Part shown: positions 1 through 64,000 of the stretch, piece by piece
Position numbering within the stretch: the stretch's first letter is position 1
Layout: each line of letters opens with the position of its first letter
NCBI GenBank assembly: GCA_019637295.1
Contig: JAHBVX010000002.1
Span: 1-64,000, forward strand
Origin: Polyangiaceae bacterium
Lineage (GTDB): Bacteria; Myxococcota_A; Polyangia; Polyangiales; Polyangiaceae
Reading direction: 5' to 3'
DNA length: 64,000 nucleotides
Position numbers and translations under genes: made by a program
Notes under the pieces: model-generated
Told to the model about the DNA's origin: nothing
What the model saw: the letters and a program-made list of their open reading frames with translations, nothing else
Database searches by the model: none

Positions 1-312
1 ACCATCAACGAAGGGCTCGACCAGATCGAGCCGCTCGCGGACGCCTCGCCGCCCAATCTCGTCGAGCTCGCGAATCGGTACGACGCGCTGGCCGAACGGG
101 TGCGGGGGCTGTCCTTCTCCGAGGCGAGCGTGGAGAAGGCCGCCGCAGACTACGCGACGCTGCTCGAGGACACCGCGCGCGCGCTCGACCCGAGCCGGCC
201 CGCGCCTGGACCCGACGCTGGCCGGAGCCAGCTGCGCCCCGTGCTCGCCAACGTGATCAAGCGCGAGAGGCCGCTCGTTGGCCGCATCGAGGGGCTCTGC
301 CAGTCGCCCTGA
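1..312 (+). CDS. 3' end of an unknown protein
   Basis: The reading frame is open from the first base of the window and stops at 312, so only the last 103 residues are seen. They are rich in Glu, Ala and Leu with heptad-like spacing (LVELANRYDALAERV near the start), suggesting helical or coiled-coil structure. They end in a basic segment (VIKRERPLVGRIEGL). I do not recognise a family. Bases 50-72 and 272-353, covering parts of this gene and its 3' flank, reappear at 3477-3581, so this locus has been partly duplicated. The gene probably once lay convergent to, and directly beside, the gene that now ends at 3553. Confidence 0.6.
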   Translation, partial: TINEGLDQIEPLADASPPNLVELANRYDALAERVRGLSFSEASVEKAAADYATLLEDTARALDPSRPAPGPDAGRSQLRPVLANVIKRERPLVGRIEGLCQSP

Positions 313-353
313 GGTCGACGCGGCTCCGGGCTTCTTTCGCTTCTTCTTGACGG
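272..353. repeat. Left copy of 82-bp direct repeat flanking a decayed island
   Basis: These 82 bases match 3500-3581 in the same orientation with about four mismatches and no gap. The copy spans the last codons of the partial gene ending at 312, plus about 40 bases resembling the 3' end of the gene that stops at 3553. That layout is expected if two convergent genes were once adjacent and the junction was duplicated by an insertion. A second identical stretch, 50-72, pairs with 3477-3499. Confidence 0.8.
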
Positions 354-929
354 CGGGGACCAGGGACCTGCGAGTCGGTGCAGTGCACGGAGGCGCCAGT
401 TGCCCGAGTTACACGTTCCTCGGACTCGGCGCGGGCTCGTGTTGTCCCGTGTGCTTCTCGGAAGAGCGTTCTGTCCCGGGCAAACACCCTGCGCCGAACT
501 GACGTTTCCCCCCCGGGACGCGAGCGACGCCGACCCGTGCTGCACCTGTGAGCCCTGAATGGCCAGCGGACAGGCCCATGTCCCGTGCCGTGGAAGCCAG
601 CCCCGTGGATGTCGTGCAGACGCGGTCACGTCGGTTGCGCGCCGATCGTCGGTCATGGTCTTGCTCCCTGCACCGATGCTGAAGACGTGGACGTCGCGCA
701 AGGACGCAGCAGATCGTCGCCCGGTGACGTAGTCCTCATCGACCACGAGGGGGAGGCCCAGAATCAACGCTCCACCGCAAGCCGTTTAGGCGGGACACCG
801 GACACGTCCTCGGATGCCTTGCCCTTCGCCGTGGTCTCGCTCGATGGCAAGTCAACCGCTATTGCATCCTGCGATGACCTCGTCGCGCAGCGCCAAACCG
901 GTGAGGATCCGAGCGCGTTGGTCGGTGCG
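354..929. other. Non-coding decayed stretch
   Basis: No frame here has a convincing domain, ribosome binding site or consistent codon bias. Open frames exist on both strands, as expected in GC-rich DNA, but their translations are low-complexity Arg/Ser/Pro-rich and match nothing I recognise. The stretch lies between the left direct repeat and the transposase remnant and is best read as degenerate accessory DNA. Confidence 0.5.
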
Positions 930-1240
930 GTGCGCACCATCACAAGCACCCTGCTCAGTAACTCCGCCAAGCCCTGCATCGACGTTGGCAACAACTACCG
1001 CCGCGAGGTGCTCGACAAGGTCATCAACCACTTCACCAAGAACGCCACCCGCATGTGCCACAAGCAGCTCCGCAGCGAGGACCTGCCGATCGGCAGCGGT
1101 GTGATCGAGGGCGCCGTGCGCCATCTCGTCGGCGTGCGGCTCGACGGACCCCGCATGCGCTGGGGACGCGACCGCGCCGAGGCCGTCCTCCATCTACGCT
1201 GCGTCCTCATCAGCGGACAGTGGGCCCGCCTTCGATGCCG
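930..1240 (+). pseudogene. ISKra4-type transposase, C-terminal remnant
   Basis: The translation contains a helical segment (VINHFTKNATRMCHK) followed by LPIGSGVIEGAVRHLV, then MRWGRDRAEAVLHLR and a short tail. The order 'IGSGVxEGAxRHLV ... MRW ... AxAxLxLR' is the signature of the C-terminal end of DDE transposases of the ISKra4 group. The catalytic N-terminal two thirds and the inverted repeats are absent, and the frame upstream of about 930 does not look like a transposase. It is therefore a remnant and not an active element. It sits inside the island bounded by the 82-bp repeats, consistent with past mobility of that segment. Confidence 0.65.
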
Positions 1241-1365
1241 CCCTCGCCGCGCAGCCCACCTTCCGACTTCGCGCACAGCCCATCCCGACGCGGACCCACG
1301 ATGCGAAACCGGTGAAGTCGAAGGCCGCGTAACTGAGCGTGATGAAAGTAGGATCTGCACCCCAC

Positions 1366-2302
1366 TCACTCCGACGCCACCGCATCCGCGCAGCAGCGGA
1401 TGCCCCGGAAAGAGTAGATCGCTCGGACGCTTGGGAAATTAGTGGTCGCCGCGCAGTCCTTGTCCTGGTCCGCCGGCTCCTCCGCGCCGCTGCCAGACGC
1501 GGTGCAACTCGCTCCGCCGCTCTTGGGCGTATAGCAGACGTTGTGCCACTCGCGGACGCTGCCCATCAGATCGTAGACCTCGTCATAAGGTGGGGTTGCT
1601 CCGTGGCACGCGTTGTCGGTGAGGTCGGTGACGTCGAAGGCCTTGGCGTCGGCCTGGATGGCGGTGCGATCGATGCAGCGCCCTTGAACGAAGGCGTCGC
1701 CGTAGGGGTACTTCGTGGTCCCACCCTGAGTGCAGGCGTTGAACCACTCCGACTGCGTAGACTTGCCGATGGCGACCGCCTCCTCGTACGTGGCCGACAC
1801 GGACGCGCCCTTGCCGCCGGCGCCCACCGGCCCGCACAGGCGCTTGCCTGCCCAGGCGCAGTAGGCGAAGGCGTCGCAGAAGTCCACGCAGCGCAGGCGA
1901 AGCCGGGGTTGTCCTGCAGGGCTTTCAGGTGTGCTCCGAGCAAGCGTTGCCGCTCGGGGTGTCCGTCTCCGGATCTTCCAGCTCCGGCACGTAGCTGTCG
2001 TTCCAGTCGCAGACCTCGGGCTGGCCGCTGGTGTCCTGCTGCTTCGCCTTCACGAAGGCGTCGTACTCCCCAAAGGTCACCTCGCGCTGATCCATGCAGT
2101 AGTGGCTACCGTCCGTCGCCGTGAGGCGAACGAGCTTGGCCCCGGGCAGCCCCTCGGGGCAGGTGTCCTTCGGGCCCGACACCGCCGCGTCCCCTCCCGA
2201 GCCGCCCCCGGGCTCCGGCTCCACCTTTGGCTTGTCCGCGCACGCGACGAGCCCGAACGCCACCAGCGCCGCGCTCGCCACGATGAACCTGGACTTGGTC
2301 AT
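1366..2302 (-). pseudogene. FGE-sulfatase-domain lipoprotein, broken by two frameshifts
   Basis: The start at 2302 has a good ribosome binding site (AGGAG) and a lipoprotein signal peptide (lipobox VACADK). The protein then runs through YCMDQREVTFGEYDAFV, a typical opening of the formylglycine-generating-enzyme/sulfatase-modifying fold. The frame breaks near 1930 (CAC ACC instead of a single CAC, two extra bases) and again near 1893 (about five extra bases, GCTGC, after GCC TGC). Beyond these, the original frame resumes as VDFCDAFAYCAWAGKRLC, with QSEWFNACT, LMGSVREW and FRGIRCC near the C-terminus, the standard landmarks of the family. Both lesions look like small tandem duplications. An intact relative sits at 3553-4734. 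Sequencing error is possible, but two independent lesions inside a decayed island favour a true pseudogene. Confidence 0.75.
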
Positions 2303-2321
2303 GTCTCGCTCCTTTGCATCA

Positions 2322-2690
2322 TTAGAAGAATACAGCCCGCTCGTTGTTCACGTTTCGGTACGACTCGGTGCCGTAGTTCGAGTTGCTGTGAACCCAGTTC
2401 ACGGTGCCGTAGTTCGGATCGATGGCCATGATCTCGGCCTTGCCGTTGAGCGGTGCCTCTGCCCCGTGAACTCGACGTAACGGAAGTCATCGGGGCATCA
2501 CGGAGCTGCGTCGTCGTCGACATCGTACGCGCCGGAGGGTGGTTCCGCGTCCAACGCGTATTCGTACGCGAGCATGTCAGAGAAGCGAGAGAAGGCGTCT
2601 GCGAAGTCCACCACCATGAACTCGCGCGTTCCGCCCAGTTGGTCTCCGCGACTGCCCCGACCCGTCGGTAATGCACGCGCAGGGACTTCC
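2322..2690 (-). pseudogene. Remnant of an unknown gene upstream of the broken FGE gene
   Basis: Reading the minus strand, a coding-like frame runs GGTREFMVVDFADAF and LAYEYALDAEPPSGAY, then meets an in-frame TGA near 2510. It continues as CPDDFRYVEFT, shifts frame by one base near 2465, and continues as NGKAEIMAIDPNYGTVNWV and SNYGTESYRNVNNERAVFF to a TAA at 2322-2324. The twin NYGT motifs are striking. I do not recognise the family. The stop is 20 bases before the ATG of the broken FGE gene, so the two probably formed one operon. The 5' part is missing, cut off near the end of vapC. Confidence 0.5.
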
Positions 2691-2705
2691 GTCCCGCCGG
2701 GGCGC

Positions 2706-3134
2706 TCATCGCAATGGGTTCTTCCACCTCAGCCCAGGGAAACGAGCGAAATCGGCGTCGTTCGAATGCAGCTCGGCCTGATGCTCGATGGCCAGGGCCG
2801 CGAGGTGCGTGTCGGTCGTCAAGCTCGCGGCTACGCCGGTAGCTCGGAACAGCCCTTCTACGATCGTCAGGTGGCGAGGCCCCGGCTCGACGATGGCGAC
2901 GGAGCTCTGCTCAGTCCAGCCGCGCACGTAGCCTAGCGCCTCCAGACCCGAAAGCGGCTGAGCGAGGACTGACGGGTGCGTGACAAGCCGGATGAAGCCA
3001 AACACTACTGCCCACGGCAACCCGACCGGTTGCTCGCGATTGACGCTATCCTCCCACCACTGGCGGGCGGGGACGTGTAGAGGTGCCGCGAAATTGTACG
3101 CGTACACCAGCAGGTTCACGTCGGGGATGATCAT
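2706..3134 (-). CDS. vapC: VapC-type PIN-domain toxin (ribonuclease)
   Basis: This 142-residue protein has the PIN-domain layout of VapC toxins. An acidic residue sits in the first strand (IIPDVNLLVYAY, Asp5). A middle helix follows (WAVVFGFIRLVTHP), then TTDTHLAALAIEH and a last acidic cluster (SNDADFARFPGL). VapC toxins are metal-dependent ribonucleases that cut tRNA or rRNA. The start codon overlaps the stop of the upstream antitoxin gene by four bases (ATGA), the usual vapBC coupling. The length is normal and no lesion is visible, in contrast to the broken genes beside it, so the pair is probably still functional. Confidence 0.88.
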   Translation of the reverse strand: MIIPDVNLLVYAYNFAAPLHVPARQWWEDSVNREQPVGLPWAVVFGFIRLVTHPSVLAQPLSGLEALGYVRGWTEQSSVAIVEPGPRHLTIVEGLFRATGVAASLTTDTHLAALAIEHQAELHSNDADFARFPGLRWKNPLR

Positions 3135-3388
3135 CGCCCGCCGAGGCCGTCCCGGATTTCGAGCTCGTCCACCAGTTGGTTCAGCTTCACCGGGTCCACA
3201 CCCGTCCGAAACGCACTGTCGAACGGCTCGACCCGGAATGGCGTTCGCCGCCGGAGCGGGCGTTCCTGCGCAGCTAACCCCCGACGGATCGCCTGGTTGA
3301 CCACGGTCTTGAGGCTCGCCCCCTGCTTGGTCGCCAGCCGGCGAAGCTTCTCGGTCAGATCGTCGTCGAGGTCGATTGTGGTGCGCAC
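3131..3388 (-). CDS. vapB: VapB-type ribbon-helix-helix antitoxin
   Basis: From a GTG at 3388 the protein is 85 residues. It begins VRTTIDLDDDLTEKLRRLA, the beta-strand and first helix of a ribbon-helix-helix DNA-binding domain, then GASLKTVVNQAIRRGL, the second helix. The C-terminal half (EPFDSAFRTGVDPVKLNQL) is the kind of extended arm that wraps the VapC toxin. A longer frame opens at 3460, but its extra N-terminus breaks the normal family start. Such antitoxins usually repress their own operon; I cannot identify the operator by eye. Confidence 0.85.
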   Translation of the reverse strand: MRTTIDLDDDLTEKLRRLATKQGASLKTVVNQAIRRGLAAQERPLRRRTPFRVEPFDSAFRTGVDPVKLNQLVDELEIRDGLGGR

Positions 3389-3476
3389 CAACGCATACTG
3401 ATGCGCTGATCGGATGATGTCAATGTGCGCAGCCCGCTCGCGACCGCGAGCGCGCTCCAACTACCCCCCTTCCATG

Positions 3477-3581
3477 CGCCCAATCTCGTCGAGCTCGCGC
3501 GCTCGTTGGCCGCAGCGAGGGGCGCTGCCAGGCGCCCTGAGGTCGACGCGGCTCAGGGCTTCTTTCGCTTCTTCTTGACGG
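3477..3581. repeat. Right copy of direct repeat, internally deleted
   Basis: Bases 3477-3499 are identical to 50-72 and bases 3500-3581 match 272-353 (about four differences). The 199 bases that separate these two blocks on the left side are missing here. The right copy is thus a collapsed version of the left gene's 3' part joined to the 3' end of the gene stopping at 3553. This marks the right edge of the decayed island. Confidence 0.8.
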
Positions 3582-4734
3582 GCTTGGGCACCCGTCGCTC
3601 CTTCGGTCCGATGCTCACGAGCCCCCAGCCGTAGCGGATCAGCGTGCGGAAGTTGCCGAGCTCGTCGCCGCCGAACAGCCACAGATCCGAGGCGGCAACG
3701 TCCGTGTGCAACGTCGGCGCCCAGTGCCCGCTCGATACCCAGCCGAGCATCTGCGGCTTGTCGAGCACGATGCGCGTGATGAGCACGCCGCACGCGGGCT
3801 CCTTCCCGAGCCCCGCACACCCGCCGAACACGAGCAGCTCCTCGTTGCCTATCGGACGCCACACCCACACCCGCTCGATACCGAATCGCTCCGCGCCGAC
3901 CTCCTGCTTCGCGTTCTCGGGCATCGCCTCCACCGCCAGCGCAGCGAGCGCCTTGTCGTAGCTCTCCCGCAGCTCGAGCTTGCGCCCTCGCTTCACGTCG
4001 AGCACCACCTCCGCCTCGTTCTTTGGGCCGGCACAGCAGCGAAAGCCGATGGTGCCGCTGCGAACTCGGGGCGGGCGTCCCATGGCGTTGGCGCAGCGCC
4101 CGACGAGCTCGCCCGAAGCCGCGTTACCGCCCCGCAGCGCGCCCAGCTCGTCCGGAGGCGCCCCGCGACCCCAGGGGCTGGACGTCCACTCCCAGATCCC
4201 GCCGTGCATGTCGTGGGTGCCCCACTCGCTCCGACACCCGACCAAGAGCCCCGCGGGCCTCAGGGCAGCGGCCTTGCCGGTACCGCAACGCTCCGCGCGG
4301 TAGACGTCGCCGTACTCGTAGGTGTTGTTCTGCGGACCCTTGCACGCGCGCTCCCACTCGAGCTCGCTGCACAGCCGCTTGCCTTGCTCGGCGCACAGCG
4401 CCCCGGCCTCCTCCCTATTGACGTTCGAGTGCGGTATGGCCCCCTCCTCGTTCGGGAACGGGAACACATCGATGTAGAAGCCCTGCAGGATGACCTGCTC
4501 GCCGGGCATTTCTTCGTCCGCGATGCGTGGCAGACGATCGGGTGGCGTCCCGGCGACCAGTGCACCTTTGGGTATCCACACCATGCCCTTGCGCGGCACC
4601 GGCGGCGCTTCGGGTAGGCCCTGAACCATGCTCGCCGCGCCGCTGGGCAGCGGCGGACTCGACGGTCTCTCCGAGTCACGACACGACGCACACACGAGCG
4701 CGAGCGCCAGGGCCGCATCGCGCGGCCGTGTCAT
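3553..4734 (-). CDS. FGE-sulfatase-domain lipoprotein-like protein
   Basis: The protein has 393 residues. The N-terminus is a signal peptide with a Cys suited to lipidation (LVCASCRDS). Residues about 45-245 carry the formylglycine-generating-enzyme fold: [13 protein letters not shown] at the start, then [40 protein letters not shown], and IGFRCC at the end. Many myxobacterial proteins with this fold are exported structural or binding proteins and not true formylglycine enzymes; I see no clear evidence for catalysis. The C-terminal 150 residues are unrecognised and end in a Lys-rich tail. The start overlaps the stop of the NtrC-type regulator by four bases (ATGA), so it is the last gene of a four-gene operon. 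Its 3' end is partly duplicated at 313-353. Confidence 0.8.
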
Positions 4735-6155
4735 GGTGGATCCGAACGGTCGTCTCGCTCCCTGAGCGAGAGCTCCTTCATCTTGAGCTGCAGTCCCTTG
4801 CGCGAGATCTTGAGCAGGCGCGCCGCGTGCGTGACGTTGCCACCGGTCTGCTCGAGGGCGCGCACGATCAGGTGGCGCTCCAGGCGGCTCATCGCGGCCT
4901 TGACCTGCTCCTTCAGGCCGTCGCTGGCGTCGGTGTCCTGGCTGAGGGCAGGGCCCGGCGGCGGCTCGGAGTCTTGGCGCACGTCGAGCGGGAGGTCTTG
5001 GGCCAGGACGACGTCGCGATCCGAGAACAGGATGGCTCGCTCCATGACGTTCTCGAGCTCGCGGATGTTCCCGGGCCAGGGGTAGCGCGCGAGCAGCGCG
5101 GCGGCCTCCGGGTGCACCGACTTCACGCTCTTCTTCAGGCGGGCGTTGAACTTCTTGAGGAAGTGCGTAACGAGTGGCTCGATGTCTTCCTTGCGTTCGC
5201 GCAGCGAGGGCAAGCGGATGGGGACGACGTTCAGCCGGTAGTACAGGTCTTCGCGGAACGCGCCCTGGGCAATCTCGCGTTTGAGATCGCTGTTGGTCGC
5301 TGCCACCAGCCGCACGTCGACACGCAGCGTCTTGATGCCGCCGACACGTTCGAACTCGCTCTCCTGCAGCGCCCGCAGGAGCTTGACCTGCATCTCGACG
5401 GGGATGCTCCCGATCTCGTCGAGAAACAGCGTTCCGCCGCTGGCCAGCTCGAAGCGCCCGGGCTTGGAGGTGACGGCCCCGGTGAACGCGCCCCGCTCGT
5501 AGCCGAACAGCTCGCTCTCCATCAGGTCGCGAGGGATGGCGGCACAGTTCACCTTGATGAAGGGCTTGTCCCGCCGGGACGAGTTCTCGTGCAGCGCGCG
5601 CGCTACGAGCTCCTTGCCCGTGCCGCTCTCGCCCGAGATGAGCACGGTGGTGGGGGTGTCTGCCACCCGCGCGATCACGTCGTAGATGGCCAGGATCCCC
5701 GGACTCATGCCGATGATCCCGTAACGCGCGTCCGCCTGGGGAGCGCCGCTGGGCTGTCGCGTCGCTTCGTGGCCCGCCAAGTCCCGGGTTCGCAGCGCCT
5801 TGCGCACGATGGCGCGTACTTCGGACTGGTCGAACGGCTTGGTGATGAAGTCGAAAGCCCCGGTCTTGAGCGCTTCTACCGCGTTGTCCACGGTGCCATG
5901 CGCGGTGATCATCACGACGGGCAGCGTGTCGTCGATCTCCACCGCCTGACGCAGCAGCTCCATGCCATCGATGCGGGGCATGCGCAAATCCGTGATTACC
6001 AGGTCGATGTGGTGATCCCGCAGCAAGGCCAGAGCCTGCTCACCGTCCTCGGCGGTGTGCACATCGTAGCCGTCCCGCGCCAGCTGCGCGGCCAGCACCT
6101 TGCGCAGATTGGGCTCGTCATCCACGACCAGGATCTGTTTCTTCTCCGGCAGCAT
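4731..6155 (-). CDS. NtrC-family sigma-54 response regulator
   Basis: This 474-residue cytoplasmic transcription activator has three parts. A receiver domain covers residues 1-125, with acidic pocket VVDDE and phosphoacceptor Asp in [10 protein letters not shown]. An AAA+ sigma-54 interaction domain covers about 150-385, with Walker A GESGTGKE, contact loop GAFTGA and Walker B LFLDEIG. The C-terminus is a Fis-type helix-turn-helix ([19 protein letters not shown]). I chose the ATG at 6155 because it has a strong ribosome binding site (AGAGGGAG) and starts directly before the receiver; a longer frame to 6212 overlaps the upstream gene. No histidine kinase is adjacent, so it is an orphan regulator co-transcribed with three exported proteins. 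Confidence 0.93.
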
Positions 6156-6163
6156 GGCTCCCT

Positions 6164-7471
6164 CTACCGACAGCGCGAGCCTCGCTGATCGGCGCGCAAC
6201 AACTTCGAGCAATAGAAGAGCATCGCCTTGGCCGCGCCAGGCGCGCCGGCCACGAGCAAGTCTCGGCTGCTCTGCGGCGCAAACACGACGGCCTCTCCGA
6301 GCCGATCGCCGCTGGACGCGGACGCAACGAAGCGCGCCTCGGTGAGGAAGTCGGGGTGGTCGCCCTCCACGTCGAACACCAGCACGGCGCCGCCGTTCGC
6401 CTCGCCGCGAACGGTCATGCCGGGTGCGCCGACGACCACTTCGCCGTCGCCGTCCCCGTCGATGTCACCGACCGCGATGCTCTCGCCGAAGCGGCCCGGG
6501 CAGGCGCTGACGTCGGCCGTCTCACGACACGACAACGTCGCGAGCGCCGAGTCCGCGGCGGGAGTGCAGCTTCCGCCGCTGGCCGCCTGAACCGCAGCGC
6601 CGCTCACCACCAGCACGCCAGCGTCGCCTGCGACCACCAGCTCATCCGCGCCGTCGCCGTCGACGTCTCCCGCGGCCAAGGTCCGGCCGAACCCGGGCGC
6701 CGCGCTGAAGCAACCCATCAGCGTGCCGCTGGCATCGAACAGGAACACCTGGCCGCCGGCCGGTGCGCTCACCGCGAAGCGGCGCTGCCCGCCAGCGCGC
6801 AGCACCGCCACCGCGTCGCCAAAATCACCAGCTGCCGGCGCCGCCACCAGCTCCACGAACCCGGTGGAGAGCGGGGGGTAGAGCCACGCCTTGCCGCCGC
6901 TGCCCGCCACGAGCGCCGCTGACTGGTACGCCGGCTCGCTCTTCTGCGCGCCGATCGTCACCGCGTCGCTGGCGAGCCGCAGGGGGCCAGCCGTAGTCAG
7001 CCCGGCGGGTACGGCCAGGGCGGTCACCAGGCGGTTCTGTTGCGCCTCGGTGCAGCCCCCGATCAGCGAGAGCTCCCCGCCGGAGTCCGCCGGACCCCAG
7101 CCCGGAAACCAGCACGCCTGGCGCAGACCCGAGCCTACGGTCTGAGCCCGCGCCAGGCCGGCCGCGCTGCGACCGACGACGCAGCCGCCGCCGGTGCACT
7201 GACCGAAGTCGAAGGCGTTGGTGTTCGCCTGCTCACCCTGACCGACGCTGAACACCGCCGCGCCGTTGGCGCCGCCGGGCGCGCCCGCGACCAGCACCAG
7301 CACGCGATCGCCGTCCGCGAGAGCCGCCAGCGCCGAACCGAACCCCTTGACGCTGCCGGGGCGAGTCAGCACCACGACCGACGCGTTGGACTCCACGTCC
7401 CCGAAGCGGGACCAGGAGCAGGCCGAGGCCGCGATCGCCAGGCCGAGCGCGGCGCCCATCCAGCCACGCAT
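6164..7471 (-). CDS. FG-GAP repeat (integrin-like propeller) lipoprotein
   Basis: This 435-residue exported protein has a lipoprotein signal (GLAIAASAC) followed by repeated blades such as [31 protein letters not shown] and [17 protein letters not shown]. The DxDxDG loops are calcium-binding sites of FG-GAP/integrin-alpha type beta-propellers, which usually bind ligands or other proteins outside the cell. The stop of the upstream gene and this start share one base (TGATG), and the next gene begins eight bases after this stop, so it is translationally coupled in the operon. Confidence 0.85.
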
Positions 7472-9096
7472 CAGAAACGCCCTCCGAAGCCGATCCCGCC
7501 GAGCTCGGGGCCGACCAGGGGCCCGACGTCCCAGCGTCTCCGCGCCTGGGGTCGGGGAGCTGGTGGCCGCGCCGACGGGGCCGCGGTGCCCGCGTCCGCC
7601 GGCTCCTGCGGGCGAAACACCCGCGCGCCAGAGTCCGGCAGTGGATCACGGATGAAGTTGTAGGTGGCGAGCGCCGCCAGCACCCCGCCCAGCGCGAAGC
7701 CGACGTCCGCGCCGACGGCGAACAGCCGCCCGCGGTTGATGCGCTCGTCGTCGCTCTCGATGACCCCGGCCCGACGGTCCGCCTCCACCTCGTCGTACAG
7801 CTGGTTCGACTTCAGCCCGAGGTAGGTCCCGGTGCCCAGGAACACCGCGCCGATGATGGCCTGCGTCCACGCCGCGCCGCGCGGATACTTCGGCACCAGC
7901 TCGGCGCGCAGAGGCAGGACCTGCCCGCGGGGGATGGTCACCTCCCCCTCGTAGGTCTTGTAGCCGTCGGCGCGGATGACGACGCGGCTCGGACCCGAGG
8001 GCAAGCGGCGCTCGAGCGGGACCTGCCCGCTCTGCCAGACGCCGATGGGCTTGCCGTCAACCTCGACGCGGATCGTGGGCGCGTTCGAGTCCACCCGCAG
8101 CACGCCGAAGCGCTCCCGCACGAGAGTGACCTGCAGCTCCACCTGCTGCGCTTGCTCGATCTGCACCGTCTTGACGAATGGGTCGAACCCCGGCGCCTCC
8201 ACCAGCAGCGCGTACTGTCCGCGTGGCACCAGCTCACCGTAGGGCGTGCGCCCCCACACGGGCTTCTGCTTCTTCGGATCATCCAGGTAGATGCGCGCGC
8301 CCTCGACGTTGGCCACTACCCGCAGAAAACCCATGAACTTGCCCTGCGACAGGTTGGCCCGGAAATGAAACACGCGCCCGGCTTCGACGCGGATCTCCGT
8401 GTCCGTCGGGTTCAGGTCGCGATACTTCTCCACGACCAGGTGGTAGTCGCCCTCGTCGACGCCGAGGCTGAGAGGCGCGGGCCGATTGGCCAGCTCCACC
8501 CACCCGGCGTTCGCCGATCCAACGCTGAAGCGCGGCGCGCCGGGCGCCGTCTTCTTGAACAGGCGTACCGGGGCACCGGTGGGTTCGGTCTCGACGATGA
8601 CCAGGCTCTTGGTGTCGCTGGGCGGCAAGTCGACGGGCATGGCTGGCGGCTTCTCGGGCGGCGCGTCGGCGTCGCCTCCAGCGTCGGGATCGCCGGGCGG
8701 GGCGCCCGCGTCCGCGGCGGCCTGCACCGCCGCGTCCGCCGCCTCGAGCTTGCCGACGCGTTCCTTCACGCTCACTGCGTCCGAGGCATCCGGATCCGCG
8801 TCGAGGTACGCCCGCAGCTTGGCAGCAGCGTCGCCCGGGCGCTGTAGCTTCTCGTAGCAGACGCCGGCGTTGAACAAGAAGGCTGGGTATCGATGCCGCT
8901 CGAAGCCGTGCTCGAAGCTCTTCGCAGCGGCTTCGTAGTTGCGGGCAGCGAACAACGCCTGACCTTTCTCCATGTCCACCCGGATGGCAGCCAGGGACTT
9001 CGAGTCGAGCTGCGCGCGGCTCTGCGCCGACGCCCAGGAGGAGACCAGCACTCCCAGCAGGAGCAAGACCCCAAGCCATCGTCGACCTACCGTCAC
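7471..9096 (-). CDS. TPR and PEGA-domain exported protein
   Basis: From a GTG at 9096 the protein is 541 residues with a clear signal peptide (RRWLGVLLLLGVLVSSWASA). An N-terminal TPR-like section follows (FAARNYEAAAKSFEHGF), then an Ala/Asp/Pro-rich linker. Three PEGA-type beta modules come next (KSLVIVETEPTGAPVRLF; LRVVANVEGARIYLDD; LRVDSNAPTIRVEVDGKPIG). Near the C-terminus two hydrophobic segments flank a polar loop (AIIGAVFLGTGTYLGL and VGFALGGVLAALATY). PEGA modules typically mediate surface or envelope attachment. The open frame runs back to 9213, but that extension lacks a signal sequence and a ribosome binding site. It is the first gene of the four-gene operon. Confidence 0.82.
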   Translation of the reverse strand: MTVGRRWLGVLLLLGVLVSSWASAQSRAQLDSKSLAAIRVDMEKGQALFAARNYEAAAKSFEHGFERHRYPAFLFNAGVCYEKLQRPGDAAAKLRAYLDADPDASDAVSVKERVGKLEAADAAVQAAADAGAPPGDPDAGGDADAPPEKPPAMPVDLPPSDTKSLVIVETEPTGAPVRLFKKTAPGAPRFSVGSANAGWVELANRPAPLSLGVDEGDYHLVVEKYRDLNPTDTEIRVEAGRVFHFRANLSQGKFMGFLRVVANVEGARIYLDDPKKQKPVWGRTPYGELVPRGQYALLVEAPGFDPFVKTVQIEQAQQVELQVTLVRERFGVLRVDSNAPTIRVEVDGKPIGVWQSGQVPLERRLPSGPSRVVIRADGYKTYEGEVTIPRGQVLPLRAELVPKYPRGAAWTQAIIGAVFLGTGTYLGLKSNQLYDEVEADRRAGVIESDDERINRGRLFAVGADVGFALGGVLAALATYNFIRDPLPDSGARVFRPQEPADAGTAAPSARPPAPRPQARRRWDVGPLVGPELGGIGFGGRF

Positions 9097-9303
9097 GGCG
9101 CAGAAGCAGACTCCGTTTGTGGCGTCGCGACAAGTCACCAGACGCGATGAGCACGGCCGGCCAGCCGGGTATTCGGCGCCATTTCCCGGCCAGCGCGACG
9201 CTCGGCCACCCAAATTCGCCTCGATCGCCGGCCCGCTATTTGGTTGCCGCCTCCGAGGGCGCGCGCGCTATGCTAGCCGCGCCTTCCACTTCTAGAGGAT
9301 GCC

Positions 9304-10158
9304 ATGTTGCGCGCTCCGCTCTGCAGCTTGCTGATGGGAACCGCCCTGCTCACGGCGCCGCTCGCCGCGAGGGCTGCGGACGACAACCCGAAACCCTACC
9401 CGGATTGTACGCAGCAGCCCACCGAGGGCGACGTCGCCGCCGCCAAGGGGGCTTTTCAGGCGGGCCAAGCGGCCTTCAACGAGGCCGACTACAATCGCGC
9501 GATCACGTACTGGGAGGATGCCTACCGGCGCGACTGCACCGCTCACGCGTTGTTGCTGAACTTGGCGCGGGCCTACGAGCTGAACGAGCAGAAGCGCATG
9601 GCCGTGACCAGCCTCGAGACGTTCCTCGCGCGCAATCCAAGCACGAATCAGCGCGACCAGATCGCCCGTCGCATCGAGGTGCTGAACGAGAAGATCGCCA
9701 AAGAGCAGGGCGCCACCGGTCAGCCGGGGCCCGGTCCGGGCCCCGAGGCCCCGCCGACCAACGGCTCCGGGAGCGGTCCGGTGGATCCTGGGACGAAGTC
9801 GCCGTCCCGCCCCATCTTGCCGCTGTTGGTCGCGGGTGGCGGGGGAGTGATCGCCATCATCGGCGGCGTGGTCTACTTCGGCGGCAAGAGCGATCGCGAC
9901 GACGTCGAGGCGAAGTGCGGGGGCACCGCGTGCCAGAGCGACGCGGACAAGGAAGCCGGCAACTCGGCCAATTCCCGCATGACCACGGGCTCCATCGTCG
10001 GCATCGCCGGCCTCGCCATCGCCGCGGGCGGCGTTGCTTGGTACTTCCTGTCGGAACCGGAGGGCGGCAGCGGGCGACGGCAGCCCGTACGCCGCGCTCA
10101 TCTGGCGCCGGCGGTGGGCCAGGGCTTCGCGGGCTTCAGCGTCGGCGGCGTGTTCTGA
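9304..10158 (+). CDS. Exported TPR protein with C-terminal membrane hairpin
   Basis: This 284-residue protein has a signal peptide (LLMGTALLTAPLAARAA), a TPR unit (FQAGQAAFNEADYNRAITYWEDA) and a Pro/Gly linker. Two hydrophobic segments (LLVAGGGGVIAIIGGVVYFG and IVGIAGLAIAAGGVAWYFL) surround a polar loop. The layout, including GKSDRDDVEAKC after the first segment, mirrors the C-terminal half of the divergent gene at 7471-9096 (LKSNQLYDEVEAD). The two are probably distant paralogues. Function is unknown; anchoring or scaffolding in the envelope is likely. Confidence 0.8.
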   Translation: MLRAPLCSLLMGTALLTAPLAARAADDNPKPYPDCTQQPTEGDVAAAKGAFQAGQAAFNEADYNRAITYWEDAYRRDCTAHALLLNLARAYELNEQKRMAVTSLETFLARNPSTNQRDQIARRIEVLNEKIAKEQGATGQPGPGPGPEAPPTNGSGSGPVDPGTKSPSRPILPLLVAGGGGVIAIIGGVVYFGGKSDRDDVEAKCGGTACQSDADKEAGNSANSRMTTGSIVGIAGLAIAAGGVAWYFLSEPEGGSGRRQPVRRAHLAPAVGQGFAGFSVGGVF

Positions 10159-10171
10159 GCGGCCGAGCGGC

Positions 10172-10435
10172 TCAGCGCAGCTCCCGAGCCCCCCGCCCGC
10201 CTTTGGATTTGGCCCCACCCCAAGTGTCGGGCGCCGGCGCCTCGTCGCCCTCGTCGCTCGGCAGGGCGTCATCCTCTCCAGCCCCGGGTAGCGCGGTCGT
10301 GCCCCGCTCCGCCGCCTGCGCTCCGCGCAGCGTGGCTCGGTCGGGCTCGAGGGGAAAGGGAGTCTCGCTCGCCGAGCCGCCGCACGCCACGAGCAGGAGC
10401 GGCAGCGCAGCGGACGCGAGGGTCGAAGCGCGCAT
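10172..10435 (-). CDS. Small lipoprotein
   Basis: An 87-residue protein starts at the ATG at 10435. It has a clean lipoprotein signal (ASAALPLLLVACGGSAS) and a short acidic, Pro- and Gly-rich mature part with no recognisable domain. It is convergent to the TPR gene ending at 10158 and divergent from the gene at 10520. A longer frame reaches 11158 but overlaps two real genes on the other strand, so the internal start is preferred. Function is unknown. Confidence 0.6.
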   Translation of the reverse strand: MRASTLASAALPLLLVACGGSASETPFPLEPDRATLRGAQAAERGTTALPGAGEDDALPSDEGDEAPAPDTWGGAKSKGGRGARELR

Positions 10436-10519
10436 GGCGGGCTGGTAGCACGAAGTCCGGTCTTCCGAAAGCTCCGCTGCCCTCTGGCCAGGTCGAAGCC
10501 CGAGCGGTAGGGTTTCGCC

Positions 10520-11104
10520 GTGCGAGTCAGACTCAGTCCCGCGCTCTGGGTGGTGACCGGTTTCGCGGCGGCGTTCGGCTGCGGCGCCGAGGAGGAAGCG
10601 CCCAAACCGTCGTGCGCGAACCTGACGTGCCCCTTCGACTACGCGGCTTTCGACGGGCAGACCCCGGCGGTGTCCTTCGAAGCAGACGTGATGCCCATCT
10701 TTCGCCGCGCGTGCGGCTTCTCCGTCTGTCACGGCAGCGCGACCAAGCCCGCGGCCTCCCTGTTCCTCGGACCGCGCTGTCCCTCTCAGAAGGACGACCC
10801 CACCTGCACGACGGACGGTCCGGACGACGCAGGTCGCCAGGCCATCATCGATGCCATCCTCGGCGTGGCGAGCTCGACCGCGCCGGCCATGGACATCGTG
10901 AGCGCCAACGACCCGGCCAATAGCTTCTTGATGTTGAAGATGGACGGCTGCCACGACTCGGCGGGCCTCACCTGCACGCCTCAGCCGGGCGCCAAGGGCG
11001 ACGACCCGTGCGGGGACGCCATGCCCCAGACCTCCAGCTCGCTGTGCGACGACGAGCGCGACGTGGTCCGCCGCTGGATCGCTCAGGGCGCCAAGAACGA
11101 CTGA
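10520..11104 (+). CDS. Cytochrome-c-like exported lipoprotein
   Basis: This 194-residue protein starts at GTG and has a lipoprotein signal (VVTGFAAAFGCG). The mature part contains VSFEADVMPIFRRACGFSVCHGS. The Cys-x4-Cys-His arrangement, preceded by a 'PIF' helix, matches a family of myxobacterial and planctomycete exported proteins related to c-type cytochromes. A later Cys-rich part ends in DDERDVVRRWIAQGA, typical of the same fold. The spacing differs from the canonical CxxCH heme site, so heme binding is not certain. It is followed two bases later by ruvA, so the two may be co-transcribed. Confidence 0.7.
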   Translation: MRVRLSPALWVVTGFAAAFGCGAEEEAPKPSCANLTCPFDYAAFDGQTPAVSFEADVMPIFRRACGFSVCHGSATKPAASLFLGPRCPSQKDDPTCTTDGPDDAGRQAIIDAILGVASSTAPAMDIVSANDPANSFLMLKMDGCHDSAGLTCTPQPGAKGDDPCGDAMPQTSSSLCDDERDVVRRWIAQGAKND

Positions 11105-11106
11105 CC

Positions 11107-11697
11107 ATGATTGGACGCGTGGTCGGTGTCGTGGTCGCGGAGGAACCCACCGGGGCACTCGTCTTGGACGTGCGCGGCGTGGGCTACGAGGTCTCGACGC
11201 CCGTCGGCACGCTGGGTCGTTGCTCCCGGGTCGGCGACGAGGTCGTACTGCACACGCACCTCAACGTGAGGCAGGACGTCTTGGAGCTGTTCGGCTTCGC
11301 GACGGACGCCGACCGTCGAGTGTTTCGGCTCCTGATCGAGGTCCCGAACATCGGGCCACGGACCGCCCTCAACGTGCTCAGCGCACTGCCGGTCGCCGAT
11401 CTGGCGAGCGCCGTGCGCGAGGGGGACATCGCGCGGCTCACTCGCATCCCAGGGATCGGCAAGAAGTCCGCTGAGCGACTGGGGCTGGAGCTGAGAGAGA
11501 AGATGGGGCAGCTCGCGCCGGGCCCGTCCGCGGGGCCCCCACTGCAGTCCGAGGCGCGACGGATCGTCTCGGCGCTGACCAACATGGGCTACCGTCAGCA
11601 GGAGGCAGAGCGCGCCGTCGCGGCCCTGGGGGAACGGCTGGGCGAGGCCCCGACCGCGGACCTGCTCCGGGAAGCCCTCGCGTCCCTCGGCCCCTGA
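11107..11697 (+). CDS. ruvA: Holliday junction branch-migration protein RuvA
   Basis: This 196-residue protein covers the whole RuvA family. An N-terminal OB fold (MIGRVVGVVVAEE, VGYEVSTP) is followed by two helix-hairpin-helix motifs (FRLLIEVPNIGPRTALNVLS and LTRIPGIGKKSAERL) and a C-terminal domain that contacts RuvB (ALTNMGYRQQEAERAV). RuvA binds four-way DNA junctions and loads RuvB. Neither ruvB nor ruvC is adjacent, unlike in many bacteria. The ATG at 11107 follows the preceding stop by two bases. Confidence 0.96.
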   Translation: MIGRVVGVVVAEEPTGALVLDVRGVGYEVSTPVGTLGRCSRVGDEVVLHTHLNVRQDVLELFGFATDADRRVFRLLIEVPNIGPRTALNVLSALPVADLASAVREGDIARLTRIPGIGKKSAERLGLELREKMGQLAPGPSAGPPLQSEARRIVSALTNMGYRQQEAERAVAALGERLGEAPTADLLREALASLGP

Positions 11698-11781
11698 GTG
11701 GGTGCAAAATCGGGGCGATTCGCGGAAACGGGCTGGCCTCGAGGCGCCCGGCTTCGCTATCCTTGACCCCCGGCGGAGAGC

Positions 11782-11862
11782 ATGAATAATCGCGCGCTTA
11801 CGAAGCATCAGCGGCGTCGTGGGGCGGCGCAGCAGGAGGCTCAGCGTGATTACGTGTCCTAA
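11782..11862 (+). CDS. Possible 26-residue leader ORF
   Basis: An ATG at 11782 is preceded by a purine-rich site (GCGGAGAGC) and encodes a basic, Gln/Arg-rich 26-residue peptide that stops at 11862. The stop lies 14 bases inside the downstream FHA gene, whose GTG is at 11846. The short frame could be a leader that couples translation to the FHA gene, or chance. The evidence is only the binding site and the overlap. Confidence 0.3.
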   Translation: MNNRALTKHQRRRGAAQQEAQRDYVS

Positions 11863-12877
11863 GTGCAGCAAGGAAAACCAGGACCACTACAAGTACTGCC
11901 TCGGCTGTGGCGCGGAGCTGCCGCGCGAGAACGCTCCAAAGCCGTTCTCGCCACAGACGCCGCCGCACGGCGTTCCCGCGCAAGCGGCGCCCGCTCCGGC
12001 TCCAGCGCCCGTCGCGAGCGGGGCTCCTCCAGCCGCTGCTCCGACGCCGTACCGCGCACCTGCGCCGGAGGCGGCCGAGCCGGCCCCCGCCGCGTCGGGT
12101 CAGGTGGACTGCCCCCAGTGCGGCCACAAGAACCCACCGAACAATCGCTTCTGCGCGTCGTGTGGCTACAACCTCGGCGCGCTGAGCGGCTCGGTCGCGG
12201 CAGCCGCGCCTGCTGCGGCACCGGCGGCCGCCGGCAGCGGCCCCAGCGTGGTGCTCACCGCGCTGCGCTCGGATGGTTCGGAGGCCGGCAGCTATCCGTT
12301 GCCGGACGCGCCGACGCTCACGGTAGGCCGCGACACGGGCGCCATCTTCGCCGGCGACAGCTACCTCTCGCCTCGACACGCCACCTTCTTGCGCAAGGCT
12401 GGGCAGCTCTCGATCAAAGACGAGTCGTCGCTCAACGGCGTCTACATCAAGCTGCGGCCCAACGAGCCAGAGGTGCTGGAGTACGAGAACGTCTTCCGCA
12501 TCGGTCAGGAGATCATTCGACTCGAGCCGCTCAAGCCCCAGCCCGCTTCGCCGGACGGTGTCCAGCGTTTCGGGAGCCCGGCCAAAGGCTACATCGGGCG
12601 CCTGGCGCTGGTGATCGGCCGTGACACGACCGGCAACGCCTTCCCCATTCCCGAGCGAGGCGTGCACTGCGGTCGCGAGCGCGGGGACATCCTGTTCTCG
12701 GAGGACGGGTATGTCTCGGGCCTGCACTGCCGGATCCACCGGGCCGAGGACGGCAAGATCTACCTGACCGACGTGGGCAGCTCCAACGGCACCTTCATTC
12801 GCATCAGCGGGGAGCGCAGCCTCACCAATGGCGACATCTTGCTGATGGGGCAGCAGCTGTTCCGTGTGGACCTGTAA
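11846..12877 (+). CDS. Double zinc-ribbon, double FHA-domain protein
   Basis: I chose the GTG at 11846 because AGGAGG lies six bases upstream and the protein then begins at once with a zinc ribbon (ITCPKCSKENQDHYKYCLGC). The 343 residues continue with a Pro/Ala linker and a second ribbon (CPQCGHKNPPNNRFCASCG). Two forkhead-associated domains follow. One is near 145-225 (LTVGRDTGAIFAGD, LSPRHATF, SSLNGVYI) and one near 255-340 (LVIGRDTTGN, GLHCRIHR, GSSNGTFI). FHA domains bind phosphothreonine, so this is likely a cytoplasmic adaptor for Ser/Thr kinases, such as that at 44779-46422. The partner is inference. Confidence 0.9.
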   Translation: MITCPKCSKENQDHYKYCLGCGAELPRENAPKPFSPQTPPHGVPAQAAPAPAPAPVASGAPPAAAPTPYRAPAPEAAEPAPAASGQVDCPQCGHKNPPNNRFCASCGYNLGALSGSVAAAAPAAAPAAAGSGPSVVLTALRSDGSEAGSYPLPDAPTLTVGRDTGAIFAGDSYLSPRHATFLRKAGQLSIKDESSLNGVYIKLRPNEPEVLEYENVFRIGQEIIRLEPLKPQPASPDGVQRFGSPAKGYIGRLALVIGRDTTGNAFPIPERGVHCGRERGDILFSEDGYVSGLHCRIHRAEDGKIYLTDVGSSNGTFIRISGERSLTNGDILLMGQQLFRVDL

Positions 12878-12898
12878 CGTGACGCTCGGGAGCGAATC

Positions 12899-13297
12899 GT
12901 GAGCGGACCAAGGACCATACGGGTCGTGGCCGCCGTGATCGAGAAGGACGGGAACTACCTCATCACGCAGCGGCGACCGTCCGCGGTCTTGCCGCTGCTG
13001 TGGGAGTTCCCCGGCGGCCGCGTGGAGGACGGCGAGACGGACGCGGACGCCCTGCGGCGCGAGGTGAAGCATCGGCTGGCAGTCGAGATCGAACCGGGGC
13101 AGCTCATCAGCTTCGTCAGCCACCCGTACGAGCACTACGTCGTGGACCTCTATCTATACGAGTGCCGCCTGTCGAGCGGCGAACCCTCCGAACAGAACGT
13201 GCACGCGTTCAAGTGGGTCACGAGCGCTGAGTTCGATCAGTACCCGTTCACGCCAGCAGACGAGCTATCGATGAACAAGCTGCTCGGCCTGAGCTGA
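12899..13297 (+). CDS. Nudix-fold protein with degenerate Nudix box
   Basis: This 132-residue protein has the MutT-like layout: VVAAVIEKDGNYLITQRR, then LLWEFPGGRVEDGE, then an extended C-terminal half (FKWVTSAEFDQYPFTPADE). Nudix enzymes hydrolyse nucleoside diphosphate derivatives using metal-binding glutamates in the pattern GX5EX7REUXEEXGU. Here the box reads GRVEDGETDADALRREVKHR, so the two adjacent glutamates of 'REVxEE' are His and Arg and the following Gly is Ala. The enzyme may be inactive or use altered chemistry. The GTG start has a GGGAG site and lies 21 bases after the FHA gene, so they are probably co-transcribed. Confidence 0.85.
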   Translation: MSGPRTIRVVAAVIEKDGNYLITQRRPSAVLPLLWEFPGGRVEDGETDADALRREVKHRLAVEIEPGQLISFVSHPYEHYVVDLYLYECRLSSGEPSEQNVHAFKWVTSAEFDQYPFTPADELSMNKLLGLS

Positions 13298-13380
13298 AGG
13301 GCTGTCAAGATTGACCCAGTTCGCGCCGGCGGAGCCGGCCCGCGTGGGGTGGGGCCCCGACGAATTCACTTCGGCGGGGC

Positions 13381-13400
13381 GGGGAGGCGCGTGCCTCCCC
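13381..13400. terminator. GC-rich hairpin after the Nudix gene
   Basis: Perfect inverted repeat GGGGAGGC-gcgt-GCCTCCCC: eight-base arms and a four-base loop. It lies 84 bases after the Nudix stop. There is no T-run, so it could be a weak or factor-assisted terminator or another RNA structure. Confidence 0.45.
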
Positions 13401-13413
13401 GGTGAAAGAAGGA

Positions 13414-13441
13414 AAGAGCTGTCGATTATTTGACAGCTCTT
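13414..13441. terminator. Second hairpin, AT-rich loop
   Basis: Perfect ten-base arms AAGAGCTGTC and GACAGCTCTT flank an eight-base AT-rich loop. It sits 13 bases after the first hairpin. The arm ends in TT followed by G, so it is not a classical intrinsic terminator with a U-tract. It could end transcription of the FHA-Nudix unit or be an operator for the next gene. Confidence 0.45.
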
Positions 13442-13517
13442 GAGCGCCGGTCTCGCCGATCCATCGCGGCTGGGGCGTCGGGGCGCAACCCGCCCTGCTG
13501 CCGACCGAACAGGCGGC

Positions 13518-14189
13518 GTGTGGGAACGCCTGGAAAGCCTGTGGCAGCGCGCGCTCGACGTGCTCGCGCCCCGAGAGTGCGCGGGCTGCCGCCAGCGCGT
13601 GCCCGGGCAGTGGTGCCCACAGTGTTGGCAGCAGCTCGAGCCGCACGTCGCGGCCCTCGGCGACCTCACGGTGTGCGCGCTCGGCCCCTACGACGGTCCC
13701 CTCGGCGCCACGGTCCGGCGGCTGAAGTATCACGACCGTCCTGACCTCGCCGGGCCGCTGGGCGACACGCTCGGCCGACTTCACGCCTCGGTCCTGTCGG
13801 GGCAGGCGCTGTTGGTCCCCATCCCCCTTCACCGGGCCCGTCTGGCGCAGCGGCGCTACAACCAGGCGGCGCTGCTGGCGCGGGCGATAGCCCGACGGAC
13901 CGGCCTCGACCACAGCCCCCGCGCGCTCGAGCGCCTCACGAGCGCCGCGCGCCAGGCAGGCTCGTCCGCGACTGAACGCAGCCGCAACGTGCAGCAGGCG
14001 TTCCACGCGCGGGAGCGACGACTCGCGGGCGCCACCGTCGTGCTCGTGGACGACGTAGTGACCACGGGCGCCACCGTCCGAGCCGCTGCCGGCGCGCTAC
14101 GGGCGGCCGGCGCGTCGGTCGCGGTCGTGCTCTGCGTGTGCAGAACCCGAACCCGTCAGCCGCGAGCCGAGGCTCAGGGACCGCGGTGA
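13518..14189 (+). CDS. comF: ComF-family phosphoribosyltransferase-like protein
   Basis: This protein has 223 residues from the GTG at 13518. It begins VWERLESLWQRALDVLAPRE, then a zinc-binding Cys set (CAGCRQRVPGQWCPQCW). A phosphoribosyltransferase fold follows (LVPIPLHRARLAQRRYNQ) with the PRPP-binding loop VVLVDDVVTTGAT. ComF proteins support DNA uptake and single-strand DNA handling in transformable bacteria; elsewhere the role is uncertain. The frame is also open to an earlier start at 13440, inside the second hairpin, which I consider less likely because the family normally starts just before the 'W..L...L.P..C' segment. Confidence 0.88.
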   Translation: MWERLESLWQRALDVLAPRECAGCRQRVPGQWCPQCWQQLEPHVAALGDLTVCALGPYDGPLGATVRRLKYHDRPDLAGPLGDTLGRLHASVLSGQALLVPIPLHRARLAQRRYNQAALLARAIARRTGLDHSPRALERLTSAARQAGSSATERSRNVQQAFHARERRLAGATVVLVDDVVTTGATVRAAAGALRAAGASVAVVLCVCRTRTRQPRAEAQGPR

Positions 14190-14219
14190 CGGGCTATCGA
14201 TTGCCCGTCGGGCGCAGAA

Positions 14220-16061
14220 ATGGGAAGTATCCCAGCGCTCGACTACTCTCGTCGGGCGGAGGACGATTTTTCACCGGTGACGGACGATCCGGACAACTGG
14301 CGCTGGGCGGACTCGGACGGCGTCATCAGCCATGTCGGCGAGTGGGAGCTCTTGTCCTCGCTCTCCACGGGCGCGCTCCCGCCCTACACGCTGGTCTGGA
14401 AGGAGGGCTGGGCGGGCTGGCTTCCAGCGTGCCAAGTGGCTGCGCTGTCCGGCTCCCTCGATGCCGATGCGGTCGAGAAGCCCGTCGAGCCGGAGCTGGA
14501 TCCCACACGCCGAGAGCCACCCGAGCCGCCCCTCGAGCGCTACCACGTCTATCGCTCCCGCGACGCGGCCAAGCTGCTCGGGGGTGGCGGCAAGAAGCGA
14601 AGCATCACGCCGCCGCCACCGCCGAAGGGCGGCATGATTCAGGTGGCCCCGATCCCGCCGGTCCGCCGACCACCCATGCCCACGTTCGTGGACGCGCCGG
14701 CTCAACAGAACACCACCGCGACGCTGCGCCCCCCAGCAGCGGTGCCCCCTCCCCCTCGCGCAGTCCCCCAGCGGACGAGCAATCCCGGCACGGCACCGGC
14801 CGAGGCGGAGCAGCCGACGCGCCCGCGGCCCATGGACACGCCGGTGCCGCCACCGAACTTGGGCGGTGCCCCGGTGGTGATGCCTCCCACCCCGCCGTTG
14901 CCAGTGATCACCGATCCCAACGCGCCCGCCACACTACCGACGATGGCGCTGATCGGCGCCGGCGCGCTGCTGGTGGGAGCGGTCGCCGTGATCGCGGGCA
15001 TCGTCGCTCTGCACGGCTTTTCGCGAGGCACGGACAGCTCGACCGCCACCGGGCCTGCGCTGGACGGGAGCGCAGCGGCCACGCGCACGGTGCCCTGCAC
15101 GCTGATGCGCCCGGCGAAGCGCCTGGCTGCGCCCATCCACCTGGCCGTCACTCCCAACATCACAGGCGCCGGCGAGCAGGCTGCGGTCGGCTACGCCCGG
15201 ACCGCTCGCGACGCCCGAGGCATCTTGGTGAGCCTCACGGATCTGTCGACGACGGAGCAGTTCAGCGAGTCGGCCGAGTCCAACATCAGCGGCGTCGTGC
15301 CCCTCTCGAGTGGCGGCGGCGTCCGTTTCGTGATCGACGCGGACGAGGCCGAGGTGAAAGCGCCGCGCACGGTGGACGCCTCCCCGCCGTTCACTCTCGG
15401 CACCACTGGGCAGGACCTCGTGCGTGTGGCGAGCGGTCAGCAGCACACGATCTGGCCCGGCGGCGGAGGCGCGCGCATGACGGACCCGAGAGTCGCGTTC
15501 GCGCCAGGGATCGGGCACGCCGTCACGTACCGTCAGGGCGGCCAGCAGGGCAAGCTGCGGGTCGGCTGGCTCAACCCCGACGGCTCGAAGCGCAGCGAGC
15601 TGTGGACCGTCGAGGTCAGCGCGAGCCACCTCGGCACCCCGCTGGTGGCTACCAACGACGAAGCGACCCTCGTCGCGTTTGCTGCTCGAGCGACTCCCGA
15701 CTCGTTCTGGAGAGTGCAGCTCGCCCACGGGACGCTGGGGAACGATGTCGGCCCGGCGGCCGGCTTCCGCATCCCCCCAGGCGGCCCCGGCTCCGAGGCC
15801 ATCTCCCCAGCGGCCACCGGCCTCAGCGGGGGGCGCTGGCTTTTGCAGTGGACCGAGGGGTCCACGGGCAATCGGCAGGTGCGGCTGCAGACCTTGGCCC
15901 GGGATCTGATCCCGGTGGGAGATGCGATCGGTGTGTCACCTGAGGGAGCCAACGCGGGCCAAGGCGTAGTATGGGTGCGGGGCACGACCTCACTTTCGCT
16001 ATTCCTCGTACAAAGTGGTAAATCCCACGAGCTCTGGGGAGCACTTCTGTCATGTCCGTAA
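14220..16061 (+). CDS. GYF-like membrane protein with exported repeat domain
   Basis: This 613-residue protein begins with a GYF_2-type module (NWRWADSDGVISHVGEWELL, then LVWKEGWAGWLPA), which usually binds proline-rich peptides. A long Pro-rich linker follows. One membrane segment lies near residue 245 (MALIGAGALLVGAVAVIAGI). An exported C-terminal part of about 340 residues has repeated beta-rich units (VSLTDLSTTEQF, VGWLNPDGSKRSEL, LLQWTEGSTGNRQVRL) that look like a propeller. It overlaps the next gene by ten bases. The function is not known; the layout suggests a receptor-like link between the envelope and cytoplasmic partners. Confidence 0.78.
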   Translation: MGSIPALDYSRRAEDDFSPVTDDPDNWRWADSDGVISHVGEWELLSSLSTGALPPYTLVWKEGWAGWLPACQVAALSGSLDADAVEKPVEPELDPTRREPPEPPLERYHVYRSRDAAKLLGGGGKKRSITPPPPPKGGMIQVAPIPPVRRPPMPTFVDAPAQQNTTATLRPPAAVPPPPRAVPQRTSNPGTAPAEAEQPTRPRPMDTPVPPPNLGGAPVVMPPTPPLPVITDPNAPATLPTMALIGAGALLVGAVAVIAGIVALHGFSRGTDSSTATGPALDGSAAATRTVPCTLMRPAKRLAAPIHLAVTPNITGAGEQAAVGYARTARDARGILVSLTDLSTTEQFSESAESNISGVVPLSSGGGVRFVIDADEAEVKAPRTVDASPPFTLGTTGQDLVRVASGQQHTIWPGGGGARMTDPRVAFAPGIGHAVTYRQGGQQGKLRVGWLNPDGSKRSELWTVEVSASHLGTPLVATNDEATLVAFAARATPDSFWRVQLAHGTLGNDVGPAAGFRIPPGGPGSEAISPAATGLSGGRWLLQWTEGSTGNRQVRLQTLARDLIPVGDAIGVSPEGANAGQGVVWVRGTTSLSLFLVQSGKSHELWGALLSCP

Positions 16062-16972
16062 AGCCCACGTCATCCAGGTTTTCATCGATTTGTCTGTCCC
16101 TGTCGCTCGCCGTGAGCCCCGTCGCCCTCGGGGCGCTGCTAGTCACGACGCCGGGGTGCCTGTTCGGCAGCGGGGGACCCTCCACCGTCGGCCAGGGCAA
16201 GGAGCAGTACCGCACCGGCGAGCCCAGCTTCGACGAGTACTTCGGCGCGCTGTACGAGCTGCAGGTCGAGCTCGGCAGGGCTCCGGAGGATGAGAAGGAA
16301 GCGCGCCGCAACCTGTCGAAGGATCTGAAGGGGGACCCCGACGCGTCGGCCACCATGTTGGCCAAGCGAGTCGAGAAGCGCGCCGCCGAGCTCGCGGAGG
16401 CGGGCACGGGCCTGAAGGTTGAGCTGCGCGGGCTCGGCGAGGGCACCGCGGCCGTCGAGATCACCCCAGCCGGCAATGACCTCGACTCGGAGGGCACGGC
16501 CTTCGTGGCCGCGGTCAAGAAGGGCATCCTCACCCAAGCGACGATCCACAACCGAATGCGCAAGGCTCAGCTGGTGCTCGAGCGGCTCCAGGCGTTGACT
16601 CCTGCGCTCGAGCAACAGGTCGACTCGGTGTTTCGCAAGAGCGTGGCGCAGAAGGGAGAGGTGAAGAAGAACCTCGCCGACGCGAAGAAGCTCATCCCGA
16701 TCATGAGCGCCCGCGCTCAGGAAGTGGCGGAGAGCTCGCACGGCGCAGCGAAGAAGCTGGTCGACGTCTGCAACACCGACGACGGCAGCTTCAACAAGCC
16801 GCCGCCACCTCCCCCGCCGCCGGAGGAGGAAGAAGAGCCCCCGCCGGATCCCAAGGCCAAGCCCAAGGCCGGGGACAAGCCCAAGCCCCCGCCCGGGGAC
16901 AAGCCCAAGCCGCCGCCTCCCGGGGACAAGCCCAAGCCGCCTCCCCCGCCGCCGGGCGACTTCGAGCCCTGA
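16052..16972 (+). CDS. Lipoprotein with proline-rich repeat tail
   Basis: This 306-residue protein starts at the ATG at 16052, with GGGGAG ten bases upstream. It has a lipoprotein signal (LGALLVTTPGCLFG), a helical middle section of about 190 residues with many Lys and Glu (MLAKRVEKRAAELAEAG, HNRMRKAQLVLERLQALTP), and a low-complexity tail. The tail is polyproline, then polyglutamate, then three GDKPKPPP units. The tail probably spans the periplasm or binds the cell wall, as in TonB-like linkers. Coupling with the GYF-like gene suggests they act together; since GYF modules bind Pro-rich peptides, a direct contact is possible but unproven and would need compatible topology. Confidence 0.75.
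   Translation: MSVKPTSSRFSSICLSLSLAVSPVALGALLVTTPGCLFGSGGPSTVGQGKEQYRTGEPSFDEYFGALYELQVELGRAPEDEKEARRNLSKDLKGDPDASATMLAKRVEKRAAELAEAGTGLKVELRGLGEGTAAVEITPAGNDLDSEGTAFVAAVKKGILTQATIHNRMRKAQLVLERLQALTPALEQQVDSVFRKSVAQKGEVKKNLADAKKLIPIMSARAQEVAESSHGAAKKLVDVCNTDDGSFNKPPPPPPPPEEEEEPPPDPKAKPKAGDKPKPPPGDKPKPPPPGDKPKPPPPPPGDFEP
16871..16940 (+). repeat. Tandem repeat encoding GDKPKPPP
   Basis: The 17-base unit GGGGACAAGCCCAAGCC occurs three times, at 16871, 16895 and 16922, with spacers of variable length between them. It encodes the proline-rich tail of the lipoprotein and is a likely site of length variation between strains. Confidence 0.8.
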
Positions 16973-16979
16973 CCCCGGT

Positions 16980-18335
16980 TCAGTTCACCCGCCGGATCGC
17001 CTCCAGGAACGGCGCGGCGGGCACGAAATCCGTACACCGAATCGCCTCCTTGCCGCTCGAGTCGTAGATCAGCACCGTCGGCAGCCCGACGACGTTCATC
17101 GACTGCATGGCCCGAGTGACGATCGGATCTTCGTCGTTCGTCGCGTCCACCTTGACGGCGACGAAGCGCCCGGCCTCGCGGGCAACCTCGGGCTCACTGA
17201 AGGTCTCACGCTCGAGCTGCTTGCAGGCGCCGCACCAGTTGGCGGTGAAGTCGACGAGCAGCGGCCGCTTCTCTTCCACGGCCTTCGCCTTGGCCTCTTC
17301 CCAGGTGGCCGCCTCCCACGCCAGCGAGCCGGAGGGCTTGCCCGCGCCGGAGACGATCGCGAAGGCCGCGGCGCTCACCAGCAGCACGCCGACACCTTTG
17401 CGGAGCTTGATGCCCGCGCCGGGCTCATCGAACGCGCGGTGAACGGCTCCGAGCGCCAGACCCACGAGCAGCAGCGCAGCCGCCGCGGCCAAGAACACGC
17501 CGTCGCCACGAGCGAAGCTGGCCAGCACCGGAAAGGCCGTGGACAAGAAGTAGAGCGCGACGACGATCAACACGAGCCCGAGTAGGCTCTTGACGTGCAC
17601 CATCCAGCGACCGCTCTTGGGCAGCTGCACGGCGAAAGCACCAACCACGAAGAACGGCGCGCCGAGCCCGAGCGCGAAGGCCCCCATGGCGAGCGCGCCG
17701 AGCGCGGCGCTCTGGGTCTGGGCGATCCAGGTCAGGATGCCGGTGAGCACCGGTCCGGTGCAGGGCGCCGCTATCAATCCGCACACGAGCCCCAACAAGA
17801 ACGCGCCCTTGAAACCGATGCCACCGACCGTCGCCAGGCGGTTGGTCAACGCCGACGGCAGCGTCAGCTCGAAGGCACCGAACATGGAGGCGGCCATCAC
17901 GAGAAAGAGCCCGCTGATGCCGACGATCACCCAGGGGCTCTGCAGCACCGAGCCGAACACCCCGCCGGTCAGCCCGGCGACCACACCCAGCGGCACGAAC
18001 ATCCCGACGATGCCGAGCACGAACGCGAGTGACAGCAACATGCCCTGCACGCGGCTTCGGGACTCGCGGGCTCCGAACACGCTGACGGTGACGGCGATCA
18101 TCGGGTAGACGCAGGGCGTCAGGCTGACCAGCAGCCCGCCGACCAGCGCGGCCAGACCGGCGTAGACCGGGCCCCGGGCCAGCGCCTGAGTGAACGCGTC
18201 CCCCGCGCCCGCGCCCCCTTCGCCGACGATGGTGCAGGCCTCGGCAGCGCGCGCCGGCGTGGCCAGCAGCCAGGCGGCGAGGGCGGCCAGCGACGAGATG
18301 ATGACGGGACGGCGGGACATCGGAGCTGCAGGCAT
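16980..18335 (-). CDS. dsbD: DsbD-like thiol-disulfide interchange protein
   Basis: This 451-residue inner-membrane protein passes electrons from cytoplasmic thioredoxin to the periplasm. After a signal-like segment come about eight or nine membrane helices, with the redox Cys pair in LVSLTPCVYPMIAV and LIAAPCTGPVLTG. A C-terminal thioredoxin domain follows, with FTANWCGACKQLE and a cis-Pro (VGLPTVLIY). The N-terminal periplasmic DsbD-alpha domain of the Escherichia coli protein is missing; only about 55 residues precede the first helix. The start is uncertain among 18365, 18335 and 18320. It lies 75 bases after the TPR gene, with a hairpin between them. Confidence 0.93.
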   Translation of the reverse strand: MPAAPMSRRPVIISSLAALAAWLLATPARAAEACTIVGEGGAGAGDAFTQALARGPVYAGLAALVGGLLVSLTPCVYPMIAVTVSVFGARESRSRVQGMLLSLAFVLGIVGMFVPLGVVAGLTGGVFGSVLQSPWVIVGISGLFLVMAASMFGAFELTLPSALTNRLATVGGIGFKGAFLLGLVCGLIAAPCTGPVLTGILTWIAQTQSAALGALAMGAFALGLGAPFFVVGAFAVQLPKSGRWMVHVKSLLGLVLIVVALYFLSTAFPVLASFARGDGVFLAAAAALLLVGLALGAVHRAFDEPGAGIKLRKGVGVLLVSAAAFAIVSGAGKPSGSLAWEAATWEEAKAKAVEEKRPLLVDFTANWCGACKQLERETFSEPEVAREAGRFVAVKVDATNDEDPIVTRAMQSMNVVGLPTVLIYDSSGKEAIRCTDFVPAAPFLEAIRRVN

Positions 18336-18392
18336 GGTGATGTTGTGCCGGTGCGGCGCGGGCACAAGCCCCGAGCGCCTTCAGACTAGCTC

Positions 18393-18420
18393 GAAAACCC
18401 GCCGGCGGTTTCAGCCGGCG
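18393..18420 (-). terminator. Intrinsic terminator-like hairpin after the TPR gene
   Basis: On the minus strand CGCCGGC pairs with GCCGGCG around a seven-base loop, followed by GGTTTTC. The 5' arm overlaps the last codons of the TPR gene and the loop contains its stop codon. The short U-tract makes a Rho-independent terminator plausible, separating the TPR gene from dsbD. Confidence 0.5.
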
Positions 18421-19172
18421 CGTCTTTTTCGCGTCGGCCCCAGCTCGCGCAGGAGGCGGCGAGCCTGGGCGATCTCGCCCTGGAGCGCGACCGCGAGCGC
18501 GACCCGTCCGCTCGTGGAGCGCCGCACGAACCCGCGCAGGTACTGGCGAGCCGCGTCCGGGTCCCCGAGGGCGTGAGCGAGCTCTCCGAGCACGAACTGC
18601 CCGTAGCCCTGGCCGCACGGGGCGTCTGCCAAGCGCTCCCGCAGCTCCGCGAGGTCCGTGACCGGCTCTCCCGACGCCCGCCGGGAGAGCGCCAGCTGTG
18701 CCTGATAGAGGGGCCGGTCGGTGGTGCCCCAGCGCGCCGCACGCGAGAGCGCTCCGATGGCCTCGGGGTGACGACCGGCGAGGTACAGGACGCTGCCCAG
18801 GGTCCACAGGTGAAATGCTCGGCGAGAGGCGGGGCTGACGCGGCTGGCCAGCCGCAGGTGCGACAGGGCGAGGTCCTGCTGTCCCAAGCCGAGACAGGCG
18901 CGCGCGGCGTCTTGCCTGGCGACGTCCGGCATGACGTCCTGCTCGATCATCTCTTCGGCCACCTGAAGCGCATCGGCGAAGCGCTTGGCCTCCATGTGGG
19001 ACAGGTAGAGCTGCCGCAAGAGCATCACGCGCGTGGTGCGGCTGAGGGCCCCCGGATGCTCGAGCCCCCGGCGCGCGTACTTCGCCCGGAGCAGGGAGGT
19101 CCGGGCGAGGGTCGCCTTGCGCAGGAGGAGCTCCGGCGCAGGGGATGCCGCGCTGGCGCGCGCTTTCGTCAT
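18411..19172 (-). CDS. TPR-repeat protein
   Basis: This 253-residue protein lacks a signal peptide and is mostly helical with degenerate TPR units (EAKRFADALQVAEEMIEQD, ACLGLGQQDLALSHLRLA, VLYLAGRHPEAIGALSRAA, LAHALGDPDAARQYLRGF). It is probably a cytoplasmic protein-interaction scaffold. It is very rich in Arg and Ala. No enzyme motif is seen. The ATG at 19172 is preceded by AGCGAG. The dsbD gene follows in the same direction beyond a terminator-like hairpin. Confidence 0.72.
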   Translation of the reverse strand: MTKARASAASPAPELLLRKATLARTSLLRAKYARRGLEHPGALSRTTRVMLLRQLYLSHMEAKRFADALQVAEEMIEQDVMPDVARQDAARACLGLGQQDLALSHLRLASRVSPASRRAFHLWTLGSVLYLAGRHPEAIGALSRAARWGTTDRPLYQAQLALSRRASGEPVTDLAELRERLADAPCGQGYGQFVLGELAHALGDPDAARQYLRGFVRRSTSGRVALAVALQGEIAQARRLLRELGPTRKRRAG

Positions 19173-19268
19173 CTCGCTGATGCGTCATGGTAGCAGGCCC
19201 TGCACAGGCGTCCAGATTTCGGAGCGTCGGCCCTTGCGAGCACGTGCCCCCGCGCGCTAAGCGGCTCG

Positions 19269-19568
19269 GTGAAGATGCACCGCCCCAACTGGATAGCGCT
19301 CGCTGCCGTGGTCGGCCTGACCAGCGGCTGTGGCCGCCCCGCAACCGAGGCGGACTGCGACGAGATCGTCGAGCGCATCGCACGGCTCGAGCTCGAGAGG
19401 CGCAAGCTGTCCCCCGAGGCCGTGGCCGACGAGATCGCCACCGCCAAGCAGTCCTTGCGCGAGACCTCCATGAAGGAGTGCGTGGGCAAGCGCCTGACGG
19501 ATGAGTCCATGGCCTGCGTTCGCGCGGCCCAGTCCTCCCGGGAAATCATCGAGGATTGTTTCGATTGA
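19269..19568 (+). CDS. Small Cys-containing lipoprotein
   Basis: This 99-residue protein starts at GTG 19269 (ATG at 19275 also possible). It has a lipoprotein signal (AVVGLTSGCGRP) and a helical mature part with Cys residues in EADCDEIVERIA, MKECVGKRL, MACVRAAQ and EDCFD. The same layout recurs in the next gene, which starts in a four-base overlap (TTGA). No family is recognised. Two disulfide bonds holding a small helical bundle are plausible. Confidence 0.68.
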   Translation: MKMHRPNWIALAAVVGLTSGCGRPATEADCDEIVERIARLELERRKLSPEAVADEIATAKQSLRETSMKECVGKRLTDESMACVRAAQSSREIIEDCFD

Positions 19569-19855
19569 TACGGCTGTCGTTCGCTCCGCTCGCGCTCTGT
19601 GGCTGCCTGGGCTGCAGCCCCCCGCTCACGGCGGACGAGTGCAATCAGCTGCTCGACCGCTACACGGAGAAGGTCGCGGAGCAGCAGAGCGCGGAGACGT
19701 CTTCGGAGTCGGTCTTCCGCATGCAGCGCGACGCGCGCGCCCGCGCCGCCATGAACCCCGAGTTCTCGCGCTGCGCCGCCAAGGTGTCGCGTCGTCAGTG
19801 GCGGTGCGCGATGAGCGCGCCGTCCGTGGACGACATCGAGCGCTGCTTGCTGTGA
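19565..19855 (+). CDS. Small Cys-containing lipoprotein, paralogue of the previous gene
   Basis: The TTG at 19565 overlaps the previous stop (TTGA) and has GAGG ten bases upstream. The protein is 96 residues with lipobox CGCLGCSPP, then TADECNQLLDRYTEK, FSRCAAKVS, QWRCAM and IERCLL. The four mature Cys residues match the order and approximate spacing of the preceding gene, so these are tandem diverged copies. An earlier TTG at 19556 has worse ribosome binding site spacing. The ligD stop is four bases downstream on the other strand. Confidence 0.65.
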   Translation: MIRLSFAPLALCGCLGCSPPLTADECNQLLDRYTEKVAEQQSAETSSESVFRMQRDARARAAMNPEFSRCAAKVSRRQWRCAMSAPSVDDIERCLL

Positions 19856-19858
19856 AGC

Positions 19859-22447
19859 TCAGCCGCCCTTCAGCCCGGACTTGAAGCGCTCCTCGAGGCG
19901 CGCCAACGCTCGGGTGATGTCGGGCCGCTGATGAGCGAACGACGCCATCGGATCGCCGAGCTCGGCGACCCGCTCGGGCACCGTGAGCATCGTGTGGTTG
20001 GCCGGGTCCAGCGCTGCATGCACCTCCTCCCAGGTGAGCGGGGTGGACACGCGCGCGCCGGCGACTTCGCGCACCGAGTAGGGCGCGACGATGGTGCGCG
20101 AGCGACCCGTCTGGCCGGTGTCGACGTACACGCGCGCGCCACGACTGCCCACCTTTCGCTCGATGGTGGCGATGTCCGGGTGCAGATGCACGAGCAAGCG
20201 GCCGAACAGCTCTGCCAGCGCGCGCGTCACCGCGAAGGGCACCTGCGGACCAACGGGAACCAACACGTGCAGCCCCTCCTTTCCGCTGGTCTTCGGGTAG
20301 CCCACGAGACCGGACTCTTCGAGCAGCGAGCGCAGGCTGAGCGCCAACGTGACTCCGTCGCGCAAGGACGCGAGCTCGACATCGAGGTCGATCGTGAAGA
20401 AGTCACCGCAGCCGAGGTCGGCGCTGTGGCTGGCCAGCACGTGAATGGGAATGGCGCCCAGGTTCGCGACGAACGCCAGACCGTCCTCGTCGTCGATCAA
20501 GAACACGCTCTTCGTCCCGCGCCGGGCTTCGTCTTCGTCGTCGCGCAGCTCGAGCGTCCGCATCCAACCCGGCGTGCCCTGGGGCGCGCGCCACTGGTAG
20601 AAGCTCTTGCCCTCGATGCCGTCCGGATAGCGCACGAGCACGACGGGGCGATCCCGCAGGAACGGCAGCAGGACCGGCGCTATGGTGCGGTAGTAGTCGA
20701 CCAGATCACCCTTGGTCAGGCCGTCGTCGGGCCAGAAGACCTTCTCCCGGTTGCTGATCACCACCCGCCCGCTCGTGACCGTGACCGTCGTCGCTGCGGT
20801 GGAGACGTGATCGCCGGGCGCGGGGGCAGCCACGCAGTCGAGCGGGCTCGCGTCCACGCGCAGCCCACGGAAGACCGGGTGACGCAGCACGCCATCTTCG
20901 GTCCACTCCGCGAAGCGTACGGAAACGACCAGCTCGGGCCGAACCCAGCGCACGCCACGCGGCGGCGGCGCGGCGGGCAGCTCGAGCTCGGGCGCGGGCG
21001 AGTCGAGCGCCAGCTCCACGAAGCGCTCCTCGAGCGCCGCGCGCGCGGCCCGATCGAGGCCGCTGCCCACCTTGCCGCGCAGCACCAAGCGCTCTTGCGA
21101 GAAGGTAGCGAGCCACAGCGCGCCGAGCGCCCGGGTCTTTCCCTTCTCTGGCTCCCAGCCCACGACGACGAACTCGTCGTCTCGCTCACGCTTGATCTTG
21201 ACCCAGGCGTCGGTTCGGCGCGCCGACGCGACGTAGGGGCTGTGCTTCGTCTTGGCCACCACGCCCTCGAGCTCGTGGGCTTCGCACATCGCAAACAGCG
21301 CGGCGCCGCTGCCCTCGATGTGGTCGAGGGCGCGCACCAGGCCACGGCCGCGGCACAGCGAGAACAGCAGCCCCTTGCGCTCGACCAGGGGCAGCCCGGT
21401 CAGGTCCAGGTCCGCGAGCGCGAGCAGATCGAACACCAGATACACGACCGGGACCTCGTGCCGAACCCGCTCGGCCTCCCGTGGACGGCGCGCCGTCACG
21501 CGCGGCAACAGGCGCCGGAAGCTCGGGCGCCCAGCCTCGTCGAACGCGACGATCTCGCCGTCGACCAGGAAGTGGTCCGCCGGCAAGGCCCCGAGGGCGC
21601 GCGCGATCTCCGGATAGCTGGCCTGGGCCGCGCCGCCCCCTCGATAGCGCAGCGTGACGACACCACCGCGCCGCTCCGCGAGAATGCGAACCCCGTCGAG
21701 CTTCAGCTCGTACAAGCGCTGTGGATCGTCGAGGCTCGCGCCTTCGGACGCGCACAGCATCGGCTCGGGTGCCTTGTGGCTGGCTCGGGGCCGGGCACCG
21801 AGCTCGAGCGCGCGCGCTCGCAGCTCACGGGCAATGCGCTCTCGTTCTGCGAGCTCGGTCACCAGCAGACCACCGAGGACGCTGCGCTGGTCGTCGATGG
21901 CCTGCTCGCTGGCGTGAGCGTCCTCCTTCTTGACCAGCAGCCAGTGGTTCTCTTCGCCAGGTCGCCGCGCGGTGTGGATCAATCCGAAGCGCCCACGGAG
22001 CTTGAAGCCAGAGAGAGTGAAATCGATCTTGCCGCGCAGGACCCCGTCCTCCGCGCTCCCTTCGAGGTAGTCCACCCGGCCGGCGTCCCACACGATCATC
22101 GGCCCCGCCCCGTAGTTGCCCGCAGGGATGACGTCCTCGAAGTCGAGGTACGCGAGGGGATGGTCCTCGGTGCGTATGGCCAGGCGCTTCTCACGGGGAT
22201 CGAGGCTCGGCCCCTTCGGCACCGCGAAGCTCGCCAGCACGCCGCCCAGCTCGAGGCGGAGATCGAAGTGCGAGCGGGTGGCGTGGTGTTCGTGGACCAC
22301 GAAGCGGCCAGTTCGAGTGGGCCGGCGGCTGGTCGTCCGTTCAGGGCCAAAGGGCTCGTTGGTAGCGATCGGATCCCGCAGCTCGCGATAGCGACCGAGT
22401 GAGGAGGCGCCAGCCGCGCCATTCGCCGAATCCTTCCGTGTTGCCAC
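19859..22447 (-). CDS. ligD: NHEJ DNA ligase D (phosphoesterase-ligase-polymerase)
   Basis: This 862-residue multifunctional enzyme seals double-strand breaks with Ku. Three domains are seen. An N-terminal 3'-phosphoesterase has HEHHATRSHFDLRLE and DFEDVIPAGNYG. A central ATP-dependent ligase has the lysine nucleophile in ELKLDGVRI, VDGEIVAFD, and later motifs EGVVAKTKHSPY and WVKIKRE. A C-terminal polymerase/primase has NREKVFWPDDGLTKGDL, catalytic acids in TIDLDVE, and KTSGKEGLHVLVP. The order matches the Pseudomonas-type LigD. It starts at GTG 22447, only 22 bases from the divergent ku start. Confidence 0.96.
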   Translation of the reverse strand: MATRKDSANGAAGASSLGRYRELRDPIATNEPFGPERTTSRRPTRTGRFVVHEHHATRSHFDLRLELGGVLASFAVPKGPSLDPREKRLAIRTEDHPLAYLDFEDVIPAGNYGAGPMIVWDAGRVDYLEGSAEDGVLRGKIDFTLSGFKLRGRFGLIHTARRPGEENHWLLVKKEDAHASEQAIDDQRSVLGGLLVTELAERERIARELRARALELGARPRASHKAPEPMLCASEGASLDDPQRLYELKLDGVRILAERRGGVVTLRYRGGGAAQASYPEIARALGALPADHFLVDGEIVAFDEAGRPSFRRLLPRVTARRPREAERVRHEVPVVYLVFDLLALADLDLTGLPLVERKGLLFSLCRGRGLVRALDHIEGSGAALFAMCEAHELEGVVAKTKHSPYVASARRTDAWVKIKRERDDEFVVVGWEPEKGKTRALGALWLATFSQERLVLRGKVGSGLDRAARAALEERFVELALDSPAPELELPAAPPPRGVRWVRPELVVSVRFAEWTEDGVLRHPVFRGLRVDASPLDCVAAPAPGDHVSTAATTVTVTSGRVVISNREKVFWPDDGLTKGDLVDYYRTIAPVLLPFLRDRPVVLVRYPDGIEGKSFYQWRAPQGTPGWMRTLELRDDEDEARRGTKSVFLIDDEDGLAFVANLGAIPIHVLASHSADLGCGDFFTIDLDVELASLRDGVTLALSLRSLLEESGLVGYPKTSGKEGLHVLVPVGPQVPFAVTRALAELFGRLLVHLHPDIATIERKVGSRGARVYVDTGQTGRSRTIVAPYSVREVAGARVSTPLTWEEVHAALDPANHTMLTVPERVAELGDPMASFAHQRPDITRALARLEERFKSGLKGG

Positions 22448-22469
22448 GCTGGCCCGCTAGCATACGCCC

Positions 22470-23360
22470 ATGGCTGCCCGCGCCATCGCTTCCGGAACGA
22501 TTTCCTTCGGTCTCGTCGCGATCCCCATCAAGCTCTTCACTGCCGCGTCCAGCGAGCAGGTCCGCTTCAACATGCTGCACTCCAAGTGTGGCGGCCGCAT
22601 GAAGCAGCAGTATTTCTGTCCCGTGGACGACGAGATCGTCGAGCGCGCGGACATCGTCAAGGGCTACGAGTACTCCCGGGGTCAGTTCGTTCGCTTCACG
22701 GACGAGGAGCTCAAGGCGCTGGAGGCTCAACGCACCAACGCCATCGAGATTTCCGAGTTCGTCCCGCTCGCGGAGGTCGACCTCGTACAACTCGAGAAGA
22801 CCTACTACCTCGGACCCGACAAGGGGGGCGACAAGCCCTACCGCCTGCTCAGCCAGTGCATGCGCGAGCAGGGGGTCGTGGCCGTGGGTCGCTGGTACGC
22901 CCGGGGCAAGGAGCAGCTGGTGATCATCCGTCCCTACGGGGAAGATGGGCTGTGCCTACATCAGCTGTACTACTCGAACGAGGTTCGGGCCTTTGACGAC
23001 GTGGACCTGGGCGCGAAGCAGTCCGTGAGCGACATCGAGCGGGAGCTCGCGCTGAAGCTGATCGAGCAGCTGACCCGGGCCACCTTCGACGCCAAGAAGT
23101 ACGAGGACGGCTACGAGGGTCGCGTACGCCGCGCCGTCGACGAGAAGGTGGCCGGGCAGGAGATCACCATCGCGCCGGAGGCGCCGCGGGCTCAGATCAT
23201 CGACCTGTTCGAGGCGCTGAAGAAGAGCCTCGCGGACGCGTCCGAGAAGGCGAGCAACGACGGCCAAGCCGCGCCGCTCAAGCCGCCCAAGAAGGCGGAG
23301 GCGGATGGCGCGAGCGCGCCCGCCAAGCGGACTCGCAAGAAGAAATCCGCGGGTGGCTGA
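22470..23360 (+). CDS. ku: Ku homodimeric DNA-end-binding protein
   Basis: This 296-residue bacterial Ku protein has the core fold (ARAIASGTISFGLVAIPIKL, KGYEYSRGQFVRFTDEEL, EKTYYLGPDKGGDKPYRLL, ATFDAKKYEDGYEGRVR). It threads onto broken DNA ends and recruits LigD. The C-terminus is a Lys/Ala/Pro-rich tail (PPKKAEADGASAPAKRTRKK) of the type that adds non-specific DNA binding in several bacterial Ku proteins. The ATG lies 22 bases from the divergent ligD start. The downstream Smr gene overlaps this stop by eight bases. Confidence 0.96.
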   Translation: MAARAIASGTISFGLVAIPIKLFTAASSEQVRFNMLHSKCGGRMKQQYFCPVDDEIVERADIVKGYEYSRGQFVRFTDEELKALEAQRTNAIEISEFVPLAEVDLVQLEKTYYLGPDKGGDKPYRLLSQCMREQGVVAVGRWYARGKEQLVIIRPYGEDGLCLHQLYYSNEVRAFDDVDLGAKQSVSDIERELALKLIEQLTRATFDAKKYEDGYEGRVRRAVDEKVAGQEITIAPEAPRAQIIDLFEALKKSLADASEKASNDGQAAPLKPPKKAEADGASAPAKRTRKKKSAGG

Positions 23361-23661
23361 GCACGACGATGGCGACGGGGGCGACGCCGCCGTGGTGCCG
23401 ATCGAGGACAGCATCGATCTGCACGGCTTTCAGCCGCGGGACGTGCCGGGGGTCGTCGCGAGCTACCTCGAGGCCGCGCGCGAGAAGGGCCTGCTCGAGG
23501 TGCGGCTGATTCACGGTCGAGGCACGGGTTTTCAGCGCGCCCGGGTGCGACAGGTGCTCGACTCGCTAGCCTGGGTCGAGGACTACCGTGACGCACCCGC
23601 CACCCGAGGCGGCTGGGGCGCGACCGTGGTGTGGCTGCGCGCCCTCGAAGACGGCAGCTGA
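23353..23661 (+). CDS. Stand-alone Smr-domain protein
   Basis: From a GTG at 23353, overlapping the end of ku by eight bases, the protein is 102 residues. It contains IDLHGFQPRDVPGVVASYLE and VRLIHGRGTGFQRARVR. The DLHG and HGxG motifs define the Smr domain, a small DNA- or RNA-nicking endonuclease fold also found at the end of MutS2. Coupling to ku suggests it is made together with the end-joining machinery. A longer frame from 23305 lies inside ku and is less likely. Confidence 0.88.
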   Translation: MAEHDDGDGGDAAVVPIEDSIDLHGFQPRDVPGVVASYLEAAREKGLLEVRLIHGRGTGFQRARVRQVLDSLAWVEDYRDAPATRGGWGATVVWLRALEDGS

Positions 23662-23662
23662 C

Positions 23663-24145
23663 TCAAGCCGCGCCGCGGCCCGAGGACTCTGCGCCGCACG
23701 TGGAGTCGCCGTACAGAGCCGCTTGGCTGCCGAGCCGCACGCTGACGCGCACCCCGCTACCGACGGCGTCGAGATCCAGCGCCGCCGCGAGTCCGGTGAG
23801 GGTCTGACAGGCCCGCAGCTCGGCGCCTTCTCCCAGGGTCAGGACCAGCTCCCCATCGTGCGCGCGCATGTGCCGAGACAGCATCCCGCGCGCGAGCACC
23901 GAGCGTGCGGCGAAGGCGTCCGCGTCGGTCCGGGAGTTGACCACCAGGATGGTGGTGCCGATGTGCCAGCCCGTCGTCTCCAGCCGCGCCACCCGGTTGG
24001 CCACCTGCCGAACCAGCGACGAGGGCTCACCCTCGTAATGCTGCGCCACGACGGCCAAATGCCCCGCCTGGCCCGGGTCCAGCCACTTCGGCCAGCTCGC
24101 TCCGAACTCGATGACTACCAGCGTCGTGCGCTCGTCCTGTTGCAT
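23663..24145 (-). CDS. Unknown conserved-looking protein
   Basis: This 160-residue protein starts at ATG 24145 with a strong site (CAGGAG, five bases upstream). The sequence is compact and looks alpha/beta: TTLVVIEFGASWPKWL, RLETTGWHIGTTILVVN, GELVLTLGEGAELRA and SGVRVSVRLGSQ. There is no signal peptide. I cannot name a family. It is convergent to the Smr gene (one base between stops) and divergent from mutS2, so it sits inside a DNA-repair block without clear evidence of a repair role. Confidence 0.65.
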   Translation of the reverse strand: MQQDERTTLVVIEFGASWPKWLDPGQAGHLAVVAQHYEGEPSSLVRQVANRVARLETTGWHIGTTILVVNSRTDADAFAARSVLARGMLSRHMRAHDGELVLTLGEGAELRACQTLTGLAAALDLDAVGSGVRVSVRLGSQAALYGDSTCGAESSGRGAA

Positions 24146-24253
24146 TGAGACTCCTGGGGGCAGTGCGGGAGATAGGTTCGATGCGCGCGCTGGGCCAAGA
24201 AATCGGGGGGCGAGGCGGGGTCCGCCCGGGCGCGACCGTGTTACGGTTGGGCC

Positions 24254-26710
24254 ATCGCTCACTCGCTCACGGACTCGGAATCGCTCCCGGCCGAGGAGTC
24301 GGACGCACACGCGAGCACGGCGGCGGATCTGGAGTGGGCGCGGCTGCTCGACCACCTGGCAGGTCTCGCCCTGGGCGAGGAGGCTCGCGCTCGGCTCGCG
24401 TCACGCAGCCCGCTTCCAACCCGCGCCGACGCCCTGCGAGCCTGCGAGGAGGTGCGGAGCGCGCTCGACGCCCACGACCGGGGCCACCCCGTGCCGGCAC
24501 GAGGGCTGCCGGCGCTGAGCGACGTGCTCGCGCGCCTCACGCTGGAGGGCGACCTCGGTGGCCGGGAGCTGGCCAGCGTTGGGAGGGTCGTGGCCCACTC
24601 GGAGGACCTCAGGCGTTGGGTCACGGCCCACGGCGACGCCCACCCCGCGCTGGGGACCGCGCTCGCGACGCCCGCCGAGCTCGGCGCGCTGGGCAAAGAG
24701 CTGGCGCTCGCCATCGAGGAAGATGGCGCGATCTCCGATCGCGCGTCGCCCGCGCTACACGCCGCGCGGCGCGACGCGACGACGCTCCGCGCGGCGTTGA
24801 GCAAGCAGCTGCAGGCGCTGGTGCGACGGCACGCGCGCTGGCTCAGCCAGGACTACAGCACGGAGCGCGATGGTAGGCCGGTGCTGCCGGTGCGTGCGGA
24901 GGCGCACGCGCACGTGCCGGGCATCGTGCTGGGGTCGAGCGCGTCCGGTCGCACGCTATTCGTCGAGCCGCGTGAGGCGACCGAGGCAGGCAACGGCCTG
25001 CGAGTCGCCCTCGCCCGCGTGGAGCGCGAGGAGCACGCGGTGCGGGTGTGCCTGTCGGCGCGTTGTCGCGAGCATCTGAGCGCGCTGCAGACCGCCCACG
25101 AGGCGTGCGTAGCCTCGGACCAGCTCCAGGCGCTGGTTCGCTGGGCGGTCGCGGCGCGCGCCGTGGTAGTCGCGCCCAGCGAAGCCGCGAGCCTCGAGCT
25201 GTACTCGATGCGACACCCGCTCTTGGTCGTGCAAGGGCAAGAGGTCGTGGCCAACGATCTCGGCGTGACGTCCGGCGGCGCGCTGATCCTCTCCGGCCCT
25301 AACGCGGGAGGCAAGACGGTTGCGCTCGAGTGTCTCGGGCTGGCGGCGTGGATGGCGCGTGCAGCAATCCCGATCCCCGCGCGAGACGACAGCGTCATCG
25401 GTTGGTTCGACCACGTGCTCACGGACATCGGCGACGAGCAATCCCTCGTGAAGTCGCTGTCCACGTTCAGCGGGCACGTGACCAAGCTCGCGGCCGTTCT
25501 CGCGCGAGCGGGGCCGACGACGCTCGTGCTCTTGGACGAGGTCCTCTCGGGCACGGATCCCGAGGAAGGTGCCGCACTCGCCGTCGCCGTGCTCGAGGCG
25601 CTGCTCGATCGCGGCGCGGCGGTGGTGGCCACCACCCACTACGAGCGGCTCAAGGAACACGCGGCGCGGGATCCTCGCTTCGAGAACGCCTCGGTCGGGC
25701 TGATCCTGGAGACCCTCGCGCCGACGTTCCGCGTGGTCCGCGGCAGCCCTGGGCCGTCGAGCGCGCTGATCGTGGCGGAGCGCTACGGGATCGAACCCAC
25801 GGTAGTGGCGCGGGCCGCGTCCCTCGTCCCCGAGCACGCGCGCGCTCGCGAACGGCTGCTGCTCGAGCTCGCCACGGAGCGCGAGCGGCTCGACCGGCAG
25901 CGCACCAGCATCGACGACGAGCACCGGGCGCTCGCCCTCGAGCGCGAGCAGCTCGAGCAGGAGCGGCAGCGCCTGCTCGAGCGCGAACGAGACGAGAGCA
26001 GACGGGAAGCGCGCGCGCTCGTCGACGAGGTCAAGCGAGCCCGAGCAGCGCTCGCGACGCTGCGGTCGTCGTTGAGCGACGGCCCCAGCGACCGGAGCGC
26101 GGTGGGCGCCGCCGAGCTGCGCAGCGCCGAGCGACAGATCGATGAAGCCGCCCACCTGGTGGCGGTCGGCAGCCCGGTACACATGCTGGCCCAGGATCGT
26201 GCCGCGGGCACGCCGACCGCCGACCCGGCGCTCGCGCCGGGCGATCGGGTGCTCGTGACCAAGCTGGGCGTGCAGGCCCGCGTGGTGGAGCTCGCGGCGT
26301 CGGGGGAGCTGCGGGTGCTCGCCGGCCAGATGCGCCTGGTGCTGCGCGCGGACGAGGTCCACCGCATCGAGGGCGCGCGCGCCAGCCCTGGCCGAGGCCC
26401 GAAGCCCCGGGGGCCCAAGCCGGCCAAGGTCGCGCTGGTGGACGGCTTCATCCCGCTGCGCCTGCCGAGCAACACGCTCGATCTCCGCGGCGAGCGGGTG
26501 GAGGAGGCGCTCGAGCGGGTCGAGCGCTTCGTGGACGAGCTATCGCTGCGCGGCGAGCGCGCCGGCTTCGTGCTGCACGGGCACGGCACCGGCGCGCTCA
26601 AGTCGGCGGTTCGTGCGCATTTGGCGAGTCTGGCCGTGGTTCGTCGCGCCGAGCCCGCGTCGCCCCAGGATGGCGGCGATGCCTTCACGCTGTTCCGCTT
26701 GGACGAGTGA
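24254..26710 (+). CDS. mutS2: MutS2 ATPase with C-terminal Smr domain, non-canonical start
   Basis: MutS2 binds branched DNA or stalled, collided ribosomes. The protein has a clamp/lever part, an ABC-type ATPase (Walker A GPNAGGKT, signature SLVKSLSTFSGH, Walker B LVLLDEVLSGTDPEEG, switch ATTHYERLK), a long coiled coil of Glu/Arg repeats, a small beta domain (PGDRVLVTKLG) and a C-terminal Smr domain (NTLDLRGERV, FVLHGHGTGALK). The family N-terminus is visible upstream of the first usable start: LEWARLLDHLAGLALGEE is encoded from 24329, in frame with the GTG at 24452. No ATG, GTG or TTG exists in frame between a TAG at 24173 and 24452. I placed the start at ATC 24254 tentatively; CTG 24329 is an alternative. 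Confidence 0.9.
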   Translation: MAHSLTDSESLPAEESDAHASTAADLEWARLLDHLAGLALGEEARARLASRSPLPTRADALRACEEVRSALDAHDRGHPVPARGLPALSDVLARLTLEGDLGGRELASVGRVVAHSEDLRRWVTAHGDAHPALGTALATPAELGALGKELALAIEEDGAISDRASPALHAARRDATTLRAALSKQLQALVRRHARWLSQDYSTERDGRPVLPVRAEAHAHVPGIVLGSSASGRTLFVEPREATEAGNGLRVALARVEREEHAVRVCLSARCREHLSALQTAHEACVASDQLQALVRWAVAARAVVVAPSEAASLELYSMRHPLLVVQGQEVVANDLGVTSGGALILSGPNAGGKTVALECLGLAAWMARAAIPIPARDDSVIGWFDHVLTDIGDEQSLVKSLSTFSGHVTKLAAVLARAGPTTLVLLDEVLSGTDPEEGAALAVAVLEALLDRGAAVVATTHYERLKEHAARDPRFENASVGLILETLAPTFRVVRGSPGPSSALIVAERYGIEPTVVARAASLVPEHARARERLLLELATERERLDRQRTSIDDEHRALALEREQLEQERQRLLERERDESRREARALVDEVKRARAALATLRSSLSDGPSDRSAVGAAELRSAERQIDEAAHLVAVGSPVHMLAQDRAAGTPTADPALAPGDRVLVTKLGVQARVVELAASGELRVLAGQMRLVLRADEVHRIEGARASPGRGPKPRGPKPAKVALVDGFIPLRLPSNTLDLRGERVEEALERVERFVDELSLRGERAGFVLHGHGTGALKSAVRAHLASLAVVRRAEPASPQDGGDAFTLFRLDE

Positions 26711-26753
26711 GCGCCTTGCCAACGCCGGTGCCGAGAGGTAGGCGTCTTGCTCG

Positions 26754-27671
26754 ATGCGCGGAAGCTTCTCGCTCCTCTTGTGGCTGGTGTTCTCCCTGAC
26801 GGGCTGCGGGGGACCGAGCGCGCCAGCTCGGGATCCACAGCTCGAGGCCGTGAGCCTCGCGCCCGCCTTCAGCGCGCCGGACGAGTCGGGGACCCTGCGC
26901 AGCCTCCGCGAGTTCCGCGGACGCGCGGTAGTCCTCTATTTCTATCCCAAGGACGGCACCCCCGGTTGCACCAAGCAGGCCTGCGCGTTTCGCGACGCTT
27001 GGGACCGCCTGCAGGCGACGGGCGCCATCGTGCTGGGGGTGAGCCTCGACTCGGTGGAGAGTCACGCCGCGTTCAAGGCGGAGCATCGACTTCCGTTCCC
27101 GCTGCTGTCGGATCTGGACGGACGGATCCTGGAGGCCTATGGCGTGCCTCGCTCGCCCCAGGGCTACGCCGCGCGCACCACCTTCATCATCGACGCTCGC
27201 GGCGTCATCCGGCGCATCTTCCCCGAGGTCGATCCGGCGCTGCACATCGACGAAGTGCTGCCCGTGCTGCAGCAGCTCGCGCGCGAGCAACTGGACGCGG
27301 ATCCGAGCGCCAAGCCCGCTGCCGATGGACGCGGGCGACCGCCACCAGCGACCCCACCGTCGGGCGTGAGCGCGAGCCGCACGTGGCTGATCTTGCTCGA
27401 GCCCGCCCGGGAGACCATGCCCACGGAGCCCACTGCAGACGAAGAGGCCGCGGTGAAGCGACACTTCGACTACCTGCGCATGCTGCGCGACAGCGGCGTG
27501 CTGGTGCTGGCCGGCCCGAGCCTCGACCCTCCCTACACGGGCCTGGTGATCTTCCGCGCCGCAGATCGAGACGCGGCCGAGCGCGTGCTGTCCAGCGATC
27601 CGGCCGTCGGCGCGGGCGTGTTCAAGGCTCGACTCACGGAGCTGCGGATCAGCCTGCGAGCTGCTCGCTGA
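26754..27671 (+). CDS. Lipoprotein peroxiredoxin (BCP/PrxQ type) fused to a YciI-like domain
   Basis: This 305-residue protein starts with a lipoprotein signal ([15 protein letters not shown]). Residues about 30-180 are a BCP/PrxQ peroxiredoxin: [19 protein letters not shown] contains the peroxidatic Cys and a second Cys five residues later, as in PrxQ, followed by [14 protein letters not shown]. After a Pro-rich linker, residues about 205-300 match the YciI/YCII alpha-beta fold: [51 protein letters not shown]. YciI domains often carry a His-Asp pair; here His of RHFDYL and Asp of SSDPAV are kept. The fusion and its export are unusual. The 3' end overlaps the convergent glyQ by 23 bases. Confidence 0.88.
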
Positions 27672-28569
27672 CCGCCGCCGGTCGTTCGCTCAGCAAGGGG
27701 AAGCCCAGGGCTTCCCGCTGGGCGAGCCACGCCGTCGCCACGCCGCGCGCGAGGGTGCGCACGCGCAAGATGAAGCGCTGCCGCTCGGTCACGCCGATGG
27801 CCCCTCGAGCGTCGAGCACGTTGAAGGCGTGGGCGGCCTTGGTCACGAGGTCGTACGCGGGCAGCACGAGCTTCTGCAGCGGGTCGTCGCTCCTGGCCAG
27901 CAGTCGCAGCGCCTCCGCCTCGGCGCGGTCGAACGTCGCGAAGTGGGCCGCCACGTCGGCTTCTTCGAAGTTGTAGGTCGACCACTCCCACTCGGCGCGA
28001 CGATGGAGCTCGCCGTACTTCACCCGGCTGTCGAACATCAGGTCGTAGACGTTGTCGACGTCCTGCAGGTACATGGCGATGCGCTCGAGCCCGTAGGTGA
28101 GCTCGCCGCTGACGGGCTTGCAGTCGAAGCCACCGGCCTGTTGGAAGTAGGTGAACTGGCTGATCTCCAGTCCGTCCAGCCACACCTGCCAGCCGAGCCC
28201 CCAGGCGCCGAGGGTCGGGCTCTCCCAGTCGTCCTCGATGAAGCGCACGTCATGCTCGAGCGGCTTGGTACCGAGCGCCGCGAGGGACTCGAGGTACAGG
28301 TCTTGGATGTCGAGCGGGCTCGGCTTGAGGATGACCTGGAACTGGTGAAACTGCTGCAGCCGGTTGGGATTGTCCCCGTAGCGCCCGTCCGTGGGGCGCC
28401 GCGACGGCTCGACGAACGCGACGTTCCAGGGCTCGGGCCCCAGCGAGCGCAGGAAGGTAGCGGGGTTGAAGGTGCCCGCGCCGACCTCCGAGTTGTAGGG
28501 CTGCACGATGAGGCAGCCTCGCTCCGCCCAGAACCGCTGCAACGTGAGGATGAGCTCTTGGAAGTACAT
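27649..28569 (-). CDS. glyQ: Glycyl-tRNA synthetase alpha subunit
   Basis: This 306-residue class II synthetase subunit is nearly full length and highly conserved: [97 protein letters not shown]. It forms the alpha2beta2 enzyme with GlyS. No glyS gene follows; downstream on this strand there is only the convergent peroxiredoxin gene. GlyS must be encoded outside this window. Confidence 0.97.
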
Positions 28570-28619
28570 GGCCGTGGCCCGAGCGATATCACCGCGCCGC
28601 CGGGGTCGGCGGGAATTTT

Positions 28620-29900
28620 TCAGCTCAGGCCGGCCTCGGCGAGAAACGCGCGCTCGACGCCGGCGTAATCCACCTCGACGTCGAGGCGTGCGAGCACCGA
28701 GTAGAAGCCAAACTGCAGCCGGTTCATGAACACCATGCCGGGGGGCAGCGCGACCACGCTCCCGTCCTTCTGGAACATGAGCTTCTTCATGTCACGCACG
28801 CCGTCCATGAGCTCGGCGACGTACTGGCGGTGGATGCGAAAGGGCGCTCGGAACAGCGGCTCGAAGCACTTGCGCGAGTACGCGACGGCCGCGTCCTCGT
28901 AGGCGCCGCCTCGCGTCTCGAGCAGCTCGCGACAGCGGTCGGCGAACGCCGCTTCGTCCCCCGCGAGGGCAGCGAAGTGGAGGCGCCGCGCCCGGTCGAG
29001 TCGCACCCCCTCGATGGGCTGCACGCAACCGAAGTCGAGGAAGGTGATGACGCCGTCGGAGCCGAACAGGTAGTTGCCCGGGTGGGGGTCGGCATTGAAC
29101 ATGCCGCCCACCAGGTTGCCCTTGAACACGAAGCGCCAGAGCGTCTCGGCGGAAGCGCGACGCGCAGGTTCGTCGAGCAAGGCCACCTGCTCGAGGCTCT
29201 GTCCGCTGGCCATCACCGTGGTGAGCACGCGACGGGCCGAGCGCTCGGCGATGACCTCGGGAACACGGATGTGTCGGTCCGCCGCGTGCAGCGCGCGAAA
29301 CGTGGTTTGCCGCTCGGCCTCGAGCGCGTAGTCGAGCTCTTCGCGAAATCGTGCGCGCACCTCCTCGAAGATGCGTCGAGTCTCGAGCGACTTCGGACCC
29401 ACCGCGCCGACGATGCCCTGCATGACCGACGCGTTGGCCAGATCGGCCTCGACGGCGCGGTCGATGCCTGGATGCTGCACCTTGACGGCGACCTCGCGGC
29501 CGTCCGCGAGCCGGGCGCGGTGCACTTGACCGATGGACGCGCTGGCGAAGGGCTCGTCCTCCCAGTCCGCGAACAGCTGCTCGATGGGCCGTTCGAGCTC
29601 GTCTTCGACGACCCCGCGAATGGCCGCCGGCGAGGAGGTGGGCGCGGCGGCGCGCAGGGCCGAAAGCGCGGCCTCGTACGCCTCGCGCTGCGCCTCCGGC
29701 ACCACGCCGTCGACGTAGCTGGCCATCTGACCCACCTTCGCGGCGAGACCGCGCAGTGAGCCGAGCACCTCCGCGGCGTGCGCGGCTGCCGCTTCCGCGC
29801 CGCGACCGACGACGAGGCTCGCGCCGGTGCGCGCTCCCACCGACGCGAGGCGCGCGAGACGAGACAACCTCCCGGAGGGCAGGCGACGAGCTTTGGTCAT
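28620..29900 (-). CDS. ABC1/UbiB-family atypical kinase
   Basis: This 426-residue protein of the ABC1 (UbiB/ADCK) family has the diagnostic KxGQ motif in [16 protein letters not shown], the Ala-rich loop [14 protein letters not shown], the catalytic lysine in [21 protein letters not shown] and [10 protein letters not shown]. These proteins are unusual ATPases or kinases linked to isoprenoid lipid and quinone metabolism. No ubiquinone or menaquinone gene is adjacent. The start at 29900 (MTKARRLP) is chosen over 29975 because the extra N-terminus is low-complexity; no strong ribosome binding site is visible for either. Confidence 0.9.
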
Positions 29901-29995
29901 GGCCGCTGCGCCCGAGTCTTGTGCCTCTTGCGGGCGGACGGAAGCCCGATCCCGCGCAAGTTCGCCCGGCGCCATGATATGGCAGCGGCCACGTC

Positions 29996-30349
29996 ATGCA
30001 GCCGCCCTTCGCTCCGCCCCCTGGGCCGGGGTTTCAGCCCGCGGGCTTCGGCTACGGGCCGCCCCCACCGCCGCCGAATCCCCCGGTACCGTCGGAAGCG
30101 ATCATCGCGCTGGCTTGCGCGTTCTTCACCATGAGCACGTCCTGCTTCCCCCTCGGGTTCGTCGCGCTCTACTACGGCGGCAAGGCACGCAAGCTCGCCC
30201 GCGAGCGCGCGGACAGCGGACCTACCGCGACCCTCGCCTTGATCTCGATGATCGTGGGCGGAGCGTTCGGCGTGCTCTGGCTGCTCTTCTGGGGCCTTCA
30301 GCTCGGGATGATGCTGCTCGGCGCTGGGATGGTGTTCTTCCTGGCCTGA
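29996..30349 (+). CDS. Small Pro-rich membrane protein (DUF4190-like)
   Basis: This 117-residue protein has an N-terminal stretch rich in Pro, Gly and Phe followed by two or three hydrophobic segments (IIALACAFFTMSTSCFPLGF and LALISMIVGGAFGVLWLLF). The linker between them (YYGGKARKLARERADSG) is the 'G..A......G' connection typical of DUF4190-type proteins. The role of that family is unknown. It is divergent from the ABC1 kinase gene, with 95 bases between the chosen starts. Confidence 0.72.
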   Translation: MQPPFAPPPGPGFQPAGFGYGPPPPPPNPPVPSEAIIALACAFFTMSTSCFPLGFVALYYGGKARKLARERADSGPTATLALISMIVGGAFGVLWLLFWGLQLGMMLLGAGMVFFLA

Positions 30350-30402
30350 CGAGGAGCCCGGTCGGAGTTGCTCGCGAAGGTAGAAGCGCCACGCCGGGCG
30401 CC

Positions 30403-31080
30403 CTAGCTCGCGTACTTGACGCTGCACCCGTAGGACTTCGTCTCCGCAGGCTCCGGAGCTCGCTTGGCGCGAACGGCCTCGATCGCACGGTCCGCGTAGT
30501 TCACCAGCGTGCCGTCCGACGGGGATTGACCCTCGCCGTCCGGGCTGTTGTCGATGGCGCCGCGGTAACGCAGGACGCCGCCCTCGTCGATGACGTAGAG
30601 GTGAGGCGTGGTCTTGGCGCCGTACAGCTTGCCCACCGCACCGGACTCGTCGAGCAGGATCGGGTTCGACATGGAGAAGCGATCCTTGGCCGCGACGTTC
30701 GCTTCCCGGCCTGCGCCCTGCTTGCCAGGAGCGCCGCTGTTGATGCTGAGCCACACGACGCCGTCTTTCTGATGGCGAGCCGCGGTACCGACGAGCGAGC
30801 CCTTGCTGTGCGACGCCACGACATAGGGACACCCCGGGTTGAACCACTCGAGCACCACGATCTTGCCCTTGTGATCCGAGAGCTGCACGGCCTTGCCGTC
30901 CGTGTCGGTGAGCGTGAAGTCCGGCGCGGGCTGGCCCACCTCGGCGGCCTTGGCGTCCAGCGCGACGGCCGGACCCGGAGCGGCCGCCGGAGACTCAGGC
31001 GCGGCGCTGCCCGCCCCCGAGGCCTTCTGGTTGTTGCACGCGAGGGAGGCCAGCCCGAGGGCGAGGAGCAAGTGACGCAT
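30403..31080 (-). CDS. Thioredoxin-fold (redoxin/AhpC-TSA) lipoprotein
   Basis: This 225-residue protein has a lipoprotein signal (LLALGLASLACNN), an Ala/Pro linker and a redoxin domain: QPAPDFTLTDTDGKAVQL, VVLEWFNPGCPYVVASHS, LLDESGAVGKLYGAKTTPHL, VLRYRGAIDNSP. A single Cys sits where the peroxidatic or TlpA active site would be (NPGCPYV), with no CxxC pair. It is therefore closer to the peroxiredoxin-like envelope family than to classical TlpA. A Cys near the end (SYGCSVKY) could be the partner. It is convergent to the small membrane protein gene. Confidence 0.86.
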   Translation of the reverse strand: MRHLLLALGLASLACNNQKASGAGSAAPESPAAAPGPAVALDAKAAEVGQPAPDFTLTDTDGKAVQLSDHKGKIVVLEWFNPGCPYVVASHSKGSLVGTAARHQKDGVVWLSINSGAPGKQGAGREANVAAKDRFSMSNPILLDESGAVGKLYGAKTTPHLYVIDEGGVLRYRGAIDNSPDGEGQSPSDGTLVNYADRAIEAVRAKRAPEPAETKSYGCSVKYAS

Positions 31081-31332
31081 CCGTCCGTCCTAGGGCCGAG
31101 CTCGCGAGCCTGCAAGCCCGGCGCAGCGAGACAGGACCGCTCGGTCACGGGTGACGCGGGCCTGCATCAGCTCCTCCACCTAGGCCACAGCTGCGAGCAC
31201 GTGCGCAGCGCGGTGACAGGTCGCTGAACCTCCGGCTCGGACGGCTGGGGGTAGCGTCTCGCCCTGCGAAGAGCGAGCGGTGGCGAGTGAAGGGCTCTTC
31301 ACGACGGGTGGCGCGGCTGCGCTTCTTGGAGT

Positions 31333-32160
31333 GTGGTTCGGCGAAGCCGGTATACCATTCGCCCGCAGGCCCATCGCGTGCGTGACGCCCCATCGAGAAG
31401 CTCTGGACCGCGGGCGAACGCCTGCATCGGGAGGGCTCCACCACGAGCTTCGATCACCGTGGCCACCGCCGCGCTGGTGGGCCTCGCCGCCTGCACCACA
31501 CAGCCGCAGCGCGTCCGCAGCGGCAGCGGCGCGCCCCTGAGCCCAATCACGGCGACGATGCCGCGCGCCGAGGCCGCAGCGGGGGAGGCAGAGGCCACGC
31601 CTCCACCGCCCCCGAGACGTCCCAGCGAGCAGCCTGAGCCCAACCACCGGGAGCCCCCGGAGACGGAGCTGAACGCGTTCGGTGATCGCGTCCCAGTGCG
31701 GTTCACCCTTGCGCCCATGTTGGAGGCCGCGCTCGAGCCCGCGCAACGTGCGAGCGCCGAGGCGCGCATCCTCGCGTGGATGATTCAGATCGACGATCGC
31801 CCGCTGCTCGTCGAGTACGCGCTGCTCTGGATCCGAGTTGCGCCCAAGAACGCTGCGCCGACCTACCGGCTCGTCAACCTGTTCCGTCACCCCCTCGATG
31901 ACGACCGCGATCGTCGCGAGCAATGGCGCCTGTGGAGGCGCTCCCACGCGCCCCCCGGCGTGCGCAGCTTCGCGGCACCGCCGACGCTGCGTGAGCTGGA
32001 TGACTTCACCGGCTTCACCGACTGGGACTACGACGCGAGCGACGGCTTCGATCTGGTCGACGGCCAGGTCTGCGCCGGCGCCTGGCGGAAGAGCTTCGGC
32101 AGCGCTCCGGGACGGGCGTTTCCGAGTCCCCACGCCGCTGACCGCGCCGCTCCGCCGTGA
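31333..32160 (+). CDS. Uncharacterised lipoprotein-like protein
   Basis: The longest form is 275 residues. A hydrophobic segment with a lipobox (TAALVGLAACTTQ) occurs about 50 residues in, so the true start may be later; GTG 31459 would give a very short signal lacking basic residues. The mature part has a Pro-rich linker (TPPPPPRRPSEQPE) and then an unrecognised mixed domain (FTLAPMLEAALEPAQRASAE, WDYDASDGFDLVDG). No strong ribosome binding site decides the start. It is convergent to the MscS gene. Confidence 0.55.
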   Translation: MVRRSRYTIRPQAHRVRDAPSRSSGPRANACIGRAPPRASITVATAALVGLAACTTQPQRVRSGSGAPLSPITATMPRAEAAAGEAEATPPPPPRRPSEQPEPNHREPPETELNAFGDRVPVRFTLAPMLEAALEPAQRASAEARILAWMIQIDDRPLLVEYALLWIRVAPKNAAPTYRLVNLFRHPLDDDRDRREQWRLWRRSHAPPGVRSFAAPPTLRELDDFTGFTDWDYDASDGFDLVDGQVCAGAWRKSFGSAPGRAFPSPHAADRAAPP

Positions 32161-32197
32161 CTTGCTCGGGCTGCCCCGCAGCGGGCTTGCCTCGGGT

Positions 32198-33028
32198 TCA
32201 TCGCCCGAGGGCGGCGCGAGTGTCCGGGTGGAGGTGGAGCTCCCGCTGGGGGAAGGGGATGGCGATGCGCGCGGCGTCGAGGGCGGTCTTGGCGTCGCGG
32301 ATCAGGCGCTGGTGCACGTCCCAGTAGTGCTCGGTCTTGGCGTGCGCCCGCAGCTTCCAGTCCACGCTGCTCGCGCCGAGCGCCGCCAGGAACACCTGGG
32401 GCGGTGGGTCCGCGAGCCCGCCCTCGACGGACGCGACGACGCCCTCGAGCACGCGACGAGTCTCGTCGATGTCCGCGTGGTACGCGGTGCCCACCGCCAC
32501 CTCGACGCGCCGGGTCGGGTAGTGCGTGATGTTCACGATCTTGTTCTTCACGATCTCGCCGTTGGGCAGGATGATGCGCCGATGATCGGGCGACACGATC
32601 TCGGTCGTGAACAGCTCGAGCTCTCGCACCGTGCCGATCTCGCCAGCGACGTCGACGACGTCACCCACCTTGAAGGGACGGAACACGAGCAGCATGATGC
32701 CCGCCGCGAAGTTCGAGAGCGTGCCCTGGAACGACAAGCCCACCGCGAGCCCCAGCGCGCCCAGGATGGCCGCGAAGCTCGTGGTCTGGATGCCGAACAC
32801 ACCCAGGCAGCTCAGCACCGCGCCGGTGAGCACCGCGTAGCGCGCCAGGTTGGCCAGGAACGTGCCGACCATCAGGTCGAGGCGCTCGCCGATCGAGCGC
32901 AGGACCGCACGCTTGACCCAGCCGGCCAGGATCCACGCGATCACCAGCGCGACCACCACGCCCACGAGGCGCAGTCCCCACGAGGTCCCCTTCTCCAGCA
33001 GCAGCGGTATCACAGGGTGAACATCCAC
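32198..33028 (-). CDS. MscS-family small-conductance mechanosensitive channel
   Basis: From GTG 33028 the protein is 276 residues, close to Escherichia coli MscS. It has three membrane segments. The third is the pore-lining helix with its Gly/Ala pattern (AAILGALGLAVGLSFQGTLS), followed by FAAGIMLLVFRPFKVGDVVD and the cytoplasmic beta domain (VSPDHRRIILPNGEIVKNKI). Such channels release solutes during osmotic downshock. The same frame is open to 33541 but that extension is Arg-rich, lacks membrane segments and overlaps the start of the divergent gene. GAGGAG lies about 15 bases upstream of the chosen GTG. Confidence 0.93.
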   Translation of the reverse strand: MDVHPVIPLLLEKGTSWGLRLVGVVVALVIAWILAGWVKRAVLRSIGERLDLMVGTFLANLARYAVLTGAVLSCLGVFGIQTTSFAAILGALGLAVGLSFQGTLSNFAAGIMLLVFRPFKVGDVVDVAGEIGTVRELELFTTEIVSPDHRRIILPNGEIVKNKIVNITHYPTRRVEVAVGTAYHADIDETRRVLEGVVASVEGGLADPPPQVFLAALGASSVDWKLRAHAKTEHYWDVHQRLIRDAKTALDAARIAIPFPQRELHLHPDTRAALGR

Positions 33029-33181
33029 GGTATCGACGTCTCCTCTCCGTCCGGCGCTTCCCGCCGGAGAACGAGCCTGTGTGGCGTCATCGCGCCGTCG
33101 CGTCAACCATCGCGGCCGGTCCGAGTCGCGCGCAGACGATGCGCTTTGCGGAGCGTGGGACAGTCGTGACAAGCTCCGTGC

Positions 33182-34432
33182 ATGCGGCCTGGCTCGGTTC
33201 GTTCGGTGGCGATCGCGCTCATCGCGGGCGCGAGCGTGGCGACCCCCGCCGCGGCTGCGGAGACGGACGTGGCCGCCGCCCCGCTCCGCGAGATCGCCCT
33301 CGCACACACGTTGAACGTGGCGTTGGTGGTGGAGCGTCCCAACGGGATCGACGATGTGCTCGCGTCGATCCAGGCCGTCGGCGGGAAGGTGCGCACCCGC
33401 GCAGACTCCCGCCTCGGCGCGGTGCTGCCTCACGCGCAACGTGACGCGCTGCTCGGCCGGCTGCGCCGGCTGGGCGCCGTGCAGAGCTTCCGCGTGACCG
33501 TCGAGGACCTCAGCGAGAGCATCGCGACGGCGGAGGCGCAATTGCGCGCGGATCGCGAGAGCGTGGCACGCATCGAACGCATCGGGCAGCGCGGGGGCTC
33601 GGTGCCCGAGCAGCTAGAAACCAGCCGCGAGCTGGCGGAGGCGCAGTCGGCCGTTGCGCGCCGCGAGCTGAGCTTGGCGGAGCTGCGCGCTCGAAGCGAG
33701 GGCTTGAACGTCGAGCTGGCGCTCACCCTCCCGCAGGCCGAGTCCTTCGCTCCAGCACGGCTGCCGTTCCCCTGGCTCGCCGAGCTCGGTCTGGACTCGC
33801 TCCGGTTCCCGACGACCCGCACGGAGCCGGGGCTGCGAGTGGATGACTACTTCGATGGCGAGCTGCGGCTCGCGGGCGCGCGCGCCGCCGATGCGGACGC
33901 CTTCGGTGGCAGCTCGACCTTCGTGAGCGGCGCGATCGACATGCGTTGGCTCACCAACGCCGAGCCCTTCGGCTTCGCCGGGAACCTGCTGGTCGAGCTC
34001 GGCGGAGGCGGAGGGTTCCTGTATCACTCGCGGCTCTTGCTGGGCTCCGGGGTCCCGCTCGGGAGTCGCGTGATCGTCTCCCTCGCGGCCGGGCCCGGGG
34101 TGGGCGGAGTGACCGGCGGGGTCGTCCCGGCGGGGCTGCTCGTGCCCGTCGAGCTGTGGACCCACCTCGACCTGGGGTGGCTCCACGCCTCCGCGTTCGC
34201 CAGCGAGAGCTGGGTGCTGGCCGCGCAGGCGCGAGACCAGGGCGCCGAGCACGCTTTGTTCGGCGATGAGCTCGCCGCCGGGTTGATCCTCGGGGTCGGC
34301 GAGCCGAACGCGAGCACCTACTCTCGGCGCCGGTCGAGCGTCAGGTTCGGCGCCGTCTACCGCGAGAGCCTCGGCACCCACGCCATCGAGCTGCGGCTGG
34401 GCTGGGGCCACGGGGCGCTCAGCCTGCGCTGA
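33182..34432 (+). CDS. DUF4349-like coiled-coil protein with C-terminal beta-barrel-like domain
   Basis: This 416-residue exported protein has signal VAIALIAGASVATPAAAA. Residues 40-200 resemble DUF4349: a small alpha/beta fold (DDVLASIQAVGGKVRTRA), VTVEDLSESIATAEAQL and a coiled coil (SRELAEAQSAVARRELSLAE). The second half is rich in alternating hydrophobic and polar residues with Gly and aromatic girdles (NLLVELGGGGGFLYHSRLLL, GAVYRESLGTHAIELRLGW), suggesting an outer-membrane barrel or barrel-like sheet. The combination is not one I recognise. Confidence 0.7.
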   Translation: MRPGSVRSVAIALIAGASVATPAAAAETDVAAAPLREIALAHTLNVALVVERPNGIDDVLASIQAVGGKVRTRADSRLGAVLPHAQRDALLGRLRRLGAVQSFRVTVEDLSESIATAEAQLRADRESVARIERIGQRGGSVPEQLETSRELAEAQSAVARRELSLAELRARSEGLNVELALTLPQAESFAPARLPFPWLAELGLDSLRFPTTRTEPGLRVDDYFDGELRLAGARAADADAFGGSSTFVSGAIDMRWLTNAEPFGFAGNLLVELGGGGGFLYHSRLLLGSGVPLGSRVIVSLAAGPGVGGVTGGVVPAGLLVPVELWTHLDLGWLHASAFASESWVLAAQARDQGAEHALFGDELAAGLILGVGEPNASTYSRRRSSVRFGAVYRESLGTHAIELRLGWGHGALSLR

Positions 34433-34442
34433 GGCGCTCCGC

Positions 34443-35834
34443 TCAGTCGTCTTCGATGCGTGACCCGCCGCGCAGGTCGTGACGCTGCAGCAATCGATAT
34501 AGATACATACGGTCCATCTTCGCGCGACGAGCTGCCTTGCTGACGTTGCCCGAGGCCCACTCGAGCAGCGCCTTGAGGTAGCCGCGCTCGAACTCCGCCA
34601 CCACGTCCTCCTTCGCGACGCGAAAGGGCACGCTCAGATCCACCCCCGGCGACGGCTGCGCAGCTCCCGCCGTGGGCGGCGGCAGCGACGACTGACGCTG
34701 TGACGCGGGCGCCACCTGGTCGAGCACCACCGTCCGTTCGACGAAGTTGCGCAGCTCCCGTACGTTCCCCGGCCAGTCGTGGGCTCGCATGTCGGCGAGC
34801 ACGTCCGGCGTGAACAGATGCGCCGAGTCCTCGGCGTTCAACGAGCCGAGCATCACGCGGATCAGCAGCTCGAGGTCGTCGAGGCGCTCGCGGAGCGGCG
34901 GCATGCGCACCGTGACCACGCTCAGGCGAAAGAACAGGTCTTCCCGGAAGCGACCACGGTTGACCTCACGCTCCAGACTCCGATTGGTCGCCGCGATCAC
35001 GCGCACGTCGATCTTGCGCGGATCGTTCTCGCCTGTCCTGCGGATCTCGCGCGCCTCGAGGGCTCGCAGCAGCTTGGGCTGCATCTCGAGGGGCATCTCG
35101 CCGACCTCGTCCAGGAAGATGGTCCCGCCGCTCGCGGCCTCGAAAGCGCCGATGCGCAGGCGGTCCGCGCCGGTGAAGGCGCCCTTGGCGTGACCGAACA
35201 GCTCGCTCTCGATCAGGCTCGGAGAGATCGCGCTGCAGTCCACGATCATGAAGGGCCTGCCCGCGCGATGGCCCCGACGCGCGATCTCCGTCGCAGCGAG
35301 CTCCTTGCCCGTGCCGCTCTCTCCTTGCAGGAGCACGGTGGAGTCGCTCTGCGCCACGCGATCGAGCACGCCGAACATGCGGCGCATGGCCATGGACTCG
35401 CCGTGCAGCTCGCCGAAGCTGGACCACGTCACCAGCTCCGCCAGCGCCTCGGAGCCGAGGTCCCGCGCGCACAGCACCGAGTCCCCGAGCGAGATGCGAC
35501 ACGACGGCCGCGGGAGATCGGCGTCCCGCACGCGCACGCCGTCCACCAGCGTGCCGTTGAGGGAGCCGGTGTCGGTCAGCACCCATCCGCTGTCACCGCG
35601 TCGGAGGCTACAATGGAAGCGCGAGACCATCGCGTCGTCGATCACGACGTCGTTGCTCGGGTGCGAGCCGATGCGGATGGTGTCACCCTCGAGCACGACC
35701 GAGCGGTCCTCGGCTCGGCCCGCGACGCGCTCGAGCTGCAGGCCCAGCCGCGGGATGGCGACGGCCCGCGCGAGCTGCCGCACCGTGTGTAGGTGGGCGC
35801 CGCTCAGGGTCGGTCGGTCCTCGGCTTCCGTCAT
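34443..35834 (-). CDS. FHA-domain sigma-54-dependent activator
   Basis: This 463-residue transcription activator has, in order, an FHA domain at about 45-125 ([35 protein letters not shown]), a sigma-54 AAA+ domain at about 145-375 ([34 protein letters not shown]) and a Fis-type helix-turn-helix at the end ([20 protein letters not shown]). FHA domains read phosphothreonine, so this activator is probably controlled by a Ser/Thr kinase and not a histidine kinase, a pattern well known in myxobacteria. It stands alone; the gene at 36043 is divergent. Confidence 0.94.
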
Positions 35835-35983
35835 GCCGCCCAAAGCCTAACCCGGCCGAGGCCGGGGCCACGATCCGAGCCGGAGCGGAGAGGCTGCTGC
35901 TGCCTGTTGCCCTCAGGTTGCTCCCTGCAGGCAGCGGCGCCGAGCCCGCAGGCCGGCGCGGTCGCGGCTTGGATTTCAGTAAT

Positions 35984-35997
35984 TTCAAGCATTTGAA
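35984..35997. promoter_or_regulatory. AT-rich inverted repeat in an intergenic region
   Basis: The 208-base gap between the FHA activator and the gene at 36043 is GC-rich except for an AT-rich patch at about 35969-35997. This contains TTCAA-gcat-TTGAA, a perfect five-base inverted repeat 45 bases before the start at 36043. It could be an operator or part of a promoter. I see no confident sigma-54 site. Confidence 0.3.
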
Positions 35998-36042
35998 CCC
36001 ACCCCGGCGGACTGGAACGGACGTCGCATTGGGTAGGCCTCG

Positions 36043-36975
36043 ATGAAGTCGGTGCTCGCCTCCCTGCTGGCCGTGGTCCTCGGACTCTCGGGCGATCCGG
36101 CGGCCCCAGCGCCTGCGCCGGAGACCCCGGCCGTCGACGAGGTGGTGGCCCTCGCCGAGGTACCGGCGCGTGAGGCCAGCGCCGAGACCGCCGCTGCGCC
36201 CGTGCTCCCCGCCGGACCCGCGCTGCCGTACCGGAAGGTCCTGCGGCCCCATCGACTCGTCCTCGTTCCCGGGGACTGCGCGACGGCCGCGGGTCCGCTC
36301 GACGTGATGATCCATTTCCACGGCGCGCCGGAGCACGTGGAGGCGGCCCTGGCGCGCTCGGGGCTGCGCGTCGCGCTCGCGATCGTGAACCTGGGCGCGG
36401 GCAGCGGACGCTACGAGAGCGCCTTCACGCAAGACGGGTCCCTTGCGCGCTGGCTCACCGGGATGGAGACCCTCCTGAAGCAAGAGTGTGGTGGCCGAGC
36501 GCGGGGTCGCGTCGCGCTGTCGAGCTGGAGCGCGGGCTACGGCGCCATCTACCGCATCCTGGCCAACGAGCAAGACGCGAAGCTGGTCGACGCGGTGCTG
36601 CTCGCCGATGGGCTGCACGCCGGCTACGAGCCCGGCAGCAGCACCCGCGTCAACGCGCTGCAGATGGCCCCCTTCACCCGCTTCGCCGAGCGGGCCGCTC
36701 GCGGCGACGCGATCATGGCGCTCACCCACACCAACATCCGGCCCCCGCGCTACGCGAGCTCCGCCGCCACCGCCGACCACCTGCTCGCCGCCACGGGAAC
36801 GGCCCGCACGGTCGAGCAGAGCGCAGGACCCCGCACGATGCGGCTCGAGAGTCGCGCGGACGCGGAGGGCCTGCACGTGCGCGGCTTCGCCGGAACCGGC
36901 CCCGACGAGCACTGCGACCACCTGTACGCGCTCGACGCGCTGACCTGGCAGTTCTTGGGTGCGGACTGGCGCTGA
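36043..36975 (+). CDS. Exported alpha/beta-hydrolase-like protein
   Basis: This 310-residue protein starts with a signal peptide (KSVLASLLAVVLGLSG) and an Ala/Pro/Glu linker. The fold signs are PLDVMIHFHGAPEHVEAAL, RVALSSWSAGYGAIYRIL (a nucleophile elbow with SxSxG in place of GxSxG), AVLLADGLHAGYEPG, and a late HCDHLYALDAL that may supply the catalytic His. It resembles secreted esterase-like proteins. The substrate is unknown. It precedes the PFK-2/FBPase-2 gene by 56 bases in the same direction. Confidence 0.75.
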   Translation: MKSVLASLLAVVLGLSGDPAAPAPAPETPAVDEVVALAEVPAREASAETAAAPVLPAGPALPYRKVLRPHRLVLVPGDCATAAGPLDVMIHFHGAPEHVEAALARSGLRVALAIVNLGAGSGRYESAFTQDGSLARWLTGMETLLKQECGGRARGRVALSSWSAGYGAIYRILANEQDAKLVDAVLLADGLHAGYEPGSSTRVNALQMAPFTRFAERAARGDAIMALTHTNIRPPRYASSAATADHLLAATGTARTVEQSAGPRTMRLESRADAEGLHVRGFAGTGPDEHCDHLYALDALTWQFLGADWR

Positions 36976-37031
36976 CGAGAGACGCATGACCGCGAGTTTG
37001 ACGCCGCCGCCTTGCCTGGCGACAAGGGGGC

Positions 37032-38315
37032 GTGATCCTACAAGGGCCGGAGTTCAAGAAGCACGCGCTGGTGCTGGTGGGGTTGCCCGCCCGGGGCAAG
37101 ACCTTCGTGGCGCGCAAGATCGCCCGCTACCTGTCCTGGCTCGGCTACCGCACGCGCACGTTCAACGTCGGTGAGTACCGCCGCTCCATCGCCGGCGCGC
37201 GGCAGCCCGCCGCCTTCTTCGATCCGGGCAACGCCGAGCAGCGCGAGCTGCGTGAGCGCATCGCCATGCGCGCACTGGACGACCTCGTCAGCTTCCTGGT
37301 GGATGGCGGCGACGTCGCCATCTACGACGCGACCAACACCGAGCGCAGCCGACGCGCGGCCATCTACGAGCGTTGCCAGGCGCTGGACATCAAGGTCGTG
37401 TTCGTCGAGTCGATCTGCGAGGACGAAGCGGTCGTCGAGGCCAACGTGCGCGAGAACAAGGCGCGCTCCCCGGACTACCAGGGAGTCAGCCCGGACGAGG
37501 CCGTGCGGGACTTCCGCGAGCGCATCGCCTACTACGCCGAGACTTACGAGCCGGTCGACGACGAGGACAAGAGCTACGTCAAGCTGATCGACGTCGGCCG
37601 CAAGGTGGTCGTCAATCGCATGCAGGGGTACCTGGGTGCGCGGCTCATGTTCTTCTTGATGAACGTCCACCCGGCGCGCCGCAAGATCTGGCTCACGCGC
37701 CACGGTGAGAGCCGCTTCAACCCCGAGCGACGGATTGGCGGTGATCCGGAGCTGACCGAACGTGGGCGCGAGTACAGCGAGAGCCTCGCCGCCTTCTTCG
37801 GCTCCCGCGCGCCCGAGCACATGGTGATTTGGACCAGCACGCTGAGGCGCGCGCTGCAGACGGCAGAGCCCCTCGGCCCATCCGCCGTCGCCCGCCGCAA
37901 TCTCGACGAGATCGACGCCGGCATCTGCGACAGCCTGAGCTACGAGGAGATCCACGAGCGCCTACCGGAGGAGTTTCGCGCTCGCTCGCTGGACAAGTTC
38001 CGCTATCGCTACCCGCGCGGCGAGTCGTACATCGACGTCATCAACCGGCTCGAGCCGGTGATCGTGGATCTGGAGCGACAGCGCAGCCCCGTGTTGGTCG
38101 TCTCTCACAACGCGGTCATCCGCGCCCTGTACGCCTACCTGATGGGCCGCCCGCAAGAGGAGACGCCGCACGTACCGGTGCCGCTTCACACGGTCATCGA
38201 GCTGACCCCGACGGCCTACGGCTACGAGGAGCGGCGCTACGAGCTCGACCCCCAGCTCGACAGCGAGTACGCGCTCTCGCGCTCCGTCGGGCCCCCGCCC
38301 GTCAGGCGCTCGTGA
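37032..38315 (+). CDS. 6-phosphofructo-2-kinase/fructose-2,6-bisphosphatase (eukaryote-type bifunctional enzyme)
   Basis: This 427-residue protein makes and degrades fructose 2,6-bisphosphate in eukaryotes. The kinase half (about 1-215) has the P-loop LVGLPARGKTFVARK (17-24), FNVGEYRR, IYDATNTERSRR, VVFVESICED, ARSPDYQGVSPDEAV and YVKLIDVGRKVVVNR. The bisphosphatase half (about 218-400) has LTRHGESRFN with the catalytic His at 224, RIGGDPELTERG, NLDEIDAGICDSLSYEEI, FRYRYPRGESYIDVINRLEP, VVSHNAVIRALYAYLM with the second His, and LHTVIELTPTAYG. Both active sites look complete. There is no obvious regulatory N-terminal extension. It starts at GTG 37032 after a purine-rich stretch. The bacterial role is unknown. 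Confidence 0.93.
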   Translation: MILQGPEFKKHALVLVGLPARGKTFVARKIARYLSWLGYRTRTFNVGEYRRSIAGARQPAAFFDPGNAEQRELRERIAMRALDDLVSFLVDGGDVAIYDATNTERSRRAAIYERCQALDIKVVFVESICEDEAVVEANVRENKARSPDYQGVSPDEAVRDFRERIAYYAETYEPVDDEDKSYVKLIDVGRKVVVNRMQGYLGARLMFFLMNVHPARRKIWLTRHGESRFNPERRIGGDPELTERGREYSESLAAFFGSRAPEHMVIWTSTLRRALQTAEPLGPSAVARRNLDEIDAGICDSLSYEEIHERLPEEFRARSLDKFRYRYPRGESYIDVINRLEPVIVDLERQRSPVLVVSHNAVIRALYAYLMGRPQEETPHVPVPLHTVIELTPTAYGYEERRYELDPQLDSEYALSRSVGPPPVRRS

Positions 38316-38319
38316 AGCG

Positions 38320-39546
38320 CTAGTACCACACCGCGCCGATCGACGCGGTCGTCATCCAGTACAGATCGTCGCTGACTCGGGGCAGCACCAGGACAGCGAG
38401 GCGGAGCTGCGAGTTGGCCTGCGCGGTGGTGTCGAGCTTGATGATGTCGAGGCTCAGCTCGAAGCCGCCGTAGTTGAAATCGCCCTGGATCTCGTCCTGG
38501 TTCTTGCCTACCTCGAGCGAGGCGATGACCGCGGGCGAGTAGGCCAGACCGAACGCGAGTCCACGCCACAGCGTGGCGGTGCGATGCTCCCCGAACGCGA
38601 AGTGGACCCCGAGCTGCAGCGGAAAGACGCCGTAGACATAGGCCTTGTTGGCGTACGCGGTGTCCCGGGAGGTGACCTGATTGTTCTCCAGACGGTAGTC
38701 GAAGCCCTTGGGCGGGCGGACGTACAGCCCGGCCAACGTGGCCCCGACTCCGACCCGGAACGCAGCGAAGGACGAGCTGCCAGCCGCCGGCTCGGGCAGG
38801 GGCAACATCATCATGGACAGCTGCACGCCGAGCCCAGCGCCTACCCCGAAGGTGTCGGCTCTGGACACCTCCAGCTGCGACGTCACCGGGTTGGTGTCAG
38901 CGAAGCCCGCGCCGGGAACGTACAGCCCGACGAGCGCCGCCTGCACGCCGTAGCTGAAGCGGGGACCACCACGCTCCTGCCACGCGGAACCGCTCCCGGC
39001 GATGTCCGGGGCGGCGCGGCCGGCCGGCTCGGCGCCGGTGAGCACGCCCACCTGCATGGGCTCGCCCGCGGGCTGCTTGGGCGCCGGCGCAGCGGGCTTG
39101 GGGCCGCCGAGCGCATCGAGCAGCTCGCGCGCCGCACCCGCAGCAGCGTCGGCGCTGGCGACGTCGCGGGAGGTGACGCCGGACGAGGTCACGAGCAGCA
39201 CCCGAACCCCCGCGCTGGTGCGCACGATGCGCACGAGCGCGCGCGCCCCGAGCGCGGCGCGGAGCTTCTCGAGTCGCTCGGGCTCGGAGCTGACCACGCC
39301 TGCGTCGAGCGCCCCGGACTCGGTGGCCTTGCCGGTCACGTCCGCCTTCGTGTCGGGCTCGAGCCCGCGCTTGCGGCCGTGCTCGTAGACGCTCGCGCGC
39401 ACGCGGGCGTTCTCGGTCTCGTCCTGCTCTGCGTCCGCCACGACGACGATGTTCGAGTCCGCTCCGGCCGCGCGGGCCGCGCCGCCCCCGAGCATGGCGA
39501 CGATCACCGCGCCGAGCAGGCAAATCCGGGGCATCCGTACTGACAT
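38320..39546 (-). CDS. Predicted outer-membrane protein
   Basis: This 408-residue protein has a signal peptide (ICLLGAVIVAMLGGGAARA). A periplasmic alpha/beta region follows (ENARVRASVYEHGRKRG, LRAALGARALVRIVRTSA) and then, from about residue 190, beta-strand-like segments (FSYGVQAALVGLYVPGAGF, FRVGVGATLAGLYVRP, VFPLQLGVHFAFGE, LAFGLAYSPAVIASLEVGK). The C-terminus (TTASIGAVWY) ends in aromatics as outer-membrane barrels do. Function is unknown. The start may instead be 39555; ATG 39546 has AGG just upstream. It is convergent to the PFK-2/FBPase-2 gene, with four bases between the stops. Confidence 0.72.
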   Translation of the reverse strand: MSVRMPRICLLGAVIVAMLGGGAARAAGADSNIVVVADAEQDETENARVRASVYEHGRKRGLEPDTKADVTGKATESGALDAGVVSSEPERLEKLRAALGARALVRIVRTSAGVRVLLVTSSGVTSRDVASADAAAGAARELLDALGGPKPAAPAPKQPAGEPMQVGVLTGAEPAGRAAPDIAGSGSAWQERGGPRFSYGVQAALVGLYVPGAGFADTNPVTSQLEVSRADTFGVGAGLGVQLSMMMLPLPEPAAGSSSFAAFRVGVGATLAGLYVRPPKGFDYRLENNQVTSRDTAYANKAYVYGVFPLQLGVHFAFGEHRTATLWRGLAFGLAYSPAVIASLEVGKNQDEIQGDFNYGGFELSLDIIKLDTTAQANSQLRLAVLVLPRVSDDLYWMTTASIGAVWY

Positions 39547-39633
39547 GGACCTCATTTTACCGGACTGGGGCCGGGCGCGTCGTTTTTCCGCGAGGGTGGC
39601 GCCACTGACCTCCGCTATCCTGCCCGGCGAGCC

Positions 39634-41226
39634 ATGCCGCCTTCCTCCGGGCCAAAACCCCGACTGTCGACCATCAGGCCGCCGAGCCCACCGACCGAGC
39701 GCCTAGAGAAGCGCGAGTTCAAGCGCCTGCAGCAAGGCCTGGTCGAGCGCTGGCTGGCGTTGCACGAGATCGAGTCCGTGCCCCGCGACGTGGTCGTCGT
39801 CCCGTCCCTCTCGCTGGACGGCTTTCAGCTCGGCAACATCCCCGGCATCACTCACTACGAAGAGCGCATGCTCTTCACCCTTGGTCTGCTCAGGCATCCG
39901 CGCGCTCGACTCGTGTACGTGACGTCGCAGCCGCTGCATCCCGCGATACTCGACTACTACCTGGCGCTGATCGGCGGCATCCCCACCGCCCACGCTCGAG
40001 AGCGCCTCACGCTGGTGTCCTGCTACGACACCTCGCCGCGTGCGCTCACCGAGAAGGTACTCGAGCGCCCGCGTCTCGTGCAGCGCATCCGTGACGCCAT
40101 CGACCAGAGCCGCGCGCACATGACCGTGTTCACGGTGAGCGACAAAGAGCGGAGCCTCGCCGTCAGACTGGGCATACCGCTGTACGGCGTCGATCCTGAC
40201 CTGCTCTCGCTCGGGACCAAGAGCGGGTCGCGCAAGGTCTTCCGCAAGGTCGGCATCCCGCTGGCCAACGGCGCCGAGGATCTCGCGAGCGAGCGGGAGA
40301 TCGCCGAGGCCGTGGCGAACATCTGGGAAGCGGAGCCCTCCCTGCGTCGCGCGGTGGTCAAGCTCGACCAGGGGTTCTCGGGCGAAGGCAACGCCATCTT
40401 GCCGCTCGGTCGTCGCCTGGCCCGGGTGGCGCCGAGCAAGGCTCCGCACCGCGCCCGCGTGGACGCCGTGCTCGAAGCCCTGCCCGGGATGCGCTTCATG
40501 GCGCCGAACGAGACCTATGTCCGCTTCAAGGCGCAGTTCGAGGACATCGGTGGCGTGGTGGAGGCGTTCCTGGAAGGCGAGGTGAAGCGCAGCCCCAGCG
40601 CCCAGCTCCGCATCAACCCGCGCGGCGAGCTGCAAGCCATGAGCACTCACGACCAGCTGCTCGGCGGCGTCGACGGGCAGACCTACCTGGGCTGCAAATT
40701 CCCCGCCGATTTCGGCTATCGCATGCAGATCCAGAACGACGCGCTGGCCGTGGGCAAGGAGCTGAAGCGACGCGGTTGCGTCGGGCGCATCGCCGTCGAC
40801 TTCGTCACGGTGCAGAATCCAGACGGCTCGTGGAGCCGCTTCGCGATCGAGATCAACCTGAGGATGACCGGCACGACACACCCGATCATGACGCTCAAGC
40901 TGCTGAACGACGGCGACTACGACGCCAAGCTCGGCTTGTACGTCACGCGTCGCGGCGAGCCGCGCTACTACGTCTCCACGGACAACCTGATCAAGCCCCA
41001 CTACCAGGGCCTGCTGCCCGACGACGTGCTCGACATCGCCGCAGTCCACGAGCTGCACTACCAGCCCTGGAAGGAGACCGGGGTGGTGTTCCACCTGCTC
41101 GGCGCGGTAAGCCAGTTCGGCAAGATCGGGCTCACCGCCATCGGCTCGAGCCCGGACGAGGCGGACGCCTTCTACGAGCGCGCCCAGGCCGCCCTGGACG
41201 CAGAGACAGTCGACGAGCAGCCGTGA
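39634..41226 (+). CDS. PGM1-like ATP-grasp peptide ligase
   Basis: This 530-residue protein has a pre-ATP-grasp region (VPRDVVVVPSLSLDGFQLG, THYEERMLFTLGLLRHPRAR), a central ATP-grasp fold (SRKVFRKVGIPLANGAEDL; RRAVVKLDQGFSGEGNA; VEAFLEGEVKRSPSAQLR; metal-binding FAIEINLRMTGTTHP) and a C-terminal module (GLLPDDVLDIAAVHELHYQP, GAVSQFGKIGLTAIGSSPDE). This order is that of the PGM1 family, named for the peptide ligase of pheganomycin biosynthesis, which joins carboxylates to amines at ATP cost. No signal peptide is present. The next gene, a deacylase of the aspartoacylase family, starts in a four-base overlap (GTGA), so the two are made together and probably act on the same or related molecules. 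The substrate cannot be read from sequence. Confidence 0.86.
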   Translation: MPPSSGPKPRLSTIRPPSPPTERLEKREFKRLQQGLVERWLALHEIESVPRDVVVVPSLSLDGFQLGNIPGITHYEERMLFTLGLLRHPRARLVYVTSQPLHPAILDYYLALIGGIPTAHARERLTLVSCYDTSPRALTEKVLERPRLVQRIRDAIDQSRAHMTVFTVSDKERSLAVRLGIPLYGVDPDLLSLGTKSGSRKVFRKVGIPLANGAEDLASEREIAEAVANIWEAEPSLRRAVVKLDQGFSGEGNAILPLGRRLARVAPSKAPHRARVDAVLEALPGMRFMAPNETYVRFKAQFEDIGGVVEAFLEGEVKRSPSAQLRINPRGELQAMSTHDQLLGGVDGQTYLGCKFPADFGYRMQIQNDALAVGKELKRRGCVGRIAVDFVTVQNPDGSWSRFAIEINLRMTGTTHPIMTLKLLNDGDYDAKLGLYVTRRGEPRYYVSTDNLIKPHYQGLLPDDVLDIAAVHELHYQPWKETGVVFHLLGAVSQFGKIGLTAIGSSPDEADAFYERAQAALDAETVDEQP

Positions 41227-42104
41227 TCCGCCCGCACTCGAGCATCCCGCAGGTCTGGGAGATCAGCCCCGATGGCAGCTTCCGCGGCCCCTTCGTGGGC
41301 ATCCTGGGGGCGCTGCACGGCAACGAGATCGCCGGCTTGCGCGCGCTCGAGAGATGTCGGTCCGACGCGGAAGCGTTCGCCCAGCGCATGCGCCAGGGAA
41401 CGCTCGTGCTGATCCACGGCAACCCGCGCGCCACCGCGGAGGGTCGGCGCCACTCGCGCGGCGGCGTCGACATCAACCGGCTGTTCGCCTACCGCTGGGT
41501 CGAGGAGCTCGCCCCGGAGGCCTGGAGCTACGAGCATCACCGGGCCCTCGAGCTGCGACCGCTCATCACGGGCCTCGACGCCATGCTCGATCTGCACTCC
41601 GCAAGCCAACCCACCGTGCCCTTTGCCATCTGCGACGGGCGTCCAGAGGGGATCGCGCTCTCGCGCAAGACCGGCTGCCGTGTGACGCACGGCTGGGACG
41701 GCCCGGGCATGTTGATGCAGGACGTGAGCATCGGCGCGCTGGTGTCGCGAGGCCGCCCGGCCATCTCCGTCGAGTGCGGGCAGCACGACGCTCCAGCGTC
41801 GATCGAGGTGGCGGAGCGCGTCCTCGAGCGCTTCTTGGGGGGGCTCGGGCTCACCGACCACGAGGTGGAGGACTCGACGGGCCCCAGCTTCCGGCTGTTC
41901 GGGCGGGTCGTGAAGCCGACCCTCGACTTTACCTTGGCCCGCGACTTCGCGAGCTTCGATCGCCTCGCCCCGGGCCAGCTGCTCGGCTCCGGAGACGGCG
42001 TCTCCATCCACGCTGACCGCGAGGCGTACCTGCTGCTGCCCACGCCCTCGGCGCAGCGCGGCGACGACATCGTCTACCTCGCTCACGCCGTGCTGCACTC
42101 CTGA
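41223..42104 (+). CDS. Aspartoacylase/succinylglutamate desuccinylase-family zinc hydrolase
   Basis: This 293-residue enzyme has a zinc site typical of the AspA/AstE branch of M14 metallohydrolases: GILGALHGNEIAG (His32, Glu35), VLIHGNPRA, RRHSRGGVDINRLF and MLDLHSAS (His125). A C-terminal beta domain is also present (LAPGQLLGSGDGVSIHADRE). The family removes acyl groups from amino acids or cuts amide bonds of small conjugates. The start GTG 41223 overlaps the stop of the ATP-grasp ligase. A longer frame from 40776 lies inside the ligase gene and is rejected. The ligase/hydrolase pairing suggests opposing steps of making and removing an amide conjugate. Confidence 0.9.
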   Translation: MIRPHSSIPQVWEISPDGSFRGPFVGILGALHGNEIAGLRALERCRSDAEAFAQRMRQGTLVLIHGNPRATAEGRRHSRGGVDINRLFAYRWVEELAPEAWSYEHHRALELRPLITGLDAMLDLHSASQPTVPFAICDGRPEGIALSRKTGCRVTHGWDGPGMLMQDVSIGALVSRGRPAISVECGQHDAPASIEVAERVLERFLGGLGLTDHEVEDSTGPSFRLFGRVVKPTLDFTLARDFASFDRLAPGQLLGSGDGVSIHADREAYLLLPTPSAQRGDDIVYLAHAVLHS

Positions 42105-42157
42105 GCGCGCCCTTCCTTCACGGCCGCCATCGGCGCATGATATCCCGGGTGGATGCC

Positions 42158-43624
42158 ATGAAGTCGCTCAGCGCAGGGTTCGTCGTGCTCGTCGTCCTGT
42201 CCGGCTGCTCCTCCGCCGAGGACGCGGGCCCCGCCGCCAAGGGACGTCCGCCCGGGCCGGCCGCGGGCGTGGTCGGGTTGCTCGACGGCGGCCAGGGCAT
42301 TCGCCTCGGGTCTGCCAACGAGCAGGCGCTGCCGAAGGGCTGGGTGCAAGAGGAGTACGCGCTCGAGGGCAGGGCCATCTCCTACACGTCCGAGGACAGC
42401 TTGCCAGCCGACGGCGTGCTCGAGCTCGCCAAGGCGCAGTCAGCGGACTATCGCACGCGCGTCGTCGTCCGGCGCCCCGGTGCCGCCGAGGACTTCAATG
42501 GCACCGTCGTCGTCGAGTGGCTCAACGTCAGCGGCGGCGTCGATGCAAACCCCGACTACAGCTACCTGGCCGACGAGCTGCATCGCGGCGGCTACGCCTG
42601 GGTCGGCGTGTCGGCGCAGTACATCGGCATCGAGGGCGGGCCCGTGCTCGTCTCGACGCCGCTCAGCGAGGAGTCCGGCGCCGGCGTCGGGCTGCGCGCG
42701 CTCGATCCGGAGCGCTATGGCGAGCTGCACCATCCAGGCGACGCGTTCGCGTACGACATCTACACCCAGATCGCCCGCACGCTGCGCGCGGCTGGCGACA
42801 GTGGAGTGCTCGGCGGCCTCGTGCCCAGCCGGCTCCTCGCCGTCGGCGAGTCGCAGTCGGCCTTCATGCTCACCACCTACGTCAATGGTGTGCAGCCCCT
42901 GGCGCGGCAATTCGACGGCTTCTTGATCCATAGCCGCGGGCGAAGCGGAGCCCCCCTGGGCGAGGCGGGCAGCGGCATCAATCTCGTGAGCAGCATCACG
43001 GGCTCGTCCATGCGCATCCGCGCGGATCTGGACGTACCGGTCATGGTGCTCCAGAGCGAGACGGACATGCTCTTCATGCTCGACTATTTCTCGTCGCGTC
43101 AGCCAGACACCGGGCTCTTCCGCAGCTGGGAGATGGCGGGCACCGCGCACGCCGACGCGTATCTTCTCGGCGACATCAGCGCGCTGTTCGAGTGTGGCGC
43201 GCCCATCAACGCGGGACCCCAGCATTTCATCGCCAAGGCCGCGCTGGGTCACCTCGACGCTTGGGTGCGCGGGGAGGGGTCACCTCCAAAGAGCGAGTTG
43301 CTCGCCATCGACGGCAGCGGCTCGGCGCCGAAGTTCGTGCGCGATGCGGACGGTATCGTGCTCGGCGGGATCCGCACGCCGCTGGTGGACGTGCCCGTCG
43401 ACGTCCTGTCCGGTGAGCCCGCGGGCGGTTCCATCGCGTGCACGCTGTTCGGCTCCACGACGCCGCTCTCCGCCGCGCGGCTCGCCGAGCTGTACGCGTC
43501 GCCTCAGGCGTACCTCGACGCCTACGCAGAGTCCGCGGCCAACGCGATCGCGGCTGGCTTCGTGCTCGAAGGAGAGAAAGCCGCCTTGCTCGCCGCGGCG
43601 GCTCCAGCGCGCGTCGCGCCGTGA
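42158..43624 (+). CDS. Alpha/beta-hydrolase-domain lipoprotein
   Basis: This 488-residue protein is a predicted lipoprotein (FVVLVVLSGCSSAE). The catalytic domain shows VVVRRPGAAEDFNGTVVVEW, GYAWVGVSAQYIGIEGGP, the nucleophile motif LLAVGESQSAFMLTTYV, VMVLQSETDMLF and WEMAGTAHADAYL. These belong to the large 'alpha/beta hydrolase domain' family that includes uncharacterised secreted esterases. ATG 42158 is preferred over 42137 because it begins the signal peptide. The gene follows the deacylase gene by 53 bases and may be in the same unit. The substrate is unknown. Confidence 0.85.
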   Translation: MKSLSAGFVVLVVLSGCSSAEDAGPAAKGRPPGPAAGVVGLLDGGQGIRLGSANEQALPKGWVQEEYALEGRAISYTSEDSLPADGVLELAKAQSADYRTRVVVRRPGAAEDFNGTVVVEWLNVSGGVDANPDYSYLADELHRGGYAWVGVSAQYIGIEGGPVLVSTPLSEESGAGVGLRALDPERYGELHHPGDAFAYDIYTQIARTLRAAGDSGVLGGLVPSRLLAVGESQSAFMLTTYVNGVQPLARQFDGFLIHSRGRSGAPLGEAGSGINLVSSITGSSMRIRADLDVPVMVLQSETDMLFMLDYFSSRQPDTGLFRSWEMAGTAHADAYLLGDISALFECGAPINAGPQHFIAKAALGHLDAWVRGEGSPPKSELLAIDGSGSAPKFVRDADGIVLGGIRTPLVDVPVDVLSGEPAGGSIACTLFGSTTPLSAARLAELYASPQAYLDAYAESAANAIAAGFVLEGEKAALLAAAAPARVAP

Positions 43625-43664
43625 GCGGCACGAGCACCGAAGCCACCCGTCGTGCCCGCGCCGG

Positions 43665-43680
43665 GCCGACAGGAGTCGGC
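43665..43680. other. Short hairpin in intergenic region
   Basis: GCCGAC-agga-GTCGGC forms a perfect six-base stem with a four-base loop, 41 bases after the hydrolase stop. No T-run follows, so it is only a weak terminator candidate. Nothing else is visible in the 178-base gap. Confidence 0.3.
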
Positions 43681-43802
43681 AGGGGTGTCGGGGCCGGGTC
43701 GGGGTGGCGGCCGAGGGGTGAGGGTCGAGCTGGCTACCGAGCAACGGTGGGGACCCGGGGCCACGCCTTCAATCACGCGCCGGGTCGTGTCAGACTGACG
43801 CG

Positions 43803-44768
43803 ATGATGAGGGCAGTCGCCGGGGTACCCCTGCTGTTGGCCGTGGCCTGCGGAGGCGACGACGCGGCTCCCAGCGGCGGCGCGGGCGGCGCGGGTGGCAC
43901 GGGTGGCGCGGGCGCGAGCGCGGGGAGCGGCGGTGGCGGAGCTGCGGGAGGCTGTGGCACGTCTGCGCCGGCCACGGGCAAGCGCAGCCTGACCGTCGGC
44001 GGCGTCGAGCGCGTCTTTCACCTCCACCTACCCTCGAGCTACGACTCGTCGCAGGCGTGGCCCCTGGTGTTCAACTTTCACGGACGCACGCCGAGCTTCT
44101 TGGGTGAGGGAGCGCTGCTGCAGAACCAAGTCAGCAAGTTGAGTCAGAAGGGGGAGAGCTCGGGCTTCATCGTGGTCAATCCGCAGGGGCTCACGAACGC
44201 GAACGCCGAGCAGACGTGGAATGGTGGCACGTGCTGCTCGGACGATGACACGCGGGACGACGTCGGGTTCGTCGACGCGCTGCTCGCCGCCCTGGAAGCC
44301 GAGCTGTGCATCGACGCGAAGCGAGTGTACGCCACGGGGCTGTCCAACGGCGGCTACATGGCGCATCGGCTCGCGTGCGAGCGCGCCGCCCAGTTCGCGG
44401 CGATCGCGCCCGTGGCCGCGAGCAATCGCCTGCCGAGCTGCAGCCCCTCGCGCCCAGTCCCGGTGCTCGCGTTCAACGGCACGGAGGACACGCTGGTCAG
44501 CTACGCCTCCGCCCTGCAGTCCCACGAGGAGTGGGGGGCTCGCAACGGCTGCGCCGCGACCTCGACGGAGACGTTCCAGAACGGCGACAGCCGCTGCGAG
44601 GGCTTCGACGGTTGCGACGGCGGGAGCAGCGTCGTGCAGTGCACCGTACAGGGCGGCGGGCACACCTGGCCGGGCGGCACCTCGCTGCTGCCGCTGGGCA
44701 AGACCACCCAGGATCTGGTGGCCAGCGACATGCTGTGGGACTTCTTCACGGCTCACCCGCTGCCCTGA
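43803..44768 (+). CDS. Secreted PHB-depolymerase/feruloyl-esterase-family lipoprotein
   Basis: This 321-residue protein has a lipoprotein signal (AGVPLLLAVACGGDD), then a Gly/Ala/Ser linker typical of myxobacterial surface lipoproteins. A catalytic domain follows: WPLVFNFHGRTPSF, GGTCCSDDDTRDDVGFVDAL, RVYATGLSNGGYMAHRLACE (nucleophile Ser in GLSNG), PVLAFNGTEDTLVSYA (catalytic Asp region) and GGGHTWPGGTS (His). This is the LpqC/poly-hydroxybutyrate depolymerase-like esterase family, which also includes feruloyl and acetylxylan esterases. It most likely acts on polymers outside the cell. Confidence 0.9.
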   Translation: MMRAVAGVPLLLAVACGGDDAAPSGGAGGAGGTGGAGASAGSGGGGAAGGCGTSAPATGKRSLTVGGVERVFHLHLPSSYDSSQAWPLVFNFHGRTPSFLGEGALLQNQVSKLSQKGESSGFIVVNPQGLTNANAEQTWNGGTCCSDDDTRDDVGFVDALLAALEAELCIDAKRVYATGLSNGGYMAHRLACERAAQFAAIAPVAASNRLPSCSPSRPVPVLAFNGTEDTLVSYASALQSHEEWGARNGCAATSTETFQNGDSRCEGFDGCDGGSSVVQCTVQGGGHTWPGGTSLLPLGKTTQDLVASDMLWDFFTAHPLP

Positions 44769-44778
44769 GCCGACGCGT

Positions 44779-46422
<1,644 letters not shown>

Positions 46423-46446
46423 GGTACCAGGGTCCGCGCGGCAGCG

Positions 46447-48015
46447 TCAGTCTTCGCGTCGCACGAAGGCCAGTGCTTGCCGCGCGGTGCGCACCACGTG
46501 CCGGCGCTTCATGGGCGCGGACAGGAAGCGCTCGAGCGCCGCGACGTGCGCGGCGTCCGCGAAGCCGGCCTGCAGCTCTCGGCGCACGGCCACGAAGGTC
46601 TTGAGTCGATGCACGGACACGATGGGCTCGGCGAGCCCATGATCGAGTATCGACGGCAGCAGGTGAGCCAGGTCTAGGGACGCTTCCGCGAGGGGCTCCG
46701 CGTCCGGCGGCGGCCCCGGCGCGTACCTGCGGTTCCGCCCCGTGAAACACGCGAGCTGCAGCAGCGCCGCGGGCCACAGCTCGGGCTGGCGCGTGGCGAA
46801 GCTCCGCGCCGCATGACCGAAGGTGAGCGCGTGCGTGAAGTCGAGCCAGCCGACGTTGTCGCTGACCGGACGGTCGACGCGGGTGGCCCAGGTCGTATCG
46901 AAGCACGACAGCCGCGCGGCCGCCGTGTCGAGCAGCACGCGATACAGCGCGAGCGGAGCCGCTGCGGAGCTGTCCACGACGCGAGCGAGGGTGTCGGCGG
47001 TGCCCAGCTCGAGCAGCTCGGTCACGGTCGGCAGCGGCGCGGTCCCGCTGCCGAAGCGCTCGAGCGCGGGGCGATACTCGCGAAACTCGGGGATCAGGTC
47101 GTCTCGCTGCGCGTAGACCAGCGAGCGCACGAGCGAGCCGAGCAGCGGCCAGCGCGCGTCCCCGCCGAGCCGGCGGATGCCCTCTAGGGCCTTCTGCAGA
47201 TAGATGAGCGAGTGACCGAAATCGGCGTAGTGGGAGAGCGCACTCCGCGCCAATAGCGGGGCGAGCTCGTCGTCGCTCACTCCAGCGGCGAGGGCGGCGC
47301 GCACAGCGCCCTCCGCTCGCGCCTGGTCCTCGGCCTCGATGGCCTCGGCGAGCAGGGCCGGGTCGAACTGGGGGGCTGCGGGCGCGAAGGGTCGAGCGGG
47401 CTGGCGCAGCGTGTCGCGCGCGATGTGTGCCAGTGGCTCGACGAAGCAGGCCAGACGCTCCGCCTCGTCGGGCAGCTCGTCCGCGAGGGCGAGCCAGTCG
47501 GGTAGACCCGCCAGCGCGTGACTGAAGCCGAACTCCAGGTGCTCCGCACGCCGAGCCACGACGTCGAGCAGGACCCGCTCGGGCGTGACGCCGAGACCGA
47601 GCAGGCGCGCCACCTCCCGCGCGATGCGATCGGTGCTGTCGTCCGTCACCGCCTCGTGCAGGCGCGCCATGCGCTCGGCGACGGCGAGCTCGGGCGGCGG
47701 ATCGCTGACGTCTACCCACACACGCCCAGCCCTGATCTCGACCGGGTAGGTACGCAGCGCGTCGCCACCGTACAGGTTTCTGCCAGTCTCGAGCTCGAAC
47801 TTCCAGTTGTGCCAGTTGCAGGTGAGCACGCAGCGGTCGTCGAGCGTCCCCTCCGCGAGCGGGTAGCCTTCGTGAGGGCAGCGGTTGTTGCAGGCCAGTA
47901 CGCCCCGCTCGGTCGCGAAGACCGCGAGCTGCTTGCTCCCCACCCGCACGACGGCGCGGCCCTTCGCGACCAGCTCTTGCTCGCCGATCACGTCGAGAGC
48001 GCGCCGCGTCGTCAT
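46447..48015 (-). CDS. Rieske [2Fe-2S] protein with large unknown helical domain
   Basis: The 522-residue protein begins with a Rieske domain at about 10-105: VFATERGVLACNNRCPHEGY and DDRCVLTCNWHNWKFEL provide the Cys-x-His and Cys-x2-His ligands. The remaining roughly 400 residues are helical and rich in His-containing helices (EFGFSHALAGLPDWLALADE, ALSHYADFGHSLIYLQKAL, WLDFTHALTFGHAARSFATR). I do not recognise this part with confidence; a metal-dependent oxidase such as the questin-oxidase-like group is possible. The ATG overlaps the stop of the upstream beta-glucosidase gene by four bases. The protein has no signal peptide, whereas the glucosidase does. Confidence 0.82.
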   Translation of the reverse strand: MTTRRALDVIGEQELVAKGRAVVRVGSKQLAVFATERGVLACNNRCPHEGYPLAEGTLDDRCVLTCNWHNWKFELETGRNLYGGDALRTYPVEIRAGRVWVDVSDPPPELAVAERMARLHEAVTDDSTDRIAREVARLLGLGVTPERVLLDVVARRAEHLEFGFSHALAGLPDWLALADELPDEAERLACFVEPLAHIARDTLRQPARPFAPAAPQFDPALLAEAIEAEDQARAEGAVRAALAAGVSDDELAPLLARSALSHYADFGHSLIYLQKALEGIRRLGGDARWPLLGSLVRSLVYAQRDDLIPEFREYRPALERFGSGTAPLPTVTELLELGTADTLARVVDSSAAAPLALYRVLLDTAAARLSCFDTTWATRVDRPVSDNVGWLDFTHALTFGHAARSFATRQPELWPAALLQLACFTGRNRRYAPGPPPDAEPLAEASLDLAHLLPSILDHGLAEPIVSVHRLKTFVAVRRELQAGFADAAHVAALERFLSAPMKRRHVVRTARQALAFVRRED

Positions 48016-49640
48016 CCCCCGCTGCACATTTCCCCGGACGTCCCGGGTTCGGGGGTCATGGGGCCGGTGCCGCCGTACTGCGTGGCGAGCGAGCGCGAGA
48101 TCCGACGTGCCCCGGCGACCTGCCCGTAGACCGTGGCCCCCGTCGTCGCGGTGCGTTCGTAGCTGTCGTAGTCCACGTGATAGAGGCCGAAGCGTGGAGC
48201 GAACCCCTCCGCCCACTCGAAGTTGTCCATCAAGCTCCAGTGGTAGTAGCCGCGCACGTCCACCCCGGCCTTGCGCGCGCGGTCGATCTGCTCGAGCGCT
48301 CGCACGGCGTTCTCCGCGCGCCGGGCGCCGACCTCGGTGGCGATGCCACCTTCGCTCACGACCAGCGGCAAACCGGGGTAGCGATCGCCGTAGGACTTCA
48401 GCAGGTTGTACAGGCCCGGCGGATAATGCTCGTAGGCCATGCTCGGCACGCAGTAGCTCGGGTGGATGGGCGCGACGCAGGAGCCCATGTCGAAGCTCGA
48501 GAAGCACGGCGTGACGTTGAGCACGGGGACCAGACCGTTGACGCTCGTGACGCCGGCGCGAAAGTAGTACTGCACGCCGAGCCAGTCGAGCGTGCCCTTC
48601 CAATCCGGTTGCTCCTCTTCCAGCGTACCGTCGAGGTTGGCGTCGAACTTGCCCTCTCGCACCGCGTCCGCGAACAAGAAGTGAAAGACGTACACCAGGC
48701 GATCCCGCGCGGCGATGTCGTCCGGGTGATCGCTCGGCTCGTTCCCTCGTGACGGCACCCACTCACCGCCGGATAGCGACAGCCCCACCGAGGCCGCGAC
48801 GCCGTCGCCATCGGCGTCGGTGGTGTCTGTGGCCTTGATGGCCTTGTACATCGCGGCGTGCGCCGAGATGTAGTCGCGAACCACCGGCACGAAGTCGTCG
48901 AGCAAGCTGAAGATCGTGTTCTTGCCAGGCGGGAAGTAGCCGATGCCGTAGGCCGCGAGCAGGTAGTTGACGGGTTCGTTCACCGTGCCCCATTCGTCGA
49001 CCCGATCCCCGAAGCGCTCGGCCAGCAGCGTCGCGTGCTCGGCCAACTCGGCCACCACCAGCGGTCCCCCTTCGGGGTGACCGAAGCCACACAGGTTGTC
49101 GTCCGTGGGGCCGCTCGCGCACGCCAAATCCCGCGGATCGTCGACCCACACCGGGTTCGAGAAGTGGTGAAGCGTGATGACGGGTCGAATGCCCTTGGCC
49201 AGCAGGGCGTCGATGAAGTCCGAGTAGTGCGCCAGCGCGGTCTCGTCGATCTGGTCGCGCTTCGGCTCGATCCGCGCCCACTCGATGCTGAACCGGTACG
49301 AGTCGAGGTTCATCGCCTCGATCAGGGCGATGTCGTCGAGGGCCTTGGAGTAGCCTCGGGACGCCTGGCCCACGAAGCCGTGGCCTTGCCCGAGCCCACC
49401 TTCGCTCTTGGGCTGCGTGAAGAGGTACCAGTCCGTCGCCTCGTTCTGATCTTCGATCTGCGTCGCGGCGCTGGCCGCACCGAAGCGGAAACTCTGTGCG
49501 CCGGACGGCTCGGACAGCGAGCCCATTTCGGGGAAGGTGACCTCCGGGCCAGGCTCGGGCTCGTCGTCCGACCCCGAGCACCCGACGAGCAGCGGCAGCA
49601 ACGCGAGCGAACGTACGAACAGTGAGGCGCGAGTCGGCAT
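48012..49640 (-). CDS. Exported GH1 beta-glucosidase lipoprotein
   Basis: This 542-residue protein has a lipoprotein signal (SLALLPLLVGCSGSD). A glycoside hydrolase family 1 barrel follows: FRFGAASAATQIEDQNEATD, SYRFSIEWARIEP, VDEWGTVNEPVNYLLAAYG (acid/base Glu in the NEP motif), LDWLGVQYYFRAG, LPLVVSEGGIAT (nucleophile Glu in the place of the ITENG motif) and YYHWSLMDNFEWAEGFAPRFG. GH1 enzymes release beta-linked glucose or similar sugars. The start at 49640 is clear from the signal peptide; the same frame is open far upstream, to 51752, but that part is antisense to other genes. It overlaps the Rieske gene by four bases. Confidence 0.94.
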   Translation of the reverse strand: MPTRASLFVRSLALLPLLVGCSGSDDEPEPGPEVTFPEMGSLSEPSGAQSFRFGAASAATQIEDQNEATDWYLFTQPKSEGGLGQGHGFVGQASRGYSKALDDIALIEAMNLDSYRFSIEWARIEPKRDQIDETALAHYSDFIDALLAKGIRPVITLHHFSNPVWVDDPRDLACASGPTDDNLCGFGHPEGGPLVVAELAEHATLLAERFGDRVDEWGTVNEPVNYLLAAYGIGYFPPGKNTIFSLLDDFVPVVRDYISAHAAMYKAIKATDTTDADGDGVAASVGLSLSGGEWVPSRGNEPSDHPDDIAARDRLVYVFHFLFADAVREGKFDANLDGTLEEEQPDWKGTLDWLGVQYYFRAGVTSVNGLVPVLNVTPCFSSFDMGSCVAPIHPSYCVPSMAYEHYPPGLYNLLKSYGDRYPGLPLVVSEGGIATEVGARRAENAVRALEQIDRARKAGVDVRGYYHWSLMDNFEWAEGFAPRFGLYHVDYDSYERTATTGATVYGQVAGARRISRSLATQYGGTGPMTPEPGTSGEMCSGG

Positions 49641-49651
49641 GCTCTCTTCTA

Positions 49652-50254
49652 TCACGATTCGCTCCCGCCTTCTCGTGGTCGTGACGGCGCGACGACGCGG
49701 CGCTGCAGGTGCGTGACCAGCTCCGCGACGCCGTAGCACTCGCTGTAGCCCGTGACCTCGAAGCCGAGCGCGAGCCAGAACGGACGAGCATCCGGGTAGC
49801 GAGAGCGTGCGGTCAGTCGCAGCCACTCCACACCGACGGCAGCCGCGGCCCGTGCGAGGTGAGTGACGAGGTGACGGGCCGCGCCGCGGCCGCGCGCCTC
49901 GGGGACGACCACCAGCCGAGAGAGGTGCAAGCTGCTGGCGGGTTCGACCGCGCGCGCGGCCGAGGGGTCGTCCGACGCGGACGCGAGCCACGCGCGCGCC
50001 GGCCGCGCGAGGTCCCGGGGCTCGAGCCGAAATCGCACGCAGCCCACGGGCTCCTGGCCCAGGAGCAGCAGCGCGCCGAGGTCGTGGTCGAGGCTGCGGC
50101 GCACGACCTGGACCGTCTCGCCGAGCGCGCTCGACGGAAGCGGGGTCCGCCGGGACTCGGCAAAGCCTCGCTGCACGAGCGCGACGAACACCTCGGCGTC
50201 CTCGACCGACGCGAGCCGCACGCGCCACTCGCCGGCGCTCGGACCCGAAAACAT
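49652..50254 (-). CDS. GNAT-family acetyltransferase
   Basis: This 200-residue protein has the GNAT fold: VRLASVEDAEVFVALVQRGF at the start, VGCVRFRLEP, then SLHLSRLVVVPEARGRGAA with the acetyl-CoA binding R/Q-x-x-G-x-G/A loop, HLVTHLARAAAAVGVEWLRL and PFWLALGFEVTGY. The substrate is unknown. It ends 11 bases before the beta-glucosidase start and may be the first gene of that unit. It is divergent from the pseudokinase gene. Confidence 0.87.
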   Translation of the reverse strand: MFSGPSAGEWRVRLASVEDAEVFVALVQRGFAESRRTPLPSSALGETVQVVRRSLDHDLGALLLLGQEPVGCVRFRLEPRDLARPARAWLASASDDPSAARAVEPASSLHLSRLVVVPEARGRGAARHLVTHLARAAAAVGVEWLRLTARSRYPDARPFWLALGFEVTGYSECYGVAELVTHLQRRVVAPSRPREGGSES

Positions 50255-50360
50255 CGGGGTTTTCTAGCGAACATTCCGGCCCCGGGCCAGGCGCCGACTC
50301 GCTTTGACGTCCCGACCCGAAAGTGGGACGCTGCACGAGTAGAGGTATGGAGGCAGCGAT

Positions 50361-51932
50361 TTGACGGCGGTCGTCCCAGGCGTAGTCCTCGTCGATCGAT
50401 TTCGTCTGGACGCCCACGCCCCAGACATCGGGCCCGGCGTCATCGTGGGCGTGGACCAGGGGAGCTCGCTCCCCATCGTGGCCTTCGAGGTGCCCAAGGC
50501 TCAGGTGCACGTCATCCGTCCCGCGGTTGGCCTGGACCACGCGCACCTGGCGACCTTGCTCGGCGACGTGGTGCTCGAAGGCCATCACGTCTTGGTGGCC
50601 GCGCGGGTCACGGGCCCTACGGTGGCCGACGCGCTCGCCGCCTACGGTCCCCTCGCCGCTCCGCAGGCGGTCAAGTGCGGGCTGCGCCTGCTCGACGCGG
50701 TGCTGACGCTCCACGAGGCCGGCGCGTGTCACGGGCTCATCCATCCCCGTAGTGTCATCCTCCAGGCCGAAGGGCGAAGCAGCCCGGTGCTGGGTTGGGC
50801 GCCACTGGGTGAGGGCGAGTCGCTCGCGTTGCCCCCGGAGCACGATCCCGACGCGCAGCACTCGCCGGCAGACGATGGCTGGGCGCTCGGCGCGCTGCTC
50901 GTGCAGTTGCTCACCACGCGAGCGCCTCCGCTCGTGGGCGTGGTCTCTCCCGACGACTTGATCGGGCTCGGCGTCGAGGACGCAGAGCTCGCGGCGTGCC
51001 TGCAGCACGTGCTCCACGCGGACGCCGGCCAGCGGGGAGACCTGCAGGAGCTGAAGCGAGAGCTCGCGCGCTGGTTCGCCAAGCACGCCGGAGAGCGGAC
51101 CGAGGCGAGCGGCGCCTTCGTGATGCCACCCCCCCTGCCCCCGTCCGAAGCGCCCCCGGCAGTGAGTCTGGCGCCGACCGCGAGCGTCCACTCGGCCCAG
51201 GCCTCGCGCGCGCCAGGGCCGGCCCAGCCGCCGCGCTCGCGGCGCTTCGTGCCGGTGTTCGCGGCTCTCGCCGTGGGGGCGGGACTGCTCGCCGCCTGGG
51301 GCGTCTCGAGTCTGGTCAGCAAGCCCCGGGTGATCGAGATCGTCGACGCCGGAGGCGCGACGCAACCGACCGAGCCAGAGACCATCGAACCGGCGGCGGT
51401 GTCGCTCTCCGCCGTGCCCGTGACGGGTGAAGCCGAGCGGCCCGTCGGCACCGCGCAAGCCAGCTGCGTCGCCGATCTCCTGCCGAAGGATTCTTTCGTC
51501 AAGACGCCTCGACTGGACTGGCTGTGCAGCGAGCGTGACGTGCGTGAAGGCTCGGCCAAGCTTCGCGTCGCCGTCGTCGAGGGCGCCGGCGGTGCCCGCG
51601 TCACCGAGGCGATGCGGATCTTCAGCAAGCTGGGCTGGTACGAGATGGCGGCCTTCGCGCTCGTGCGCAGCGGCTGTTGCCCGAGCGATGCCGAGCCCAT
51701 CGTCGCGCCGGAGCCAGCGGACGGGTGCGACCCGCTGGTCGGAGCGCTGCAAGACCTCTCGAAGGCGGCGCTGTCAGGCCAGGAGACCGGCGCCTTGGTC
51801 GAGCGCGTCGGCGGCGTGTTCGCGTGCGAGTCTGGCAAGAACCGAGCCTCCCTCTTTCGACGAGCCACTGCCCCGCAGAATCACGAGCAGGCCGCGTTCC
51901 GAGAACTGCTCAAGAACCTGGCGACGCAGTAG
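50361..51932 (+). CDS. Membrane pseudokinase-like protein
   Basis: This 523-residue protein starts at TTG 50361 with a strong site (GGAGG, seven bases upstream). The first 250 residues have the outline of a Hanks-type kinase but lack the catalytic residues. The 'HRDLKPxN' loop is replaced by ACHGLIHPRSVILQ, there is no DFG, and the late ADDGWALGALLVQLLTTRAP matches the 'D.WSLG..L.ELLTG' helix. A Pro/Ala linker and one membrane segment follow near 300 (FVPVFAALAVGAGLLAAWGV). The extracytoplasmic tail carries Cys residues (ASCVADLL, LDWLCSERD, SGCCPSDAE). A role as a phospho-signal scaffold is inferred. Confidence 0.75.
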   Translation: MTAVVPGVVLVDRFRLDAHAPDIGPGVIVGVDQGSSLPIVAFEVPKAQVHVIRPAVGLDHAHLATLLGDVVLEGHHVLVAARVTGPTVADALAAYGPLAAPQAVKCGLRLLDAVLTLHEAGACHGLIHPRSVILQAEGRSSPVLGWAPLGEGESLALPPEHDPDAQHSPADDGWALGALLVQLLTTRAPPLVGVVSPDDLIGLGVEDAELAACLQHVLHADAGQRGDLQELKRELARWFAKHAGERTEASGAFVMPPPLPPSEAPPAVSLAPTASVHSAQASRAPGPAQPPRSRRFVPVFAALAVGAGLLAAWGVSSLVSKPRVIEIVDAGGATQPTEPETIEPAAVSLSAVPVTGEAERPVGTAQASCVADLLPKDSFVKTPRLDWLCSERDVREGSAKLRVAVVEGAGGARVTEAMRIFSKLGWYEMAAFALVRSGCCPSDAEPIVAPEPADGCDPLVGALQDLSKAALSGQETGALVERVGGVFACESGKNRASLFRRATAPQNHEQAAFRELLKNLATQ

Positions 51933-51947
51933 CGCGCGGCTGTCGTC

Positions 51948-52235
51948 ATGACGGTGCTGCTGTTCTCCCTGCAGCTGGTGCTCGGGATCCTGGTGCCCTG
52001 GTGGATCCTCCGCCGCGATCTCGACCGCCTGCGCCCCGAGCAGCTGGCCAGAGCCTGGAACGACGTGACGTTCTGGATGGCGATCGTGGTGTTCGGTCCG
52101 TTGGCGCTGCCCTTCCACTTCACCAAGACGCGGCGCTCGCTGCTCGGCCTGCTGCTGGGCCTCGGCTGGTTCGCCGCGGCGGTGCTGGCCATCTCGCTGC
52201 TCAGCCTCGCCCTCGGGTGGGTGCTCGGCGTCTAG
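51948..52235 (+). CDS. Small membrane protein
   Basis: This 95-residue protein has two or three hydrophobic helices (VLLFSLQLVLGILVPWWIL, FWMAIVVFGPLALPFHF and LGLGWFAAAVLAISLLSLAL) and a basic stretch between them. It starts 16 bases after the pseudokinase stop and is probably in the same unit. No family is recognised. Confidence 0.68.
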   Translation: MTVLLFSLQLVLGILVPWWILRRDLDRLRPEQLARAWNDVTFWMAIVVFGPLALPFHFTKTRRSLLGLLLGLGWFAAAVLAISLLSLALGWVLGV

Positions 52236-52413
52236 ACCGGCGACGCCGGCGCCTGCTGCGGCTTGCTCGGGAGAGCCGCGGGGCACAGCGAGTCCGGTGA
52301 AGTCCGAGGATTCTTCGAGGAAGATTGAAGATCCGCGCCCGCTCGGCCGTCCAAGCTCTCGGTCGCAGCTGTCCCTTGGGCGCTGTGGCCTCCAATCTCA
52401 CTGGGAGCTCGCC

Positions 52414-52920
52414 ATGCGCTTCGCGACCCTGTCAGCCCTGTTCGCCACCTGCTCGCTCTTGGGCGCTTCGAGCGGCGCCCGGACCGTCGATCCGCCGAGC
52501 TCGCTCGAGCCGAGCGCGGAGCGCGGTGAGGTCAGCCTGAGCCACAGCCACAAACGCGTGCGCGCGTGCGCGCCGGCCGCCGAGGGCAAGCCCTGCCAGC
52601 CGGAGCTGGAGGACGGCTCCGCCAGCGCGCGGGTCAGGTTCGTGCCGGTCAAGGCCAAGATCTACGGCGACGACAAGCGCGACACCGTCGACGTCAGCAT
52701 CGCGGCGAAGGGCGGGGCCCAGACCGTCACGCTCGCCGGTGGAACCTGGGACGCCGACTGGGTCGAGGCGGGGCGCAAGGCCCGCCTGCGCATCGCGGGT
52801 GGAGACAAGCACGCCGTCCGGCTGGAGACGCGCACCGGAGAGTGCCAGCGCCAGAGGTCGAAGTGCGTGCTGGCGACCGAGCCCGTCGTGCGCAGGCTGG
52901 ACGTTCGACCCTTGCCTTGA
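52414..52920 (+). CDS. Small exported protein of unknown function
   Basis: From ATG 52414, with GGGAG seven bases upstream, the protein is 168 residues. It has a signal peptide (FATLSALFATCSLLGASSGA) and a basic, beta-rich mature part with Cys residues (VRACAPAAEGKPCQPE, GECQRQRSKCVLATE). A longer frame from 52297 lacks sense upstream of the signal. No domain is recognised. Confidence 0.65.
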   Translation: MRFATLSALFATCSLLGASSGARTVDPPSSLEPSAERGEVSLSHSHKRVRACAPAAEGKPCQPELEDGSASARVRFVPVKAKIYGDDKRDTVDVSIAAKGGAQTVTLAGGTWDADWVEAGRKARLRIAGGDKHAVRLETRTGECQRQRSKCVLATEPVVRRLDVRPLP

Positions 52921-53023
52921 CGTCGCGGCGCGCCGTCGCCGCGTCGCACCGACAAAACCAATTCTGCGGCTGTTACTGGGCGCGGCTTGACGGCGGACGA
53001 GGAATGGGAAATGCACGTCCATC

Positions 53024-53899
53024 ATGAGGACGGCTTCTTTCTTGGTGCTGGGTGCAGCGCTGCTCGCGGGGTGTGCGGCGCAGGATGATGACGGCGTGGG
53101 GGCCACCGGCGGCGTGGGCGCGTCTGGCGGCCTGGGGGCGTTCGGCGGTCAAGGCGCCACCGGCGGCCAGGGCGCCACGGGCGGTCAGGGCGCTACGGGC
53201 GGCGCAGCGGGCAGCAGCGGCGCGGCAGGGAGCGGCGGCAGCGGCGACGCCGGGGCCACGGTGATGGTGATCGGCCGCACCAGCTCGCTCACGAACCTGA
53301 CGACGGCCGTGCCCGGCTTCAAGGTGTGCGTGTTCCAGGACCCGAGCGTGCCCTGCGTGCTGTCGGACAGCCTGGGGGACTTCCAGCTGCCCGGCGTACC
53401 GGCATCGAGCGAGGTGCTGCTCGAGTTCACGCGCACCCAGTACTACCCGGTGCTGCGCACCGTCACGACCCACGGCAGCGCCACGGACATCGGGAACGCG
53501 GGCTACCCGAGCACCATCGAGGCCAACGCCTTCGCCTCCATCGTCGGGACTACCATCGACGGCACCAAGGGACAGGTGCTGTTCAGCGCGCTGCAGCCTG
53601 GCCAGGGCTTCGCGGGGCAGGACGGCGTGACCGCCAGCATGACGCCCGCCTCGGGCGCAGGGCCGTTCTACATCAGCGCCGCGCAGCTGCCGGACCCGAC
53701 GCTCACGGCCACGACCGAGGCCGGCTTCGGGCTGTACGCGAACGTCAACCCCGGGACCGTGAACGTGAACCTCACGCACCCCTCGAAGAGCTGCACCCGG
53801 CTGGTGCTGGCGTCCTTCGCGGGCAGCAGCGCCACGGCCTCGAAGGTGCCGGTACACGCCGGGTACCTGACCGCAGGCGCATCCCTCGAGTGCCCCTAG
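53024..53899 (+). CDS. Lipoprotein with GGQGAT repeats and carboxypeptidase-regulatory-like domain
   Basis: This 291-residue predicted lipoprotein (LVLGAALLAGCAAQ) has a Gly/Ala/Thr linker that includes tandem GGQGAT units. A beta-rich domain follows (VPGFKVCVFQDPSVPCVLSD, GDFQLPGVPASSEVLLEF), which resembles carboxypeptidase-regulatory-like or Cna-B-type modules often used in surface adhesion. The C-terminal part (YANVNPGTVNVNLTHPSKSC) is beta-rich with Cys. Function is unknown; surface exposure is likely. Confidence 0.72.
   Translation: MRTASFLVLGAALLAGCAAQDDDGVGATGGVGASGGLGAFGGQGATGGQGATGGQGATGGAAGSSGAAGSGGSGDAGATVMVIGRTSSLTNLTTAVPGFKVCVFQDPSVPCVLSDSLGDFQLPGVPASSEVLLEFTRTQYYPVLRTVTTHGSATDIGNAGYPSTIEANAFASIVGTTIDGTKGQVLFSALQPGQGFAGQDGVTASMTPASGAGPFYISAAQLPDPTLTATTEAGFGLYANVNPGTVNVNLTHPSKSCTRLVLASFAGSSATASKVPVHAGYLTAGASLECP
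53144..53197 (+). repeat. 18-base tandem repeat encoding GGQGAT
   Basis: Three consecutive 18-base units differ from each other at only a few positions and encode GGQGAT. They form part of the flexible linker of the lipoprotein and are a likely slippage site. Confidence 0.85.
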
Positions 53900-54008
53900 G
53901 GCCGCCCACCCCGAGGGAATATCCAGACCCGACGGCCCGTTCCCGCAACCGGAGCCCGCCGAAGCCGCGGGCATCGTGATATAGCAGGGCGCGAAAAGGG
54001 AAGCCTCA

Positions 54009-54995
<987 letters not shown>

Positions 54996-55029
54996 GGCGC
55001 GAGACCACGCAATCGACGGGGGGCGCGCC

Positions 55030-55911
55030 GTGATCCCCAAAGAGCTGATCAAAGCGCTGAAGAAGATCGAGATCACGACGCATCGGCTCGCCACCGAGCA
55101 GCTCTCGGGCAACTACACCTCGGTGTTCAAGGGGCGGGGGCTGGCCTTTCGCGAGGTGCGTCAGTACATGCCCGGGGACGACGTACGCACCATCGACTGG
55201 AACGTGAGCGCCCGCATGAGCGACACCTTCGTCAAGGTGTTCGTGGAGGAGCGCGAGATGACCGTCATGCTGGTCGTCGATCTGTCGGCCAGCGAGCAGT
55301 TCGGGACCCGGCGAGCGTCCAAAGCGCAGGTCGCCGCGGAGGTCGCCGCCCTGTGCGCGTTCTCCGCCATCAAGCACAACGACCGAGTGGGGCTGATCTT
55401 GAGCACGGACCAGGTCGAGAAGATCGTGCCGCCCAAGAAGGGGCAGAAGCACGTGATGCGCGTGGTGCGCGAGATCTTGGGCGCGACGCCCGAGCGAACG
55501 GGCACGGATCTCTCGGTCGCGCTCGAGACCTTGTACAGCGTCGCCCGTCGGCGCAGCGTCGCCTTCGTGATGAGCGACTTCTTCGCCGCCGACTACGAGC
55601 GCGCGCTGTCCCTCGCGGCGGCGCGCCACGACCTGATCCCGTGCATGCTGGTCGACCCGCGGGACGACGAGCTGCCCGACGTGGGCCTCGCTCATTTCGA
55701 GGATCTCGAGACGGGGCAAGACGTGGTCGTCGACACCGGTAGCCCGAAGGTGCGCGCGTACTACAAGAACCGCATGCGCGCGCAGCGCGTCGAACAGCTC
55801 AAGTTGTTCCGCAAGCTGGGGCTCGACCACGTGGTCATTCGCACGGACCAGAGCTACGTTCGGCCGCTGCGCGACCTGTTCGCCCGCCGCGCCCGGAGGG
55901 CACGACGTTGA
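55030..55911 (+). CDS. DUF58 protein (VWA-like)
   Basis: This 293-residue protein of the DUF58 family has the hallmarks LSGNYTSVFKGRGLAFREVR, YMPGDDVRTIDWNVSAR, VKVFVEEREMTVMLVVDLSA and DLSVALETLYSVARRRS. DUF58 proteins are cytoplasmic partners of MoxR ATPases and have a degenerate VWA fold. It follows moxR by 34 bases and overlaps the next gene (TTGA). Confidence 0.94.
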   Translation: MIPKELIKALKKIEITTHRLATEQLSGNYTSVFKGRGLAFREVRQYMPGDDVRTIDWNVSARMSDTFVKVFVEEREMTVMLVVDLSASEQFGTRRASKAQVAAEVAALCAFSAIKHNDRVGLILSTDQVEKIVPPKKGQKHVMRVVREILGATPERTGTDLSVALETLYSVARRRSVAFVMSDFFAADYERALSLAAARHDLIPCMLVDPRDDELPDVGLAHFEDLETGQDVVVDTGSPKVRAYYKNRMRAQRVEQLKLFRKLGLDHVVIRTDQSYVRPLRDLFARRARRARR

Positions 55912-57014
55912 GGCGAGGCGCGCTGCTCGGGCTCTTCGGCTCGGTCTGGCTGACAGCGACCAGCGCTCCCGCCGACGGAGGACCGGACGCCGCGGACGGG
56001 CGGGATGGCGGCGCGGACGCAGCCACCGCGCGCTCCGACACCTGCGTGGAGCACTGGCCCTCGAGTCGGCCTCGGCCGAAGCTCACGGAGAGCCTGCCCG
56101 CCCAGGGCACGTCGGGCCACGCCTTGCGCTTCGAGATCGTCGTCGAACACGGGCTGGGTGAGTCGGTCATGCCCGGCGGCATGAAGCTGCGCGAGGGCTC
56201 CTCCGAGGCGATGGCGTTGGAGCGGCAGTTCTTCGTGGTACCCGATCCGGAGGGGGGAGCCGCACCCCGCATCACGACGGAGGCTACGGGGCAGCTCGCC
56301 AAGACCACGCTCGAGCTGTTCCTGGTGCCGCTGCCGCCGAAGCCGGGGCGGCAGGAGCTGGTGCTGCCGCCGTTGCCGATCTCCATCGCGCGCGCGAGCG
56401 GTGAGCTCTTGACGCTGTGTACGAGCTCACATCGAGTCACCATCGAAGATCCGATCGCGAGCACCCCCGACGCAAAGCCCAAGCACAACCCCGACCCTCG
56501 CCGGCAGGAGGAGGTCTGGACCAGCGCGCGGAACATCACCCTGTCGGCGCTCGCCGCCTTGCTGGTCGGACTCGTGCTCGCCTGGCTGCTGGGCCGCTGG
56601 CTGAAGCGGCCCAAGAAGGCGCCGCCCGCCGCCCCTCCCCGACCGCCCTGGGAGGTGGCGCTGGAAGATCTGCGCGATCTGCAGCATCAGGGCCTCGTGG
56701 AGCGCGAGCTGTTCGTCGATCACTTCGAGCGCGTCAGCTTCGTCTTGCGACGCTACTGCGGGGATCGCTACGGGTTCGACGGCCTGGAGTGCACCACTCG
56801 AGAGATGCTCGGTGTGCTGCGCCGCATCGTCCCGCCGATCCCGGTTCTGGATGAAATCGAGACCTTCTTGCGCGAAGCAGATCTGGTGAAGTTCGCGCGG
56901 CTGACGCCCTCCGCGGACGAGTGCAACACGGCCCTCGCGCGGGCCAAGACCATCGTGGAGAGCACGGTGCCGCCGGCCCCCGTCGCGTCCGCTGCCGCCG
57001 GAGGTGAAGCGTGA
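55908..57014 (+). CDS. Bat-operon membrane protein (DUF4381-like)
   Basis: This 368-residue protein has a signal peptide, an Asp/Ala-rich linker (GGPDAADGRDGGADA), and a periplasmic beta domain (RFEIVVEHGLGESVMPGG, TTLELFLVPLPPKPGRQEL). One membrane helix follows near 215 (LSALAALLVGLVLAWLLGRW), then a cytoplasmic helical domain (WEVALEDLRDLQHQGLVERE, FERVSFVLRRYCGDRYGF, EADLVKFARLTPSADE). The position and layout match the accessory protein usually found between DUF58 and BatA. It starts at TTG inside the previous stop. Confidence 0.85.
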   Translation: MRRGALLGLFGSVWLTATSAPADGGPDAADGRDGGADAATARSDTCVEHWPSSRPRPKLTESLPAQGTSGHALRFEIVVEHGLGESVMPGGMKLREGSSEAMALERQFFVVPDPEGGAAPRITTEATGQLAKTTLELFLVPLPPKPGRQELVLPPLPISIARASGELLTLCTSSHRVTIEDPIASTPDAKPKHNPDPRRQEEVWTSARNITLSALAALLVGLVLAWLLGRWLKRPKKAPPAAPPRPPWEVALEDLRDLQHQGLVERELFVDHFERVSFVLRRYCGDRYGFDGLECTTREMLGVLRRIVPPIPVLDEIETFLREADLVKFARLTPSADECNTALARAKTIVESTVPPAPVASAAAGGEA

Positions 57015-58183
57015 AACCGGCGGTGGCGGCACGCCGGCGACTGTGGCTGCGGCTCGGCATCTTGTTGCTGGCCACGGTCGTCAGCGCGCTCGTGGCGCTG
57101 GCCTATCCGGGCTTGGCCCGCGGGGACGAGCTGCTCGCGGCGAGCTGGCAGCAGCCCTGGGCGCTGCTCGGCCTGCTGCTCGTTCCGGTGCTGTTCTGGC
57201 GCGGCACGTTCGGGGAGGACCGGCGCATGCCCCGGCTCAAGCTGGGCACGGTGGCGCCGCTGCTGAGCGGTCCGGTGGGCGCGCGCGTGTGGCTGGCGGA
57301 CGTCCCTGGCGTGGTGCGCAGCATCGGGTTCGCGCTCGCGGTGCTGGCCCTCGCACGACCCGTCAACACGCTGAGGCCCCAGGTGACCGAGGAGCAGGGC
57401 ATCGACATGGTGTTGGTGCTCGACTTGTCGGGCAGCATGCAGGCGGCCATCGACGACCTCCCCAAGGACCTGGCGCGCTACGTCCCGCGGCGGGATCCGC
57501 GCATCCGGCCCACCCGCCTGGACGCCGCCAAGGCGGTGATTCGCGATTTCGTCGCGCGCCGAAAGACCGATCGCATCGGGGTGGTCGTATTCGGCAAGGA
57601 TGCCTACGTGCTGTCCCCGCCTACCCTGGACTATCAGCTGCTCGATGGGCTGGTCTCGCGCATGGAGCTCAAGTTGATCGACGGCAGCGCGACCGCCATC
57701 GGGGACGCGGTCGGGGTCGCGGTCGCCCGGTTGAGGCGCTCGTCCGCGACGAGCAAGGCCGTCATCTTGCTGACGGATGGCGACAACAACGCTGGCGCCA
57801 TCGCTCCGGAGTATGCCGCCCACTTGGCCAACGTCGTCGGCGCCAAGCTGTTCACGATCCAGATCGGGGACGGCGACATCGCGCAGGTCCAAGACGGCTT
57901 CGATCTGTTCGGCCAACCGCGCTACCAGACGGTGCCGTTCCCGGTGAACCCCGCGTTGCTCGAGAAGCTCGCCAAGCAGACCGGCGGCGAGGCCTACGTC
58001 ACCAGCGACGCGCGCTCGCTCCAGGCCAGCTTTCACAGCGTGCTCGACAGCCTGGAGAAGACCCGCTTCGCCGCCAACATCACGAACTACGAAGACCTGT
58101 ACCGCTACCTGCTGCTGCCGGGGGTGCTCTTGCTGGCGCTCGACGCGCTGCTGCGCGCCTTGCTCTTGCGGAGGTTTCCATGA
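57011..58183 (+). CDS. batA: BatA-like VWA-domain membrane protein
   Basis: This 390-residue protein has two N-terminal membrane segments (LRLGILLLATVVSALVALAY and WALLGLLLVPVLFWRG), a VWA domain with a metal-ion-dependent adhesion site (MVLVLDLSGSMQAAIDDL; KAVILLTDGDNNAGAIAPEY) and a last membrane helix (YLLLPGVLLLALDALLRAL). MoxR and VWA partners form a conserved module whose exact role is unsettled; in Bacteroides the operon affects aerotolerance. It overlaps both neighbours by four bases. Confidence 0.94.
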   Translation: MKPAVAARRRLWLRLGILLLATVVSALVALAYPGLARGDELLAASWQQPWALLGLLLVPVLFWRGTFGEDRRMPRLKLGTVAPLLSGPVGARVWLADVPGVVRSIGFALAVLALARPVNTLRPQVTEEQGIDMVLVLDLSGSMQAAIDDLPKDLARYVPRRDPRIRPTRLDAAKAVIRDFVARRKTDRIGVVVFGKDAYVLSPPTLDYQLLDGLVSRMELKLIDGSATAIGDAVGVAVARLRRSSATSKAVILLTDGDNNAGAIAPEYAAHLANVVGAKLFTIQIGDGDIAQVQDGFDLFGQPRYQTVPFPVNPALLEKLAKQTGGEAYVTSDARSLQASFHSVLDSLEKTRFAANITNYEDLYRYLLLPGVLLLALDALLRALLLRRFP

Positions 58184-60228
58184 AGCTCGCGGCTCCCTGG
58201 TGGCTGTTCGGTTCGCTGCTCGCGGTGGTCGTCGGCGCGCTGCTCGTGGCAGGCGGGGTCTTGCTGGTGCGCTCGGTGCGACGCTTCGGCGACGAAGAGC
58301 GCGTGGACACCCTCGTGACCTCCAAGGCCGGCGGACGCCGTGCGCTCAAGGGGGCGCTGCTGGTGCTCGGTGTCGCCGCCAGCTTCGTGGCGCTCGCGGG
58401 GCCGCAGTATGGCCGAGGTACACGCCTCATCCCCGCGACGAACCTCGATGTGGTCGTGGTGCTCGACTACTCCAAGAGCATGTATGCGCGCGACATCGCG
58501 CCGTCGCGCATCGAGCGCGCCAAGAGCGAGGTGGGACGGCTGATCGCGGATCTGCCCGGCGCCCGCTTCGGCGCCGTGGCGTTCGCCGGCGAGCCGATCG
58601 CCTTTCCGTTGACCAGCGACGGCGCCGCCATCGCTCAGTTCTTCCGTCAGCTCGCGCCGAACGACATGCCCGTCGGCGGCACCGCCATCGCGCGAGCCCT
58701 GCAGGCGGCCCAGGAGCTACTGTCGCGGGATCCCCTGACCAAGAACCACCGCACGGTGATCGTGCTGGTGACGGACGGCGAAGACCTGGAGGGGGATCCG
58801 GTGAGCACGGCGCGCTCGATCGCGTCCCAGGGGACCACCATCAACGTCGTACAGATCGGCGGGCGCACGCCGGAGGCCATCCCGGACGTGGACGAATCCG
58901 GCGAGGTGATCGGCTGGCGCACGGACGACGACGGGAGACCGCTGACCACCCAGCTCAGCGCGGACGGTGAGGCGCAGCTAGGCAAGATCGCGGAGGTCGG
59001 CCGTGGGTACGTGGTGCAGAGCGAGCGCGGCACGACCGGCATCCGTGAGGTCACCGCCCGCATGCGTAAGCTGATGACCGAGGAGCTCTCGGAGAAGGTG
59101 GAGACCGTCTACGCGGACGTGTACTTCTACCCATTGGGCTTGGCGGTCGTGCTGTTGCTCGTGGAGTCGTTCGTGGGTCAGGCCCCGCGCCGCCCGAGGC
59201 CGCCTCAGCTGCCGCCGCCTCCGCCGCGGCGCGCTCGCGCGCGGGGCGCTGGCAGCCGCTCGCTGCGGGCGGTGGGGCTCGGCGCGCTCGTGGCGTCGTT
59301 CGGCTCCGGGGCGGGCTGCGAGACCGCGGATCGGGTGTTCACCCGCAACGCGCCGCAGGTGGACGAGGCCATCGTTGCCCTCGACGCCGGGGACGCGAGC
59401 GCGGCGTTCTCGCTGCTCTCGGACTACCTCGGCACCGGAGCCTGCGCCCAGGGCAGCATCGGCACGCCGGACAGCATCAAGCAGCGGTCGAACGCGGGGT
59501 TCGACCTGGGGCTGGCGCTGTTCGCCATCGGGGAGAGCTTCGGAAGGCGCTTCGGCGACGAGGAAGAGGGGCCCGAGCAGGTCAGCCCCGAGGAGGAGGC
59601 CACGCTCGCGTCTCGCTCACACGAGGTGGAGTGCGCGCTGCGCATCGTCCTCGCGATCGCCGGCGACCGCGCGCAGCCCATCGATCTGCGAGCCCGCGCG
59701 CACTACTTGGCCGGCAATCTGGAGTTTCTTCGCCGCGACTACGAGGCGGCGGTCAAGAGCTACGACAAGGCGCTGGCGCTCATTCCGGGCTTGCCCGAGG
59801 ACGCCGGGGACGGCATCGGGCGGGACGCCGCCTGGAACCGAGCCATCGCCCTGCGACGCATCGAAGAGCAGGAGAACCAGCGCGACGCCGGACAAGACGC
59901 GCAGCCCGACTCGCCACCCGACTCACCACCAGACGCGCCGCCGGAGGGCGGCGACGGCGGCGGCCCACCGGACGGTGGAGACGACGGCGGCGGAGGTGGT
60001 GACGGTGGCGGCGCGGACGGCGGGCGGGACGCCGGAGACCAGGACGGCGGCGGCTCGCAAGATCAGCAGCCCCAGCAGCAGGAGCCGCAGGCGCAACGGC
60101 CCGAGCCCAACGTCAATCAGGACGAGCGGATGCTCGATCGCCTCGAGCGAGCGCCGACCCTGCAGCAAGAGGCAGCCAAGAACCGGGCGCTGCGCGGCAG
60201 CCCGGTCCGCGCGATGGAGGACAAGTGA
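58180..60228 (+). CDS. batB: BatB-BatC fusion: VWA domain plus TPR domain
   Basis: The ATG at 58180 overlaps the batA stop (ATGA). The 682-residue protein has two parts. Residues 1-335 are BatB-like: membrane segments, MIDAS LDVVVVLDYSKSMYARDIA, and VIVLVTDGEDLEG. A last helix (YPLGLAVVLLLVESFVGQ) is followed by a Pro/Arg linker. The second half is BatC-like: EAIVALDAGDASAAFSLLSD, HYLAGNLEFLRRDYEAAVKSY with TPR units, and an Asp/Gly/Pro/Gln-rich tail. In many genomes BatB and BatC are separate proteins. The same frame is open back to 57004, but that part is antisense in sense to batA coding and is rejected. Confidence 0.9.
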   Translation: MKLAAPWWLFGSLLAVVVGALLVAGGVLLVRSVRRFGDEERVDTLVTSKAGGRRALKGALLVLGVAASFVALAGPQYGRGTRLIPATNLDVVVVLDYSKSMYARDIAPSRIERAKSEVGRLIADLPGARFGAVAFAGEPIAFPLTSDGAAIAQFFRQLAPNDMPVGGTAIARALQAAQELLSRDPLTKNHRTVIVLVTDGEDLEGDPVSTARSIASQGTTINVVQIGGRTPEAIPDVDESGEVIGWRTDDDGRPLTTQLSADGEAQLGKIAEVGRGYVVQSERGTTGIREVTARMRKLMTEELSEKVETVYADVYFYPLGLAVVLLLVESFVGQAPRRPRPPQLPPPPPRRARARGAGSRSLRAVGLGALVASFGSGAGCETADRVFTRNAPQVDEAIVALDAGDASAAFSLLSDYLGTGACAQGSIGTPDSIKQRSNAGFDLGLALFAIGESFGRRFGDEEEGPEQVSPEEEATLASRSHEVECALRIVLAIAGDRAQPIDLRARAHYLAGNLEFLRRDYEAAVKSYDKALALIPGLPEDAGDGIGRDAAWNRAIALRRIEEQENQRDAGQDAQPDSPPDSPPDAPPEGGDGGGPPDGGDDGGGGGDGGGADGGRDAGDQDGGGSQDQQPQQQEPQAQRPEPNVNQDERMLDRLERAPTLQQEAAKNRALRGSPVRAMEDK

Positions 60229-62105
60229 GCGCGCGAGCCGTCGTGCGCTGCGCGCTCTGGGCGGCTGTCACGTCGCTGCTGGCCACCCTCGCCTGGGCCG
60301 AGCCGAGCCTGCAGACTCAAGTGTCGAGCAGGCGCCCCGGGGTGGGCGAGACGTTCACCGTAACGCTCAACGCGCTGGTCGACGGCGGCACCGAGCTGCC
60401 CATGAACGCGAGGCTGCCCGTCCCCCCGGGGCTGGTGGCCCACGGCCCGAGCATTGGCGCCCAGAGCCGCATCTCGATCGTGAACGGACAGGTCCGCGCG
60501 CGGGTCGGCATCTCGGCGACCTGGAGCATCACTGCCTCGCGACCGGGCACGTACCGAATCGGTCCGGGCAGCGTCACGGTGCAGGGCAAGCGCTACAGCG
60601 ACAACGCCGTCACCGTCGAGGTCGTGCCCGAACGGTCACCGCCGTCGCTGCAGAACCCGCTCGATCCGTTCTCGCTCTTTCCGCGGGTGCCGGGGCTCGC
60701 GCCGCCGGAGGACGACGACGCGCTGCTCGATCTGCTGCCACCGTTTCCGCCAGAGCTGCGCGTGGACGAGGCGCCAGACGCGCTGGCCTTCGTTCGCGCC
60801 GTGGTCACCCCGAAGCGCGCGGTGGTCGGCGAGCAGCTCACCCTGGCCATCTACGCCTACGGCCGGCGCGGACCGTTCCGCGAGACCTTCACCTCGGAGC
60901 CGAGCCGAGAGGCGTTCCTGGCGCACACGCTGCTCGAGAACTCCTACGCCGAGCCGCTGCATCAAGTGCCGATCGCCGGCAGCGCGTGGCACGCCAAGAA
61001 GATCCGCGAGATGGCGCTGTTCCCGATCCGCTCCGGCCAGCTGACCATCGGGGCCATGCGCATGGGCTTCGACGGTCGCGGCTACCCGTCCGAGGGGCAG
61101 CACAAGGGACTGATTCGTTACAGCCAGCCGCTGGAGGTCCTGGTCAGCGAGCCGCCCCTCGCGGGCCGGCCGGCGGGCTACACCATCGGGGACGTCGGCC
61201 GCTTCACCCTCGCCGCGACCGTGTCGCCGCGCGAGGTTCCCGCGGGCGAGTCCGTCAGCGTCGTGGCCAAGATCGAGGGCACGGGGAACGTACCGTTCGC
61301 ACTCAAGACACCGCAACAGCACGGCGTACAGTGGCTGGAGCCGAACCACTACGAGAAGCTCGACGTGCGGGGGACGAAGGTCGGCGGGCTGCGCAAGCTG
61401 ACCTACGCCGTTCGGCTCGCACAGGCTGGCGAGGTCGAGCTCGGCGAGCTCACCCTGCCGTACTACGACGCGGAGCGCGGACGCTACGAGGTGGCCCGCG
61501 CCGAGCTCGGGCGCGTGCTCGTGCGGCCGAGCTCGAACGCCGCGAGCGTCGCCGATGAACCCGAGAGCGACGCGCTGGCAGGCCTGCTGCAGGCCAGGTC
61601 GACGCTGCGCGCCGAGCCCCCCAGGCGCAGCGACCCGCTCACCGATCGCCCCTGGTTCTTGTGGCTGCTGCTGGCCGGCCCCGCGCTGGTGCTGGGGTCG
61701 CGCGGCGCCCAGGCAGGGCTGGGGCGGCTGCTGACCGCGCGCGCCGGACGCAAGAGCTCACTGGCCGCGCAGGCCCAGCGCGCCCTGGCCGCGGCGAAGC
61801 AGGCCGAGGACGCCGGCGACGCCGCCGAGGCGGCCAGTCGGGCCGAGAGCGCGCTGTGGCTCGCCATCGAACACGCCACCGGACTCAAGGCGCGGGCCCT
61901 GTTGAGGACCGAGCTACCCACGGCGCTGGGCGACCGGGGCCTCGAGCCCGAGTTGGTCGAGCAGCTGACCACGCTGCTCGCGCGGGCCGACGACGCTCGC
62001 TTCGTGGGCAGCGCGCCCCAGCAGTCCTTCGCGTCGGAGCTCCGCGCGCTGGTGGAGCGCCTCACGAGCCGCACGCCGGCCGCCGAGGAGCGGAGCGGCG
62101 AGTGA
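60225..62105 (+). CDS. batD: BatD-like protein
   Basis: This 626-residue exported membrane protein starts at GTG in the previous stop. It has a signal peptide (AAVTSLLATLAWAEPS), several Ig-like beta domains (VSSRRPGVGETFTVTLNALV, RAVVTPKRAVVGEQLTLAIY, TVSPREVPAGESVSVVAKIE), a membrane helix near 490 (FLWLLLAGPALVLGSRG) and a cytoplasmic helical tail (RALAAAKQAEDAGDAAEAAS). This is the BatD/oxygen-tolerance family layout. Confidence 0.93.
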   Translation: MSARAVVRCALWAAVTSLLATLAWAEPSLQTQVSSRRPGVGETFTVTLNALVDGGTELPMNARLPVPPGLVAHGPSIGAQSRISIVNGQVRARVGISATWSITASRPGTYRIGPGSVTVQGKRYSDNAVTVEVVPERSPPSLQNPLDPFSLFPRVPGLAPPEDDDALLDLLPPFPPELRVDEAPDALAFVRAVVTPKRAVVGEQLTLAIYAYGRRGPFRETFTSEPSREAFLAHTLLENSYAEPLHQVPIAGSAWHAKKIREMALFPIRSGQLTIGAMRMGFDGRGYPSEGQHKGLIRYSQPLEVLVSEPPLAGRPAGYTIGDVGRFTLAATVSPREVPAGESVSVVAKIEGTGNVPFALKTPQQHGVQWLEPNHYEKLDVRGTKVGGLRKLTYAVRLAQAGEVELGELTLPYYDAERGRYEVARAELGRVLVRPSSNAASVADEPESDALAGLLQARSTLRAEPPRRSDPLTDRPWFLWLLLAGPALVLGSRGAQAGLGRLLTARAGRKSSLAAQAQRALAAAKQAEDAGDAAEAASRAESALWLAIEHATGLKARALLRTELPTALGDRGLEPELVEQLTTLLARADDARFVGSAPQQSFASELRALVERLTSRTPAAEERSGE

Positions 62106-62926
62106 AGCGCTGTGTCGTCGCTCTTGCGGCTGCCCTGCTGACCGCGTACCTGGGCGTAGCCACCGCGCTGGGCAGCACGGAGCGCGAGACGCTCTGGAAG
62201 CAGGGCGTGGAGGCGCTCGCGCGCGGCGCCCACGACGAGGCCATCGATCAGTTCGAGCTGCTCGCGGACCGTGGTCACGCTCACCCGGACGTCAGCTTCA
62301 ATCGCGCCGCCGCGTACGTCGCGAGGGCGCGCTCGGCAGCGGCCCGCCCGGGTGATCTCGGACGCGCGGCGGCCGCGCTCGTGGAGACTCTGCATCACGA
62401 CTCGAGTGACGAGGAGGCCGCGCGGGCCCTCGAGACCGTGCGCCGCGAGATCGCGCGGCGGCGCGCCCGGCGAGGGGCCGCGGCCATCGCCGAGCGACCG
62501 GCGCTCGGTCGCGCCGTGTTGGGCCTCTTCCCAGAGAACGGCTGGGCCCTGGCGGCGGCGCTCGGCTCGCTGCTCAGCACCGTGGGTCTGGCGCTGGGGC
62601 TGTTCGCGAGCCACCGGCGGCCACGCCTCACGGGCGCCACCTTGACCGGCGCCGGTACGCTGTTGCTGCTGGTCGGCGGCAGCGCCGCGGTCGGGGCGCG
62701 TCAGCTGCGCCTCACCAGCAGCGAGGGGGTCGTGGTCGTGCCCGAGGCGCGCCTGCTCGACGAGCAGGGGCGCCCTCTACCCCCCCGCGGCCAGGAGCCG
62801 AACGAAATACCCGAGGGCGCGTCCGTCTTCGTGCGCCAGCGAGGCGGGCAGTACTGGCAGGTGGAGTGGGGCACGGTGGACGGCTGGGTGGCCGCCGGAC
62901 AGGTGCGGCTGGCCGAGAGGCGTTGA
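62102..62926 (+). CDS. batE: BatE-like TPR protein with SH3-like domain
   Basis: This 274-residue protein starts at GTG 62102 in the batD stop. It has a signal peptide (ALAAALLTAYLGVATALG), TPR units (EALARGAHDEAIDQFELLAD, HPDVSFNRAAAYVAR), two membrane helices (WALAAALGSLLSTVGLALGL and GAGTLLLLVGGSAAVGA) and a C-terminal SH3-like module (EIPEGASVFVRQRGGQYWQV, VDGWVAAGQVRL). This matches BatE and closes the seven-gene operon. Confidence 0.93.
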   Translation: MKRCVVALAAALLTAYLGVATALGSTERETLWKQGVEALARGAHDEAIDQFELLADRGHAHPDVSFNRAAAYVARARSAAARPGDLGRAAAALVETLHHDSSDEEAARALETVRREIARRRARRGAAAIAERPALGRAVLGLFPENGWALAAALGSLLSTVGLALGLFASHRRPRLTGATLTGAGTLLLLVGGSAAVGARQLRLTSSEGVVVVPEARLLDEQGRPLPPRGQEPNEIPEGASVFVRQRGGQYWQVEWGTVDGWVAAGQVRLAERR

Positions 62927-62990
62927 GCCAGGAAGCTGTTGCCGCGGCGTGTGGGGTGCTACACCCCGGCAAGACTCTCGGAGGTTCACG

Positions 62991-63917
62991 ATGCGTCAGG
63001 TTCTACTCGTTCTGGGCTCGCTAGCGTTGACGGCGGTATTGGTCCCGGGTTGCGGCGGCTCGTCGGACGGCACCGGCACGGCGGCTCCCATTCCCAAAGA
63101 ACAGCTCCTCGACCGCATGACCTCCGCGGTGTGCGACAACATCGGGCCATGCTGTTCGCAGCAGGGCTACGCGCACGACCCGGCGAGCTGCAAGCAGCTC
63201 CTCACCCAGTTCTACGGCCAGTTCGTCACGCCGCTGCTCTCCGCGGACGGGGTACAATACGACGCGGCGGCCGCGGGAGCGTGTCTGAAGGCGTTCCAGA
63301 GCGTCGCCGCCTCGTGCGCGGGGGAGCCCGACTCACCGGCCTGCGATCGCGTGTTCGTCGGCACCCTGGCGGACGGGGCAAACTGTCAGCTCGACGAGCA
63401 GTGCAAGGCGCCCCCGGGCGGCTCGGCATACTGCGACGACGGCAAGTGCGTCGCCGAGCCCCGCGGCAAGCTCGGAGATGGGTGCTACAGCACTTGCACC
63501 ACCTCCGGCAACTCCACCAGCTGCAGCGGCGGCGGCGCGTCGAACGGCAACGCCACCTGCTACACCAACGATGGCGTGTTTTGTGGCGAGTCGGGCAACT
63601 GTGAGCAGCTCGCGGGCGCGGGGCAGAGCTGCAGCGGCGGCGGCTGCGTGGCTGGTCACTACTGCGGCAACGGGACGTGCACGCCTCAGCTCGGAGCCGG
63701 CGGCGATTGCGGCGGGAGCTGGGAGGCCTGCAACGCGCAGACGTACTGCACCGACGAGGGCCAGTGCGCCGCCAGACAGCAGAACGGCGCGGACTGCCAG
63801 AGCGCGGAGGAGTGCCAGAGCGACTACTGCGACTACGCCGGCGGCGGCAACACGGGCAAGTGCGCTCCGGACTACTTCGTCACCGAGACGATCTGCAGCG
63901 GACAGCCCAGCCCCTGA
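62991..63917 (+). CDS. Cys-rich (Dickkopf-like) lipoprotein
   Basis: This 308-residue predicted lipoprotein has signal LALTAVLVPGCGGSS. ATG 62991 has a perfect site (GGAGG, six bases upstream). Residues 20-120 carry Cys in NIGPCCSQQGYAHDPASC. The rest is made of short Cys-rich units (GANCQLDEQCKAPPGGSAYC, CGNGTCTPQLGAGGDCGGSW) with many Gly and Asn, as in the family of myxobacterial Dickkopf-N-like lipoproteins. Function is unknown. It is convergent to the partial gene at the window end. Confidence 0.85.
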   Translation: MRQVLLVLGSLALTAVLVPGCGGSSDGTGTAAPIPKEQLLDRMTSAVCDNIGPCCSQQGYAHDPASCKQLLTQFYGQFVTPLLSADGVQYDAAAAGACLKAFQSVAASCAGEPDSPACDRVFVGTLADGANCQLDEQCKAPPGGSAYCDDGKCVAEPRGKLGDGCYSTCTTSGNSTSCSGGGASNGNATCYTNDGVFCGESGNCEQLAGAGQSCSGGGCVAGHYCGNGTCTPQLGAGGDCGGSWEACNAQTYCTDEGQCAARQQNGADCQSAEECQSDYCDYAGGGNTGKCAPDYFVTETICSGQPSP

Positions 63918-64000
63918 TCAGTCCAAGGCAACCCCCGAGTACGGGCACTTCTTGACCAGCTCGGCGCAGTTCGCAGGTGGGGTGCAGTCGAGCCACTGCG
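63918..64000 (-). CDS. 3' end of a Cys-containing protein
   Basis: On the minus strand a frame enters from the right window edge and ends with QWLDCTPPANCAELVKKCPY and a short tail, stopping at 63918-63920. The three Cys residues in 15 positions recall the Cys-rich lipoprotein just upstream on the other strand. The stops of the two genes are adjacent with no gap. Only 26 residues are seen, so the family cannot be given. Confidence 0.6.
   Translation of the reverse strand, partial: QWLDCTPPANCAELVKKCPYSGVALD

Follow-up and report, generated by a model that had tools for sequence, protein, structure and literature searches.

The bifunctional enzyme 6-phosphofructo-2-kinase/fructose-2,6-bisphosphatase (PFK-2/FBPase-2) defines a classical family, many eukaryotic isoforms of which lack one of the two activities. 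Its product, fructose 2,6-bisphosphate (F2,6BP), is usually regarded as a regulator of eukaryotes that bacteria lack. PMC9721465, citing Rider et al. 2004, reports F2,6BP from almost all eukaryotes and names Desulfovibrio desulfuricans as the sole exception to its absence from bacteria; the same paper mentions a fungal isoform with one activity lost. By that citation Desulfovibrio, which belongs to a different phylum, is another bacterial F2,6BP case. The closest described enzymes are animal PFKFB1-4; the bacterial protein reported here shares with them the domain order, the full-length fold and, in both halves, the catalytic residues.

The gene lies in a stretch of 64,000 nucleotides of a Myxococcota genome (the window), where the original prediction had recognised a complete eukaryote-type PFK-2/FBPase-2. 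Its features, in window coordinates, are as follows.

37022..37031, + strand: probable ribosome-binding site AAGGGGGC, AAGGGGG-like, inferred by reading the sequence
37032..38315, + strand: bifunctional 6-phosphofructo-2-kinase/fructose-2,6-bisphosphatase homologue, 427 aa, GTG start
37056..37673, + strand: 6-phosphofructo-2-kinase domain PF01591, F6P/ATP site kept
37686..38240, + strand: fructose-2,6-bisphosphatase domain PF00300, active-site residues kept

The gene and its comparison with animal PFKFB enzymes

The 427-aa open reading frame, which begins with GTG and contains no internal stops or frameshifts, is the single PF01591 copy of its 7.65 Mb genome. Pfam recognises in one chain an N-terminal 6PF2K kinase domain (residues 9-214, E=6e-78) followed by a C-terminal histidine-phosphatase domain, His_Phos_1 (residues 219-403, E=6e-41). 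When the protein was compared with the PDB using phmmer, full-length PFKFB chains were retrieved with E values from 4e-118 to 1e-111 over one unbroken stretch (about residues 13-405), and identity with the animal enzymes, aligned as one block, was 43-47%. The aligned core is preceded by 12 residues and followed by about 28, so that the bacterial N terminus is roughly 25-30 residues shorter than in animal PFKFB1-4, and the N- and C-terminal regulatory extensions which carry the phosphorylation sites of the animal isoforms are missing.

An AlphaFold2 model built on a 41-sequence alignment (pLDDT 89, pTM 0.87) has the two-domain PFKFB fold and overlays PFKFB1-4 in Foldseek and VIA-align comparisons with TM about 0.9, rmsd mostly 1.4-2.5 A and Z 44.8-48.5. 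The top structural matches are the human, bovine and rat enzymes, and every full-length match is a PFKFB; stand-alone phosphatases come next in the ranking (Z 21-25), over the phosphatase half alone. The bacterial histidine phosphatases CobC, PhoE, PspA and dPGM share the phosphatase fold and the RHG motif, but they have no kinase half and align by phmmer with the second half of the protein only, at about 19-30% identity. A stand-alone phosphatase of the CobC/PhoE/PspA type was rejected, since the protein fails all curated NCBIfam cut-offs, its best score being 88 bits where 163 is required. A distinct nucleotide-kinase family was also tested for and not found. The eukaryote-type enzyme first proposed is indeed complete.

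The motifs RHGES (223-227), EIDAG (293-297) and SHNAVIR (358-364) occur in the order originally described and with animal-like spacing; the third one departs from the animal form, reading HNAV in place of HQAV. Chance is excluded as an explanation of this motif and domain match. We checked 27 catalytic and substrate positions in an alignment including rat PFKFB4 and human PFKFB3, using the liver numbering of UniProt. The window protein equals rat PFKFB4 at 26 of the 27, the exception being Gln393, which is Asn. Apart from this substitution, no loss of substrate-binding residues, which would have spoken against the original prediction, was found among the positions checked.

In the kinase half, the Walker A sequence GLPARGKT (residues 17-24) and D99, T101, R107, K143, R164 and Y168 keep the F6P/ATP site. 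The corresponding liver positions (Walker A, D130, T132, R138, K174, R195, Y199) are invariant or nearly so in 121 bacterial rows, with K23, D99, T101, K143 and R164 strictly invariant. The phosphatase half keeps R223-H224-G-E, R273, E293, R318, K322, Y333, H359 and R364. Its catalytic set (liver R257, H258, R307, E327, H392) is the same in 121/121 rows, the invariant core residues of this half being R223, H224, N230, R273, E293, R318, K322, H359 and R364; R273, equivalent to liver R307, is kept as Arg, whereas human PFKFB3 has Ser there. Among the sugar and phosphate contacts R352, K356, Y367, Q393 and R397 (liver), four of five are kept in the window copy. The position after the third-motif histidine is Gln in animal PFKFB and in 101 of the 121 bacterial rows, the others having R (9), N (8), H (2) or L (1).

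Both halves are under purifying selection, with dN well under dS and dN/dS about 0.02-0.25; for one pair of loci (L032/L033) dN is 0.012 and 0.022 against dS of 0.49 and 0.52. The retention of both active sites argues that both activities are in use.

Distribution and origin of the family

Scattered bacterial relatives had been suspected, and they turned out to form a widespread family: 63 of the 284 Myxococcota genomes sampled, about one in five, have a PF01591 match above the cut-off, and 289 relatives were recovered from the 84,980 species genomes (GTDB) scanned. The titles of the best 80 of these 289 point almost without exception to myxobacteria or Deltaproteobacteria; among them are cultured Sorangium cellulosum, Polyangium and Minicystis rosea. 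Placed among the myxobacteria in the tree there are also two records deposited as Candidatus Sulfopaludibacter and a few deposited as Proteobacteria. PFK-2/FBPase-2 is hence a deep, widespread Myxococcota family and not a lone oddity. Carriage by phages, plasmids or viruses was rejected, as no full-length relative was found in those collections, and so was recent import or contamination, given the uniformly high GC of the 64-kb window, the close relatives in genus and family and the spread over many families. In some relatives the open frame reaches 700-900 aa. At the loci of family f21 that were inspected, the excess lies upstream of one consistent start and looks like an artefact of high-GC DNA, so that a fusion with extra N-terminal domains was rejected there.

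No conserved neighbourhood or operon was found around the gene across families, and gene context therefore yields no pathway link. The tie to the myxobacterial life cycle suggested at the outset found no support either, since no recognised developmental gene lies beside the gene and many genomes of the carrier families lack it. The genes on either side (36043-36975, + strand, and 38320-39555, - strand) have no Pfam match. Elsewhere in the window there are an FHA-domain sigma-54 activator (34443-35843, - strand), on the opposite strand two genes upstream; an ATP-grasp ligase gene (IQCH-like ATP-grasp plus PGM1_C) with a succinylglutamate desuccinylase/aspartoacylase-like gene directly behind it (39634-42104), possibly a two-gene unit unrelated to PFK-2; and a VWA/TPR protein followed by a BatD-like protein (57004-62105), which resemble part of a Bat (aerotolerance-type) operon.

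Concerning the origin of the family, a horizontal acquisition of the gene by Myxococcota from a eukaryote, as opposed to transfer from a myxobacterium-like donor to eukaryotes, is possible, though doubtful. In a tree of 123 rows, where vertebrate sequences stand for the eukaryotes, the bacterial copies diverge deeply and come from many families, contrary to what a recent import would show, and the vertebrates sit on a long branch of unsupported placement. In a tree of the phosphatase half rooted with other histidine phosphatases, whose branches are very long, the vertebrates fall among the bacterial rows, but bacterial monophyly is not rejected (p-AU 0.48), so that this tree is compatible with either direction. 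The phylogeny proposed as a check on the original prediction shows deep bacterial diversity; the two halves of the enzyme disagree on where the vertebrates belong. We regard as unlikely the bolder proposal that Myxococcota possess an F2,6BP loop on class I FBPase that predates the eukaryotic one or arose independently of it, the eukaryotic enzyme being derived from a myxobacterium-like donor.

Two further placements were observed. In the kinase half, two loci (L002/L034) join vertebrate PFKFB with SH-aLRT 99, and the phosphatase half places the vertebrates elsewhere. Genome G120, of family f33 and without class I FBPase, has a PFK-2 (loci L028/L134) that branches near the clade of the window's own family, a hint of transfer within Myxococcota.

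The candidate receiver of fructose 2,6-bisphosphate

PMC6400660 describes competitive inhibition of mammalian FBPase by F2,6BP at the active site, and a study cited there deals with inhibition of mammalian and bacterial FBPase by AMP and F2,6BP. Since F2,6BP inhibits FBPase, carriers were examined for the class I enzyme (FBPase-I). We found it in 58/63 carriers against 97/221 non-carriers among the 284 Myxococcota genomes (Fisher 7e-13), and in 51/53 against 67/147 when genomes at least 90% complete were considered. The association holds at the family level (12/13 vs 22/42, p=0.010) and in a within-family permutation (p=0.03), shared ancestry accounting for part of the signal, which is to that extent confounded. 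GlpX was present in 0/63 carriers and in 48/221 non-carriers (2e-6). Two nearly complete carriers, G120 and G045, are exceptions without FBPase-I.

Families f25 and f37 mostly have no class I FBPase and were therefore chosen for a prediction on 13 unseen genomes, 2 carriers and 11 non-carriers. The prediction held: FBPase-I was found in both new carriers (G287 and G294) and in one of the 11 new non-carriers (G288). The carrier G294, which is 6% contaminated, also has GlpX.

The host genome encodes one class I FBPase, on a separate contig from the PFK-2 gene; in the PDB it comes closest to the E. coli enzyme (2gq1 and related entries, E=1e-98). GlpX was not found in this genome. The same genome has three full PF00365 phosphofructokinases, two reading GGDGS...PKTIDND and one GGDDT...PKTIDND, which we take to be ATP-type-looking and PPi-type-looking, respectively. 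For one of them (L122:1342-2577) the best PDB match is the N-terminal half of human liver PFK-1, marginally above Bacillus PFK.

These genes make it necessary to consider that F2,6BP is made but acts mainly on a phosphofructokinase, ATP- or PPi-dependent, instead of FBPase. The classic F2,6BP receivers are PFK-1 of eukaryotes and PPi-PFK of plants, PF00365 genes occur in 62/63 carriers, and the window genome has genes resembling both types; nevertheless, we judge this rather unlikely. The domain is nearly universal (270 of 284 Myxococcota genomes), so that its presence carries no signal, and one carrier of 97% completeness (G112) has FBPase-I and no PF00365 match. A response to F2,6BP is not generally known from bacterial phosphofructokinases. 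The best-supported downstream link is that with class I FBPase, rather than specifically with PFK or PPi-PFK, and if the PFK-2/FBPase-2 chemistry is real we lean towards FBPase-I as the physiological target. F2,6BP would then inhibit the host enzyme competitively at its active site, and gluconeogenesis would be braked through it when fructose 6-phosphate is plentiful; an action on one of the three phosphofructokinases may also occur.

Proposed function and meaning for bacterial metabolism

Reaction, product and target are deduced here from sequence, fold, residue conservation, purifying selection and co-occurrence, and on this basis we consider it likely that the gene product is a genuine bifunctional PFK-2/FBPase-2 setting cellular F2,6BP, with class I FBPase as its probable target; that the chemistry itself is real we hold with slightly greater confidence. 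The N-terminal half would use ATP to phosphorylate fructose 6-phosphate at its 2-position, and the C-terminal half would take this phosphate off again via a phosphohistidine on H224, E293 and H359 being the other residues that take part in catalysis. The balance between kinase and phosphatase would set the intracellular F2,6BP level and, because the animal-type regulatory tails are absent at both ends, would presumably be controlled by metabolites.

The same fold and chemistry could serve another sugar phosphate, such as sedoheptulose 7-phosphate or another ketose phosphate, and yield a different bisphosphate regulator. F2,6BP production is not known from any myxobacterium, and the Gln393 to Asn change falls at a position that varies in the family; however, every other F6P and F2,6BP contact checked is intact in the window copy, most of these contacts being the same in 121/121 rows, and the gene co-occurs with class I FBPase, which is known to bind F2,6BP. 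A different substrate is thus very unlikely. A monofunctional or inactive relic, kept for some other reason or recently acquired and decaying, would find a parallel in the eukaryotic isoforms with one activity lost, but it is extremely improbable in view of the active sites invariant in 121 rows from many families, the low dN/dS of both halves and the intact window copy.

Literature searches retrieved no paper on a myxobacterial PFK-2, and the finding adds, as far as we found, a little-noticed and widespread bacterial branch to a known enzyme without amounting to a new kind. What is new is the association with FBPase-I, the absence of GlpX in the 63 carriers and the prediction on 13 unseen genomes. 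Judged from sequence data, the occurrence of the complete enzyme in about one in five of the sampled Myxococcota genomes suggests that some bacteria use the supposedly eukaryotic F2,6BP signal. The question bears on the genes exchanged between eukaryotes and myxobacteria, and the culturable carriers offer organisms in which bacterial F2,6BP control may be examined. A conserved bifunctional enzyme in roughly a fifth of the sampled Myxococcota, co-occurring with an enzyme that F2,6BP inhibits, would bring this control loop into bacteria.
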